From: a virus
Virus record (IMG/VR): IMGVR_UViG_3300046460_000048
Location: 1-48,432 of that record
DNA: 48,432 nucleotides
Direction: 5' to 3' (one strand)
Position numbers and translations under genes: made by a program. Below the pieces are notes generated by a model, which had not been told where the DNA came from, did not search any database, and was given only the letters and a program-made list of their open reading frames with translations. Below, piece after piece: positions 1 to 48,432 of the stretch; positions within the stretch are counted from its first letter, which is position 1; the number at the start of each line of letters is the position of its first letter.

Positions 1-127
1 TTCCCCATGTGCTTCCTCCCCAAGCCGAAAGGCAACAAGGTCCCCGACCCGACCCCGGAGCCCCAGAAGGTGGCCGATCCGCAGGAGATCGGTGGTGCCC
101 GTAAGGCCGAAGACAAGACCCTGTTCG
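1..127. repeat. Terminal direct repeat, copy 1 (assembly overlap)
   Basis: These 127 bases recur without a mismatch at 48306-48432. A length of exactly 127 equals a common maximum k-mer size of short-read assemblers, and the repeat lies inside a coding region (start of the 7.3-like gene). I therefore read it as the overlap of a circular contig, not as a physical terminal repeat. Confidence 0.9.
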
Positions 128-213
128 GTGGCATCCCGGACCTGAGGGTGGATCGCAACTCCGCCCCCGCCGCTGTCAACACTGGAGGCGCTGGCCTCGG
201 CACCCTCAAGTAA
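7..213 (+). CDS. Small virion-assembly protein, T7 gp7.3-like position
   Basis: This 68-residue protein is rich in Pro, Lys and Gly and has no clear fold or membrane segment. It begins Met-Cys-Phe, as does the gp14-like protein at 7812. It sits directly upstream of the portal gene, where T7 carries 7.3, a small low-complexity protein needed for tail assembly and host range. The identification rests on position, size and composition, not on a motif. The natural ribosome site (AGAAGGA) is seen only in the copy at the right end (about 48294), because the contig was cut just before the start codon. Confidence 0.55.
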   Translation: MCFLPKPKGNKVPDPTPEPQKVADPQEIGGARKAEDKTLFGGIPDLRVDRNSAPAAVNTGGAGLGTLK

Positions 214-231
214 CCCACGGAGCCATCCCCT

Positions 232-1887
232 ATGGACGAGCAAGAGAGCACCGCCGAGGAGGCCTCTGAGTACTCCCTCGGGGAGAAGGCTGAGAGTGTC
301 TACGATAGGCTCTCCGGGGCGCGTACCGCAGTGGAGGACATGGCGAGAAACATGGCGGAGCTTACCCTGCCGTTCGCCTTCCCTCCTCGTGGGTACATGC
401 CTGGAGATGACCTCCCCGGAAACAACCAGAGCGTTGGGGCCCAGTGCGTCAACACCCTCGTGTCCAAGCTGGTGGCCGTAGCGCTGCCCGATGGGCACCC
501 CGCCATGAAACTCAAGGCCATCGAATATCTGATGTCCGAGGAGATCGCGGCGGACCCGGAGCTGTGGACCAAGACACTGGCCGCCCTCAAGAGGCTGGCC
601 ATTTCGCACACCGAGATGTTCCAGACCATCAAGCTGGCCACGGCGTACATTGAGTACACCCGGCAACTGATGATCGCGGGCAATGTTCTGTGGAAGCACC
701 TCAAGCACCGTGGCCCCCGCGCCATCCGCTGTGAGTACTACGTGGTGAAGCGCAACAAGGAGGGCCTGCCTCTCCTCACCATCCACAAGGAGTGCGTCAA
801 CGTACAAGGCCTCTCGCAGGAACACGTGGACTTCATCAAGGCCCATGACGAGGGCAACAAGATATTCGCTGACAACAAGGCGGAGTGGGAGCGGGAGGTA
901 AACATCTACTGCTGCCAGACCCTTGAGGTTGGCGATGGCGAAGGCGACGAGGCCTACAGCTACAAGTACTGGGAGGAGTGGGAAGGCCACCTGCTTCCGG
1001 GCACCTCTGTGGAGACTGACTTCGACACCCCTGTGATGCACCCCGGCTGGCTCGTGCCAATCGATGGGAAAGACTGGGGGCCGTCCTACTGTGAGATGTA
1101 CCGGGGTGACCTCTACTCTGTGGAGGCCCATGCGTCTGCCCTCAATGACATCGATGCGGCAGCAGCGTTCTCCCTGTTCTTCGTCAAGCCCGGCAGCACG
1201 ACCAGCATCAAGCAGTTCCGTGAGGCAGAGAACCTTGCGGTGCTCTCGGGTGACGCACAGGACATCTCCATGCTCCGCTCTGAGAAGAACGGGGATGCCA
1301 GCATAGCGTCCTCAGGCATGGAGGGTATCGCTCGCAGGCTGTCCGCCGCCTTCCTCCTCCAGTCCAGCATCCAGCGCTCCGGTGAGAGGGTGACCGCTGA
1401 GGAGATCAAGAGGCTTGGCCAAGAGCTGGATAAGGCACTTGGTGGCCTCTACACCCAGATTGCACAGGGCAACCAGCGGACCATCATCATGCGGGCCATG
1501 CGGCTCAATGAGGATGCCAACCCCAAGCTCTGGCAGCTCGACAAGAAGCATGTCCGGGTGGATGTCATCACGGGGCTCGACGCCCTTGGGGATGACCTTG
1601 CTGCCGCTGACATGGTGGACTGGCAGGATGTCATGCTCAAGTGGGGCCCTACCGGCATCAAGCAGGTGGACGTGAACGGCTTCGGTGCTCAGTTCGCAGC
1701 ATACAAAGGGCTCAAGCTCACGGGTGTGCTCAAGGACAAGGACACCGTGGCGCAGGAAGACCAGCAGGCACAGCAGCAGGCAGTGTCCTCCCAGCTCATC
1801 GACAAGGCCACAGGGCCCGGCATCAAGGCCCTTGGCGATATGGCAACCAAGGGTGGCGCACAGCCCCCACCACCGCAAGGAGCATAG
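232..1887 (+). CDS. Portal (head-tail connector) protein, T7 gp8-like
   Basis: At 551 residues it is close to T7 gp8 (536). The N-terminal part (residues about 20-100) has the family pattern: an acidic start, a helical segment containing YDRL, then LTLPFAFPPRG and later a VNTLVSKLVAVALP stretch. The C-terminal third carries the GERVTAEEIKRLGQELDKALGG helix typical of the connector stem and wing. The protein forms the dodecameric ring at one capsid vertex through which terminase packages DNA and onto which the tail tubular proteins dock. It lies in T7 order before scaffold and capsid and ends three bases before the scaffold start. Confidence 0.93.
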   Translation: MDEQESTAEEASEYSLGEKAESVYDRLSGARTAVEDMARNMAELTLPFAFPPRGYMPGDDLPGNNQSVGAQCVNTLVSKLVAVALPDGHPAMKLKAIEYLMSEEIAADPELWTKTLAALKRLAISHTEMFQTIKLATAYIEYTRQLMIAGNVLWKHLKHRGPRAIRCEYYVVKRNKEGLPLLTIHKECVNVQGLSQEHVDFIKAHDEGNKIFADNKAEWEREVNIYCCQTLEVGDGEGDEAYSYKYWEEWEGHLLPGTSVETDFDTPVMHPGWLVPIDGKDWGPSYCEMYRGDLYSVEAHASALNDIDAAAAFSLFFVKPGSTTSIKQFREAENLAVLSGDAQDISMLRSEKNGDASIASSGMEGIARRLSAAFLLQSSIQRSGERVTAEEIKRLGQELDKALGGLYTQIAQGNQRTIIMRAMRLNEDANPKLWQLDKKHVRVDVITGLDALGDDLAAADMVDWQDVMLKWGPTGIKQVDVNGFGAQFAAYKGLKLTGVLKDKDTVAQEDQQAQQQAVSSQLIDKATGPGIKALGDMATKGGAQPPPPQGA

Positions 1888-1890
1888 CCT

Positions 1891-2991
1891 ATGAATGGTA
1901 TCCGTATGGCACTACTCGGGGCTTCGGCTCTAGCCTCCCTCCGCACCTTTGCACCTGAGGGTGGCTCTGGGGGAGGTGATGGTAAACCCGCCGTGGACCC
2001 CTCACGCTTTGAGGCAAGCATCGGGGGCGGCACCACGTCCTCTGTGGAAGACGGCAAGGCCACCACCAAGAAGTCCGATGGGCTGTCCATGGAGTTCGAC
2101 AAGGACGGCGCTGGTGAGCTGACCGGCATCGGCGATGGAGAGGACACGGAGAAAGCCAAGGAGAAGCCTCAGGACGGCGAGGAGGGCACCGAGGACAAGA
2201 CGGAGCCCGCCAAGGAGGAAACGTCTGAGGAGGCCTCTGACGCCCCGTATGAGCCCCTCCCGGATTACACCGAGGAAACCGCTGCGGCCTACGATGAGCG
2301 GTTCATCAAGAAGTCCGATGACGGCGAGGAGCTGAACTTCGACGCCATTGAGGCTGAGATCAGGGCCAACATGGCTAAGGCTGAGGGAGCCACCGAGCGC
2401 CCCAACGAGGGAACCTACAAGTTCCTCAAGGCCAAGTTCGGTATCACCAAGGGCGTGGTGGACGATCACATCGAAGGCAAGAAGCTCCAGGCAGCGGAGA
2501 TCACCAAGGCATTCCATGAGGTCACTGGTGGCCAGGATGTCTGGAACGACAAGCTGGCGTGGGCTTCGAGCAAGGACGGCAAACCCGGTGGCTACACCAA
2601 GGCCCAGGTCGATGCCTTCAACGCGGCCATGGCGAAGGGCGGTGAGGCTGCCGCTGAGCAGATCGAGCTGATGAACGCACGGTTCGCCAAGGCCAACCCT
2701 GAGTACAAGGCACCGGGCTCTGACGCAGCGCTAGTCGAGAAGATCAAGAGGGAAGGCCCCTCGGCAATCGGCATCAAGCGCCGTGATGCGTCCCCCAAAG
2801 CTACGGCGGCGGAGGGAGCCAAGACACAGAACAGCGGCGGCAGCACGGGGGCCAAGCCCTTTGCCAACGCAACGGAGCACCGGGAAGCCATGGCGAACAT
2901 CCGCAAGCTTCCTCAGGCGCAGCAGGAGACGGAACACCTCAAGGTCCGTGCCCGGCTAGCGGTATCGCCGTGGTGGCGTAAGGGCAAGTAA
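1891..2991 (+). CDS. Scaffolding (capsid assembly) protein, T7 gp9-like
   Basis: The 366-residue protein is highly acidic and low in complexity over roughly residues 30-130 (Glu/Asp/Lys runs), then helical, and ends in a basic tail (WWRKGK). This is the usual design of T7 gp9 scaffolds, whose basic C-terminus contacts capsid protein. Its place between portal and major capsid genes supports the call. The start at 1891 has AAGGAG about 11 bases upstream, inside the end of the portal gene. It directs prohead assembly and then leaves the shell. Confidence 0.88.
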   Translation: MNGIRMALLGASALASLRTFAPEGGSGGGDGKPAVDPSRFEASIGGGTTSSVEDGKATTKKSDGLSMEFDKDGAGELTGIGDGEDTEKAKEKPQDGEEGTEDKTEPAKEETSEEASDAPYEPLPDYTEETAAAYDERFIKKSDDGEELNFDAIEAEIRANMAKAEGATERPNEGTYKFLKAKFGITKGVVDDHIEGKKLQAAEITKAFHEVTGGQDVWNDKLAWASSKDGKPGGYTKAQVDAFNAAMAKGGEAAAEQIELMNARFAKANPEYKAPGSDAALVEKIKREGPSAIGIKRRDASPKATAAEGAKTQNSGGSTGAKPFANATEHREAMANIRKLPQAQQETEHLKVRARLAVSPWWRKGK

Positions 2992-3013
2992 CCCCCACAA
3001 CCCGGCAACCATC

Positions 3014-3027
3014 GCCCGGTTTCGGGC
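3014..3027 (+). terminator. Short GC hairpin before the capsid gene
   Basis: GCCCG-GTTT-CGGGC forms a 5-bp stem with a 4-base loop in the 66-base gap between scaffold and capsid genes. No U-run follows, so it is more likely a pause or processing hairpin than a full terminator. Confidence 0.35.
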
Positions 3028-3057
3028 ACCCTTAATGCAACCAAGGAGACTACCTAG

Positions 3058-4026
3058 ATGAGTGAATACACAGACGCCGCCTCCCGCTTCGGCCAACGGG
3101 CGGCAACCGGCGACGACCGCGCCCTGTTCCTCACGGAGTTTGGCGGACTGGTCATCACGGCCTACGACGAGATCATGGACTACAACGACCTCCGCTGGGT
3201 CAAGCATATCGACCAGGGCAAGTCGGACACCTTCCCGATCATTGGCCGCAAGCGCGATGCTGCCGAGCACACCCCCGGCGAATTGATCCTCGGTGGCTCC
3301 ATCGAGAGCAACGACATCGAGATCACGCTGGACAAGATGGTCTACGACAGCGTGTTCATCGCGGAGATCGACAAGCTGATTTCGCATTTCGACGTGATGG
3401 GCCCGTACACCCAGCAGCTTGGTCAGTCCCTCGGTTCGCTCCAGGCGAAGCGCGTGGCCACCATGCACATCTTGGCATCCCGCAAGTACTATGTCGGCGC
3501 TACCCCCACAGGCGTTCCTCAGGGCCAGCCTTCGCCGTTCTATGTGTTCGACGCCAACATGCGCACCTCGGCCACCGTTCTGGAGACCTCGGCGTTCACG
3601 GCGCGGCAGTACCTTCTGGAGAACGAGATCAGCGGCAATGAGCCCCGCCTGATGCTCCCCCACCAGCAGTACCTCCTGCTCGCCCGCAACTTCGGCGTGG
3701 ATGTCTTCAAGCCGCAGGCCGGTGGCGGTGATCGCCGGTCGGCACAGGTGGACAGCCCCATCGCTGGCTTCGAGATCAAGGGCACCAACCACATCCCGAA
3801 GGTCAATGTCACCACGGGCCTCGCCAAGTACCAGGGCAACTTCACCACCACCGTGGGCCACATCTCGTCCAAGGTTGCGGTGGGCTCGCTGGAGCGCAAG
3901 GCAATGCGCATCGTCATCAAGGATCAGGAGGAGCGTCTGGGCACCATCGCCATCGCTTCCCAGTTCAATGGTCACGGCATCCTTCGCCCTGAGGCCAGCA
4001 TCGAATTGGCCACCGCTACCCGCTAA
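3058..4026 (+). CDS. Major capsid protein, T7 gp10A-like
   Basis: The 322-residue protein has the HK97-fold capsid signatures of T7-like phages: an N-terminal FGQRAATGDDRALFLTEFGG segment, EHTPGELILG and IEITLDKMVYDSVFIAEIDKLISHFDV in the middle, and QFNGHGILRPEASIEL at the end. T7 gp10A has 344 residues. The start follows an AAGGAG site at 3042. A structured terminator region follows at 4063, matching the T7 arrangement of gene 10 followed by T-phi. I see no slippery site with an extended reading frame that would make a 10B form. Confidence 0.95.
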   Translation: MSEYTDAASRFGQRAATGDDRALFLTEFGGLVITAYDEIMDYNDLRWVKHIDQGKSDTFPIIGRKRDAAEHTPGELILGGSIESNDIEITLDKMVYDSVFIAEIDKLISHFDVMGPYTQQLGQSLGSLQAKRVATMHILASRKYYVGATPTGVPQGQPSPFYVFDANMRTSATVLETSAFTARQYLLENEISGNEPRLMLPHQQYLLLARNFGVDVFKPQAGGGDRRSAQVDSPIAGFEIKGTNHIPKVNVTTGLAKYQGNFTTTVGHISSKVAVGSLERKAMRIVIKDQEERLGTIAIASQFNGHGILRPEASIELATATR

Positions 4027-4062
4027 GCCCTAGCGCATACTCCGAGAGTACCGTTAGGCAGC

Positions 4063-4134
4063 CCTCCCCGGATAAGTTGAAGGTTTGGCCCCTCGTGGCC
4101 TTACGTCGCTCGACGGCTCCGGGGAGGTCTCTTT
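4063..4134 (+). terminator. Post-capsid terminator, T-phi position
   Basis: A perfect 9-bp stem (CCTCCCCGG at 4063-4071 with CCGGGGAGG at 4119-4127) encloses 47 bases that can form two inner hairpins (GGCC-CCTCGT-GGCC and CGTC-GCTC-GACG). A pyrimidine run ending CTCTTT follows. T7 places its main RNAP terminator directly after gene 10, and this is the same slot. Multibranch terminators are less usual, so the exact termination point is uncertain. Confidence 0.7.
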
Positions 4135-4139
4135 ATGCA

Positions 4140-4229
4140 GACCCATCAAGCAGACACTTGTCCCGGACACAGGGTTCCCCATTGCCCCTCTCCTCCAGTC
4201 GTGTCCTCCAGTAACGAGCTTGATGGGTC
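4140..4229 (+). repeat. Long-range inverted repeat upstream of tail tube gene
   Basis: GACCCATCAAGC (4140-4151) and GCTTGATGGGTC (4218-4229) are perfect 12-base complements separated by 66 bases. The second arm ends six bases before the AAGGAG ribosome site of the tail tubular protein A gene. Together with the preceding terminator this makes the whole 222-base gap highly structured RNA. Confidence 0.75.
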
Positions 4230-4248
4230 CCCATAAGGAGACCTCACT

Positions 4249-4845
4249 ATGGCAATCGACACCACACCCACCACACCATCGGACCTCCTTGAAGCAATCA
4301 ACACGCTGCTCCAGGCTGCCCGTGTGGCCACCATCGACAGCCTCGCACAGGTGGACCTCAATGAGGACGCCGGGCAAGCCAAGCTGGACATCGACACGCT
4401 TAGCCGCCAGACCCAGATGCGCGGCTGGGAGTTCAACTCAAGGCGGAACGTCACGTGGGACCCTGAGGTCAGCGGAGAGGTTCTCCTCCCGGCCAATGTC
4501 GTCAAGGTGCACACCAACCGCGCATGGACTGGGAACAGCCTTGTGGTGCGGGGGCGAAAGCTGTTCGATAAGACGGCGGGCACCTACAACATCGGCATCC
4601 CGGTCCTCGTGGACTTCGTGGAGCTGCTTGAGTTCGCTGAGCTGCCCGAGACCGTGAGGGCCTACGTGACTGGCTTGGCGGCTAGGCGTTTCGCTCTCCC
4701 CCGGCTGCCCAGTGCCACCAACTTCAAGTACACCGAGGAGCTGGTCACATCGTTCCTGTCCATGGCTGAGCAGGAGGATGGCGACATGGAAGACCTTCCG
4801 CTCCCCAAGACCAACCCCCACTTCGCCAAGATGGGCCGGAGGTAA
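4249..4845 (+). CDS. Tail tubular protein A, T7 gp11-like
   Basis: The 198-residue protein (T7 gp11: 196) has the family features DLLEAINTLLQAARVATI at the N-terminus, a WEFNSRRNVTWDPEVSGEVLLPANVVKVH segment near residues 65-95, and LPETVRAYVTGLAARRFA in the second half. It forms the adaptor ring between the connector and the nozzle protein. The start has AAGGAGACCTCACT just upstream. It is followed six bases later by tail tubular protein B. Confidence 0.93.
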   Translation: MAIDTTPTTPSDLLEAINTLLQAARVATIDSLAQVDLNEDAGQAKLDIDTLSRQTQMRGWEFNSRRNVTWDPEVSGEVLLPANVVKVHTNRAWTGNSLVVRGRKLFDKTAGTYNIGIPVLVDFVELLEFAELPETVRAYVTGLAARRFALPRLPSATNFKYTEELVTSFLSMAEQEDGDMEDLPLPKTNPHFAKMGRR

Positions 4846-4851
4846 GACCTT

Positions 4852-7314
4852 ATGCCAGCTACCAGCTTCGACATTGAGGTACAGCCGGTCAGCAATCTCG
4901 TCCAGGGCGTTTCGCAACAAGCCGCCCAGCAGCGTAGGGATAGCCAGTGCGAGGCACAATTCGACTGCATTAACTCACCTAGCGAAGGCGTGGATGCGCG
5001 GCCCGGTGCCCGCTTCGTGAAGCTGTTCGCCGCTGCGGACTACTCCAAGGCGTTCTTCTCCGAGATCGTGAGGGGCACCGAGAACTACGTGGTGGGTATC
5101 AACGGCACCGCTGTCTTCTCCATCAACCTTGACACTGGCGTCCTTGGCAGCATCACGGGCTCCAATACGGACGGCTATCTGGATGCCATCGTGGGTGTGG
5201 ACAACAGGGACAAGTTCCGGGCTATCACGGTGGAGGACACCACGTTCCTCCTCAACCGGCGTATTGCCCCCCTGATGGACAGTACCATCCTAAGCCCCGT
5301 GCGCTACCCGGAGGCCCTCGTCTTTGTGAGGAACGGCGGGGCTGGGTTCGGCTATGAGATCACCGTCACAGGCAAGGACGGCAACACTGATGATGCTCTC
5401 AGCCAGTACAACACACCGGGCCCTGGCCTGACCGCTACGTCATCTCTTGGCACAACCACGATCATAGCCGACAGGCTGACCAACGGTGGTGTTCAAGGAG
5501 ACGACCAGCTAGGCTTCCCGGACCCAACGGATGGCATTGACGGCCAGAACGATTACCGCGCAGTCCGTGCAGGGTCTATCATCAAGATTGACAGGGCGGA
5601 CCACGGAGACTTTGATGTAGCCACCGCCGATGGCAATGGTGACAGCTTCATGTACGCCTTCAAGGATAAGGCACAGAGCTTCGCCAAGCTCCCCGCCTAT
5701 GGCTTCGATGGGTTCATCCTTGAGGTGAATGGTGACGACAGGAGCAAGGCGGACAACTACTTCGTGCAGTTCATGGGGCCAAGCAGTACGGGCTTCTGGG
5801 ATGAGATCACAGCGCCGAACACCGAGACCACCCTCAAGAAGATCACCATGCCACACACCGTGGTGCTGACTGCTCCTAATGCCTTCACCTACAGCAGCAA
5901 GGACTGGAGCACCCGCATTGCTGGGGACACGGACACCGCCCCCAACCCCGGCTTTGTGGGGCAGTTCTGCCGCGACCTGTTCTACCATGAGAACCGCCTA
6001 GGTATCCTGTACCCCGGCGGCGCTGTGTGGTCCAAGGCACGGTTCCCCTACACGTTCTTCCCAGACACCGTGCAAGCCGTCTTGGCCACCGCCCCAGTTG
6101 ACGTGAAGCTCATCCCCGGCAAGGCAAGCCGTGGGGCCTCCGATCAGGACTTTGCGGTGCAGATCGATGAGAGCCTGTTCCTCTGGAGCCCCAAGGCACA
6201 GTTCCGCATCTCCTCGGGCACGGACAACTTCAAGCAGGACAGCGTGGCCTCCAACGTGTCCACCGCCTACGAGTACAGCCCGATATGCGACCCGCTGGCA
6301 CTGGGTTCCTTCCTGTACTTCCCGCAGGACGTTGGGCCCTACTCAGCGTTCCAGTCGGTGAGCTTCAACAACGGCAAGCCCAATGGCCAGCTCACCATCA
6401 CGGGCCACGTGCAGAAGTACCTTGAGGCTGGCATCCGGTACGTGGTGGGCAGCGACACGCTCAACTGCATGTTCGCCCTTAGCGACAACGACCCCACGGT
6501 GCTCTACTGCTACAACTTCCTGTACCAGCAGAATGACTACATCCAGTCCGCCTGGAACAAGTGGCGCATCCCCGGTGGGAATATGCTTTGGGCCAGCATC
6601 AAGTCCAACAAGCTGCGCATCTTGCAGCAGAGGGCGGAAGGCCTAGCGCTGCTTGAGGTGGACCTAACGCCCAAGATCGTGGATGACGACCTCCCGGCCA
6701 ACACGTACTACACGAGGTTGGACTTGAGGGTGGACCAGTCGCAGGTTACCTCCGCCGCCTACAACTCCGGGGCCAACTCCTACCACTTCACGCTCCCCTA
6801 TACGCCACTCGTCGGTACCACCATCAGGGTCATCACCAAGAAGGACAAGGTGGGTGGCTTCACGCGGGGCAGGGAGTTCCATGTGGTCAGCGTGGTGGGT
6901 GCCGTGGTGACTGTCACAGGGGACCTCACGGGCTATGAGTACTACGTTGGGCACCGCATCAGCAGTGAGCGTACCGAGAGCAGGTTCTTTGTCCGCAATG
7001 ACAAGGGCATCGTGCCATTCGACAGGCTCACCGTGGACACCTTTACGGTAGAGTTCGCGGACACTGGCTACACCCGCATCAAGGTGGAGAAGCCCAACAA
7101 AGGTCCCTTCGAGTACGTCTACGACAGCCGCACCACGGGCCTTCCGTCCAGCGTAACGGGCACCCCACGGATAGCCACTAGCAAGCTCTCTGCCCCTGTG
7201 CACGAGCTGGCTGAGAATTGCACCATCACTCTCATCAACGACAGCTTCATGCCCTCCCGTTGGCAGTCTGCCAGCTACGGCTACCAAGGTGTCGGAAAGG
7301 CAGGACTGAAATGA
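4852..7314 (+). CDS. Tail tubular protein B (nozzle), T7 gp12-like
   Basis: At 820 residues it is close to T7 gp12 (794). The opening VSNLVQGVSQQAAQQRRDSQCEAQ is the classic start of nozzle proteins, followed by SPSEGVDARPGARFVK. Other family stretches are FCRDLFYHENRLGILYPGGAVWSKA and FRISSGTDNFKQDSVASNVSTAYEYSPICDPLALG. It builds the tubular tail nozzle and anchors the fibres. Its stop overlaps the start of the next gene (ATGA at 7311), implying coupled translation. Confidence 0.95.
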   Translation: MPATSFDIEVQPVSNLVQGVSQQAAQQRRDSQCEAQFDCINSPSEGVDARPGARFVKLFAAADYSKAFFSEIVRGTENYVVGINGTAVFSINLDTGVLGSITGSNTDGYLDAIVGVDNRDKFRAITVEDTTFLLNRRIAPLMDSTILSPVRYPEALVFVRNGGAGFGYEITVTGKDGNTDDALSQYNTPGPGLTATSSLGTTTIIADRLTNGGVQGDDQLGFPDPTDGIDGQNDYRAVRAGSIIKIDRADHGDFDVATADGNGDSFMYAFKDKAQSFAKLPAYGFDGFILEVNGDDRSKADNYFVQFMGPSSTGFWDEITAPNTETTLKKITMPHTVVLTAPNAFTYSSKDWSTRIAGDTDTAPNPGFVGQFCRDLFYHENRLGILYPGGAVWSKARFPYTFFPDTVQAVLATAPVDVKLIPGKASRGASDQDFAVQIDESLFLWSPKAQFRISSGTDNFKQDSVASNVSTAYEYSPICDPLALGSFLYFPQDVGPYSAFQSVSFNNGKPNGQLTITGHVQKYLEAGIRYVVGSDTLNCMFALSDNDPTVLYCYNFLYQQNDYIQSAWNKWRIPGGNMLWASIKSNKLRILQQRAEGLALLEVDLTPKIVDDDLPANTYYTRLDLRVDQSQVTSAAYNSGANSYHFTLPYTPLVGTTIRVITKKDKVGGFTRGREFHVVSVVGAVVTVTGDLTGYEYYVGHRISSERTESRFFVRNDKGIVPFDRLTVDTFTVEFADTGYTRIKVEKPNKGPFEYVYDSRTTGLPSSVTGTPRIATSKLSAPVHELAENCTITLINDSFMPSRWQSASYGYQGVGKAGLK

Positions 7315-7805
7315 AGATCGTAGAGCTGACCCCAAGCCTCCTCAAGGACTTCCTCAGCAGACCTCTCCGCCCCGAGGACGTGCAGGAGTGGGCTGATGGT
7401 GGCATGGATGTCTACAAGGCCATGGCGAAGAACATCAAGCCTGCCCAGTACAAGCGGTGCGTGGTGATCGACCAGCCCAAAGTCCCCGAAACGCTGAGCC
7501 CAGAGCTTGCCCACGAGGAGCAGGTGGTGGCGGTGTGGGCTTGCCGGGTGGATGAAGGTATCGGAACGCTGACCCTAGTGGGTGCCGACCGGCCAGAGCT
7601 GGTGGTTCCCATCCATCAGGAGTTCTCCCGCAGCGAGTGGCCCGAGATCAAGAAGCTTGCCCCGGTCCTGCAAGCCTACCCCTCGCTGGAGAACTTCCAG
7701 CACCACAGGTGGCTCAAGCACTTCGGGTTCCGTGAGGTTGGTGCCCCGATGAAGATCGGCAATGGGCACTTCCAGCGCTGGGTCTGGACGGAAGCGGAGG
7801 GCTGA
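7311..7805 (+). CDS. Internal virion protein A, T7 gp13-like (GNAT-like fold)
   Basis: The 164-residue protein resembles gp13-type proteins: an N-terminal helix (LTPSLLKDFLSRPLRPEDVQEW), a central strand pair around EQVVAVWACRVDEGIGTLTLVG, and a C-terminal RWLKHFGFREVGAPMKIGNGHFQRW. The last segment looks like the end of an N-acetyltransferase fold, which is a known feature of this phage family, though enzymatic activity is unproven. It lies between nozzle and gp14-like genes, as gene 13 does in T7, and overlaps the nozzle stop by four bases. Confidence 0.75.
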   Translation: MKIVELTPSLLKDFLSRPLRPEDVQEWADGGMDVYKAMAKNIKPAQYKRCVVIDQPKVPETLSPELAHEEQVVAVWACRVDEGIGTLTLVGADRPELVVPIHQEFSRSEWPEIKKLAPVLQAYPSLENFQHHRWLKHFGFREVGAPMKIGNGHFQRWVWTEAEG

Positions 7806-7811
7806 GCCACC

Positions 7812-8330
7812 ATGTGCTTCGACCCGGTAACAATGGGTGTCCTGTCCTTCGCGGTGGGGGCGGCGCAGCAGGTGGTCCAGTATCAAGCCCAGGTGCAGGA
7901 GAGCAAGGCCACCCAAGAGAATGCCCTCAAGGCCTACGCTAACGACCAAGCCCAGCTCTCCCGCCGCCAGATGCAGGAGCAGGATGCCGCCTCCCAGAAG
8001 GCCAACACGCTAAACAAGGAGGAGGCCGTCAAGACCTCTGAGGTGGAGCTGTCCGCCAGCAGTGCGGGTGTCTCTGGGGTCTCGGTGTCCAACCTCGTGG
8101 CGGATGTCCACAGGCGGGCCTCTGAGAGCCGGGTGAACCAGTTCATCAACACCAAGGCCGCCATTGAGCAACTCCAGCAGGAGAAGAAGGGCGCACAGAA
8201 CACGGCACAGGGGCGCATCAACTCAGCCCCACGGCCAAGCGCTCTGGGTCTCATCGCTGGCATAGCGGGCTCTGGGCTCTCAGCCTACTCGGGCTACCAG
8301 AAGCAGCTCAGCTACGCCGACAACGCATAA
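7812..8330 (+). CDS. Internal virion protein B, T7 gp14-like
   Basis: The 172-residue protein starts MCFDPVTMG followed by a hydrophobic Ala-rich segment, then a long Gln/Ala/Lys helical region (residues 30-130) with VSNLVADVHRRASESRVNQF, and ends with a Gly/Ala/Ser-rich hydrophobic segment. T7 gp14 has the same plan. It is ejected into the outer membrane as part of the trans-envelope DNA channel. The start has only a weak ribosome site (GAGCCACC), consistent with coupling to the gene six bases upstream. Confidence 0.82.
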   Translation: MCFDPVTMGVLSFAVGAAQQVVQYQAQVQESKATQENALKAYANDQAQLSRRQMQEQDAASQKANTLNKEEAVKTSEVELSASSAGVSGVSVSNLVADVHRRASESRVNQFINTKAAIEQLQQEKKGAQNTAQGRINSAPRPSALGLIAGIAGSGLSAYSGYQKQLSYADNA

Positions 8331-8344
8331 AGGGAAAGCACACG

Positions 8345-11300
8345 ATGGACCGCATCAAGGTTGACAGCAGCATAGAGCGAACCGACTTGCAGCCCATCGC
8401 GGCTCCCATCCAGAGCTACGTGCAGCCCGGCCCGTCACCTCTCCGTGGTCTCGCTGAGGGTCTCGGGAAGTTTGACACAGGGCTCAAGGAGTTCATCGAC
8501 ACACGCGCCAAGAAGCAGGCCGACGATGACGCACTGCGGGGCGAGGCGGAGTTCTACCGCAAGCACGATGGCACCATTGCGGAAGGCATCGCGGCAGGCA
8601 AGTACCCGGCTCAGTGGTCTCCTGCCTTCGTGAACGGCTACAAGAAGACACAGGGCAATGTCCGTGGTGTCCAGCTCCAGAACGACTTCCAGGCTGCCTA
8701 CGATGCGTGGCCGGGGAAGAACGATGAGAACCCCAAGGCCTACGAGATATTCGTCCAGCAGTGGATGGCGGACAATGTGGGACCCGACGAGGACCCACGC
8801 ATCCTCAAGTCCCTGCTGCCACACATTGCGAGCGCCGTAACGGACGGCTCCAACCGCTACATCCAAGATCGCCACAAGCTGGTCTACGGTGGGGCTGTGG
8901 ATGCTACCATCGCCGGGGCAGGGCAAGACGTGGACAAGGCGGTGCAGGATGGGCTCTCTGTCCCCGAGGGCACCAACTACCCGGCACTGTGGGAAAGCAT
9001 CGCGGCCAAGCGTGAGGAAGCCGTCAAGACTGGTGTGCGTCCCGATGACTTGGACCTCAGCTTGATGCAGACCATGAGTGCCAAGATACTCACCACGCGG
9101 GACCCGGAGCTGCTCAAGTTCTTCGACCAGAAGGTGCCCGGCAAGGATTACACCTACGGCGAGAGCCCCGATGGCATCAAGATCAAGAAGGAAACTCTGG
9201 ACAGCCTGGACGTAATCAACAGGCGTTCCCTCAGCGATGAGAGCGAAGCAGCCAAGGCGGCCAACAAGGCGGCCCTTGATGCAGCAGAGGCGGAGGCTGG
9301 TAATCTCCTCGCCACCGATCCCACCAAGCCACTCCCTGAGGAGCTGATAGCCCGTGGGTCCAAGCTTGATGGTGGCTTTCGGGCCAAGACGGAAGGCTGG
9401 AGGGATACCTTCGCGAAGCGCTTGCCGTCCGACCCCAAGGCAATCGATGCGGTCTATGACGAGATGTACACCGCCACGCAAACTGGTGGGGACCCCGAGA
9501 AGATCGTCCGTGATGCAGCCAGCCAAGGCGTCTTCACGAACCCCGAGGATTTCGTCAAGGCCCAGGCAGCAGCCAAGAGCATGGCCTCCGGTGCTGATGG
9601 CATCAAGAAGGTCTATGACGACCAGAGCTACAAGAATATCGAGAAGGTGATTGCCGGGCGGACCCAAGGCGCTGACCCCTTCACGGGAGACCCAATGGTG
9701 GGCATCTCGAATGAGGGGCTGGAGGCCACCTTCGACTTCCGCAAGAAGGTCACCCAGTGGGCCTTGCAGAACCCCAATGCAACCGAGCAGGAACAGGCTG
9801 ATGCCATCAACGGTATCGGCAAGTCCGTCTTGGACAGCATGGCGGCCCCTGAGGCTGGCGCTACGGATAACGGCTCTGGGCTCATCTACAACCGGGATAC
9901 CAAGCAGTTCTCCTTCCCGAACCCCTACACGGATCAAGTCAAGGAGCTTAACCCTGAGGGTGACACAAAGGGCAAGAGCGTAGGGGAGATCATCCAGGAG
10001 CAGGCCGACGAGGCTATTGCCAAAGGGAAGGCCGCAGCGGAGGCCGCAAAGCCAGAGGATGATGGGGAGGCCAGCGACTATCTCAATGGCCTCACCCCGG
10101 AGCAGCGCACCAGCCTTGATGGCCGCGCCAAGGCCTTTGGGCTGAGCACCGAGGAGTACGCCAAGAAGCTGCTGGCTCCCAAGGCTGACAGCAAGGACGA
10201 TGCTCTCACCGCCAAGCCCATCTCCTACAACCCGGACACCACGGCCACCGAAGGGGAGACCCCAAAGACCACCGCTGGTAACCCGGTGATGACCCAGCAG
10301 ATTGCCACCGACCTCATCGACAAGAGCTTGGTGGAGCAGGCTGACAGCGGAGATGGTGCCCGCACGGTACGCATCCCGGCCCAAGCTGATGACCCCAAGG
10401 CGGGACGGCTCCTAGACCTCATCAAGGTCCATGAGGCGGACGGCAACTACAATGCGGTCTACGGTAAGGCCCACAGCACGGTGGACTTGGGGCAGTACTC
10501 CTTGAACCAAATCCTCTCCATGCAGGTGGCCGCAAGGGCACGTGGCGTAAAGAGCACGGCGATAGGGGGCTACCAGTTCATCTACAAGACCCTCCGTGGT
10601 CTCAAGGGTGAGATGGGCCTAACGGGCAACGAGCAGTTCACCCCTAAGCTCCAAGACCAGCTTGCCATGCATCTGCTGCGGCGGCGGGGGTATGACCAGT
10701 TCAAGGCGGGCACCCTGTCCAAGCGAGGCTTCGCCCTCCGCATCGCCCAAGAGTGGGCCAGCCTACCGGACCCCAGAACGGGCCGCAGTGTCTACGCGGG
10801 GGATGGGCTCAATGCTTCCTCGGTGCATCCATCACGGGTGCTTGGGGAACTTGGTCTTATCCAACAGGCAGGCTACGAGCCAGAGACACCGGCAGCGAAC
10901 ATCTCGCCAGCCTCCAAGGGGGAGGGCACCATTGCGCCAGCCTACGCGGACATCCCCGATGTTGACGAGGGTGGAAACGCTGGGCAGCTCGCGAAGTTCA
11001 CGCAATGGAACTCTGACCCAGTGGCCAACAACGAGGCCAACCTCAAGACCATCAACCCACAGCTAGCCTCCGTGGTCAAGGCGGCCCAGAAGTATGCGCC
11101 TCCTGGAGTGCAGATTGTCGTTGGCTCTGGGAAGCGTGATGCAGCCCAGCAGGACATGGCCATCAAGTGGGGGTGGAGCAAGAAGCGAGACAGCGATCAC
11201 CTTGACGGCAGCGCTGTGGACCTCTGGCCCATCATCAACGGCAAGCTCAAGTTCGACCCGGCGACACAGGTAGCCATCTCCAAGGCCATGAAGCGAGCGG

Positions 11301-11392
11301 CCAAGGAGCTAGGCGTGGACCTGGATGTGGGGGCTGACTGGCGCAAGAAGGACCTACCGCACTACGCCGTCAAGAAAACCACAGGAGCCTAA
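8345..11392 (+). CDS. Internal virion protein, T7 gp15-like, with muramidase-like and M15 peptidase domains
   Basis: This 1015-residue protein occupies the gene 15 slot but is much longer than T7 gp15 (747). Residues 1 to about 680 are helical and internal-core-like. Around residues 687-840 is a lysozyme-like domain: VHEADGNYNAVYG with a candidate catalytic Glu697, then AIGGYQFIYKTL and a long helical tail. Around 910-1015 is an M15 (VanY/endolysin) peptidase domain with the zinc motif SDHLDGSAVD (His952, Asp959) and the second motif DLPHYA (His1006). It is probably ejected to open the peptidoglycan for DNA entry. In T7 the transglycosylase is on gp16, so both activities sit on a different protein here. 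Confidence 0.85.
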   Translation: MDRIKVDSSIERTDLQPIAAPIQSYVQPGPSPLRGLAEGLGKFDTGLKEFIDTRAKKQADDDALRGEAEFYRKHDGTIAEGIAAGKYPAQWSPAFVNGYKKTQGNVRGVQLQNDFQAAYDAWPGKNDENPKAYEIFVQQWMADNVGPDEDPRILKSLLPHIASAVTDGSNRYIQDRHKLVYGGAVDATIAGAGQDVDKAVQDGLSVPEGTNYPALWESIAAKREEAVKTGVRPDDLDLSLMQTMSAKILTTRDPELLKFFDQKVPGKDYTYGESPDGIKIKKETLDSLDVINRRSLSDESEAAKAANKAALDAAEAEAGNLLATDPTKPLPEELIARGSKLDGGFRAKTEGWRDTFAKRLPSDPKAIDAVYDEMYTATQTGGDPEKIVRDAASQGVFTNPEDFVKAQAAAKSMASGADGIKKVYDDQSYKNIEKVIAGRTQGADPFTGDPMVGISNEGLEATFDFRKKVTQWALQNPNATEQEQADAINGIGKSVLDSMAAPEAGATDNGSGLIYNRDTKQFSFPNPYTDQVKELNPEGDTKGKSVGEIIQEQADEAIAKGKAAAEAAKPEDDGEASDYLNGLTPEQRTSLDGRAKAFGLSTEEYAKKLLAPKADSKDDALTAKPISYNPDTTATEGETPKTTAGNPVMTQQIATDLIDKSLVEQADSGDGARTVRIPAQADDPKAGRLLDLIKVHEADGNYNAVYGKAHSTVDLGQYSLNQILSMQVAARARGVKSTAIGGYQFIYKTLRGLKGEMGLTGNEQFTPKLQDQLAMHLLRRRGYDQFKAGTLSKRGFALRIAQEWASLPDPRTGRSVYAGDGLNASSVHPSRVLGELGLIQQAGYEPETPAANISPASKGEGTIAPAYADIPDVDEGGNAGQLAKFTQWNSDPVANNEANLKTINPQLASVVKAAQKYAPPGVQIVVGSGKRDAAQQDMAIKWGWSKKRDSDHLDGSAVDLWPIINGKLKFDPATQVAISKAMKRAAKELGVDLDVGADWRKKDLPHYAVKKTTGA

Positions 11393-11395
11393 CCA

Positions 11396-14300
11396 ATGGA
11401 CCAAGCTGAGTTCGACGCACTCATGGCTACCGAGCAGGAGAAGCTGGGGGCACCACCCTCCGCTACCCCGCAGGCGGCCCCACAGCAGGCCACAGAGGCC
11501 CCGCAGGTGGACTTGTCGGGCTTGGCTGGTCTCACTGGGGCGGAGCCTGCTGCTGCCCCTCCGAGCGGCCCCACGGTCGATGACGCCCTAGCGCCTAAGC
11601 CGGATGACGGTCTCATTGAGGGCGGCTTGAAGTCCGTGCTGGGAACTCCTGGCATTAAGCAGGTGGCCCACGCTGGCGCGGCCATGGCCTCAGGGGAGAT
11701 TGAAGGCGTCTTTCAGATGAAGGACTTCCTGTTTGGCGAGACGCCTCCCGAGGAGCAGAGTGCAATCCGCCAGAAGAACACCGAGACAGCCAACACGCTG
11801 ACCAATGACAGCCTGCTTGGTGGCTTCTCCAAGGGCATCGGCCAGTTCGCCATTGCAATGATTGGCTTGGGGAAAGTCCAGGCCGGGATCAAGAGCGTTG
11901 AGGTTGGCGCGAAGGTCGTTGAGTACGCCCCCAAGACCTTTGAGATACTCAAGGCCGCCCTTGCCGGTGCCTCGGCGTTCGACCCCCACGCTTCCCGTAT
12001 GTCGGACATGGTGCAGACCACAGCTCTCGCCAACCCCGTCAACGACTGGCTCAGTGCAAAGCCCGATGACAGCGCCGCGATGGGCCGCCTCAAGAATGCC
12101 TTTGAGAGCATCGGCATGGACGTGACCCTCGGGGCCGTCTTCATGGGTGCCTCACGGGTCTGGAAGTACCGGCAGGCTGGCGATGTGGCTGGCGCGGAGA
12201 GAGCAGCAGAGGAGTTGAACAATGAGATCACTAAGGCTTCCGTCCCTGAGCAAGTTCCTGCTGGGGATGTGGCCCCTGCAAGTCAGCCCGGTGGAGAACT
12301 ACCAGCAACCGAAGGCCAGCCAGCAGGACCTACAGCCCCGGATGTCCAAGCGACGAGCCCGGAGGCTCAGCCAGCGGCAGACCCCAAGCTCCTAGATCGT
12401 GCCGCAAAGGCAGAGATGGAGCCAACCATAGCGGAGGCCCGCAAGGAGATTTCGGACAAGCTGCTTACCCACGGAGCAGACATGCCAACGGGCGTGGCGG
12501 AGAAGCTCAATGCGGCGGTCAGCTCCAACAAGCCGGAAGACTGGGATACCTTCCTCAACTCCTACGACCTGTGGGAGGGGAACGCCAAGGTTGCCCCAGA
12601 GCTGACCAGTGCGATAGACGACCTTCACAACCTCTACCAGTCGCCCCAAGTGTCTGGCCGGTTGGCGGAGATCAAGCCACGGCTGGCACAGGACTTCACC
12701 AACAATGTCACCGAGTTCCGCAAGCTGGACCTAAGGGTTCTTGAGGACTGGGCGGCTGCGGATAGGTCTGGCGATTACGCACGGACGCCTATTGAGCGTG
12801 AGGCCCTCCAGACAGTCATCAACGAGAAACGGGTAGGTGAGGCAGCCAATGATGCTGGAGTTAACCAAGGCGGAAGCGGTGGAAGCGTTGCTGAGCCCGT
12901 GGGGCAGGCACCTACCGAGGGAGCCGCACAACTCGGACCTGAGGCCGCCCCTGTCGATGGGACAGCAGTTACGGCTACACCTAGCGCGGGACAGGCAGCG
13001 CTGGATGCAGGAACGCAACTCAACTCCGCCCAGCCGCGCATTAGGCTCAGCGATGAGAATACTGCCGGGCTAGTCGAGAGCATGGAGAATGATGCGTTCG
13101 CCTTTGAGCAGTTCGGCGGATGGTATCAGGCCATGAAGGGCGGCCACGTGTTTGGCTCCGGGGACAAGGTTCCGTGGGGCAAGTTCAACCTCCCGGATGC
13201 CAACGGTGCGGACCCCGAGGTGCAGAACTTCATGGCCCGCCTAGCGGACGCCACGGCGGAGCGCACTGCGAAGATTGCCGGTGGGGCTGTCCTGTCCGAC
13301 AAGCGGGTGCTCTCCATGGTCGGCATGATGGGCAAGCTCTACAACGCCGATCCGGCCACCATCATAGGCATGGTCCAACGTGCAGGCAAAGACGCCAGCA
13401 CCATGGTTACCAATATGGAGGCTGGCTATCTGGTGGCCAACCGGATGCTCCAAGACACCCACGCCCTGGCGGCCCGCATCTCGCTTGGGGACTTCACGGA
13501 GTTTGGTGGCTTTGAGGCTGCCATGGCGGAACTCAAGAAGCGGGCCTCTATCGCTGCCTCAGTGTATAGCTCTGCCCGGTCCATCACCTCCAACGCCGCA
13601 AGGGCAACCCGGAGGATGCGTCTGGACTTCGCCGTGGACCCCAAGATGGTCTCCAAGCTGGAGAGCATGGACAGTGAGCAGCTCCTCAAGGTCCTCTCCA
13701 ACACCGAGGGTGATCCTAGGGCAGTCGCCAAGGTCCTCCGGTCCACCCTGTGGAACAAGACGGTGGACGCCTTGCAGTTCCTCTACGTGAACAACTTGGT
13801 GTCTGGCCTCAAGACCCAGCTCGTGAACTTCACCACGAACAGCTACATGCTGGGCGTGAGGCCCTTGGAGCGGATGATTGGTGGAGCTGCCTCGGGCAAC
13901 TCTGCGGTCATGAAGGAAGCCGTCAAGCAGTACCAGTACATGGGCTCCTCGTTCTATGAGAGCTTCCGCAGTGCCCGCCAAGCGTTCCTCTCCAATGATA
14001 GCGTCCTGGCTCCCCACAAGACAGACGTGAGGGGCACGGGGTTGGAAGGAGGTGCTGACCTCCGCACCATCCTCTCCGGGCAGAAGCCTTGGGGAAGCGT
14101 AGGGGGCCTCCTTGCCAACGCTACGCACATCGCCGTGGCTGGCATCGGGCTGCCCACTCGGGTGCTGGGGACCGTGGATGAGATGATGAAGCAGATGACC
14201 TACAGGTCCAAGCTTCAAGCATCCGCCTACATGGAGGCCGTGGAGACTGGCACCGCGCAAGGCTTCAAGGACGGCAACCTCAAGGCCTTCGTGGAAAGCT

Positions 14301-15655
14301 TCGTCAAGGACAAGCTCTATGCTGGCTTCGATGATGCAGGCAAGGCCACTGACTGGAAGGCCCTGCGGGAAGCTCAGATTGCTACCTTCCAGCAGGACCT
14401 CTTGCCCGGCTCGTTCGGCAGGACGCTCCAGACCGGCATCGCCAAGCATCCCGGCCTCAAGCTCATCGTCCCGTTCATCAAGACACCCACCAATGTGATG
14501 CGCTACGGGTGGAAGATGACGCCCCTCCTCAACATGGCCCAGAAGGAATATCGGGAAATGCTGAGCGGTGCGCATGGTGCGGAAGCCAAGGCGCAGGCCA
14601 TAGGGCAGATGACCATGGGCACCCTGTTCATGGGCACGGCGGCCTACATGGCTTCCCACGGGACCATGACGGGCGGCGGCCCCAGTGATCCCAAGGCCAA
14701 GAAGGCCCTGCTGGCAACCGGGTGGCAGCCCTACGCTCACGTCTACGAGAATGACGATGGCACCAAAACGTTTGTCCCAGTGGGCAGACTGGACCCTGTG
14801 GCTATCCCCATGGGCATCATCGTGGACCTCATGGACTGCTACCACAACCTCAACACCGAGGAGACCCCTGAGTTCACGGCGGCGGTTGGTTCACTCCTGA
14901 CAGCCATGTCCAAGCAGTTCACCAGCAAGACCTACCTGCTGGGCATCTCGCAGTTCATGGACGCAATGATGGACCCGGATAGGAATGCCGAGAAGGTGAT
15001 AGGCCAGACGGTCTCCAACTTCATCCCCTATTCCGCCATGCTCCGCCAGACCAACCCGGACCCCCATCTGCGGGACGCCCGGAGCATCACGGACAAGCTC
15101 ATGACCACCGTACCGGGCATGGGTGATGGTGTCCCCCTCGTGTACGATCCATGGGGCGAACCCGTGATGCGGCCCGGTCTGTGGTCCAGCGATGATGCCT
15201 CAGTGGTAGACCACGAGGTCCAGCGTATGGCTATCGAAACGGGGAGCACCATTGAGGCTCCCTCTCCGGTGGCCGCTGGGGTGGACTTGCGGGACATCAC
15301 GATGCAGGACGGAAGCAACGCCTACGCCCGCTATCAGGAGCTTGCAGGTAACCCCGGACAAGGGGACAGCCTCAAGACCATCGTGGCCCGCAAGATACGC
15401 TCTGAGCAATACCAGCTAGCCCCAGACGGCGATGCTGGCACCAAGGGCACCAAGCTGGCCATCCTCGCTGACATCGTGCAGAAGCGGCGGCAGGCGGCCA
15501 TGAAGCACCTCAAACAAGACCCGGTGGTTCGTGATGCCTTCCGTGCGGCTGACCTCAAAGCCCGCGCCCAGTACGTCAAGAACAAGCTGGAGTTCGCCTC
15601 CGGCCAGAAGCCAAGCGACGGGGGCCTTGATGCCCTCAGCAAGCTCTTTCCGTAG
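11396..15655 (+). CDS. Internal virion protein D, T7 gp16-like
   Basis: At 1419 residues this is the largest gene and occupies the gene 16 slot (T7 gp16: 1318). The first 500 residues contain Pro/Ala/Gln-rich linkers. The second half is helical, with LVSGLKTQLVNFTTNSYMLGVRPLERMIGG and PGLKLIVPFIKTPTNVMRYGWKMTP, segments typical of gp16-type ejection proteins that line the channel across the inner membrane. I do not find the N-terminal transglycosylase motif present in T7 gp16, which agrees with the hydrolase domains having moved to the preceding gene. The start has CACAGGAGC just upstream. Confidence 0.87.
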   Translation: MDQAEFDALMATEQEKLGAPPSATPQAAPQQATEAPQVDLSGLAGLTGAEPAAAPPSGPTVDDALAPKPDDGLIEGGLKSVLGTPGIKQVAHAGAAMASGEIEGVFQMKDFLFGETPPEEQSAIRQKNTETANTLTNDSLLGGFSKGIGQFAIAMIGLGKVQAGIKSVEVGAKVVEYAPKTFEILKAALAGASAFDPHASRMSDMVQTTALANPVNDWLSAKPDDSAAMGRLKNAFESIGMDVTLGAVFMGASRVWKYRQAGDVAGAERAAEELNNEITKASVPEQVPAGDVAPASQPGGELPATEGQPAGPTAPDVQATSPEAQPAADPKLLDRAAKAEMEPTIAEARKEISDKLLTHGADMPTGVAEKLNAAVSSNKPEDWDTFLNSYDLWEGNAKVAPELTSAIDDLHNLYQSPQVSGRLAEIKPRLAQDFTNNVTEFRKLDLRVLEDWAAADRSGDYARTPIEREALQTVINEKRVGEAANDAGVNQGGSGGSVAEPVGQAPTEGAAQLGPEAAPVDGTAVTATPSAGQAALDAGTQLNSAQPRIRLSDENTAGLVESMENDAFAFEQFGGWYQAMKGGHVFGSGDKVPWGKFNLPDANGADPEVQNFMARLADATAERTAKIAGGAVLSDKRVLSMVGMMGKLYNADPATIIGMVQRAGKDASTMVTNMEAGYLVANRMLQDTHALAARISLGDFTEFGGFEAAMAELKKRASIAASVYSSARSITSNAARATRRMRLDFAVDPKMVSKLESMDSEQLLKVLSNTEGDPRAVAKVLRSTLWNKTVDALQFLYVNNLVSGLKTQLVNFTTNSYMLGVRPLERMIGGAASGNSAVMKEAVKQYQYMGSSFYESFRSARQAFLSNDSVLAPHKTDVRGTGLEGGADLRTILSGQKPWGSVGGLLANATHIAVAGIGLPTRVLGTVDEMMKQMTYRSKLQASAYMEAVETGTAQGFKDGNLKAFVESFVKDKLYAGFDDAGKATDWKALREAQIATFQQDLLPGSFGRTLQTGIAKHPGLKLIVPFIKTPTNVMRYGWKMTPLLNMAQKEYREMLSGAHGAEAKAQAIGQMTMGTLFMGTAAYMASHGTMTGGGPSDPKAKKALLATGWQPYAHVYENDDGTKTFVPVGRLDPVAIPMGIIVDLMDCYHNLNTEETPEFTAAVGSLLTAMSKQFTSKTYLLGISQFMDAMMDPDRNAEKVIGQTVSNFIPYSAMLRQTNPDPHLRDARSITDKLMTTVPGMGDGVPLVYDPWGEPVMRPGLWSSDDASVVDHEVQRMAIETGSTIEAPSPVAAGVDLRDITMQDGSNAYARYQELAGNPGQGDSLKTIVARKIRSEQYQLAPDGDAGTKGTKLAILADIVQKRRQAAMKHLKQDPVVRDAFRAADLKARAQYVKNKLEFASGQKPSDGGLDALSKLFP

Positions 15656-15678
15656 ACCTAACTAGGAGATCACGCAAA

Positions 15679-18264
15679 GTGACCATCAGCAGCCTCCAGA
15701 GGGCCGTGGCATCGGGGAGCACCGATACGTTCTCCGTGCCGTTCCCCTATCTCGACAAGACCCACGTGCAGATCAAGCGGGCAGGTGTGCTCCTCGTGGT
15801 CACCACGGACTACACGTGGGTCTCGGCAAGCAGCATCCAGCTCGTGGCGGGCAATCCCGCTGCGGGGACCATCATTGAGCGGCGGAGAGTGACACCTGTG
15901 GAGCCCTTGACCACCTTCTCCCCAGGCAACCTTGACACCACGGACCTCAATGTCTCCGAGTTGCAGCCGCTCTACGTTGCGCAGGAAGCAGCGGACGCGG
16001 TGACGGACCTCTCTGGGGCCAGCTTCGTGGGCACCCCTGTGACTGCTGGGCTGCCCGGTGTGGGTGGCCTAGTGCCAATCCCATCGGAAGGCGGGGTGCT
16101 TGGCTGGGCGGGTGGGGTCCTCGTCAACAAGACGCTGGTGGAGCTTGGTGTTGGCAATGTGAATGATGACGCGGCACTCGGGGGCGGTGCTCCCAGTCAC
16201 GTCGATGTTCCCACCCAGTATGCCGCCAAGAGCTACTCTGACGGGCTGTTCAACGCTGCCATCGGGCGGGTCCTCAACGTGCGCCAATATGGTGCGGTGG
16301 GCGATGGCGTCACGGATGACCAGCCTGCCTTCGCGGCGGCCTATGCTGCGGCCAAGGCTCTCGGTGCGGGGACCTCTGAGGGGGCCTGTGGGCACGTCTG
16401 GGCACCTCCAGGCTACAAGTACAAGTTCGGGGCAAGCCTCCTGCTTGATGTTCCCGTCAAGCTGACAGTCGATGGCGAGATACTGTACACCCCCACCACC
16501 GGGGCGGCAGTCGTTGTGGGCTCCACCCTGCACACCGCACGGGGCAACACTCAGTACGACATCAAGCTGGGCGTGGTGCGAGCCGTCAACGGCAATGCGG
16601 TAGCCCCCACAGGCATCAACACGGCGGGCACCCGAGCCATCGAAATCCGGGACATGCAGTTCTCCAAGGTGTCCGTCGAGTTCGCCATTGCCTTCACCCA
16701 TGCGGGCATCTGGGCCAACGCCACGAACAACGTCTATGTTGGGCAGCATGTCCAGGACAACTACATCACCCTTGGAGAGGCGGCCTACTGCGGCGTGGGC
16801 TTCCTTGCTGAGAGCGTCGATGCTGCGCTTGGTGCCTTCCAAGTCAATGAGGTCCATATCGGGAACTCCTTTGTCAACTGGAAGAACATCGTCCTCGGCA
16901 AGTCGGGGGATGGCAACACCAACAACAACATCCTCATTGTCACCGCCTGTGATGCGGACACTGGGGGCGGCAACGTAGAGCTTTGGTCGTCCTACAACTT
17001 CTTGCAGTTTGGCTACGTCAACGGCACGATCACCCTGCAAGCCAGTACGTTCTACAACAAGGTCTACCACCAAGTCGGCAAGGGGCAGTGCACCGTCACC
17101 GACAGCGGTACTGGGAACCTCGTGCAGAACAACGTTGAGGGCACCCTCACGCAAGAGAGGTGGGAGACGACTGGCATTCTCCCGATGCATGTCCTCAAGA
17201 GCAAGGACGCGGGAGCGGCAACTGCGGTCCTCGTGGACTACTATCGTGACAGCGCCACGCCGCTTGCCAATGACAATGGGGTAGGCCTCCAGTGGTCCTT
17301 CAACAACGATGCTGCGGCAAAGTTCGCAGGTTCACGCATCCGAGCGGCTGCCGTCACGGTAACCGCAGGCACCGAGCATGGGCGCTTGATCTTCACCAAC
17401 CGGCTCAGCGGTGCGGATGTCGATGTGGCCTCCCTCTGGCAGGGTCTCTCCATCGGGCCAACGGCGGCAGACCAGGGGCAGGGCACTCTCAACGTGGCCA
17501 CAGGCTACTACTTGGCCGGGGTTGCAATCGCCAACTCTACGGGCATCATCGTGCCAACCGGAAAGGTGGCCACTCCGCAGACCAACGATGGAGCGGCTTT
17601 GGGCACCACAGCCCTGCAATGGTCTGACCTGTTCCTCGCCACCGGGGCTGTCATCAACTGGAACAACGGTGACGTGCTGGCCACCCACTCGGCCAACCTA
17701 CTGGCCTTCACGGGGGCATCCACCGGGTACACATTTGATGCCCCGGTAAGTGCCACTGCCTTCGTCCCCACCGCCGCTACCGTCCCGACTAACGGTATGT
17801 ACCTCGGTGCTGCCAATACGGTGAGCTTCGCGGCCAACACCACGGCCCTGCTTAACCTCTCGACCTCGGCGTTCCGTCCGGTGTCCTCTGGGCTCGTCAC
17901 GCTGGGCAGCGCGGCCAACCCATTCGGTGACACCTTCATCAAGGCCACCGGCAAGCTGGACTTCGGGAGTGACGTGACGATCACCCACGCCACGGACGCC
18001 TTGTCATTCGCGGGTGCGGCTAATGGTTACTCGTTCGACGCCACCTTGGTCACCACAGGGAACATGGGCGTTGGTGCGGCACAGTCCTTCCTCGTCGGCG
18101 CTAACTCTGTGGTCGGTGCCCGCAACACCGGGTGGGCGGCCATGACGGGAACCACCAACAAGGCCACCGTCTACGACACCGCCACGGTCACCCTGCCACA
18201 GCTTGCCGGGCGCATGATGGCCCTCCAGGCGGCACTCACCACTCACGGCCTCATCGGGACCTAA
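15679..18264 (+). CDS. Tail fibre / tailspike with T7 gp17 N-terminal anchor
   Basis: The 861-residue protein starts at GTG with TAGGAG 15 bases upstream. Residues 1-115 match the T7 tail fibre anchor (DTFSVPFPYLDKTHVQIKR, IIERRRVTPVEPLTTF, TTDLNVSELQPLYVAQEAAD). Residues about 200-214 carry the pectate-lyase-3 type opening NVRQYGAVGDGVTDD, followed by a beta-helical body, suggesting a spike that may bind or cleave surface polysaccharide. The C-terminal third has two degenerate repeats (LLAFTGASTGYTFDA and LSFAGAANGYSFDA) and ends with LPQLAGRMMALQAALTTHG, a common fibre tip. No catalytic residues can be assigned from sequence alone. Confidence 0.87.
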   Translation: MTISSLQRAVASGSTDTFSVPFPYLDKTHVQIKRAGVLLVVTTDYTWVSASSIQLVAGNPAAGTIIERRRVTPVEPLTTFSPGNLDTTDLNVSELQPLYVAQEAADAVTDLSGASFVGTPVTAGLPGVGGLVPIPSEGGVLGWAGGVLVNKTLVELGVGNVNDDAALGGGAPSHVDVPTQYAAKSYSDGLFNAAIGRVLNVRQYGAVGDGVTDDQPAFAAAYAAAKALGAGTSEGACGHVWAPPGYKYKFGASLLLDVPVKLTVDGEILYTPTTGAAVVVGSTLHTARGNTQYDIKLGVVRAVNGNAVAPTGINTAGTRAIEIRDMQFSKVSVEFAIAFTHAGIWANATNNVYVGQHVQDNYITLGEAAYCGVGFLAESVDAALGAFQVNEVHIGNSFVNWKNIVLGKSGDGNTNNNILIVTACDADTGGGNVELWSSYNFLQFGYVNGTITLQASTFYNKVYHQVGKGQCTVTDSGTGNLVQNNVEGTLTQERWETTGILPMHVLKSKDAGAATAVLVDYYRDSATPLANDNGVGLQWSFNNDAAAKFAGSRIRAAAVTVTAGTEHGRLIFTNRLSGADVDVASLWQGLSIGPTAADQGQGTLNVATGYYLAGVAIANSTGIIVPTGKVATPQTNDGAALGTTALQWSDLFLATGAVINWNNGDVLATHSANLLAFTGASTGYTFDAPVSATAFVPTAATVPTNGMYLGAANTVSFAANTTALLNLSTSAFRPVSSGLVTLGSAANPFGDTFIKATGKLDFGSDVTITHATDALSFAGAANGYSFDATLVTTGNMGVGAAQSFLVGANSVVGARNTGWAAMTGTTNKATVYDTATVTLPQLAGRMMALQAALTTHGLIGT

Positions 18265-18280
18265 CGGAGCGCACACCACC

Positions 18281-18457
18281 ATGAACTTTGAGCTTGAGAT
18301 GTACCGGACCCGCCTCGCCCTACAGCAGGTGCAAGGGCAACTCCTTGGCTACCTTGCGCGGGAGACTGCCGAGAAGGTCAGCGAGTTGGAGGCGGAGGAG
18401 GCCAAGGCTGCCATGGAGGCCCGTGCTGCGGAACTCAAGGAGGAGCGTGGTGGCTGA
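18281..18457 (+). CDS. Small coiled-coil protein, unknown
   Basis: This 58-residue ORF begins MNFELEMYRTRLALQQVQG and is then Glu/Ala/Lys-rich, probably a single amphipathic helix or coiled coil. It has GGAGC 12 bases upstream and its end overlaps the next gene by eight bases. The pair sits where T7 has gene 17.5. I do not recognise a family; a cytoplasmic partner of the following membrane protein is a reasonable guess. Confidence 0.55.
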   Translation: MNFELEMYRTRLALQQVQGQLLGYLARETAEKVSELEAEEAKAAMEARAAELKEERGG

Positions 18458-18737
18458 GGAGGAACCCAAGAAGGGCCGCTCCAACGCCATCCTCACCTAC
18501 GAGACCATTGAGGACGTGAAGCTTGGCATCCAGCGTGTCGAGCTGACGGTGGTGGGGATAGCGGACGACATCAAGGACATCAACAAGGTCCGGGATGACC
18601 ATGATGTGCGCATTAGGGCCTTAGAGCTGGCCCAAGCAAGACAGGGTGGGGCCCTCAGTTCTGTGGACCGCATCTTCCTCTCCATCTGGCCAGTGGCGGG
18701 GTTTGTACTAGGACTACTGGCCTATCTCAACAAGTAG
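18450..18737 (+). CDS. Small C-terminally anchored membrane protein, XhlA-like layout (possible holin or lysis accessory)
   Basis: With the GTG start at 18450 (AAGGAGG upstream inside the previous ORF) the product has 95 residues. It has a charged N-terminus, a predicted coiled coil over about 20-65 (IQRVELTVVGIADDIKDINKVRDDHDVRIRALE), and one C-terminal transmembrane helix (FLSIWPVAGFVLGLLAYLNK). This resembles XhlA-type proteins. In T7 the class II holin gp17.5 lies at this place, but a separate lysis cassette with its own holin candidate is present near 36.6 kb, so the role is unsettled. A GTG three bases upstream is an alternative start. Confidence 0.6.
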   Translation: MAEEEPKKGRSNAILTYETIEDVKLGIQRVELTVVGIADDIKDINKVRDDHDVRIRALELAQARQGGALSSVDRIFLSIWPVAGFVLGLLAYLNK

Positions 18738-18784
18738 CCCTACGGGGCCCAGAACGACCAACTAGAAACCGAAAGGACTACTCA

Positions 18785-19207
18785 ATGACCCTCAAAGCAG
18801 GTAACCCCGGCGAGCACATCCAGTTCTTCGTCAACACCACGGACCTCGCGGCCAACAAGGCGCAGGAGCTTATCGCCCCGTGCGACGGCTGGATTGGAGC
18901 AATCCGCACCAACGTCCAGGCGACCATCACGACAGGTGGCACGGTCACCGTCAAGACCGGCCCGGCGCTCGCCGTCACGGTTGCCAACCTGTCCCACGCT
19001 ATCTCCGTGCTCACGGTGGGTGACGTGAAGCAGACCGTGTTGACCGACCGCCAGCGTGGCGATGCAACGTGCTACGTCACCAAGGGCACACGCATCTCCA
19101 TCCAGCTCGCATCGTTCGCCACGGCGGGTGCCTTCAACGGATACCTCTCGATTGCCACGGCGGACACCTCTCCGCAGGCAGGCTTCACGACCCCGAGCGG
19201 CGCGTAA
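18785..19207 (+). CDS. Beta-rich decoration-like virion protein, unknown
   Basis: The 140-residue product has no signal or membrane segment. It is rich in Thr, Val, Ala and Gly with alternating strand patterns (TITTGGTVTVKTGPALAV, GTRISIQLASFATAGAFNGYLSIATA), as in small head decoration or fibre-knob proteins. It follows an AAAGGA ribosome site and lies between the fibre region and terS. T7 has no counterpart here. The function call is from composition and location only. Confidence 0.6.
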   Translation: MTLKAGNPGEHIQFFVNTTDLAANKAQELIAPCDGWIGAIRTNVQATITTGGTVTVKTGPALAVTVANLSHAISVLTVGDVKQTVLTDRQRGDATCYVTKGTRISIQLASFATAGAFNGYLSIATADTSPQAGFTTPSGA

Positions 19208-19209
19208 CG

Positions 19210-19515
19210 GTGGGCCGCGTCGTTCCCTTTGCGGGGGGCGATGATGAGCAGGTTGAACAGCCCGAGGCACGGGACGAGACGGCCTTTCTGGAACTCATGG
19301 ACAAGTCCGTTGAGGACATCCTCCGTGAAGGCCAGAAGGCTCTCTTTGCCCGCCTCGTGGCTGTCTGCCGCTCTGGCTCCGCCTCCCACCAAGAGCTGGC
19401 CATCCTGAGGAACATCCTCAAGGACAACGGCTTGACCTTGGGCATCCCACCGGAAGGGCCTACGGCACCCACCACGCCTATGCCCATGCCAGACTTCGGG
19501 GAGCCCGAGGAGTGA
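19210..19515 (+). CDS. terS: Terminase small subunit, T7 gp18-like
   Basis: From the GTG at 19210 the product has 101 residues. A core helical segment FLELMDKSVEDILREGQKALFARLVAVCRSGSASHQELAILRNILKDNGL (about residues 23-75) matches small terminase subunits of T7-like phages in length and pattern, and a Pro-rich acidic tail follows. It recognises concatemeric DNA and regulates the large subunit. It starts three bases after the preceding stop and is followed by a strong terminator. Six small ORFs separate it from terL, a wider gap than usual. Confidence 0.8.
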   Translation: MGRVVPFAGGDDEQVEQPEARDETAFLELMDKSVEDILREGQKALFARLVAVCRSGSASHQELAILRNILKDNGLTLGIPPEGPTAPTTPMPMPDFGEPEE

Positions 19516-19520
19516 GTGCT

Positions 19521-19552
19521 GCCCCTGTGCCCTAACCGGCATGGGGGCTTTT
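19521..19552 (+). terminator. Rho-independent terminator after terS
   Basis: An 11-bp stem (19521-19531 with 19538-19548, two G-U pairs) with the six-base loop CTAACC is followed directly by TTTT. It lies between the terS stop and the next gene. Confidence 0.85.
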
Positions 19553-19572
19553 CGTTACCTAGGAGAAGACCC

Positions 19573-19746
19573 GTGAAGGACGCACTAGGACAAGAGATTG
19601 AAGTTGGCCGTGAGGCTATGTGGGAGCGCAACAGGCGGGCCATGAACCACGATGTGGTCTTTGAAATCCTCCCCGTCATGGTCCGTATGCACAGCAAGCG
19701 CGGAGAGCTGGTTCACCCCAATGTCCTCATACAGGTGCCGAGATGA
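19573..19746 (+). CDS. Small protein, unknown
   Basis: From the GTG at 19573 (TAGGAGAAG seven bases upstream) the product has 57 residues. A helical first half (LGQEIEVGREAMWERNRRAMNHD) is followed by a short strand region ending VLIQVPR. It overlaps the next start by four bases. It is the first of a coupled series of small ORFs leading to terL. No family recognised. Confidence 0.6.
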   Translation: MKDALGQEIEVGREAMWERNRRAMNHDVVFEILPVMVRMHSKRGELVHPNVLIQVPR

Positions 19747-19985
19747 TCGACCGTCTAGGCAACCCAGTTTGGAATAAGGACCATGCCGCCTACGTGATGC
19801 GGGACGGCAAGCTCCACATCGGCACCGTGGAACTCCTCAAGGACGACCGCTGGGGCAACATGTACTGCCGGGTGACCGACCTCAAGGACGGCTCCCAGTG
19901 CCTTCGCATCGGGCCCGAGATCGTGGTGTGCCGAGAGCCGCTGCATAAAGTTCCCGGACCTTGGGTTGGCGCGGAGGTGGACTGA
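19743..19985 (+). CDS. Small beta-rich protein, unknown
   Basis: The 80-residue product starts at the ATGA overlap with the previous gene. The pattern of short strands (AAYVMRDGKLHIGTVELLK, YCRVTD, CLRIGPEIVVCREP) suggests a small SH3- or KOW-like barrel, which is common among small phage proteins, but no family is certain. Confidence 0.6.
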   Translation: MIDRLGNPVWNKDHAAYVMRDGKLHIGTVELLKDDRWGNMYCRVTDLKDGSQCLRIGPEIVVCREPLHKVPGPWVGAEVD

Positions 19986-19987
19986 CC

Positions 19988-20122
19988 ATGCACCGCACAA
20001 CATTCAAGCGTCTTGCCCAGCTCTGGCTACGTCATGGGCCCGAGAGGCTACCAACCATGTGGCTAGTCCGCAGGTGGTGGCGATGCTTGGGCTGGCATTG
20101 CAGGAACGAGGTGTGCTCATGA
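19988..20122 (+). CDS. Very small basic, tryptophan-rich ORF
   Basis: This 44-residue ORF contains six Trp and about ten Arg/Lys, including MWLVRRWWRCLGWHCR. It fills the gap between two coupled genes exactly, starting two bases after the previous stop and overlapping the next start as ATGA. The tight packing supports translation, although the composition is unusual and no family is recognised. A membrane-active or nucleic-acid-binding peptide is possible but unproven. Confidence 0.45.
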   Translation: MHRTTFKRLAQLWLRHGPERLPTMWLVRRWWRCLGWHCRNEVCS

Positions 20123-20340
20123 AGTACCTCATCCGCAATCCGCTCACCAAGAAGTGGCTGAGTGACGGCGTGGAGGTCACCGAGCCAGACGATGCCACCC
20201 GCATCTTCACCTCCAGGCAGGCCGTGTACGCCTGTGTGCGTGTCCTTGAGGGCCAGAACAAGCGGCTCAACCTCATGTACCGAGATGCCAAGTTCCCCGA
20301 GCACTACGAGGTGGTGCCCTTTACGCTGATGGAGATGTGA
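20119..20340 (+). CDS. Small protein, unknown
   Basis: The 73-residue product starts at an ATGA overlap. It reads MKYLIRNPLTKKWLSDG, then an acidic turn, then a helix SRQAVYACVRVLEGQNKRLN and a short strand end. It is soluble and mixed alpha/beta. It belongs to the coupled small-ORF series between terS and terL. Confidence 0.6.
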   Translation: MKYLIRNPLTKKWLSDGVEVTEPDDATRIFTSRQAVYACVRVLEGQNKRLNLMYRDAKFPEHYEVVPFTLMEM

Positions 20341-20543
20341 GAGCGATGTACCCGGCAGTAACAGACCGCCATGGCAAGTTCCTCATGCCGGGCAAGACGG
20401 TTCGCTTTGGTAACTGGGCGAGGCGTGACTTCGGGCAACGCACGGGGACCGTTCTCTGGTTCGGCCATGGGTACGTCCGCATCATGGAGGCATCAGGCCG
20501 CATGGCCACCATCAAGCCAACCCGGCTGGAGATCGCAGCATGA
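20337..20543 (+). CDS. Small SH3-like protein, unknown
   Basis: The GTG at 20337 overlaps the previous stop (GTGA); an ATG three codons downstream (20346) is equally possible. The core DRHGKFLMPGKTVRFGNWARRDFGQRTGTVLWFGHGYVRIME has the strand-turn pattern of small SH3-type barrels found beside phage packaging genes. It is basic overall. Function unknown. Confidence 0.58.
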   Translation: MRAMYPAVTDRHGKFLMPGKTVRFGNWARRDFGQRTGTVLWFGHGYVRIMEASGRMATIKPTRLEIAA

Positions 20544-20770
20544 GCGGCCCCTCTGAGATCGCCATTGAGTTGATGCGCCTTAGCCACACCATCACGGAAG
20601 CCACGGAGCGGGCCATGCGCAAGGCCATCCGTGAAGCTGCCACCCTCGCCATTGATGACATTGAGCAGGCCGTGATGTCCCGCTTCGTGCCGCCCAAGGT
20701 AACCGTCAAGACCAACATTGATGAGCTGATGAGCTACACCATTGAGGTCACCTTCCCGGAGCGCAAATAG
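20540..20770 (+). CDS. Small helical protein upstream of terL, unknown
   Basis: The 76-residue product starts at an ATGA overlap and consists largely of a helix (IAIELMRLSHTITEATERAMRKAIREAATLAIDDIEQAV), then a short strand pair. It ends one base before the terL start codon, so translation is probably coupled. No family recognised. Confidence 0.6.
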   Translation: MSGPSEIAIELMRLSHTITEATERAMRKAIREAATLAIDDIEQAVMSRFVPPKVTVKTNIDELMSYTIEVTFPERK

Positions 20771-20771
20771 C

Positions 20772-22667
20772 ATGGACACCCAAGAGCAAATCCTTGAGGA
20801 ACTCCGGGCAGAGCGCAAAGCCGCCGCCATGCCGATGTCCTCGGACTTCGTGGTTGCCCCCCTGTCTGGCATCCAAGAGGTCATCCCGCCGTCCCTTGAG
20901 GAACGCGCCAAGGCCGACTTCCGGGTCTTCCTCACGCTCATCTGGCGCTTCCTCCTGCACGTGGACCCATCGCCCATCCAGCTCGACATGGCCTACTGGC
21001 TCCAGCACGGCCCGGACAGGTCCATCATCATGGCCTTCCGTGGGTTCTCCAAGAGCTGGATCACCGGGGCCTATGCCCTGTGGCGGCTGTACCGTGACCC
21101 CGATGAGAAGATACTCGTTGTGTCGGGAAGCTTAGTCCGTGCCGCTGCCACCACCAACTGGTGCCTCCAACTCATCATGACGATGCCCCTGCTGGCGCAC
21201 ATGAGGCCTAAGTCCAACTTCCGGCAGTCCTCGCAGATGTTCGACGTGGGCAACTGTGTGCCCGGCCAGTCGGCTTCCTTCATGGCCATGGGCATTGCGG
21301 GCCAGCTTGTCGGCTTCCGTGGCACGTGCATCATCCCGGATGACGTGGAGACCCAGACGAACTCCCTTACGGAACCCGGTAGGGTGAAGACCCGTGAAGG
21401 TGTCAAGGAGTTTGAAAGCGTCCTGACCCCCGGTGGTGTCATCAAGTACCTTGGCACCCCGCACGACAGCGACAGCTTGTACCTCTACCTGCTCCGCCTC
21501 AAGAACGAGGATGGGAGCCCGGTGTACACTGCCCGCATATGGCCCGCTCTGTTCCCCACCGAGGATGAGCGCAAGGTCTACCGCACGTGGCTAGCTCCGT
21601 ACATCACCGCCCAGATACGCAAGCAGGGCCCCAGCATTGTGGGCCACAGCACGATGCCCAACAGGTTCACCGATGAGGACCTTGCAGGCCGCCGTGCTGC
21701 CATGGGCACCTCTGAGTTCCGCCTCCAGTTCATGCTGGACCTCACGGGCACCCTGCTGGACCGCTTCCCGCTTCGCCTCAAGGACCTCATTGTGATGGAC
21801 CTCCCGGACGACATGGGGCCGGGCGAAGTGATATGGGGCACCACGCACCCCCTCCGTGACCTCACCCCGATGGGCCACGATGGCGACTACTACTACAGCC
21901 CTGTGCCCGTCGAGAAGGTCACCATGTACAAGTGGGAGGCCTTGTGCGGGTACATAGATGGGAGTGGGCGCGGTAAGGATGAGACGGCGCTATCCATCGT
22001 CGCCTTCCTCTTTGGGCGTGTCTTCCTGCTCCACCTCTGGGCCAGCACCAAGGGCTACGAGATGTCTACCCTCGTGTCCATCGCCAAGGCTTGCATCAGG
22101 TTCAAGGTCCCCAAGCTCTACCTAGAGAGCAACTTCGGGGATGGCATGTTCGCCAACCTGCTGCGGCCCGTATTGATCGCTGAGTGGGTCAAGGCCAATG
22201 AGGGCAAGTCCCACGAGCACCACGGCGGGACGATCATTGAGGAAGTCCAGAGCAGCAACAAGGCGCAGAAGGAGAAGCGCATCCTCAGTGTGCTTGAGCC
22301 GATCACCCAGCAGCACCGCCTAGTAGTCAACAAGGCTGTCATTGAGTACGACCTCAAGAGCCTGGAGAGCATTGAGGGCGAGGAGACACGCCATCGGTAT
22401 GCGTGGGGCTTCCAGTACTCGCACCTTACGCGGGAACGTGATGCCCTTGCCCACGATGACCGCCTAGAGAGCACGGCGGGAGCGGCGAGCATCTTCGCGC
22501 CTCGCATGGGCGTGGACCCTCTAGGAATGGCTGTACGGGCCGCAGAGGAGGCATATGACGATGAACTTGAGCGACTGCTCCGTGAAGATGACGAAGTGGT
22601 TGGCCGTGGTGGTAGAAGCCCCACGGGCCCCAAGATCAGAGCGGCGCTTCCACAAGCGCGGCATTGA
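20772..22667 (+). CDS. terL: Terminase large subunit, T7 gp19-like
   Basis: The ATG at 20772 gives 631 residues (T7 gp19: 586); an upstream in-frame start would run through the preceding gene. The ATPase part has a Walker A-type loop AFRGFSKSW (Lys94) and a Walker B CIIPDDVE (Asp190-Asp191). The RNase H-like nuclease begins with GYIDGSGRGKDETALSI (Asp396) and includes LYLESNFGDGM. It packages concatemeric DNA through the portal and cuts it at the genome ends. The C-terminal tail from about residue 600 is low in complexity and basic. A strong terminator follows. Confidence 0.95.
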   Translation: MDTQEQILEELRAERKAAAMPMSSDFVVAPLSGIQEVIPPSLEERAKADFRVFLTLIWRFLLHVDPSPIQLDMAYWLQHGPDRSIIMAFRGFSKSWITGAYALWRLYRDPDEKILVVSGSLVRAAATTNWCLQLIMTMPLLAHMRPKSNFRQSSQMFDVGNCVPGQSASFMAMGIAGQLVGFRGTCIIPDDVETQTNSLTEPGRVKTREGVKEFESVLTPGGVIKYLGTPHDSDSLYLYLLRLKNEDGSPVYTARIWPALFPTEDERKVYRTWLAPYITAQIRKQGPSIVGHSTMPNRFTDEDLAGRRAAMGTSEFRLQFMLDLTGTLLDRFPLRLKDLIVMDLPDDMGPGEVIWGTTHPLRDLTPMGHDGDYYYSPVPVEKVTMYKWEALCGYIDGSGRGKDETALSIVAFLFGRVFLLHLWASTKGYEMSTLVSIAKACIRFKVPKLYLESNFGDGMFANLLRPVLIAEWVKANEGKSHEHHGGTIIEEVQSSNKAQKEKRILSVLEPITQQHRLVVNKAVIEYDLKSLESIEGEETRHRYAWGFQYSHLTRERDALAHDDRLESTAGAASIFAPRMGVDPLGMAVRAAEEAYDDELERLLREDDEVVGRGGRSPTGPKIRAALPQARH

Positions 22668-22685
22668 AGGTTTAGCCTAGAGGGA

Positions 22686-22728
22686 AAAAGCACATGGGTA
22701 CGCCGCAAGGCTGTATCTGTGTGCTTTT
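22686..22728 (+). terminator. Strong terminator after terL
   Basis: A 17-bp stem (22686-22702 with 22712-22728, four G-U pairs) has the nine-base loop CCGCAAGGC. The descending arm ends in TTTT and the ascending arm begins AAAA, so it could work in both directions. It closes the late transcription unit. Confidence 0.88.
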
Positions 22729-22752
22729 AACTGGGTGCGACATTCTGTCCAT

Positions 22753-22778
22753 AGTTACCCAGCCTAATGACAGGGGGA
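22753..22778 (+). promoter_or_regulatory. Candidate phage RNAP promoter, copy 1
   Basis: AGTTACCCAGCC, then TAATGACA and GGGGGA. The first 12 bases are identical to those at 33451, and both copies continue W-ATGA-M-A and then a G-rich start. The layout (conserved block of about 20 bases, then GG) is that of promoters for single-subunit phage RNAPs. It lies directly after the terL terminator, where T7 has promoters beside its genome ends. Start site and specificity are inferred. Confidence 0.55.
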
Positions 22779-22860
22779 CCGTAGTGCTACCATAGAGAGA
22801 TACTCCTTAGTGGGTGCCCCTATGTATCCTAGTGCTGATAGCCCCTACTCCCCCTCATCC

Positions 22861-23577
22861 CATTAGGAGACCCACCATGGACACCATCATGCTATGCATC
22901 CAGCACTGCCCCGCATGGCTGGTCACCAAGGATGGTCATGGTGCTATCCTTAGTGGTCATGCTCAAAGTGACCATGTTGGACACCACCATGCACTACACC
23001 ATGCCTACCCCGGTGGTGATGATGGCTGTGGGAGACAGCACCCAAGCTATACCATCCCGGACTACACAGGGGTCTCCCATATGACACCCCATATACGTGA
23101 GGGCGGCAGCGAGGTTCCCCCCGTGCCCCCTCTCGGGCTGGGCATTGTGGCAGCTTGACGGGCCATGGTTACACCCTCATGTTACACCTAGGTCATGGTG
23201 GGGTGCTTGGTGCCATGGTTTGCAAGGGTTGTGCCTTAAGGTCACGTTAAGACGGCACCACTCATGCCACCTCCACCACCTGGGCACACATCATGCTAGG
23301 CTTGGTGCTCTCCCTTACGATCACATCATTGTCCTGCCTACTAGGTCACATTGAGCATAGAGGCATCATGGGGGCTAGGTGGCATCACCATGCCACACCC
23401 TCATGCATAGGCACCATGGCTAGCACATTGGTTGCCATGCCGCTCCCAGACCATAGGGCTTGGCATCAAGGTCACCTTGTGCACCTATATGAGAGGAGGG
23501 GGCTAGACAGGCACCATGTCACCCTGTATGGATAGCCAATGGCAACACCGCCATGGCACCTAGAGGAGCCACCCACC
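22861..23577. repeat. CATG-rich, repeat-rich segment, possible genome-end region
   Basis: By eye this 0.7-kb stretch holds about 22 CATG tetramers, many within CCATGG, ACCATG or GGTCATG, plus repeated RGGTCAY and several CTAG. An equal length at the start of the gp15-like gene (8341-9060) has none. GC is visibly lower than in the flanks. From 23159 to 23577 I see no convincing gene. In T7-like phages the physical ends and terminal repeat lie between terL and the early genes, which is this position. Confidence 0.6.
22877..23158 (+). CDS. Doubtful ORF, His-rich, in repeat-rich segment
   Basis: The ORF has a fair ribosome site (TTAGGAGACCCACC before the ATG) and codes for 93 residues, MDTIMLCIQHCPAWLVTKDGH and onward, rich in His, Gly and Pro. 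The DNA underneath is built of short repeats (GGTCAY and CATG), so the peptide composition may only reflect those repeats. No family. It may be noncoding. Confidence 0.3.
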   Translation: MDTIMLCIQHCPAWLVTKDGHGAILSGHAQSDHVGHHHALHHAYPGGDDGCGRQHPSYTIPDYTGVSHMTPHIREGGSEVPPVPPLGLGIVAA

Positions 23578-23775
23578 ATGACCACCACTACTTACACCCT
23601 CAAAGCCCACCTTGATGCCGGACATGATATGTCCCTTGTGCAACTGACCATGGTTGCTCAGACAGTGGCACAGGCAACTATCGGCTTTCATGAGGCAATG
23701 GCACAGCTAGGCTTCAAGCGGTCTGACTATGGTGCTGTGCACTGGCTGTATGTTGGCAAGTGGATTGTGGCGTGA
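23578..23775 (+). CDS. Small early protein, unknown
   Basis: The 65-residue product starts at 23578 behind CTAGAGGAG. Sequence MTTTTYTLKAHLDAGHDMSLVQLTMVAQTV and onward is mostly helical, ending in a hydrophobic HWLYVGKWIVA. It overlaps the next small ORF (TGATG). It is the first convincing early gene after the repeat-rich segment. Confidence 0.55.
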   Translation: MTTTTYTLKAHLDAGHDMSLVQLTMVAQTVAQATIGFHEAMAQLGFKRSDYGAVHWLYVGKWIVA

Positions 23776-23867
23776 TGCACACCCTAGAGCTACTCCTTAT
23801 GTGCTTCCCTGTACCCATGGCCTTCATTGTGGGCTTTGCCTTCATGGTCTTTGCACCACGCGACTAG
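23775..23867 (+). CDS. 30-residue single-span membrane peptide
   Basis: The ORF starts within the stop of the previous gene (TGATG) and codes for MHTLELLLMCFPVPMAF followed by IVGFAFMVFAPRD, nearly all one hydrophobic helix. Translational coupling and the clear membrane pattern support it. Early phage membrane peptides of this size often modify host envelope functions, but nothing specific can be said. Confidence 0.45.
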   Translation: MHTLELLLMCFPVPMAFIVGFAFMVFAPRD

Positions 23868-23876
23868 TCCTACCCT

Positions 23877-23902
23877 CTAGGGCCATACCACGCGGGCCCT
23901 AG
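23877..23902 (+). other. Intergenic hairpin without U-run
   Basis: CTAGGGCC (23877-23884) pairs with GGCCCTAG (23895-23902) around a ten-base loop. No T-run follows, so it may be a processing site (as for RNase III in T7 early RNA) or a protein-binding inverted repeat. Confidence 0.5.
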
Positions 23903-23946
23903 TAGCTAGCACTAACGCTAGAAGGCGACTAGAGGAGCCAAACACC

Positions 23947-24258
23947 ATGCACAACCACCACACCCACCACGCTGTCACCTTGCCGGGCCCGGACATGACA
24001 CCACTGTTTGGCCCTAGGGGCCAGGCAGCACCGCACCGCACCCACTACACTGCCGCCATGGCCTTCGTGCAATCGCATGGTCACTTCGCGGCTATCACGA
24101 AGGACGGCTTGCTGTGCATGTCCCTTGAGTGGGCAGACGAGATGCCTATCACCATGACCGATGCGACCGACTACAAGGTGGAGGTGCCCATGCTGTTCGA
24201 TGTGGACGCGGATGGCTTTGTGGTGTCACGCGAAGTGCGCAACTGGCTTGGCTATTGA
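23947..24258 (+). CDS. Early protein, unknown, His-rich N-terminus
   Basis: The 103-residue product follows CTAGAGGAG ten bases before its ATG. The N-terminus MHNHHTHHAVTLPGPD is His-rich. The rest (YTAAMAFVQSHGHFAAITKDGLLCMSLEW, DATDYKVEVPMLFDVDADGFVVSREVRNWLGY) is mixed alpha/beta and acidic toward the end. No membrane segment and no family that I recognise. Confidence 0.65.
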   Translation: MHNHHTHHAVTLPGPDMTPLFGPRGQAAPHRTHYTAAMAFVQSHGHFAAITKDGLLCMSLEWADEMPITMTDATDYKVEVPMLFDVDADGFVVSREVRNWLGY

Positions 24259-24272
24259 GAGGAGTGGGCATC

Positions 24273-24629
24273 ATGGAAACCATGTGGACATTCCGCACCA
24301 AGCGCTTTGCCGTCAAGTGGCAGATAGAGGAGGAGCTTGGTTACCAGTATGATGGTGATGACCAAGACGGCAGCATTCAAGCCATGCTCAATGATGGCAC
24401 TATGGTGGCCTTTGAGAGCAAGATGGTTGTCTATCTGGACGGCGTTGAGATAGCCGCCGATTACCTTGGAGGCAGTGTCTACTATGCCGACCAAGTGGCC
24501 ACATTCCGCGACCATATTGGCATGAACGCCAATGGCCATGGCAGCTACTTTAGCGACATGGTGCGGACTAGCATTGAGGAGGCACGGCGCTACCTGTGCC
24601 TAGCCCCTAAGATGCGTTGCGCTGCCTAG
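24273..24629 (+). CDS. Conserved-looking small phage protein, unknown
   Basis: From the ATG at 24273 (GAGAGGAG upstream) the product has 118 residues: METMWTFRTKRFAVKWQIEEE, GYQYDGDDQDGSIQAML, VVYLDGVEIAADYLGGSVYYADQVATFRDHIG, then SYFSDMVRTSIEEARRYL. I have a general memory of such short proteins in phages of GC-rich hosts, but none with a known function. Its last codon and stop begin the first copy of a 53-base duplicated element. Confidence 0.7.
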   Translation: METMWTFRTKRFAVKWQIEEELGYQYDGDDQDGSIQAMLNDGTMVAFESKMVVYLDGVEIAADYLGGSVYYADQVATFRDHIGMNANGHGSYFSDMVRTSIEEARRYLCLAPKMRCAA

Positions 24630-24676
24630 CCTTCCCTTGATGCATGGCCCCATGGCTGTGCATCTCGGCAAGCCTA
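24624..24676 (+). repeat. 53-nt intergenic hairpin element, copy 1
   Basis: This element matches 25320-25372 at 50 of 53 positions, and all three differences lie in the four-base loop of an 11-bp hairpin (stem 24639-24649 with 24654-24664, loop CCAT). It begins at the stop codon of the upstream gene. No U-run follows. The pattern points to a conserved RNA structure, such as a processing site. Confidence 0.8.
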
Positions 24677-24737
24677 GAGCTTGAAAGCCCGCACGGAGGC
24701 ATTCCGTGAGCCGTTTAGAGCTAGAGGACTAAACGAC

Positions 24738-25325
24738 ATGAAGACCACCACAAATCGCGGTGTAGCTGCCGCATGGGTTAATGGCATTGAGGCCAAGTCC
24801 AACAATGGCAACATGAGCACCAATGGTTGCGGCACCTTGTACAGCTACTCGACACCCATTGGCATCATCAAGAGGGGTGTTGACGGCAAGCCGGTCTACC
24901 TCATCACAGCCCATGACTACAGCGTGACCACTAAGGGCAAGCACATTGGCCCCGCGCATAGGGCAACCAACTATGCCGCCCATGTGGTTCCGTTCTTCGG
25001 CATTGGCAGGGTGGGTAGGCACAGCCCCGATACGCTTGACATGGCAGAAGCCCATGCTGGCAATGTGGCTTACCTTGTGGGGCGCTACGTTGACGACAGG
25101 GAAGGCATGAAGGCCAAGCGCTCCTTTGGGCAGTTCAATGAGGAGCATCTAATGCGCCTTGCCGCTAACGCTAGGGCTTACGCTTTGGCCTTTGGCTTGC
25201 CGCTTCCCGCCATCGATCACATGACCGACATTGTGGCCTTGCGGGGCTATCATGAGGCCAAAGCAGAGCGGGCAGCTAAGCGGAGGCCTAGCGCCACCAT
25301 CCTGCCCTTCCAGCGCCGCGCCTAG
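24738..25325 (+). CDS. Early protein, unknown, GCGTLYSYSTPI family-like
   Basis: From the ATG at 24738 (CTAGAGGAC upstream) the product has 195 residues. A strand-rich N-terminal half contains NGCGTLYSYSTPIGIIKRGVDG and PVYLITAHDYSVTTKGKH, a pattern I associate with a widespread uncharacterised phage family. The C-terminal half is helical and basic (ANARAYALAFGLPLPAID, EAKAERAAKRRPSATILPFQRRA). No enzymatic motif. Its stop is inside the second copy of the 53-base element. Confidence 0.68.
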   Translation: MKTTTNRGVAAAWVNGIEAKSNNGNMSTNGCGTLYSYSTPIGIIKRGVDGKPVYLITAHDYSVTTKGKHIGPAHRATNYAAHVVPFFGIGRVGRHSPDTLDMAEAHAGNVAYLVGRYVDDREGMKAKRSFGQFNEEHLMRLAANARAYALAFGLPLPAIDHMTDIVALRGYHEAKAERAAKRRPSATILPFQRRA

Positions 25326-25372
25326 CCTTCCCTTGATGCATGGCCACGCGGCTGTGCATCTCGGCAAGCCTA
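25320..25372 (+). repeat. 53-nt intergenic hairpin element, copy 2
   Basis: Second copy of the element at 24624. The stem is 25335-25345 with 25350-25360 and the loop is ACGC in place of CCAT. It again begins at the stop codon of the upstream gene and is followed, about 50 bases on, by a CTAGAGGAG leader, so most of the intergenic unit looks duplicated. Confidence 0.8.
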
Positions 25373-25439
25373 AGACCGCTTGGCCTAGTGCGGGGGCATT
25401 CCGCGCAACCGTCCCGACAGCTAGAGGAGTTAGGACACC

Positions 25440-25631
25440 ATGCAGGTACATGAAGGCCGCAATGGCCATTACGTGACATTCGAAAAGGCGTCCATGTGGT
25501 GGTCTGTGCAATTGCGTGATGGCAGCGGCAATCTGCTAGACAAGGTACGGTGTGACACGCATTCCGAAGCCGTGCAGTACCGTAAAGCCTTCCTACGCAT
25601 TGCTAGAGCTGGGGGCCGCACCAATGCGTAA
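25440..25631 (+). CDS. Small early protein, unknown
   Basis: The 63-residue product has CTAGAGGAG 11 bases before its ATG. Sequence MQVHEGRNGHYVTFEKASMWW, SVQLRDGSGNLLDKVRCDTHSEAVQYRKAFLRIARAGG suggests a three-strand sheet followed by a basic helix. It overlaps the next gene by eight bases. No family recognised. Confidence 0.6.
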   Translation: MQVHEGRNGHYVTFEKASMWWSVQLRDGSGNLLDKVRCDTHSEAVQYRKAFLRIARAGGRTNA

Positions 25632-25845
25632 TGGCCAGCGTCTAGTGTGCACCATCCGCGCGGCATCAAACCGTGAGGAGCCCGTAGCGCGGCTCCTAGC
25701 TGGCAAGTCGCTGGCATGGCGTATCTTCGATGTGGTCGGCACCTGCCTGGGAGTGGCAATCATCGCCTTCACCCTGGTTACCGTGACGTGTGCATTGCGG
25801 GACCACAACCCAAGCCCCCAGGTCCGGGACTTCGCCGCCAAGTAG
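25624..25845 (+). CDS. Small single-span membrane protein, unknown
   Basis: The 73-residue product starts inside the previous gene. It has a basic N-terminal part (residues 1-30), one transmembrane helix (about 34-56, FDVVGTCLGVAIIAFTLVTVTCAL) and a short polar tail. Likely an inner membrane protein of the early region. Function unknown. Confidence 0.58.
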   Translation: MRNGQRLVCTIRAASNREEPVARLLAGKSLAWRIFDVVGTCLGVAIIAFTLVTVTCALRDHNPSPQVRDFAAK

Positions 25846-25848
25846 GCC

Positions 25849-25877
25849 CTTGGGGTGGCCGCGATGGCCGCCCTAAG
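25849..25877 (+). other. 12-bp hairpin after early gene
   Basis: CTTGGGGTGGCC (25849-25860) and GGCCGCCCTAAG (25866-25877) pair along 12 bases with two G-U pairs around the loop GCGAT. There is no U-run, so it may be a processing site or a weak terminator for the early unit. Confidence 0.55.
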
Positions 25878-26100
25878 ATTAACTACAACTTGATCTAAAT
25901 CTCTGGACTAACCGCCTACAGAGTGCTAGGGCCAACGTCGCTCGTCATCGCGCGGAGGCTCCTCTAGGCGGAAACCTGATGGCAGAGCGGGGAGGGGGTT
26001 AGTCCTAGAGGCTGGCCCCCTCAGCCGTTCTAGGGTTGCCCCGATGCCGCGCCTAGTGGACTTTAGTGCCATCACCCTAGGGCAGGGTGGCCGCCATAGC

Positions 26101-26127
26101 GGTGTAACGATAGGGTGTAACACCCCG
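26101..26127. repeat. GGTGTAAC direct repeat pair 1
   Basis: GGTGTAAC occurs at 26101-26108 and 26114-26121, 13 bases start to start. The second copy also forms the palindrome GGGTGT-A-ACACCC. The same pair with the same spacing recurs at 26278. This is the pattern of paired protein-binding sites. Confidence 0.75.
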
Positions 26128-26257
26128 TTTTCCTCTCCGCCGCTATCTGTTTGTTTTCAAGGCCTTAGGGCACCCTCTAGGACCCACCCTGTTAAACACT
26201 CGTTATGGGGCGGGAGGGATGCCAAAGCCTTGTGCCGCCTCATGTTGCGGTAATTGC

Positions 26258-26285
26258 TTGACTTTCCGGGCCGCTAGGGTGTAAC
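26258..26285 (+). promoter_or_regulatory. Candidate host-type promoter for the integrase unit
   Basis: TTGACT (26258-26263) and TGTAAC (26280-26285) are separated by 16 bases. The -10 part lies inside a GGTGTAAC repeat, so a protein bound to the repeat would block the promoter. An alternative alphaproteobacterial reading uses the GCTAGG at 26273. Inferred from sequence only. Confidence 0.4.
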
Positions 26286-26299
26286 AGCGGGGTGTAACA
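26278..26299. repeat. GGTGTAAC direct repeat pair 2
   Basis: GGTGTAAC occurs at 26278-26285 and 26291-26298, again 13 bases apart, 177 bases downstream of the first pair and 25 bases before the first gene of the integration module. Both pairs read on the + strand. Confidence 0.75.
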
Positions 26300-26322
26300 G
26301 AAGCCCTAGAGGAGTTAGCCCG

Positions 26323-26535
26323 ATGCCAAGCCCAAAGCAGTTCTTAGACAACCTCGCCGCTACGATCAAAGAGGCCTTGGCGGGGTGGCCGGAATGGAAG
26401 CCCCGGTGCATCCACTGCTGCGATACGGGATTTCTCGATTGGCAGAGTGAGGAGCCCAAGGAGCCGTGCAACCATTGCTTGGTGTACGCACAGACACGCA
26501 CCTTTCCGATCATTGGCCACAAGCGGGAGGGCTGA
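26323..26535 (+). CDS. Small zinc-finger protein beside integrase
   Basis: The 70-residue product has CTAGAGGAG about nine bases before its ATG. After a short helix (QFLDNLAATIKEALAGW) it carries CIHCCDTGF and CNHC, two CxxC pairs separated by about 18 residues, as in DnaJ-type zinc-binding modules. It is encoded five bases before the integrase start and probably shares its transcript. A role as excision factor or regulator is possible from position but not shown by any motif. Confidence 0.72.
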   Translation: MPSPKQFLDNLAATIKEALAGWPEWKPRCIHCCDTGFLDWQSEEPKEPCNHCLVYAQTRTFPIIGHKREG

Positions 26536-26539
26536 CCCG

Positions 26540-28144
26540 ATGCCTCTCGCTAATCCCTACGTCCAACGCATCCCGGCTGACATCAAGCCCAAGACGGCTG
26601 GCTTGAAGCTCGACATCCCGGTGGGCGACACGTTCACACCCTACACCATCACAGCCGCCGCACAGGCCATACGGCTAAGCCTCAAGACAACCGACACGCG
26701 GGAGCGCAAGGTGCGGGCCACCAGGGTCACCGCCTATCTGGAGACCGTGTGGGCAGCCCTACGCCGTGACCATCTCGTCCCCCTTTCGCACCGTAATGCG
26801 GTAGCCCTTGCTAAGGACCTCTACGCTGCATGGGGCGAGGGGCGGGAGCGGACGCTGGCAATGGACTACGACAGGCAGACCAACACGTGGGGCCCTGCCG
26901 ACCCCTCACTGCCTCTCATGGGGGCGGACGCATGGGAGAGCACATTGGCCATGGTGGACAAGCTCACGGAAAGCCCCGAGGCACTGGACGCACTGGTCAC
27001 TGCCCGCCTACTCACCAAAGGCATCATCGGGACCGACCCCGAGACACGCACCATGATTGGCAGAGCGTTGCTTGATGCCATGCGTGATGGCTTGGCCTTA
27101 CGCAAGCGGCAGGAGGAGGGTGACTACACGCCAGACGCAAAGGCTCAGAGGTTCCCTGAGTACGAGGACCCCAAGGGTGGAGCATTGCGTCCAGCCTCAG
27201 GCGTTTCCCTCACGGGGCTTGTGGATGACTGGTGGACTGAGGCTCAAAGGACTGGCCGCTCACCCGCCACCTATGACAGCTACAAGACAACCTTCAAGCA
27301 CCTCTCTGCCTACCTCAAGCACAACGATGCGGTGCGTGTGAGGCCGAGCGACATCGTGGGCTTCAAGGATCACCGCTTGGCTCAGGGCTTGGCGGCCTCC
27401 TCAGTGTCTCTCAATCTGGCGGCCATCAAGATCATCTTCGGCTGGGCCAAGGACAACCTCAAGGTCCCCTCCAACCCGGCGCTGGGCATCAAGCTGGCCA
27501 AGACGAAGGCCACAAAGCTCCGTGAGAAGGACTTCACGCCCGAGGAGGCGACCATGGTGCTGGCCCATGCCACCACGGCCACCGGGAAGAACAAGCTCGC
27601 CAAGTTCTGGCTGCCGTGGCTCTGTGCCTACACCGGGGCCCGCGTTGGGGAGATGGTCCAGCTACGCCCCCAAGACCTACGCAAGGAGGGGGACAGCTAC
27701 GTGCTCACCATCACCCCGGAGGCAGGCACCGTGAAAGGCAAGACGGCCCGTGAGGTCGTGCTCCATGAGCATCTGGTGGCACGGGGCTTCCCGGAGGTGG
27801 TGGAGAAGTGCAGCACCCACTATGTGTTCCTCGGCAGCACCAACAACGTGAGGCAGGCCATCAAGACCACCAAGACCATGCTGGTGACCTTTGTGCGTGA
27901 GGTCATCAAGGACCCCAACGTCTCCCCGAACCACGGCTGGAGGCATAGCTTCAAGACCGTAGGGCGGGACGCGGGCATCTCCGACAGTGTGCTTGATGCC
28001 ATCTGTGGGCACACCCCATCGACTGAGGGCGGGAGGTACGGAAGCGTCTCGCTCTCCACTCAGGCCAAGGCCATGGCAAGCTTCCCAAGGTACGCCGTAG
28101 CGGGCTCCCATCAAGCTCCGCTCAACGTGGCAGCAACGACTTAA
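26540..28144 (+). CDS. int: Tyrosine-family site-specific integrase
   Basis: The ATG at 26540 gives 534 residues, with GGGAGGG upstream. A long N-terminal region precedes a SAM-like core-binding domain (about 235-325, GLVDDWWTEAQRTGRSPATYDSYKTTFKHLSAYL). The catalytic domain shows AYTGARVGEMVQL (Arg368), HGWRHSFKT (His465, Arg468), ICGHTPS (His491) and the nucleophile Tyr500 nine residues after that His, the standard spacing. All key residues appear intact, so the phage is probably able to integrate. No tRNA-like att target was found nearby. Integrases are unusual but known in T7-like podoviruses. Confidence 0.95.
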   Translation: MPLANPYVQRIPADIKPKTAGLKLDIPVGDTFTPYTITAAAQAIRLSLKTTDTRERKVRATRVTAYLETVWAALRRDHLVPLSHRNAVALAKDLYAAWGEGRERTLAMDYDRQTNTWGPADPSLPLMGADAWESTLAMVDKLTESPEALDALVTARLLTKGIIGTDPETRTMIGRALLDAMRDGLALRKRQEEGDYTPDAKAQRFPEYEDPKGGALRPASGVSLTGLVDDWWTEAQRTGRSPATYDSYKTTFKHLSAYLKHNDAVRVRPSDIVGFKDHRLAQGLAASSVSLNLAAIKIIFGWAKDNLKVPSNPALGIKLAKTKATKLREKDFTPEEATMVLAHATTATGKNKLAKFWLPWLCAYTGARVGEMVQLRPQDLRKEGDSYVLTITPEAGTVKGKTAREVVLHEHLVARGFPEVVEKCSTHYVFLGSTNNVRQAIKTTKTMLVTFVREVIKDPNVSPNHGWRHSFKTVGRDAGISDSVLDAICGHTPSTEGGRYGSVSLSTQAKAMASFPRYAVAGSHQAPLNVAATT

Positions 28145-28147
28145 AGC

Positions 28148-28175
28148 TTGACTTTTTGTTTTCCGACGTGCTAGC
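28148..28175 (+). promoter_or_regulatory. Promoter-like TTGACT/GCTAGC pair
   Basis: TTGACT at 28148-28153 is followed 16 bases later by GCTAGC. The element resembles the one before the integrase module (both read GCTTGACTTT and then GCTAG) and the TTGAC/GCTA shape of alphaproteobacterial housekeeping promoters. A terminator hairpin follows within 20 bases, so any transcript would be attenuated. Confidence 0.3.
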
Positions 28176-28192
28176 GCTTGGCCGTCAATGCG

Positions 28193-28219
28193 AGGGCTCC
28201 ATTTCGCGGTGGAGCCTTT
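28193..28219 (+). terminator. Terminator after the integrase gene
   Basis: AGGGCTCCA and TGGAGCCTT pair over nine bases (one G-U) around an eight-base loop, with TTT at the end. It lies 50 bases beyond the integrase stop and separates it from the next gene. Confidence 0.7.
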
Positions 28220-28293
28220 CGCGTATCTAGAAGCCTGCCGAGCCAGAGCGGAACCTTTGGCGATCTACCTCCGCATACCTTGGAGTTACGTAC

Positions 28294-28986
28294 ATGAAGC
28301 GACTATTCGGTTTCACACTCGCCGCACTGGCTTTGTATGCTGCGCCTTCTGACAATGGCAGCGGCATCAAGTTCCTCGGCACCACGGAAGGCCCCGCGCC
28401 TGCTGACAGCTTGTCCACTGAGGCCAAGCAAGTCGGTGACCAGCAGGGCCGCACCACGGCTGGCATCAAGTTCCTCACCGACACCGTGATGCAGGAGGCC
28501 GCCCAGAACGGTGCTCCCGGCTTCACCGGCAAGATGGCCCAGGTGAGCAAGCAGGGTGGCGAAGGCCTGCTGACCATCGACGCCTTCACTGGCATGGTGG
28601 TGATGAACGAGGACACCCCGGAGTGGGCCACGGACTTGGGGCTGGTCACTGCCGTCCTCACCGAGCGCCACTCGTTCTATGCATCCCGCCTCGGCCAGAA
28701 GTATGCCGACACCCATGTATCCCCGGAGGTGTATGCCTTCGAGGACCTCGCATGGCTCAGCATCGTGGATGACGGCGCGGAAGGCCAAGAGGTCCTCACC
28801 GATGCCGACGAGGAGCACCGCATGGAAGTGCTGGCTGCTGTCCTCGGCGTGAACCGGGAAGATGGCGAGATAGAAGGTGCCCTGGTCTCCGGGGAGTTCA
28901 TCTCGGACAACACCCGCACGGCAGCCGAGCTGGCAGCCCTTGAGGAGAGCACTGCGGCTCCCGTGGCGGTGGAAGCACAGGGCTAA
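28294..28986 (+). CDS. Acidic protein with signal-like N-terminus, unknown
   Basis: The 230-residue product begins MKRLFGFTLAALALYAAPSD, a short basic and hydrophobic stretch that could be a signal peptide or simply a membrane-seeking start. The rest is strongly acidic, with segments such as YAFEDLAWLSIVDDGAEGQEVLTDADEEHRMEVLAAVLG and a low-complexity Ala/Glu end. Glu and Asp outnumber Lys and Arg roughly two to one. The ribosome site is GGAG 14 bases upstream. No family recognised; an early host-takeover role is only a guess. Confidence 0.7.
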   Translation: MKRLFGFTLAALALYAAPSDNGSGIKFLGTTEGPAPADSLSTEAKQVGDQQGRTTAGIKFLTDTVMQEAAQNGAPGFTGKMAQVSKQGGEGLLTIDAFTGMVVMNEDTPEWATDLGLVTAVLTERHSFYASRLGQKYADTHVSPEVYAFEDLAWLSIVDDGAEGQEVLTDADEEHRMEVLAAVLGVNREDGEIEGALVSGEFISDNTRTAAELAALEESTAAPVAVEAQG

Positions 28987-29070
28987 GCGTCACGTCCTCC
29001 CAAGGCGCGTAGCTGGGGGCTGGTCCGTAAAGGGCTGGCCCCTTCGCTATTTATAGAGGAGCACCATCAA

Positions 29071-29343
29071 ATGGCCACCACGCTTTACACCAAGGTACGC
29101 CGCCTAGCCGACCACGTGCACCGCAGGCTACATGTGCACCATGACACCCAGTACAGCACGAGGGACCTCTTGAAGCGGCTTGAGCAGATGCTTAAGGCTG
29201 AGGACAAGCGGCGACCGGCCTCGGCACCCCTTACGGAAGCCGACTGGCGAGCCGCTGGCTACACCGGGCCTCTCGTCAAGCTTGGTGGAAAAGAGCTACA
29301 TGATGCAGGCGAACCCCTAGAGGAGCAAGACCAAGATGCATGA
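29071..29343 (+). CDS. Small early protein, unknown
   Basis: The 90-residue product has TAGAGGAG upstream. It begins with a basic, His-rich helix (LYTKVRRLADHVHRRLHVHHD), then DLLKRLEQMLKAEDKRR and a WRAAGYTG motif, and ends acidic. It overlaps the next gene by eight bases. The basic N-terminal half could bind nucleic acid. Confidence 0.6.
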   Translation: MATTLYTKVRRLADHVHRRLHVHHDTQYSTRDLLKRLEQMLKAEDKRRPASAPLTEADWRAAGYTGPLVKLGGKELHDAGEPLEEQDQDA

Positions 29344-29557
29344 CCCCGAAGGCAAATACCAGATGCGCGACTACCACTACACGTGTGTGGCCGTGAAGGT
29401 AGGCCAGATGGCTACCCCCAAGACACTCAGGACCTTGCAGGAGCGCATCAGGTCCAACGAGCCCACCATGAACCGGGTGAGTGAGGAGATTGAGGCACAC
29501 CTCCATGAGCTGGGCTGGGTGCCGCACTCCAAGATCGTAGTGAGCCCCATATCATGA
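29336..29557 (+). CDS. Small early protein, unknown
   Basis: The 73-residue product has CTAGAGGAG ten bases before its ATG. Strand region YHYTCVAVKVGQM is followed by two helices (KTLRTLQERIRSNEP, MNRVSEEIEAHLHELG). It overlaps the next start as ATGA. No family recognised. Confidence 0.6.
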   Translation: MHDPEGKYQMRDYHYTCVAVKVGQMATPKTLRTLQERIRSNEPTMNRVSEEIEAHLHELGWVPHSKIVVSPIS

Positions 29558-29745
29558 GCCTGCTGGGGAAAGCACTGGACTGGGCCTTTGGGCCGCGCCG
29601 CCATCACATCTGGCCGACCATCGTGGTTGAACAGGTCAAGCCAACCCACCCTGCATCCGTCACCGACTACTACACTATGGATTGCTCTACCGCTCCCGAG
29701 GAGGATACAAGTGACCATGACACCCCACCGAGGACCCACCCCTGA
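29554..29745 (+). CDS. Small early protein, unknown
   Basis: The 63-residue product starts at an ATGA overlap. N-terminus MSLLGKALDWAFGPRRHHIWPTIVVEQV is amphipathic and the C-terminal half is Thr/Pro/Asp-rich. Its last 35 bases overlap the following ORF, so one of the two could be spurious. Confidence 0.5.
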   Translation: MSLLGKALDWAFGPRRHHIWPTIVVEQVKPTHPASVTDYYTMDCSTAPEEDTSDHDTPPRTHP

Positions 29746-29884
29746 GGCCTTCATGACCCTACCTCTCCTCAGGCAGTTCATTATCCTTGACACGGAGACC
29801 GGCACTCTGGTACTGCATCAGGTAAGGCGTGACCCCCACACGGGCATGACCTTCACCCGAGCAACCGCTCATCATCATCAATGA
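29711..29884 (+). CDS. Small early ORF, unknown
   Basis: From the GTG at 29711 (GAGGAGG seven bases upstream) the product has 57 residues, with a central strand pair FIILDTETGTLVLHQVRRD and a His-rich end. It overlaps the previous ORF by 35 bases in another frame. The good ribosome site favours it. Confidence 0.45.
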   Translation: MTMTPHRGPTPEAFMTLPLLRQFIILDTETGTLVLHQVRRDPHTGMTFTRATAHHHQ

Positions 29885-29983
29885 GTACCAACCAGAGGAC
29901 GGAACATCACCATGGCTAAGAGCAAGACCACCAAGTCGAACTTGAGGACAGGGGGTGCATCGTCCTCTCTAGAGGAGCAACCA

Positions 29984-30565
29984 ATGGCTAAAGTAGCCCG
30001 CGTTTTCAGTTTCCAGCCGTCCTACACCACCTCGGTGCCCGTCATTCCGAACAGCCACGCGGTCACCCGTGAGACGGACCACCCGTTCAAAAAGGAGTTC
30101 TTCGACGTGGCGGCCCCCACGATCATCTCCACCGGCAAGGCAGCCGTGCAGTTCGTCCCCACGGCCTACTGGGTGGAAGCACGGGGTATCGAAGCGTCCA
30201 AGGCCGACGAGCTGTACATGAAGGGCAAGCTCCGTGACCAGTTCAACGCCTGGAGGGATGCCACCAAGGTCATCACCGTCAAGCAGGTCCGGGAGCCCTC
30301 CGAGAAGAATGCCAAGGGCAAGGTCGTGAAGGTCGGCAAGATCATCACGCCCGAGGAGAGCACCAACGAGAAGCGCGGCAAGTTTGAGATCGTCATGATC
30401 TACCGCAAGGGTGACGAGCCCGCCTCCGCGTTCCCCGAGGGTGTCAGCCCCGAGCCCGGCATCATGATGTGGATGCGCCTCAACGACACCGCCAAGAAGC
30501 AGTTCGACGCGGCACAGGCTGCCCTCAAGGCTGCCGGTCTGGGCAAGCAGGAGGCCGCCGAGTAG
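29984..30565 (+). CDS. Early protein upstream of RNAP, unknown
   Basis: The ATG at 29984 with CTAGAGGAG upstream gives 193 residues. An in-frame ATG at 29912 would add 24 polar residues and has a poorer ribosome site. The protein is mixed and Lys-rich (KEEFFDVAAPT-like start, LRDQFNAWRDATKVITVKQVREPSEKNAKGKVVKVGKIITPEE, PGIMMWMRLNDTAKKQFDAAQAALKAAG). No membrane segment or catalytic motif. It precedes a terminator and the RNA polymerase gene. Function unknown. Confidence 0.68.
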   Translation: MAKVARVFSFQPSYTTSVPVIPNSHAVTRETDHPFKKEFFDVAAPTIISTGKAAVQFVPTAYWVEARGIEASKADELYMKGKLRDQFNAWRDATKVITVKQVREPSEKNAKGKVVKVGKIITPEESTNEKRGKFEIVMIYRKGDEPASAFPEGVSPEPGIMMWMRLNDTAKKQFDAAQAALKAAGLGKQEAAE

Positions 30566-30600
30566 GGTTCCCTTAACCACCATCTACTGAGACTGCCATG

Positions 30601-30631
30601 AAGGGCTGCGCTTGACCGCGTGGCCCTTTAG
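30601..30631 (+). terminator. Terminator upstream of the RNA polymerase gene
   Basis: AAGGGCTGCGC (30601-30611) pairs with GCGTGGCCCTT (30618-30628) over 11 bases with two G-U pairs around TTGACC. The T-run is short (TTTA). The architecture is the same as the post-terS terminator. It would limit read-through into the RNAP gene. Confidence 0.65.
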
Positions 30632-30640
30632 CTTTGCCCC

Positions 30641-30672
30641 GCTAGGTGAGGGCTCGTCGTCACATCCCTAGC
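30641..30672. promoter_or_regulatory. Inverted repeat in RNAP leader
   Basis: GCTAGG (30641-30646) and CCTAGC (30667-30672) form an inverted repeat 38 bases upstream of the RNAP start codon. It could be an operator or an RNA stem. The CCGCTAGG sequence also occurs in the integrase control region at about 26271. Confidence 0.4.
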
Positions 30673-30709
30673 CAAACAACAGGCAACAAACTCCGGGAGC
30701 GCACCTACA

Positions 30710-33442
30710 ATGAACGTACACTCAGCAGTGCATTGGGATATTGCTCATGATGTCCCAGAGCTGCACCCACTATGGCATCAACAAGTTCAACTCGAAAAGG
30801 AGATGATGAGCAGCGGGGCCAAGAAGGTCCAAGACATAACCATCAAGGCCCATGCACGGGGCCAGATGACACGCACCACAGTAGTCCGCCATGTCCTCGC
30901 TGACTGGCTCCCAGGCCTCGGGGATACTGTACGGGACTGGGTGAAGGACTGCGAGCGAGCAAAGGGCGGCCCCAAGCCTATCTCGCTGGCATACATCAAG
31001 GCCATGGACCCAGACGTGGCCGCGCTGGTCACCCTCCGGGCAGTGCTCGACGGCATCGGCAAGGAGAACCAGAAGTTTGTCTCGCTGGCCATGGCTATCG
31101 GTCGGACCTGTGAGCACGAGCAGCAGGTGCGGCTCTGGGAAAGCTCCAAGGGTGTCCTGCTGCCGTTGCGTGAGGGGCAGGAGCACCAGGGCAACCTCCA
31201 AGACCTGTTCTACCACTACAAGGACGAGATGGACCGCAACCGGGCAACCGATGTGCACCGCCGCCGTGTCAACGTGAACCGCTTTACGGACCTCGTGTCG
31301 GATGGCCTCATTGACTGGACCACATGGAGCAACGAGATACGCTACCGGGTGGGCTCATCGCTGCTTGACGCCTTGATACGCAAGACAGGGTGGTTTGAGC
31401 TGAGGTCCGACCCGGAGCACATCTACAAGCGCGGCAATCCGAACAGCCCACAGCTCGTGGTGGCCCCCAAGGATGAGTTCCGCGTCTGGCTGGGCAAGGC
31501 CACCGACCGCCACGAGATAAACTCCCCGGACTTTGAGCCAACCATCATGCCTCCCCGGCGCTGGGACGGTACGCGGGATGGGGGCTACTGGACACCTTAT
31601 GTCAACGCACCGCGCCTCATCCGCTTCAAGGCCCATCAGGAGACCCAGCAGGAGTACGCCGCTGATGAGTATGACAGCATCGACATGCCGGTGGTCTATG
31701 ACGCCATCCATGTTCTCCAAGAGACGGCGTGGCGGGTAAACTCACGGGTCCTGGCGGTAGCCAAGAAGGCGTGGGCCTTGGACGAGGGCATTGGCAAGCT
31801 CCCGCTCATCGAAGATCGCCCTTTGCCAACCAAGACGCCGCGCATGATGGAAGACGCCGAGGCCGCCAAGCAGGCCAAGCAGGAGAAGCGCATCCACGTG
31901 AGGAGCCCCGAGGTAGACGCCGAGGTTCTCGACTGGAAGAAACGGGCCAGCCCCATCTACAGGTTCAACGCCAAGCGCTGGTCCCGCATGAGAGCCACCA
32001 CGGCCACCATCCAGTGCGCCGAGAAGTACGAACCCTACGAGCGCATCTACTTCCCCCACATGCTGGACTTCCGGGGCCGTATGTATCCCATCCCGAGTTT
32101 CCTCCAGCCGCAGGGCAATGACTTGGCACGGGGCCTGCTGACCTTTGCGGACGGCCTGCCGATCACCGAGGAGAATGGTGGTGCGGGATGGTTGGCCATA
32201 CAGGTGGCATCAAGCTGGGGCATCGACAAGGTGAGCTTTGAGGACCGCATTGCGTGGGTGGAGGAGAACGAGACCATGTTCCGCCTCATCGCAGAGGACC
32301 CTATGACCAACATGGAGTGGGCCAAAGCGTCCAAGCCGTGGCAGGCTCTCGCCTCCATCTTCGAATGGGTGGACTTCTTGAACACTGGGTGGGGCTTTGA
32401 GAGCAGCCTCCCGGTGGTGGTGGACGGTACGTGCAATGGCATCCAGCACCTCAGCGCCATCCTCAGGGACGAGGTGGCTGGCCGCTATGTCAACCTAACA
32501 CCCAGCGACAAGCCCCAAGACATCTACAAGGTGGTGGCACGTGGTGATGTGCACTCCGATGTGGAAGGCGTCCAGCAGCTCCTTGAGGAGATCGAAGCCC
32601 AAGGAGGCCCCGAGGCACACAAGGCCACCTACTGGCTGGACCTGTGCAAGCGGGACATCCCCCGTGAGCTGACCAAGAGGCAGGTCATGGTGCTCCCCTA
32701 TGGTGGCTCCAAGGACAGCTTCTACAGCTACACCCGCGCATGGCTTGACGAGAATGACCCGGTGCCTGCCGATGGGGGCAACGAGCTGTACCGCCAGATG
32801 CGCAACGAGCGGCTCACCTTCATGGTCAAGCACCTGTGGGCCACCGTGAACAAGATCGTGTCGGGTGGCATGAAGGTCATGGAGTGGCTCCAGAAGTGTG
32901 CGAAGGCGGTGTGTGGCGTCAACCAGCCGATCTACTGGCAGACCCCGAGCGGCATGGTGGTGCGGCACTTCTACGGGGTGAACCAGACGGTTTCCTGTGA
33001 GACCAAGGTGGACGGCGAGAGGCTGGCCTTGAAGCGGCAGGAGAGGACCGCCAAGCTGAGCACCGTGGAGCAGCTCCGGGGGATTGCGCCGAACTTCATC
33101 CATTCGCTGGACGCGGCGGCCCTGGCGCTAACTCTGCGGGCCTGCAAAGAGACAGGCATTGAGGATTTCGTTTCGGTCCACGATGCCTACGGAACCCACG
33201 CGGCAAACATGCATCCGCTCACCAAGTATTTGCGTGAGGCTTTCGTGGAGGTTCACAGCCGGGATGTGCTTGGGGAGTTCCGTGCGGCCTGTCAGCGGGT
33301 TTTGGTTGATGCGCTCGTGGCGGAGAAGCGGATGGACCCGTTTGATGCAGCGCAGAAGGCGGACGAATTGCTGCCCGAACCGCTGGCGTTGGGCTCCTTG
33401 GACATCTCGCAAATCCTCCAGAGCGACTACTTCTTTGCGTGA
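30710..33442 (+). CDS. Single-subunit DNA-directed RNA polymerase, T7 gp1-like
   Basis: The 910-residue protein (T7: 883) has all catalytic motifs: motif A VVDGTCNGIQHLSAI (Asp572, T7 Asp537), motif B LTKRQVMVLPYGG (Lys656 and Tyr664, spaced eight as in T7 Lys631/Tyr639) and motif C VSVHDAYGTHA (Asp825, T7 Asp812). It ends SDYFFA, like the aromatic C-terminus of T7 RNAP. In motif B a Pro replaces the usual Ala before Tyr and one Gly is added after it. It transcribes middle and late genes. It is preceded by a terminator and an inverted repeat, and followed by a candidate phage promoter. Confidence 0.97.
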   Translation: MNVHSAVHWDIAHDVPELHPLWHQQVQLEKEMMSSGAKKVQDITIKAHARGQMTRTTVVRHVLADWLPGLGDTVRDWVKDCERAKGGPKPISLAYIKAMDPDVAALVTLRAVLDGIGKENQKFVSLAMAIGRTCEHEQQVRLWESSKGVLLPLREGQEHQGNLQDLFYHYKDEMDRNRATDVHRRRVNVNRFTDLVSDGLIDWTTWSNEIRYRVGSSLLDALIRKTGWFELRSDPEHIYKRGNPNSPQLVVAPKDEFRVWLGKATDRHEINSPDFEPTIMPPRRWDGTRDGGYWTPYVNAPRLIRFKAHQETQQEYAADEYDSIDMPVVYDAIHVLQETAWRVNSRVLAVAKKAWALDEGIGKLPLIEDRPLPTKTPRMMEDAEAAKQAKQEKRIHVRSPEVDAEVLDWKKRASPIYRFNAKRWSRMRATTATIQCAEKYEPYERIYFPHMLDFRGRMYPIPSFLQPQGNDLARGLLTFADGLPITEENGGAGWLAIQVASSWGIDKVSFEDRIAWVEENETMFRLIAEDPMTNMEWAKASKPWQALASIFEWVDFLNTGWGFESSLPVVVDGTCNGIQHLSAILRDEVAGRYVNLTPSDKPQDIYKVVARGDVHSDVEGVQQLLEEIEAQGGPEAHKATYWLDLCKRDIPRELTKRQVMVLPYGGSKDSFYSYTRAWLDENDPVPADGGNELYRQMRNERLTFMVKHLWATVNKIVSGGMKVMEWLQKCAKAVCGVNQPIYWQTPSGMVVRHFYGVNQTVSCETKVDGERLALKRQERTAKLSTVEQLRGIAPNFIHSLDAAALALTLRACKETGIEDFVSVHDAYGTHAANMHPLTKYLREAFVEVHSRDVLGEFRAACQRVLVDALVAEKRMDPFDAAQKADELLPEPLALGSLDISQILQSDYFFA

Positions 33443-33450
33443 TCCCGACG

Positions 33451-33476
33451 AGTTACCCAGCCTTATGAAAGGAGAA
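33451..33476 (+). promoter_or_regulatory. Candidate phage RNAP promoter, copy 2
   Basis: AGTTACCCAGCC, then TTATGAAA and GGAGAAG, matches the element at 22753 in 12 consecutive bases and in ATGA-A-A/GG after it. It lies nine bases beyond the RNAP stop codon, the location of the first phage-specific promoters in T7 (after gene 1). Transcription would start at the GG. Confidence 0.6.
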
Positions 33477-33682
33477 GCCAGAAAGCTCCCGGAGTGCTCA
33501 TGGCTTCATCCCGACATGGTACTGCCAGTGATGGCAAGGAGGTGTGCTATGTGACCCCAACGACTACCTAAAGTAGGTACGGACTAGATGGGGCCATCGT
33601 GCCCCACCGACCATGGATCATATCGCCCCTTGATGGGCACCTACCAGCGCAATGCGCACCCCGCAGCCTCCGCACGAGGCTT
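33477..33682. other. Noncoding stretch after the RNAP promoter
   Basis: No gene with a good ribosome site is visible in this part of the 331-base gap. It contains small inverted repeats (TACCT-AAAGT-AGGTA near 33566; GGGGC-CATCGT-GCCCC near 33589). A 29-codon ORF from 33465 overlaps the promoter motif and is probably fortuitous. A T7-type primary replication origin would be expected near here but I see no AT-rich block. Confidence 0.4.
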
Positions 33683-33731
33683 GACCCCCGAGCCCAGCCA
33701 CCACGGTGAGCATGGCGGGGGTCTTTCTGTT
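33683..33731 (+). terminator. Terminator downstream of RNAP
   Basis: GACCCCCG (33683-33690) and CGGGGGTC (33716-33723) form a perfect 8-bp stem around a 25-base loop, followed by TTTCTGTTTCT. It resembles the early terminator that follows gene 1.3 in T7 by position, between RNAP and the replication genes. Confidence 0.7.
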
Positions 33732-33773
33732 TCTAGCACCTGCCGCCACCACAACACTCTGAGGAGAGACACA

Positions 33774-34133
33774 ATGGGCATCCGTAAGTTCGACCACGGG
33801 CACGACATCCCCGCACAGCTCAAGGGCCGCACCAAGCTGGACCGTGACAAGCTGGCCATGGTGCCCCGCCTTCACGCCGTCAACGTGGCCATGGAGGCCT
33901 TGTTCCCCATACAGGACTGGGATGGTGGCCCTGAGGAGCAGGTGGCGGGAGTGGCTGTGCTGTTCGCCTGCCTGTGCATGAAGACCGGGCTGGACCACGC
34001 TGAGCTGCACAACATCGGCAAGCGCATCATCAACGCCCCGGCAGAAGGGGCACACGCCACGGAGAACTCGGTGCAGGTCTTGAAGGACTTCCTTGGGGCC
34101 CGCATCATGCAGCAGGAGGTCTCAGTAGCATGA
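33774..34133 (+). CDS. Middle-region protein, unknown
   Basis: The ATG at 33774 with GAGGAGAG upstream gives 119 residues. Sequence MGIRKFDHGHDIPAQLKGRTKLDRDKLAMVPRLHAVNVAM, then a helical AGVAVLFACLCMKTGLDHAELHNIGKRIIN. It looks soluble and mostly alpha-helical. It overlaps the next start by four bases. First gene of the replication module; no known family. Confidence 0.65.
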   Translation: MGIRKFDHGHDIPAQLKGRTKLDRDKLAMVPRLHAVNVAMEALFPIQDWDGGPEEQVAGVAVLFACLCMKTGLDHAELHNIGKRIINAPAEGAHATENSVQVLKDFLGARIMQQEVSVA

Positions 34134-34336
34134 GCACCATCAAGGTTGCTGTCCTCGGTCCACCAGTTCGGAACTCAGATGGACGCATGGCTATCCCCGT
34201 GGTGGAGGGCGGCATCTTGACCGAGGAGGCCATGCGGGAAGCCCTACGGAAGCTTTGTGGCGAACCGATGAGCTATTACGTCCAGCGGGCCGCCAGCTTC
34301 GACCTCATCATTGCAGCAGGAGGCCCCCATGCCTAA
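34130..34336 (+). CDS. Small middle-region protein, unknown
   Basis: The 68-residue product starts at an ATGA overlap. The first half has strands (IKVAVLGPPVRNSDGRMAIPVVEGGI), then helices (EEAMREALRKLCGEP). It overlaps the next gene by eight bases. No motif for function. Confidence 0.58.
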   Translation: MSTIKVAVLGPPVRNSDGRMAIPVVEGGILTEEAMREALRKLCGEPMSYYVQRAASFDLIIAAGGPHA

Positions 34337-34616
34337 GCGCACAGAGCCCGGCATCACCAATCGCAGCACCTTCAAGTCTGGCTTGCTGGCGTTCCTACTG
34401 GTGGGCATGGTGCTTGGCCCGGCTGCCTACCTCTCTGCATGTGGCCGAGGCCCTTGCGCATCGGATGCCTTCCCGATAGGCACCAAGGTGCGCATCAAGG
34501 CGTTCCCGGAGCAGCAGTGGGTGGTGACAGACAAGTGGTGCAACACCGTGAACCTCTGGGCCCCCGGTGCTCAGCCTGGGTGGATAGACAGCAGGGTCTT
34601 GGAGGTGGTGCCATGA
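34329..34616 (+). CDS. Small exported or membrane-anchored protein, unknown
   Basis: From the ATG at 34329 (GCAGGAGG upstream) the product has 95 residues. A basic N-terminus precedes a hydrophobic helix (SGLLAFLLVGMVLGPAAYLSACGRG), after which a small domain with two more Cys follows (FPIGTKVRIKAFPEQQWVVTDKWCNTVNLW), an SH3-like strand pattern. It may be a signal-anchored periplasmic protein. The LSAC sequence is lipobox-like but rather far from the start. Confidence 0.58.
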   Translation: MPKRTEPGITNRSTFKSGLLAFLLVGMVLGPAAYLSACGRGPCASDAFPIGTKVRIKAFPEQQWVVTDKWCNTVNLWAPGAQPGWIDSRVLEVVP

Positions 34617-34843
34617 GCGAGCCCCTACTCGGAACTGCTGAGGACAACTTGAAGCAGGCCTTGCAGCAGGAGGAGCTTATGCGGCAGTGCGGACCCGGTG
34701 ACCCATACTACCGCGTAGCCATGGCAAACCGCGATTGGTATCTCGACGCCGCTGCCAGAATAGAGCGTGGAGAGCAGACCACGGACAACCCACACGCCAA
34801 GCGCTTAGTGAACATCAACGCACACGGAGACCTATCCGCATGA
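34613..34843 (+). CDS. Small helical protein upstream of SSB, unknown
   Basis: From the ATG at 34613 (four-base overlap, GGAGGTGG upstream) the product has 76 residues. It is nearly all helical and acidic in the first half (LGTAEDNLKQALQQEELMRQCGP), then DPYYRVAMANRDWYLDAAARIERG. It overlaps the SSB start by four bases, so it is likely co-translated. Confidence 0.58.
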   Translation: MSEPLLGTAEDNLKQALQQEELMRQCGPGDPYYRVAMANRDWYLDAAARIERGEQTTDNPHAKRLVNINAHGDLSA

Positions 34844-35472
34844 CCACCAAGTATCAGGACACTGAGTTCGGCATCATCACCGGCTATCCCCATGTCAACT
34901 CCCCGGACACCAAGTTCGCCAAGGAGCCGGGCGATGGGGAGTACAAGCTGGACCTTGCCATCGGCGGTGAGGAGGGGGCTTCCCGCTACGAGAAGGTACG
35001 CGCTGCCTCCCAGCAGGCCTTCGATGACTGGATGGCTGACCCGGAGAAGGGCGGCAAGCTCCCCAAGGCCAAGGCGCTGGAGTTCAAGGTGTTCTGCCCG
35101 GCTCACCCCGAGCTGGACGATGAGACCGCTGAGCCGACCGGGCGCTACATCTTCCAGTTCCGCCAGAACAGCCGCATCAAGCTCAAGGACGGCACCTTCA
35201 AGCAAGTCGAGCTGGGCCTCTACAACGCTTCCGCCAAGGCCAGCACCGCTGCCATCTGGTCGGGCTCTGAGGTCCGCGTCAACTATTCGATGCGCGTGAT
35301 CCCGATGCCGGGCTTGAAGCAAGTCGGTGTCCGCCTGGACTTTGGCCGGGTGCAGTACCGCAAGCTCAACAAGGGTTCCGGTGGCGGTGGCTTCGGTGCT
35401 GTTGAAGGTGGCGACGACGCGGATGGTCCTTCGGGTCCCGAGCCGGTCTCCCAGACCACGGAGGACTATTGA
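34840..35472 (+). CDS. Single-stranded DNA-binding protein, T7 gp2.5-like
   Basis: The 210-residue protein (T7 gp2.5: 232) has the OB-fold core pattern of the family: a YKLDLAIGGEEG segment, the insertion with EFKVFCPAHPELDDETAEPTGRYIFQFRQNSRIKLKDG, then SGSEVRVNYSMRVIPMPGLKQVGVRLDFGRVQYRKL. A Gly-rich linker leads to an acidic tail ending in an aromatic residue (TTEDY), the feature that contacts polymerase and helicase in T7. It coats single-stranded DNA during replication. It lies directly before the endonuclease I region, as in T7. Confidence 0.85.
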   Translation: MTTKYQDTEFGIITGYPHVNSPDTKFAKEPGDGEYKLDLAIGGEEGASRYEKVRAASQQAFDDWMADPEKGGKLPKAKALEFKVFCPAHPELDDETAEPTGRYIFQFRQNSRIKLKDGTFKQVELGLYNASAKASTAAIWSGSEVRVNYSMRVIPMPGLKQVGVRLDFGRVQYRKLNKGSGGGGFGAVEGGDDADGPSGPEPVSQTTEDY

Positions 35473-35474
35473 TC

Positions 35475-35777
35475 ATGCGGACCATTGGCAATCAAGCCGA
35501 GGTTGGGGTGGTCACCAAGACCGTCTCCAGCGCCTCCAAGGTTCTCCTCGTGGCGGCCAACAAGTCGCGCATTGGGCTGACCGTCCGCAACAACAGCACT
35601 GCGGTCCTCACGCTGTTCCTCGGACTGGCTGCTGGCGCTGAGGAGGGCACAGTTACCATCGCCCCCACAGCTACCGGCGTGGACGCCTTGTGGGTGTGCC
35701 CGGTGGACTACACGGGCCCCTTGTCGGGTCAGTGGGCATCGGCCAACGGCTTCGCCTACACCACCGAGTACATCTAG
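35475..35777 (+). CDS. Beta-rich structural-like protein in replication module, unknown
   Basis: The 100-residue product reads as alternating strands (ASKVLLVAANKSRIGLTVRNNSTAVLTLFLGLAAGAEEG, TVTIAPTATGVDALWVCPVDYTG, WASANGFAYTTEYI), the look of small capsid-decoration or fibre-type proteins. It has no signal peptide. It sits between SSB and endonuclease I, two replication genes, beginning two bases after the SSB stop and ending one base before the next start. Placement of a virion-like gene here is unexpected. Confidence 0.6.
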   Translation: MRTIGNQAEVGVVTKTVSSASKVLLVAANKSRIGLTVRNNSTAVLTLFLGLAAGAEEGTVTIAPTATGVDALWVCPVDYTGPLSGQWASANGFAYTTEYI

Positions 35778-35778
35778 C

Positions 35779-36279
35779 ATGGCCCGCGTGGTGCCTGAGT
35801 GGGTCCGTAAAGCCCGCATGGGCACCACGGGCAAGAAGGCAGGCTTCAAGCACGGCTACAGGTCGGGGCTTGAAGTTGCCATCGGGGAGGACATCGAGAA
35901 GCACGGCTTCCCGGTTCTCTACGAGCAGTTCCGTATTGGCTACGTGGTGCCAGCTTCCCGGCATCACTACACGTGGGACTTCACGCTGGCCAACAACATC
36001 ATCATTGAGGGGAAGGGCATCTTCGACAGCACCGACCGGGCCAAGCACATGTTCATCAAGCTTCAACGACCGGAGCTGGACATCAGGTTCGTCTTCTCCA
36101 ACGCCAACGCCAAGATAGGTCCGGGAAGCCACACCACGCTAGCTCAGTGGTGCGACAAGTACGGCTTCAAGTGGGCCCACAAGAAGATACCCGAGAGCTG
36201 GTACGCTGAGCTGGGCCCAAAGCGGGACCCGAGAGATGTCCTTAAGGAGGAACCCTATGGCTGGGCCAACGCAAAGTAG
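35779..36279 (+). CDS. Endonuclease I (Holliday junction resolvase), T7 gp3-like
   Basis: The 166-residue protein (T7 gp3: 149) carries GYRSGLEVAIG (Glu32), HYTWDFTLANN (Asp67) and IIEGKGIFDSTDRAKHMF (Glu77, Lys79). All four residues sit 12 positions after T7 Glu20, Asp55, Glu65 and Lys67, so the active site is complete. LDIRFVFSNANAKIGPGSHTTLAQWCDKYG is also typical. It resolves branched DNA before packaging and helps break down host DNA. The last 23 bases overlap the next gene. Confidence 0.95.
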   Translation: MARVVPEWVRKARMGTTGKKAGFKHGYRSGLEVAIGEDIEKHGFPVLYEQFRIGYVVPASRHHYTWDFTLANNIIIEGKGIFDSTDRAKHMFIKLQRPELDIRFVFSNANAKIGPGSHTTLAQWCDKYGFKWAHKKIPESWYAELGPKRDPRDVLKEEPYGWANAK

Positions 36280-36529
36280 CATCGCCAAGTGGGTCCCCCA
36301 ACTGGTCCTCCAGCGTCACGCCTTCATGGACTTCAAGCGGGATGACCATGGCGTCTACGACTATAGCAACCCCAACACGCGCCCGTGCAGCCCTCCCAAG
36401 TACTACTCCCCGAATGGCGAGACGGAGGACATGCAGGCGGCCTACGTGTTTCCTCAAGGGGTTCCCGCGTGGTTCGACAACCGGACGCACACAATCATTC
36501 ACATCAAGCTGGAGAAGATGGAAGGATAA
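36257..36529 (+). CDS. Small middle-region protein, unknown
   Basis: From the ATG at 36257 with AAGGAGG upstream the product has 90 residues. It is soluble and rich in aromatic residues and Pro (HGVYDYSNPNTRPCSPPKYYSPNGE), ending with a strand THTIIHIKLEKM. It overlaps the end of endonuclease I in another frame. No known family. Confidence 0.6.
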   Translation: MAGPTQSSIAKWVPQLVLQRHAFMDFKRDDHGVYDYSNPNTRPCSPPKYYSPNGETEDMQAAYVFPQGVPAWFDNRTHTIIHIKLEKMEG

Positions 36530-36534
36530 CGTCC

Positions 36535-36627
36535 ATGCCAACCTATCCGCAGGACTGGGCGGGCACTCTGCTCATCGCCCTCATCATCTGGGGCACGGTG
36601 CTTGGCGTGGTGTTCATCCATGGCTGA
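36535..36627 (+). CDS. 30-residue membrane peptide at head of lysis cassette
   Basis: MPTYPQDWAGTLLIALIIWG followed by TVLGVVFIHG is almost entirely one transmembrane helix. It overlaps the holin-like gene by eight bases and has GAAGGA upstream. It could be an accessory holin or antiholin peptide. Small size limits certainty. Confidence 0.5.
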   Translation: MPTYPQDWAGTLLIALIIWGTVLGVVFIHG

Positions 36628-36955
36628 CACCCCCGAGGACATCCTCAACCGCACCATCCTCGCAGCCACCTACAAGTTTCCCATCCAGCCGGTGCGCCAC
36701 TGGAGGCTGGTCCTGAGGCGGGCATGGAGCGTCCGCTTCATCGCCGTCCTCGGGTTCGCCTGTGGGCTCAACGCCATCTGGCCAGCGCTGGGTGACATCC
36801 TGCCTCCGTGGGCATTCAACTTGGGCGGGTTCACCCTCGCCATCCTCGCCTTCGTGTCTGTCTTCGTGCAGCAGCGGGGCTTCCCTCAAACAAAGGCGCA
36901 CCAAGATGCCGATCAAGCCCCCGCTGGAGAGCAACAGCCCGAACCGTCTCCGTAA
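36620..36955 (+). CDS. Holin-like membrane protein
   Basis: The 111-residue product has a short polar N-terminus, a basic stretch (HWRLVLRRAWSVR), two transmembrane helices (about 39-58, FIAVLGFACGLNAIWPALGD, and 66-86, FNLGGFTLAILAFVSVFVQQ), and a polar C-terminal tail. I associate the LRRAWSVR-then-two-helices pattern with an uncharacterised phage holin-like family. It overlaps the endolysin gene by 50 bases, a common holin-endolysin arrangement. It would set lysis timing by permeabilising or depolarising the inner membrane. Confidence 0.7.
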   Translation: MADTPEDILNRTILAATYKFPIQPVRHWRLVLRRAWSVRFIAVLGFACGLNAIWPALGDILPPWAFNLGGFTLAILAFVSVFVQQRGFPQTKAHQDADQAPAGEQQPEPSP

Positions 36956-37421
36956 TGGCAGCGCCGCAGGGGCAGCCCTCGTGGCACTCCTCACGACCTT
37001 CGAAGGGGTGCGGCTCAACGCCTATCCCGACCCGGCCACCAAGGGCCCACCGTGGACCATCTGCATGGGGGAAACCCAAGGTGTCCACAAAGGCATGACC
37101 AAGACGCTGGCTGAGTGCAAGGCCGACTTGGCCCGAAGGGTTCCCGACTACGCCCGCCCCATCGCTTTGTGCGCCAAGGTTCCCCTCCCGGACAAGCGAT
37201 ACATCGCCCTGGTGAGCCTTGCGTGGAACATCGGGCCCGGCAAGGTGTGCTCCGGGAGCGTGATGCAGAAGCTCAATGCAGGGGATGTGAGAGGGGGCTG
37301 TGACGCCTTCCTCAAGTACAACCGTGCGGCTGGCATCGTGTTCCCCGGCTTGACCAGACGGCGTGTCAAGGAGCGGGCATTGTGCCTGGAGCCGGTGAGT
37401 GCGGAGAACCCCCAGTCATGA
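36906..37421 (+). CDS. SAR-type endolysin, T4 lysozyme family (GH24)
   Basis: The 171-residue protein has the GH24 catalytic layout: Glu33 in TTFEGVRLNAYPD, Asp42 nine residues later (as T4 Glu11/Asp20), and Thr51 in PPWTICMGET. Residues about 18-32 (GSAAGAALVALLTTF) form a weakly hydrophobic Ala/Gly-rich segment typical of signal-arrest-release domains, which tether the enzyme until the membrane is depolarised. It cleaves peptidoglycan glycan strands at lysis. The start is inside the holin-like gene. T7 itself has no such enzyme. Confidence 0.88.
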   Translation: MPIKPPLESNSPNRLRNGSAAGAALVALLTTFEGVRLNAYPDPATKGPPWTICMGETQGVHKGMTKTLAECKADLARRVPDYARPIALCAKVPLPDKRYIALVSLAWNIGPGKVCSGSVMQKLNAGDVRGGCDAFLKYNRAAGIVFPGLTRRRVKERALCLEPVSAENPQS

Positions 37422-37519
37422 GCAACTTTGAGATCACCGTCACGGTTATAGCTCTGGGTTACGTTGGCCTGATTGGCGGCTGCATCTGGGTGGCTATCCG
37501 CATCTTCAAGGGGGAGTGA
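37418..37519 (+). CDS. 33-residue single-span membrane peptide
   Basis: The ORF overlaps the endolysin stop as ATGA and encodes MSNFEITVTVIALGYVGLIG followed by GCIWVAIRIFKGE, one membrane helix with a short basic end. It is located between endolysin and Rz, so a lysis accessory role is plausible. GGGGGAG for the next gene lies at its end. Confidence 0.5.
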   Translation: MSNFEITVTVIALGYVGLIGGCIWVAIRIFKGE

Positions 37520-37525
37520 TCCGTC

Positions 37526-37882
37526 ATGTTCGCTACCATCAAGGGCTACCTCTATCTCGCCGCCGTGCTAGCCATCCTCGCCGCCGTTGGGGGCATCTAC
37601 GCAAAGGGACGGCTCGACGCCAACCATGCGGCCCAGCTCGCAGCACTCCAGCAGCAAGTGGCCAAGCTTCACGCACAAGCCAAGGCAGACGCCGCAGCGG
37701 CCAAGCTGGACACCATCCAGGCCAAGCTCGACGCGGAAGACCTCTACGCTGCTGCCCAACGCACTCAGGACCTAATGGATAAGCTCAATGCGCCCGATAC
37801 TGTTTGCTTTGATGACCATGACGCTGGCCTCGTGCGCGACCTCTGGGGACCTCCAGCTCCCGCCCATCCCACCGGACATTAA
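37526..37882 (+). CDS. Rz: Inner-membrane spanin subunit, Rz-like
   Basis: The 118-residue protein has an N-terminal transmembrane anchor (KGYLYLAAVLAILAAVGGIYAKG) followed by a long periplasmic coiled coil (about 33-90, Ala/Gln/Lys-rich with AQLAALQQQVAKLHAQAKAD), the standard i-spanin plan. The Rz1-like gene starts inside its 3' part in another frame, as in lambda. With Rz1 it would fuse inner and outer membranes in the last step of lysis. Confidence 0.85.
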   Translation: MFATIKGYLYLAAVLAILAAVGGIYAKGRLDANHAAQLAALQQQVAKLHAQAKADAAAAKLDTIQAKLDAEDLYAAAQRTQDLMDKLNAPDTVCFDDHDAGLVRDLWGPPAPAHPTGH

Positions 37883-38036
37883 GATAGCCTTAGAGAAGAC
37901 CACCCCGCCCCCGGCCAAGGGAGCCTTGAGTAAGCGAAAGGTGTTCAAGCTTATCGCTGACCTCAAGGCTTCCGAGGGGGAGAAGACGGCGGCAGGCAAG
38001 CGCCTCATCAAACTCTACGAGGGACAGCACCCATGA
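37788..38036 (+). CDS. Rz1: Outer-membrane lipoprotein spanin subunit, Rz1-like
   Basis: The 82-residue product has a lipoprotein signal MRPILFALMTMTLASC with lipobox LASC (Cys16), then a short Pro-rich part (LQLPPIPPDIK, TTPPPAKG) and a basic helix. It overlaps the end of Rz by 95 bases in a different frame, the usual spanin gene architecture. The mature o-spanin (67 residues) is larger than lambda Rz1 but normal for overlapping types. Confidence 0.82.
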   Translation: MRPILFALMTMTLASCATSGDLQLPPIPPDIKIALEKTTPPPAKGALSKRKVFKLIADLKASEGEKTAAGKRLIKLYEGQHP

Positions 38037-38422
38037 CCCACGGTGAGATCGCACTGTGCATCCAGAATTGCTCCTACCGGCAGGGGTGGTTCTTTGAGGT
38101 GGACGTAACGGGGCCGCTGGTCACCTTCCAACTGGCCTGCATTGAGGAGCGCTCCACGCAAGACCCGAGGGATGCCTCCGTGTTCACGCCGTGGAAGACC
38201 GGCAAGAAGCACATCTCTCCGCAGTCTTGTAGGCAGGAGGTGGTGGCCTTGGTGTACGAGAGCATCGTGGCCGCCGAGATGCACGAGATACGCGAATGGT
38301 TCCGCTACAAGGGGGCCGCCATCTTCAACCCGCATCTTGACCCTGATGTGCTGCACGGCGTTGCCCGTAAGGCCAGCTCGTTCAACGTGCGGGAGAACGC
38401 AATGGACATGAAGGGGGAGTGA
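38033..38422 (+). CDS. Middle-region protein, unknown
   Basis: The 129-residue product starts at an ATGA overlap with Rz1. It has strands with Cys (IALCIQNCSYRQGWFFEVDVTGPLVTFQLACIEE), then DPRDASVFTPWKTGKKHISPQSCRQEVVALVYESIVAAEMHEIREWFRYKG. It looks like a soluble alpha/beta protein. No family recognised. It separates the spanins from the amidase gene. Confidence 0.65.
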   Translation: MTHGEIALCIQNCSYRQGWFFEVDVTGPLVTFQLACIEERSTQDPRDASVFTPWKTGKKHISPQSCRQEVVALVYESIVAAEMHEIREWFRYKGAAIFNPHLDPDVLHGVARKASSFNVRENAMDMKGE

Positions 38423-38426
38423 CGAG

Positions 38427-38963
38427 GTGCTGACCTTCAAGCTCCGCCTCAAGACAACCCGCGTGATCCTCCACGCCAGCCACACGCCTCCATCCCAGTC
38501 CAACATCCAGGCGTTCCTCGGTGTTCGCGGAAGGACCATGGGGCTGCTCGACGTGGGCTACCACTACATCATCCCGAGGACCGGCATGGCGCTGCCGTGC
38601 AGGCCCCACAATGTGCAGGGTGCACACATTAGGGGGAAGGCCAATAGGGATAGCATAGGGGTGTGCCTCGCTGGCGGTGTTGGGGTGGTCACCTGTGAGG
38701 ATTGCTCTGGGTCTGGCTTGACGCTCAACACATACACCGGGGAGCCAACGCATTGCCGGGGCTGCATGGGTGACACCGTGCGAGAAGGCCCCGAGGACAA
38801 CTTCACGGCAGAGCAAGGGGAGACCCTACGCTGGCTCATGGACTACCTCACCCGCATCTACGGGCAGCTCCCCATCGTGGGTCACTCAGAGCTACGTCCC
38901 AGCCATCATCACCAATGCCCCCCAACTGACATGGAGAAGGTACGCGAATGGATAAGCCAGTAG
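38427..38963 (+). CDS. N-acetylmuramoyl-L-alanine amidase / T7 lysozyme (gp3.5-like) with zinc-knuckle insertion
   Basis: From the GTG at 38427 the product has 178 residues (T7: 151). Zinc ligands are His16 in LHASHT (T7 His17), His153 in VGHSEL and Cys164 in HHQCP; LDVGYHYII holds Tyr45 (T7 Tyr46). T7's catalytic Lys128 position is His162 here. Between SIGVCLAGG and NFTAEQGETL, where T7 has only a short loop, lies an extra segment with CEDCSGSG (Cys90, Cys93) and CRGC (Cys110, Cys113), a DnaJ-like zinc-binding module. T7 lysozyme also inhibits its RNAP; whether this one does is unknown. Confidence 0.9.
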   Translation: MLTFKLRLKTTRVILHASHTPPSQSNIQAFLGVRGRTMGLLDVGYHYIIPRTGMALPCRPHNVQGAHIRGKANRDSIGVCLAGGVGVVTCEDCSGSGLTLNTYTGEPTHCRGCMGDTVREGPEDNFTAEQGETLRWLMDYLTRIYGQLPIVGHSELRPSHHHQCPPTDMEKVREWISQ

Positions 38964-39226
38964 CAGCAGTCGATGAGTTCCGTGAGGGGCTCACCGCGCA
39001 GCAGCGTATCGTCTACGACCAGCTCATGAAGGGCCGCTCCTTGACCAACCTCGTGGCCATCACGTGCCATGGTGTCGCCTCCCTGTCCAGCCGCGTGGCG
39101 GAGATGCGGAAGCTGGGTCTCCGCATTGGGGACCGCTGGGACACCGACCAGTACGAGCGGCAGTACAAGGTGTATTTCATTGAGGCCGCCAAGCTGGAAG
39201 CTGCGGAACGGGAGTTGGAAGCGTGA
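38948..39226 (+). CDS. Small putative DNA-binding protein (HTH-like)
   Basis: The 92-residue product overlaps the amidase by 16 bases. The segment LTAQQRIVYDQLMKGRSLTNLVAITCHGVASLSSRVAEMRKLGLRIGD (about 15-62) has the helix-turn-helix plus wing-like pattern of small phage proteins resembling replisome or regulatory winged helices. The C-terminus is a charged helix. Function as regulator or replication accessory is inferred. Confidence 0.6.
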   Translation: MDKPVAAVDEFREGLTAQQRIVYDQLMKGRSLTNLVAITCHGVASLSSRVAEMRKLGLRIGDRWDTDQYERQYKVYFIEAAKLEAAERELEA

Positions 39227-39570
39227 GCCGGGTCCCTGTGCGGCCCACCATGCCCACCGTGGTGCGTGTCTGTGGCTTGGACTTCCGGGTCAAGCTCTGG
39301 GACAACAAGGCGGCTGACAACACCGGGGCCTATGGGCTCTGTGACAAGGGCACCCTCACCATCCTCATCCAAGAGGACCTCAATGTCCAGCAAGAGGCCC
39401 GCGTCCTGCTGCATGAGGTACTCCATGCTTGCCATATGTGTGGCGGCCTGAGGGAAGCCCCAGCGGATGACGAGGAGGAGCGCATCGTGGACATCTTCAC
39501 GTACCAGCTCGTCACCGTGGTTCGGGACAACCCGCAGTTCATCAAGTACCTACAGGATGCATTCAAATGA
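39223..39570 (+). CDS. Small zinc metallopeptidase-like protein (HExxH)
   Basis: From the GTG at 39223 the product has 115 residues. It contains ARVLLHEVLHACH, an HExxH motif (His64, Glu65, His68), with a downstream acidic helix DEEERIVDIFTYQLV that could supply the third ligand. The short strand-helix plan resembles minimal ImmA/IrrE-like or zincin phage proteases. In mobile elements such proteins can cleave repressors, which would interest a phage with an integrase, but no target is visible. It overlaps both neighbours by four bases. Confidence 0.72.
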   Translation: MSRVPVRPTMPTVVRVCGLDFRVKLWDNKAADNTGAYGLCDKGTLTILIQEDLNVQQEARVLLHEVLHACHMCGGLREAPADDEEERIVDIFTYQLVTVVRDNPQFIKYLQDAFK

Positions 39571-39752
39571 AGTACCGTCAAAGCTCCCCCTTCATCTCCC
39601 TCCTCACCATCCTGTTCATTGGGCTCAAGCTCACGGGCTACATCACGTGGTCATGGTGGTGGGTGCTGAGCCCCATCTGGATTGGCATCCTCGTGGTGCT
39701 GGTCATCATGGTCATTGTGGTGGCTCTCAAGGTCTGGGCTGAGAGCCGGTAA
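39567..39752 (+). CDS. Two-span membrane protein, unknown
   Basis: The 61-residue product has two hydrophobic helices (SPFISLLTILFIGLKLTGYI and WWWVLSPIWIGILVVLVIMVIVVAL) with a WSWWW turn, a pattern I recall from small phage membrane proteins sometimes labelled transmembrane Fragile-X-F. It lies between the metallopeptidase and primase-helicase genes. Function unknown. Confidence 0.65.
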   Translation: MKYRQSSPFISLLTILFIGLKLTGYITWSWWWVLSPIWIGILVVLVIMVIVVALKVWAESR

Positions 39753-39765
39753 GGGAGATAGCAGT

Positions 39766-41538
39766 GTGTCGGACCATGAGCAGGACGAGGGCAGCGTTGC
39801 AGTATCTAAGGGGCCATGCTCCCTCTGTGGTGGCACCAAGTGCCGCACCGTCTACACCGATGGCCACTCCTACTGCTTCCGCTGTCCCGAGGAGGACGCC
39901 TTCCAGCCTGCCCCCGGTGGGCCTGAGGGAGCTGACAGACTTAGAGTGGTGGCGGGCGTAGAGAAAGACTACGGGGACCTCCTAGACCCTGCCAAGCAGG
40001 TGGACCCCTATGCCCCCCTCAAGAAACGCAACATCAGGTCCGACACCATGCGGAAGATGGAGCTATTCCACGGTGGGTTCTCCGGTGGCTCCGCCCTCAT
40101 CGGCAATCTGTACAACCAAGAGGACGAGCTGGCCGCCCAGAAGGTGCGCCTCCCGACCTCCAAGGATTTCCCCACGCTCAAGGGGCCCGGCTACACCAGC
40201 CTCGTGGACCTAAAGCTGTTCGGCCAGCACTTCTTTGGGGACCGCTATGACCGGCAGGTGATCGTCTGCGAAGGCTTTGAGGATGCCGCTACGGTGGCCC
40301 AAGAGACGGACTTCAAGGTGGCCGTGGTGTCGGTCACTGCCGGTGCGCCTAACGCCTTGAAGAACCTCAAGGCCAACTACCTGTGGCTCGACCGCTTCAC
40401 CGAGATTATCCTCTGGTTCGACAATGACCAGCAGGGGCAGGATGCCATCAAGGAGTGCGCCCCGCTGTTCAAGGTGGGCAAGGTCCGGGTGGCCAAAGCG
40501 TTCGGCTTCAAGGACGAAGGCAACAAGGTGCCCTGCAAGGACGCCTCGGATATGCTCCAGGCCAACCGCCCCGGTGACATCAAGGCTGCGGTCTATGCCG
40601 CTGCAAGCTGGCGTCCCGCTGGCATTGTGAGCGCAAAGTCCAACCCCGAAGATGTGATGGCGGAGCGGGAGGAAGATGGCGCATTCCGCTACACGTGGCC
40701 ATGGGATGAACTCAACCTTGTCCTCGGACCCATCCTGCCCGGCCAAGTGACCTACAACGTGGCGGGCACTGGCATAGGTAAAAGCACCGAGAGCACCATG
40801 GTGGAACTCCACCTCTTGGAGCAGGGCGCTAAGATTGGCCACCTGTCCTTTGAGGATACCCGGCGAGAGTGCAAGCTCCGCTTCCTGACCATCAAGTACG
40901 GCAGGAGGTTTGACATAGAGCTGGCCCCCGACGAGGAAATGAAGCGCCTCCACGAGGAACTATTCGGTGACGGGAAGCTTGACCTGTTCGACCCGGAGAC
41001 TGCCGAGTGGAGCTTCAAGGCCATAGAGGGCTACTGCTACTACGGCGTTAAGGCTCTCGGATGGCAGGTCATAGGGGTAGACCCTCTCTCCGCTATCGCC
41101 GCCATGCTGGACAGTGGGGCGGATGAACGCAAGGAGCTGGACAGGATCAGCCTGTTCTTCGCTAGGCTCGCCAAGGAGCTTGGTGTCCACATCGCAGTCA
41201 ACCACCACCTCACCAGACCTGAGGGTACACCTCACGAGGAGGGGGCCCCCACGTCACTCAACCAAGTGAGAGGGAGCGGCGGCATTGCGAACTTCGCTAC
41301 CTTCGTGCTTGGCCATGAGCGCAACCAACAGGCACCCGGTGAGGATGCCTTAATCACCCAGCTCCGTGTCCTCAAGAACAGGCCCCGCTCCAAGACAGGC
41401 GTGGCACTCACCTTGAAGTACAACATGGCGACAGGGCGGCTGGACAGAACCAGTGAGCCTTTCCCTGAGATCGGCAGCAAGGGCAACAAGAAGGGCGGCG
41501 GATCGTTCAAGCCTGTTGCAGGCGACGGCGACTACTAG
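39766..41538 (+). CDS. DNA primase-helicase, T7 gp4-like
   Basis: I chose the GTG at 39766 (AAGGGAGAT upstream), giving 590 residues (T7: 566). The zinc ribbon has Cys18, Cys21, Cys37 and Cys40 (T7 17, 20, 36, 39). The TOPRIM primase shows VCEGFEDAA (Glu169) and LWFDNDQQGQD (Asp219, Asp221), each 12 after T7. The helicase has Walker A GTGIGKST (Lys339) and IGVDPLSAIA. An acidic tail ends GDGDY, matching T7's acidic-aromatic end that contacts DNA polymerase. It unwinds DNA and primes the lagging strand. All key residues are present. Confidence 0.95.
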   Translation: MSDHEQDEGSVAVSKGPCSLCGGTKCRTVYTDGHSYCFRCPEEDAFQPAPGGPEGADRLRVVAGVEKDYGDLLDPAKQVDPYAPLKKRNIRSDTMRKMELFHGGFSGGSALIGNLYNQEDELAAQKVRLPTSKDFPTLKGPGYTSLVDLKLFGQHFFGDRYDRQVIVCEGFEDAATVAQETDFKVAVVSVTAGAPNALKNLKANYLWLDRFTEIILWFDNDQQGQDAIKECAPLFKVGKVRVAKAFGFKDEGNKVPCKDASDMLQANRPGDIKAAVYAAASWRPAGIVSAKSNPEDVMAEREEDGAFRYTWPWDELNLVLGPILPGQVTYNVAGTGIGKSTESTMVELHLLEQGAKIGHLSFEDTRRECKLRFLTIKYGRRFDIELAPDEEMKRLHEELFGDGKLDLFDPETAEWSFKAIEGYCYYGVKALGWQVIGVDPLSAIAAMLDSGADERKELDRISLFFARLAKELGVHIAVNHHLTRPEGTPHEEGAPTSLNQVRGSGGIANFATFVLGHERNQQAPGEDALITQLRVLKNRPRSKTGVALTLKYNMATGRLDRTSEPFPEIGSKGNKKGGGSFKPVAGDGDY

Positions 41539-41581
41539 CTAGCCACAACCCCCTATAAGAAAACCAAAAGGACTTGGGGAC

Positions 41582-41878
41582 ATGCAGCGCCTTAACGATG
41601 AGATCGACTACGCCAACGCCGACCGAGCGGACCTTGTGGCCCGCCTGATGGGTGCCCAGATGATGGCCCGCTTCGTCCTCCGGGGATACAACGCCAAGAA
41701 GAACTATGACGTGGACTTCATGGCCCTCCCGGAGTGGCTCGACATGGCCGCCCTTGATGAGGCCTACAAGCTTCGCCCCTACGCTGCTCAGTGGAAGGTC
41801 GTGGCCTGGATGGAGCGACTGGACAATGCACTCAGTGCTGCCATCCAGCGCAAGAAGATGAGCCTCGTAGTGAAATAA
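41582..41878 (+). CDS. Small helical protein between helicase and polymerase, unknown
   Basis: The 98-residue product is largely helical (DEIDYANADRADLVARLMGAQMMARFVLRGYNAKKNYD, WLDMAALDEAYKLRPYAAQWKVVAWMERLDNALSAAI) and ends basic. Ribosome site AAAGGAC lies 11 bases upstream. It is conserved in position with small 4.x genes of T7 but no family is recognised. Confidence 0.65.
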   Translation: MQRLNDEIDYANADRADLVARLMGAQMMARFVLRGYNAKKNYDVDFMALPEWLDMAALDEAYKLRPYAAQWKVVAWMERLDNALSAAIQRKKMSLVVK

Positions 41879-41957
41879 CCAGCCCACCCGAGATGCCTCC
41901 CAAGGCAGAACCTAGGGGGACCCACCGCAAAGGTACTGGCAGCAGGCCGGGCTAGCA

Positions 41958-41973
41958 GTCACACCACTGTGAC
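41958..41973. promoter_or_regulatory. Short inverted repeat, possible operator
   Basis: GTCACA-CCAC-TGTGAC is a perfect 6-bp inverted repeat in the 166-base gap before the small exported protein gene. It could be a binding site or a small RNA hairpin. Confidence 0.35.
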
Positions 41974-42044
41974 ACATTCGCTGGCAGCGAGGCAGCACCG
42001 TGAGCCTAATGCTGAGTGGGTCCCCCGCCAAGGAGTATCGCACC

Positions 42045-42245
42045 GTGACCCTGTACATCCTCATCATCATCGGCAGCATCAACGGGCAGCCCCAAGTTGG
42101 CCAAGCCGGAACCTTCCAGACGGTAGCCGCGTGTCAGCGCCAGTGGCAGCTCCTTGCAGCCGCAGCGTACACTACCACGAACCGTGCGAAAGACCTTGCT
42201 GGGGTATGCCTAGCCTACAAGCGCACCCCTCTGACCACGGAGTAA
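42045..42245 (+). CDS. Small exported protein, unknown
   Basis: The GTG at 42045 with CAAGGAG upstream gives 66 residues: a hydrophobic start (MTLYILIIIGSINGQPQVG) like a short signal or anchor, then FQTVAACQRQWQLLAAAAYTTTNRAKDLAGVCLAYKR with two Cys able to form a disulphide. A GTG at 42000 is an alternative start. It lies directly before DNA polymerase. Probably periplasmic; function unknown. Confidence 0.58.
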   Translation: MTLYILIIIGSINGQPQVGQAGTFQTVAACQRQWQLLAAAAYTTTNRAKDLAGVCLAYKRTPLTTE

Positions 42246-42251
42246 CCTGGC

Positions 42252-44543
42252 ATGGGCCGCCGTCTGGTTGGAGACTTTGAGGGCAACGGCTTGCTAGACA
42301 TGGGGCCAGCCCTCCGTATGCATTGCCTTGGGACCATCGACATGGACACCCAAGGGCCGTTCCCATCGGGACGCACCGAGTTCTACTATGGGCCCACCGT
42401 GCCATTGGGCTTTGACTGGGACCGTATGCCTGTCCCGGACGATGCCACCCGTGAGCTTCTGGCTAACCCCACCTCGCTCGACATAGAGGATGGCGTCCGG
42501 TCTCTCCAAGAAGCTGACATGACGGTGTTCCACAATGGGGTGGACTACGACTACATCGCCGCCCAGATGGTCTACCCGTGGTTCAAGCGCTGTGCCAAGG
42601 CGTGGGACACCTACGTGATGGCCAAGGTGGTGTGGCCCGTGGACATCCTGGCTGAGCCTGACTTCAAGCGGGCCTACGCTGGCCAGATGCCCATGAACAT
42701 GGTCAAGAGGCACAGCCTCAAGGCGTGGGGCTACCGGCTAGGTGAGAACAAGGCCGACTACGAGGGCGACTTCCACAAATACCCAGAGCCACGCGACAGG
42801 CCAGCCAAGGCAGGCGATGAGCGCTACGACAGGCGATGGGAGGAGTGGAACCCCTTCATGGCCGCCTACATGATGCAGGACAACCGCCCCTGCTTGAAGC
42901 TCTGGGAACTCATTGAGAAGCGTGTGGGCTGGACCGCCCCGGCCTCTGTGGTTTGGCCAGAGCAAGTCTTCTGGGTGGAGCACGAGATAGCCCGCATCAT
43001 CAAACAGCAGGAGCTTGACGGTGTTCACTTCAATGTTGAGAAGGCGCATATCCTTGAGGCCGAACTCCGCAACCAGCAAGCCCGCATCGAAGCCCTACTG
43101 GTGGAAACCTTTGGGAGCTGGTGGGCGGCTGGAGAGGTTACCACCCCCGCTGCCGACCGTAAGGTTAAGCTCACCCACCTGCCCAACGTAACCAAGAAGC
43201 GCTACGGTGTGGGCGGCAAGGAGCTGGCCCCTTACGTTGGCCCGCCGGTCTGTGAGTACACCACGGACGCACCCTTCACGCCAATTGAACGGACTACCTT
43301 CAACCCCGGCTCAAGGGATCACCTCGGGCAGCGGCTCCAAGCTGTCTATGGGTGGAAGCCCAAGATGTTCGGGAAGGCCACCGTAAAGAATGGCGTGAAG
43401 ATACAGGGCAAGCCCACCGTGGACGAGGGCACCCTTGAGGAAATCCCCGAGGGCATCATGCCCAAGGAAGTCCGCGAGCTGCTCATCGACTACTTCGTGG
43501 TGAGCAAGACGCTTGGCACCCTGGCTAAGGGACAGAAAGCTTGGTTGAACTTGGTGGATGACGCCGGGTTCATTCATGGCCGCATGGACACATCAGGTGC
43601 GATCACCGGACGTGGCACCCACAAGGACCCCAACCTGTCTGGCGTACCGGCTATCCGCAAGGAGAAGGTGGTGCAGCCGGATGGCTCCAAAGCCGAGGTT
43701 GTCATCCGGGGACTTAAGGGCCGCTACGGCTGGGAGTGCCGAGAGCTGTTCAACGCTCGCCCCGGTTGGGAGCGCACGGGCATTGATGCGTCTAGCCTAG
43801 AGCTTATCACACTGGGCCACTATCTTGTGCCACATGATGGCGGCAAGTTCCGAGACCGCGTGTGTGACCCAACCAGGGATGCCCACCAGGAGAACGCCAC
43901 GCTTGCCGAGATGACACGCGGGGATGCCAAGACGGCCATCTACCTGTTCGTCTATGGGGGCGGGGCTTACAAGCTATCGCTCTCCCTCACCGTTGAGGAC
44001 GAGGAGGCACTAGGGCTCCTTGGGTACAGGGGGCTCCCTATGCTCCTCTCCAACTTGGTCAAGCGCTTCGATCAGGTCTTTGTGGACAACCTAGACGACA
44101 ACCAGAAGGCCCGCATTGCCAAGGCCCGCATCATCATCATGAAGTTCGAGAAGAACATTGAGGGCCTCAAAGTCCTCAAGGATGACATCACGCGGGTTGC
44201 CGGGAGAGGGTGGCTGCTGGGGATGGATGGCCGCAGGGTCTATGTCCGCAAGGCCTACTCCGCCCTCAACTCCCTGCTGCAATCCGCAGGTGCCCAGACG
44301 TGCAAGCTCTGGATATGCCTCGCCCACAAGCGACTGGCAGAAGCAGGACTGGTGGCGGGGCGGGACTACATACAGGTTAGCTGGTCCCACGATGAAATCC
44401 AGATCGACCACAAGCCGGGCCTCGGGCCCCAAATAAGTGAGATAGCCAAGGCAGCCCTCCGTGAGGCGGGTGTCTTGTTAAGTCTCCGAGGAGAGTTCCG
44501 TGGGGAAGCGAAGACTGGCCCAGACTGGGCAACTTGTCACTAA
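42252..44543 (+). CDS. DNA polymerase, family A, T7 gp5-like
   Basis: At 763 residues it is longer than T7 gp5 (704). The 3'-5' exonuclease has GDFEGNGLLD (Asp8, Glu10), HNGVDYDY and a YMMQDNRPC motif. Polymerase motif A is GIDASSLELITLG (Asp512, T7 Asp475), motif B includes RGDAKTAIYLFVYGGGAYKL and motif C is SWSHDEIQID (Asp714, T7 Asp654). It ends DWATCH, like T7's terminal aromatic/His stretch. In T7 host thioredoxin is the processivity factor; whether this enzyme binds it is not visible. The HNH gene starts inside its 3' end. Confidence 0.96.
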   Translation: MGRRLVGDFEGNGLLDMGPALRMHCLGTIDMDTQGPFPSGRTEFYYGPTVPLGFDWDRMPVPDDATRELLANPTSLDIEDGVRSLQEADMTVFHNGVDYDYIAAQMVYPWFKRCAKAWDTYVMAKVVWPVDILAEPDFKRAYAGQMPMNMVKRHSLKAWGYRLGENKADYEGDFHKYPEPRDRPAKAGDERYDRRWEEWNPFMAAYMMQDNRPCLKLWELIEKRVGWTAPASVVWPEQVFWVEHEIARIIKQQELDGVHFNVEKAHILEAELRNQQARIEALLVETFGSWWAAGEVTTPAADRKVKLTHLPNVTKKRYGVGGKELAPYVGPPVCEYTTDAPFTPIERTTFNPGSRDHLGQRLQAVYGWKPKMFGKATVKNGVKIQGKPTVDEGTLEEIPEGIMPKEVRELLIDYFVVSKTLGTLAKGQKAWLNLVDDAGFIHGRMDTSGAITGRGTHKDPNLSGVPAIRKEKVVQPDGSKAEVVIRGLKGRYGWECRELFNARPGWERTGIDASSLELITLGHYLVPHDGGKFRDRVCDPTRDAHQENATLAEMTRGDAKTAIYLFVYGGGAYKLSLSLTVEDEEALGLLGYRGLPMLLSNLVKRFDQVFVDNLDDNQKARIAKARIIIMKFEKNIEGLKVLKDDITRVAGRGWLLGMDGRRVYVRKAYSALNSLLQSAGAQTCKLWICLAHKRLAEAGLVAGRDYIQVSWSHDEIQIDHKPGLGPQISEIAKAALREAGVLLSLRGEFRGEAKTGPDWATCH
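44488..44502 (+). repeat. Duplicated initiation region, copy 1
   Basis: GAGGAGAGTTCCGTG, the ribosome site and GTG start of the HNH gene, recurs with one mismatch at 44855-44869 as the ribosome site and start of the next gene. The two copies bracket the HNH gene. Confidence 0.6.
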
Positions 44544-44850
44544 CGCTAGGGCCATGCGCTTTGTGGTCTTAGAGACAGGCTGCATGGTGTGCCTTACTCA
44601 CCGCCCCAACAAGGACGGATATCTACGCAAGGTCTGGGGCAACGCACGTAGCGGCGACAGGTTCGCTGAGATGTTCCACCGCACCGTCTACCGGATGCAC
44701 AACGGGGACATCCCCGAGGGCTACGAGATAGACCACATGTGCAAGGTCCGTCTGTGTTGCAACCCAGTTCACCTCCAAGCACTTGAAGGCCATGAACATG
44801 CCCGCCGTTCCAACCAAGAGCGGAAGGCAATCCAATATGGTTCGTTTTAA
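44500..44850 (+). CDS. HNH homing-type endonuclease
   Basis: From the GTG at 44500 (GAGGAGAG upstream) the product has 116 residues. It has CMVCLTHRPNKDGYLRKVWG near the N-terminus and the HNH core YEIDHMCKVRLCCNPVHLQALEGHEHARRSN (Asp78-His79, Asn88, His91), with paired Cys as in zinc-structured HNH proteins. Such free-standing enzymes are mobile in T7-like phages (as gene 5.3 beside DNA polymerase). It overlaps the end of the polymerase gene by 44 bases. Confidence 0.9.
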   Translation: MGKRRLAQTGQLVTNARAMRFVVLETGCMVCLTHRPNKDGYLRKVWGNARSGDRFAEMFHRTVYRMHNGDIPEGYEIDHMCKVRLCCNPVHLQALEGHEHARRSNQERKAIQYGSF

Positions 44851-44866
44851 CTCAGAGGAGAGTTTC

Positions 44867-45073
44867 GTGCAGACGCTCACACAGAACACAACTGGGCCCA
44901 AGTCCACTGAGGCTGCAAGCGTAGTCCCACTGCGGAACAGCCCCAAGCAGTGCTTCAAGGTGAGCCCTCTGTGGTGCGGCCTCATGGTCTACGTGGGCAT
45001 CTACGAGCAGCTCATTGAGGCCCACGCTGTGGTGGCGGTGGGAGGCAGAGCCGGTGCTTCGCTACAGGGGTGA
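44867..45073 (+). CDS. Small protein after HNH gene, unknown
   Basis: The GTG at 44867 with AGAGGAGAG upstream gives 68 residues; an ATG at 44837 would add ten. Sequence KQCFKVSPLWCGLMVYVGIYEQLIEAHAVVAVGG has a moderately hydrophobic middle but not a full membrane helix. No family recognised. Confidence 0.5.
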   Translation: MQTLTQNTTGPKSTEAASVVPLRNSPKQCFKVSPLWCGLMVYVGIYEQLIEAHAVVAVGGRAGASLQG

Positions 45074-45290
45074 CTACCCCGAGGAGCTTTGGGCCGTCCT
45101 CCAGCTTGCCCACTCGCGGTACATCTCCGTGCAGGGCGATCACGCTAGGCTCTATGCCCCCGAGGTAGCACTCGCTGCCAGCCTTGGGTGGCTCTCCAAC
45201 GTGGCTCCCGATGGGGCCTCCTACTCCAACAAGTGGCGCATCACGGCCTCAGGGCTGACAGCGCTGGAAACCATTCGGGAGACAACCTGA
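45054..45290 (+). CDS. Small winged-helix-like protein, unknown
   Basis: From the GTG at 45054 (GGAGGCAG upstream) the product has 78 residues: DYPEELWAVLQLAHSRYISVQGDHARLYAPEVALAASLGWLSNVAPDGASYSNKWRITASGLTALE. The helix-turn-helix followed by a strand and ITASGLTALE is a common pattern of small winged-helix phage proteins. A DNA-binding role is plausible. It overlaps neighbours on both sides. Confidence 0.55.
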   Translation: MLRYRGDYPEELWAVLQLAHSRYISVQGDHARLYAPEVALAASLGWLSNVAPDGASYSNKWRITASGLTALETIRETT

Positions 45291-45619
45291 TGCTCACCCA
45301 CCTGCTCACTCTGCTCCTCATCGTGTACGCCATAGCGGCCCTCGCTGCCCTGTTCACCATGGTCCTGCTTGGCGACCTCCCGGAGTACTTCGACAGGGCC
45401 ACCACCTACGGGGACGAGAAGCTCAACTGGAGGGAGCGCGTTATGCTCATCGTGTTCCTCCCCAGCATCCTCATCTACGTCTACTGGCATGACAAGTGGC
45501 CGGGGCTGAAAGGCATCCTCGTGGAGCTTTGGGCTACCATCGTGCTGGGCAGACAGGTGAAGCCTAAGGATACCATGAAGGGTGAGCCGGGTCCGGTGCA
45601 CTGGGAGGACCAGCTCTGA
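45290..45619 (+). CDS. Two-span membrane protein, unknown
   Basis: The 109-residue product starts at a TGATG overlap. Two membrane helices are visible: residues about 3-27 (THLLTLLLIVYAIAALAALFTMVLL) and about 50-64 (VMLIVFLPSILIYVYW). A polar C-terminal part follows. It is coupled to the next membrane gene. Function unknown. Confidence 0.6.
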   Translation: MLTHLLTLLLIVYAIAALAALFTMVLLGDLPEYFDRATTYGDEKLNWRERVMLIVFLPSILIYVYWHDKWPGLKGILVELWATIVLGRQVKPKDTMKGEPGPVHWEDQL

Positions 45620-45957
45620 TGAAGACCAAGGGTGAACTAAGAGGTGGTGCCTTCTGGGGCCTCTGCACCTTTGTGGGCTTCCTTGTGGTTGTCATAGGAG
45701 GATTGGTTGGTGCGGTGGTAGCCATGGTCATGATAGGCGATGCCCTCAAGCCAACCTTTGCGGCTGTCCCCGCAGCGGCCATCTGGATCATCTGCATCCT
45801 GCTGGCCTTCGTGGTCATCTACTGGTTGAACCTTTCGGATGCCAAGGAGCGGGAGCGCTGGGCTGCGATTGAGGAAGATGACCCACTAGCAACCGCGAGG
45901 CGTAAGCACCGTGCCAAAGCCATCAAGGAGAACCTCAATGACCCGGACACTCAGTGA
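45619..45957 (+). CDS. Two-span membrane protein, unknown
   Basis: The 112-residue product starts one base within the previous stop. Two helices (about 11-38, FWGLCTFVGFLVVVIGGLVGAVVAMVMI, and 45-69, TFAAVPAAAIWIICILLAFVVIYWL) are followed by a charged C-terminal helix (SDAKERERWAAIEEDD, RRKHRAKAIKENL). It overlaps the exonuclease start by 20 bases. Possibly a partner of the preceding membrane protein. Confidence 0.6.
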   Translation: MKTKGELRGGAFWGLCTFVGFLVVVIGGLVGAVVAMVMIGDALKPTFAAVPAAAIWIICILLAFVVIYWLNLSDAKERERWAAIEEDDPLATARRKHRAKAIKENLNDPDTQ

Positions 45958-46852
45958 GCCCTCTGAGGTCACCCTCTTGATTGACGGTGATGTGATCGCC
46001 TTCACCGCAGCCTGTGCCGTACAGCGCATCTCTGAGGATGTCTTCGGCTTCGTCACCCCGTTTGCCAATCGGCACGAGGGGGAGGCCGTGGTGGACAACA
46101 TGATGATTGGCTTGGAGATCGCCTTCAAGGCAACCCATCGCAGGGTGGCACTGAGCGACCCCAAGGCCAACTGGCGCAAGGATGTCTTCCCGGACTACAA
46201 GGCCAACCGCAAGGACAGCGTGAGGCCCCTGCTTCTCGACATCCTCAAGGACTACCTCCGGTCGAACTACGATGCCTTCCATTGGGACCGCCTGGAAGCG
46301 GACGATGTGCTTGGCATCTTGAACACGGAGCCCCAAGGCTACGGCGGGAAGCGCATTCTGGTCGGCAAGGACAAGGACTTCAAGACAGTCCCCGGCTCCT
46401 ACCACCGCCTCAAAGACTTCACCCCAAGCGGCAACCCGGTGGTCCAAGAGATCACACCATGGCAGGCCCAACGCTTCCACCTGTGGCAGACCCTAGCGGG
46501 TGACGCGGTGGACGGCTATCCGGGATGCCCTGGTATCGGCAAGGTGACGGCTGACCGCATCCTTGACAACCCGGTGCGCTTGATGCCGGGCGTGGGGCTC
46601 ATCACCCGAGGCGTCAACAAGGGGCAGCAAGTCACCAAGTGGGTGTCCGAACCGACAACCGACCTGTGGGCCATGGTGGTCTCGCACTACCAGAAGGGTA
46701 TGTCCACCTCGTGGGCCACCCAGCCGTGGGCGTTGGCGGAAGCTGCTGCCCTCCAGTCCGCACAGATTGCCTACATCCTGCATGATGGGGACTACAACAG
46801 GGAGACCGGGGTGATTACCTACTGGCACCCGGATAGGATCATCACATCATGA
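45938..46852 (+). CDS. 5'-3' exonuclease, T7 gp6-like
   Basis: The ATG at 45938 with AAGGAG upstream gives 304 residues (T7 gp6: 300). FEN/PIN-type acidic motifs are present: LLIDGDVIAF, DRLEADDVLGIL, VGKDKDFKTVPG, then LAGDAVDGYPGCPGIGKVTADRIL, the helix-hairpin-helix that binds DNA. The enzyme removes RNA primers and degrades host DNA. The last codons overlap the HAD gene by four bases. Confidence 0.93.
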   Translation: MTRTLSEPSEVTLLIDGDVIAFTAACAVQRISEDVFGFVTPFANRHEGEAVVDNMMIGLEIAFKATHRRVALSDPKANWRKDVFPDYKANRKDSVRPLLLDILKDYLRSNYDAFHWDRLEADDVLGILNTEPQGYGGKRILVGKDKDFKTVPGSYHRLKDFTPSGNPVVQEITPWQAQRFHLWQTLAGDAVDGYPGCPGIGKVTADRILDNPVRLMPGVGLITRGVNKGQQVTKWVSEPTTDLWAMVVSHYQKGMSTSWATQPWALAEAAALQSAQIAYILHDGDYNRETGVITYWHPDRIITS

Positions 46853-47268
46853 GCACCGTGACACCAGACGGCAGGATACAGTCGGGCAAGGTGGTGGGCG
46901 GCTGGATAGGAGTAGACCTTGATGGCACCCTTGCGGAGTACAACGGCTGGCAGGGCCTAGTTCACATCGGGCCTCCCATCATGCCCATGGTGGAGCGCAT
47001 CAAGGTGTGGCTCGCCGCTGGCATTGAGGTCCGCATCTTCACGGCTCGCATGTCGGAAGGCACGGATGCAGCGGGCCACCACAGGTTCCACTTCATGAAG
47101 CGCATGGACCAGTGGCTCGTGGATGTGGGGCTGCCGGTCCTCCGCTACACCAACGTCAAGGACTACGACATGCTCGAACTCTATGATGACCGGGCTGTCC
47201 AAGTCGAGTTCAACACGGGGCGGCTGATAGGTCACTCCACGAGAGCGGAGAGCTACCATGAAGGATAA
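46849..47268 (+). CDS. HAD-superfamily phosphatase-like protein
   Basis: The 139-residue product has HAD motif I GVDLDGTLAEYN (Asp23, Asp25), motif II IFTARMSEG, and a C-terminal DMLELYDDRAVQVEFNTG matching motif IV. It has no cap insertion, as in small phage HAD proteins related to polynucleotide or nucleotide phosphatases. Substrate is unknown; a role in nucleotide or DNA-end metabolism is an inference from its place next to the exonuclease. Confidence 0.8.
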   Translation: MSTVTPDGRIQSGKVVGGWIGVDLDGTLAEYNGWQGLVHIGPPIMPMVERIKVWLAAGIEVRIFTARMSEGTDAAGHHRFHFMKRMDQWLVDVGLPVLRYTNVKDYDMLELYDDRAVQVEFNTGRLIGHSTRAESYHEG

Positions 47269-47776
47269 CGACAGCCCCGCTAGCCGTGGCCCGTATGTTG
47301 CCCCGGAGGGTAACCGGCCCTACGACCCCGAGGACTGGCATAAGGCTGGCTTTGAGCCGAAGGATGCCACCGACAGGCGGGACCTCCAAGAGAAGATGCG
47401 GGCAGCCCACAGCGCGTCCCCATTCCCCCCGGAGGGTACCGGCAAGTCCCCCGAGTTCATGTCCCTCAAGGAGGAGGCTGAGTTCGTCAACCGTGCCACC
47501 GCCGTCTCCCGAGGCATCGCCAAGCAAGGCGACATGGTGAACCTCCCGAACCACTATGCCCGCTTCAAGATCGAACCCATCCGGTTCATCGGGGACAACA
47601 AGCTGGACTGGTTCCAAGGGAACATCGTCAAGTACCTCATGAGGCATGACGCCAAGAATGGCCTTGAGGATGTGCGTAAGGCCATCCGCTACGCCAACAT
47701 GTACCTGCTGTACCTACAGGACGATCCTGACTGGTGGAAGGCGGGTAAGCCGGAGGACCTTCACATTGGCCAATGA
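47258..47776 (+). CDS. DUF3310-containing protein
   Basis: The 172-residue product has an acidic, low-complexity N-terminal half and a C-terminal DUF3310 region: NLPNHYARFKIEPIRFI, LDWFQGNIVKYLMRHDAKNGLEDVRKAIRYANMYL. The family is widespread in phages, is sometimes labelled nucleotide kinase without proof, and has unknown function. It overlaps the HAD gene by 11 bases. Confidence 0.82.
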   Translation: MKDNDSPASRGPYVAPEGNRPYDPEDWHKAGFEPKDATDRRDLQEKMRAAHSASPFPPEGTGKSPEFMSLKEEAEFVNRATAVSRGIAKQGDMVNLPNHYARFKIEPIRFIGDNKLDWFQGNIVKYLMRHDAKNGLEDVRKAIRYANMYLLYLQDDPDWWKAGKPEDLHIGQ

Positions 47777-47984
47777 GAACCCCGCACGACCCATGGAGCT
47801 GGCCATTTGGCTGGTCACAGGGGAGCGCCACTACGCACACTGCACGGCGCAGCAGGTGGAGACGGAGTTGGCCAGCCTTAGGACCAAGGGCTTCCTCCGC
47901 CGTAACCGCCCTGGCAGCGCCCAGACATGGCATCCACCGCATACCATTGCCAAGGTGGACATCACGGAGATTGAACCATCATGA
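47766..47984 (+). CDS. Small protein, possibly TTG-started, unknown
   Basis: A TTG at 47766 with GGAGG eight bases upstream gives 72 residues; an ATG at 47793 has no good ribosome site. Sequence MELAIWLVTGERHYAHCTAQQVETELASLRTKGFLRRNRPG, then a strand THTIAKVDITEIE-like end, resembles a small winged-helix domain. It overlaps the DUF3310 stop by 11 bases and the next start by four. Confidence 0.55.
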   Translation: MANENPARPMELAIWLVTGERHYAHCTAQQVETELASLRTKGFLRRNRPGSAQTWHPPHTIAKVDITEIEPS

Positions 47985-48286
47985 AGCAACCCAAGCCGCA
48001 GAACTCCGTGACGCGCCGCATTGCGGACGACATGATGTCTGGCCCCGACTACACCGAGCGCTTGCCCCTCATTGAGGACGACGCTCTGTCAGCCCTTGAG
48101 GCCCTCTTTCCGCCCCGCACCAAGGGACGGCGGGAGAGTGAGGACGAGCACCTGAGGTACGCCGGGATGGTGGAACTCGTAGGCCAGCTCCGTGCCCGCT
48201 ACGACAACCACATTGCTGACCGTGACGACTACGACACGGATGGCACCGAGCCGGTTTCCCTTGATGGAGCCGAGAAGGCTTCCTAG
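47981..48286 (+). CDS. Small acidic helical protein, unknown
   Basis: The 101-residue product starts at an ATGA overlap. It has a basic N-terminus (KQPKPQNSVTRRIADDMM), then acidic helices (LIEDDALSALEALFPPRTKGRRESEDEHLRYAGMVELVGQLRARYDNHIADRDDYD). It is the last gene before the 7.3-like gene. No family recognised. Confidence 0.6.
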   Translation: MKQPKPQNSVTRRIADDMMSGPDYTERLPLIEDDALSALEALFPPRTKGRRESEDEHLRYAGMVELVGQLRARYDNHIADRDDYDTDGTEPVSLDGAEKAS

Positions 48287-48305
48287 TCCAACGAGAAGGA
48301 TTTAA

Positions 48306-48432
48306 TTCCCCATGTGCTTCCTCCCCAAGCCGAAAGGCAACAAGGTCCCCGACCCGACCCCGGAGCCCCAGAAGGTGGCCGATCCGCAGGAGATCGGTGG
48401 TGCCCGTAAGGCCGAAGACAAGACCCTGTTCG
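48306..48432. repeat. Terminal direct repeat, copy 2 (with partial 7.3-like gene)
   Basis: Exact copy of bases 1-127. It contains the first 121 bases of the 7.3-like gene (ATG at 48312) preceded by the real ribosome site AGAAGGA near 48294. Joining the ends at this overlap restores one continuous late operon. Confidence 0.9.

Follow-up and report, generated by a model that had tools for sequence, protein, structure and literature searches.

General features of the phage record and the integrase locus

The DNA analyzed here (the window) is the entire 48,432-bp stretch of IMG/VR record IMGVR_UViG_3300046460_000048, which was found to encode a T7-like RNA polymerase, a terminase, a DNA polymerase and a tail fibre. 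The record ends in an exact direct repeat of 127 bp (positions 1–127 and 48306–48432), a length which is a common k-mer setting of assemblers; the repeat is most likely an assembly overlap, so that the complete genome probably forms a closed circle of 48,305 bp. No nucleotide relative was found when the phage collection was searched with positions 22600–28400. The features of the integrase locus are as follows:

23168–23188, minus strand: pair 3, GGTGTAAC-ATGAG-GGTGTAAC, inverted, between the terminase and early genes
26101–26121, plus strand: pair 1, GGTGTAAC-GATAG-GGTGTAAC, proposed left (P) arm-type integrase sites
26165–26225, no strand assigned: predicted stretch of the attP crossover core, from core-to-arm distances in four islands
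26258–26285, plus strand: promoter candidate of the integrase (int) operon, TTGACT-N16-TGTAAC, its TTGACTTT kept in the related phage contig G001
26278–26298, plus strand: pair 2, GGTGTAAC-AGCGG-GGTGTAAC, proposed right (P') arm-type integrase sites, adjoining the int operon
26323–26535, plus strand: CxxC-type small protein of 70 aa, first gene after the proposed attP
26540–28144, plus strand: tyrosine integrase of 534 aa (PF00589, PHROG 1)

Paired repeats and promoter candidate

An earlier note on this sequence had described two repeat pairs in a noncoding region. The four copies of GGTGTAAC do start at 26101, 26114, 26278 and 26291, all on the plus strand, with a start-to-start distance of 13 bp in each pair and of 177 bp between the pairs (which enclose 156 bp), and the region is indeed noncoding save for one unsupported 69-aa ORF at 26044–26253. 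Pair 3, a further exact pair with a 13-bp period, had been overlooked. In total, six copies of GGTGTAAC are present in the genome, all of them within pairs 1–3, compared with 0.69 expected from shuffles of the 48,432-bp record. When the pair pattern was allowed up to three mismatches, three occurrences were found in the whole record, all exact, against 0.18 expected. The sequence TTGACG lies directly before pair 3 on the plus strand.

The promoter candidate which the note had placed over pair 2 was confirmed, with TTGACT at 26258–26263, a 16-bp spacer and TGTAAC at 26280–26285, the latter fitting the -10 box at four of six positions; the candidate scored under the threshold of a consensus scan. 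The sequence TTGACTTT is situated exactly 20 bp before the GGTGTAAC of pair 2 in both the window and G001. A second TTGACTTT, similar to the copy at pair 2, occurs at 28148, 3' of int and ahead of the gene at 28294.

The integrase

The paired sites are adjoined by a tyrosine integrase gene, the product of which matches PF00589 with 34.7 bits (cut-off 27.1) and the PHROG 1 integrase with an E value of 3e-34. Residues 41–76 match DUF6538 (PF20172) with 20.3 bits, under the cut-off of 27 (21.9 bits for the integrase of G001), and the protein is homologous to proteins annotated by NCBI as DUF6538-containing. Judging from these matches, it is related to the DUF6538 integrases but falls outside the family by the curated threshold. 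Among solved structures, a profile search turned up no convincing match for the integrase, and an AlphaFold2 model built from a two-sequence alignment was discarded (pLDDT 37). No paper mentioning DUF6538 together with an integrase was found by literature search, and a search with the bare motif returned only unrelated matches among those listed.

Distribution of the pairs among phages

When IMG/VR was scanned for the exact pair, 33 contigs were returned, just one of which (IMGVR_UViG_3300037418_000397, G001) has two pairs. The same contig holds the only close integrase relative found, with 61% identity by tblastn and 65% in the alignment. Its pairs are located at 4467–4487 and 4666–4686, in the same direction and upstream of int, and are 199 bp apart compared with 177 bp in the window. 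The earlier note had staked its reading on the motif being kept in close relatives with the same integrase, and G001, the sole such relative, has both pairs. Pair 2 is identical over all 21 bp (4666–4686 in G001), whereas most of the DNA between the pairs differs, as do the genes between pair 2 and int. Within the integrase, identity is 81% over the first 80 residues, 73% in the catalytic part and 43–53% in the middle; conservation that is highest in the first 80 residues would be expected if the arm sequence is kept while the DNA between the pairs diverges. The G001 contig stops short of the part corresponding to pair 3.

Where the window has the 70-aa CxxC protein, G001 has other small genes, and one of these, between the proposed attP and int (L037 5054–5311), has a weak HTH_3 match (E 0.01). 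Either the CxxC protein of the window or the HTH_3-like protein of G001 could be a directionality factor. In the early region, the window has two near-identical, hairpin-like intergenic blocks (24624–24676 and 25320–25372) ahead of small early ORFs, and counterpart repeat blocks beginning TTGACCTTAGGG are found in G001 at about 530–626, 915–1009 and 2877–2980.

Other, unrelated contigs with the exact pair (L007, L010, L015 and others) were set aside, having different genes nearby and mostly no integrase. Nine related AT-rich contigs (L007, L010, L015, L016, L019, L023, L025, L027 and L028) have in common a ATAAACATTGAAAAATA-like sequence, and carry GGTGTAAC-N5-GGTGTAAC with extra GTTACA copies, some near primase/helicase-type genes. 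Two scans of genome collections with integrase alignments found nothing, perhaps because too few peptide patterns were used, and no relative was found in a viral scan with the Neorhizobium integrase, nor any integrase homologue in the phage collection with the Pseudochrobactrum member as query.

T7-like relatives were gathered by a terminase search (80 loci). An integrase of the window type was found in none of the 50 T7-like records searched. Because the pair is present, at up to two mismatches, in 0 of 29 T7-like relatives, 24 of which carry another integrase, the motif tracks the integrase type and not the T7-like backbone. In two of these genomes, G034 and G037, the integrase lies on the opposite side of the homologue of gene 28294, which is consistent with acquisition of the attP-int module as a unit by the window lineage. 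No analogous repeated motif present both at int and at the terminase/early junction was recognised in G034, G037 and G039. Upstream of the gene 28294 homologue, G034 (reverse complement of the contig, 2679–2810) has 15-bp units in an array, their core being GGCGCGAACCTT.

Integrase relatives in bacterial islands

Plasmid and megaplasmid records, searched at the protein level, yielded integrase homologues in Hyphomicrobiales and Rhodobacterales, the island-borne ones being about 26–44% identical to the window integrase where measured. Immediately upstream of int, 11 of 16 family loci have a direct pair of 12- or 13-bp period, in most cases following straight on a tRNA gene (mean 0.51 and maximum 4 in 2000 shuffles of the 16 loci). 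Exact repeats of at least 7 bp at 13-bp spacing occur there in nine of the 16 loci, compared with a shuffle mean of 0.25 and maximum of 3. Five of the 16 loci had no such pair in the 12- or 13-bp test, among them that of Pseudochrobactrum, which has a 6-bp one.

In Neorhizobium galegae (integrase 40% identical), a tRNA-Leu gene is followed by TGTAACA-N6-TGTAACA and then by int. At the far end, 14.5 kb on, there is another copy of the tRNA 3' end, this time with TGTAACA sites on the opposite side, along with a second right-hand pair with an int remnant behind it; the two sites of the left arm are 31 bp apart, not 13. In two islands of Methylobacterium bullatum, a tRNA-Phe or tRNA-Leu core is flanked on each side by a 13-bp-period ACCGGGGTACA pair, and when re-circularised these islands read pair, core, pair, int, with 153 bp between the pairs, close to the 177 bp of the window. 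Directly after the right arm pair in M. bullatum (L064/L065) there is a direct repeat of CGGCGAATGATTCGGCGAATG with a 12-bp period, possibly the site of a second protein. Pairs of GGTACACA in Bradyrhizobium sp. 186, and 12-bp-period pairs in Sinorhizobium and Paracoccus, lie beside tRNA genes or tRNA-like ends; the left arm of Paracoccus versutus has one site, unlike the two of Neorhizobium.

The far-end evidence comprises four islands from three species. In all four the core is flanked on either side by the motif, which is present twice per side in three of them. Wherever the far end was found, the same motif is present across the tRNA-3'-end repeat, and the re-circularised order is arm, core, arm pair, int, which is the layout of the window. 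The letters of the motif vary by integrase group while the pairing is constant, and the TGTAAC core is shared by the integrase of Neorhizobium, the one nearest to the phage pair. In the best-delimited islands the exact motif copies lie at the att sites, plus one lone TGTAACA in Neorhizobium, and pair 3 has no counterpart among them. The island DNA neighbouring the homologous integrases matched no other window protein. In Sinorhizobium meliloti Ak57 (L189) and Paracoccus ferrooxidans (L187), the order tRNA, repeat, integrase is followed by portal and capsid genes; these elements are small and prophage- or satellite-like.

Proposed attP and alternative explanations

Pairs 1 and 2 are very likely arm-type integrase-binding sites of the phage attP, a reading based on comparison of sequences and layouts. 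Of the two options in the earlier note, arm-type sites are strongly supported by the pairs of 12- or 13-bp period which flank the tRNA cores of islands with homologous integrases, and a switch built on operators of a lysogeny regulator is not supported. We infer that the integrase is the binding protein and that crossover takes place between the pairs. Each direct pair of 13-bp period would bind two integrase protomers through the conserved N-terminal region, and the catalytic domains would act on the core, roughly at 26165–26225. Pair 1 would serve as the left arm and pair 2, beside the small gene and int, as the right arm; integration with attB would thus place pair 2 and int at one prophage end and pair 1 at the other. 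Positions 26122–26277 gave no tRNA-end match (Rfam, permissive threshold) and no plasmid match (blastn), and no lysogen was found. A tRNA-Ser-like CCTCTCCGCC near 26133 was rejected as the core because of its closeness to pair 1.

Autorepression by the integrase is also probable, and is made plausible by the overlap of pair 2 with the conserved TTGACTTT promoter candidate of the int operon. What speaks against a simple attP is pair 3, which is inverted and 2.9 kb off. Since it lies where the early region begins, a regulatory reading suggests itself, and regulatory roles for pair 2 (int operon autorepression) and pair 3 are possible. It is rather unlikely, at the same time, that the integrase also binds pair 3, so as both to integrate the genome and to damp early transcription.

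It was also considered whether the pairs serve a lysogeny regulator as its operators; such a regulator (a repressor or a small int-side protein) would act at pair 3 on the early promoter nearby and at pair 2 on the int operon, shutting off both. Such a lysis-lysogeny switch, which the earlier note had suggested, could explain three pairs of which one lies by the start of the early region and one over a conserved promoter candidate, and one of the small genes that G001 has between attP and int does show a weak HTH_3 match. However, the same pairs stand beside homologous integrases in islands which match no other window protein, where they occur on both sides of the tRNA core, and the 21-bp pair is identical in two phages whose small genes at this place differ. 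As the T7-like relatives are also without the pair, the paired repeat follows the integrase and not the phage backbone and a regulator, and the switch is improbable. Binding by a recombination directionality factor (excisionase) instead of the integrase would have a precedent, since excisionases bind att DNA near the integrase gene, e.g., RdfS upstream of intS (PMC11963761). That explanation is given very little credence here: the motif tracks the integrase type, it flanks the core from both sides in four islands (with two sites per side in three), and the int-side genes differ between the two phages. That the pairs are replication iterons, or chance repeats with no recombination role, would agree with the GTGTAAC clusters near other genes in unrelated contigs and with a rough estimate by which chance could account for a fair share of the 33 exact-pair contigs. 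It is nevertheless extremely improbable, with six copies against 0.69 expected and with position, orientation and sequence exactly kept in G001 despite the diverged DNA between.

Comparison with known systems and implications

Phage lambda Int is a tyrosine integrase which binds core sites and arm sites on both sides of the core; the window differs from the lambda attP in the sequence, spacing and number of its sites. A likeness in layout is offered by ICEMlSym-R7A, a mobile element of Hyphomicrobiales, in which five IntS arm sites lie within a 283-bp attP directly upstream of intS, flanking the core and overlapping the int promoter, in which IntS represses its own promoter, and in which RdfS binds att DNA upstream of intS (PMC11963761). 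Its five sites have the consensus TGKTGGTATC, compared with GGTGTAAC in strict 13-bp-period pairs in the window, the integrases themselves not having been compared.

In having a T7-like genome with an integrase gene ahead of that for the phage RNA polymerase, the window resembles Pseudomonas phage LUZ100 (PMC10134795) and G034, G037 and G039, although the integrases of the last three are of other types and without GGTGTAAC pairs. LUZ100 has a MarR-like regulator, and attP is unmentioned in its paper (PMC10134795); no MarR-like protein was detected among the window proteins examined. The islands with DUF6538-type integrases (Neorhizobium, Methylobacterium, Bradyrhizobium, Sinorhizobium and Paracoccus) share with the window a homologous integrase and paired repeats 5' of int in the same orientation. 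They differ in being island-borne, mostly by tRNA genes, and in the letters and period (12 or 13) of the motif, and the phage core, unlike theirs, is not recognisable as a tRNA end. The paired repeats are very likely used by the integrase for inserting the phage into a bacterial chromosome, since these related soil-bacterial elements have their insertion points flanked by the same paired arrangement; the site is thus of an already known kind, in a previously undescribed integrase family.

The outcome is a concrete attP candidate for a temperate T7-like phage lineage, together with a predicted DNA target for an uncharacterised integrase N-terminal domain. It ties the integrase of a phage to soil-bacterial islands that target tRNA genes and suggests that the attP-int module has been exchanged as a unit, and the arm motif may be used to delimit islands with integrases of the window type. 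If the integrase also binds pair 3, a T7-like phage would have its lysogeny controlled by the integrase, with no repressor devoted to the task, and the 13-bp-period pairs would reveal which DNA the uncharacterised DUF6538-like domain targets.
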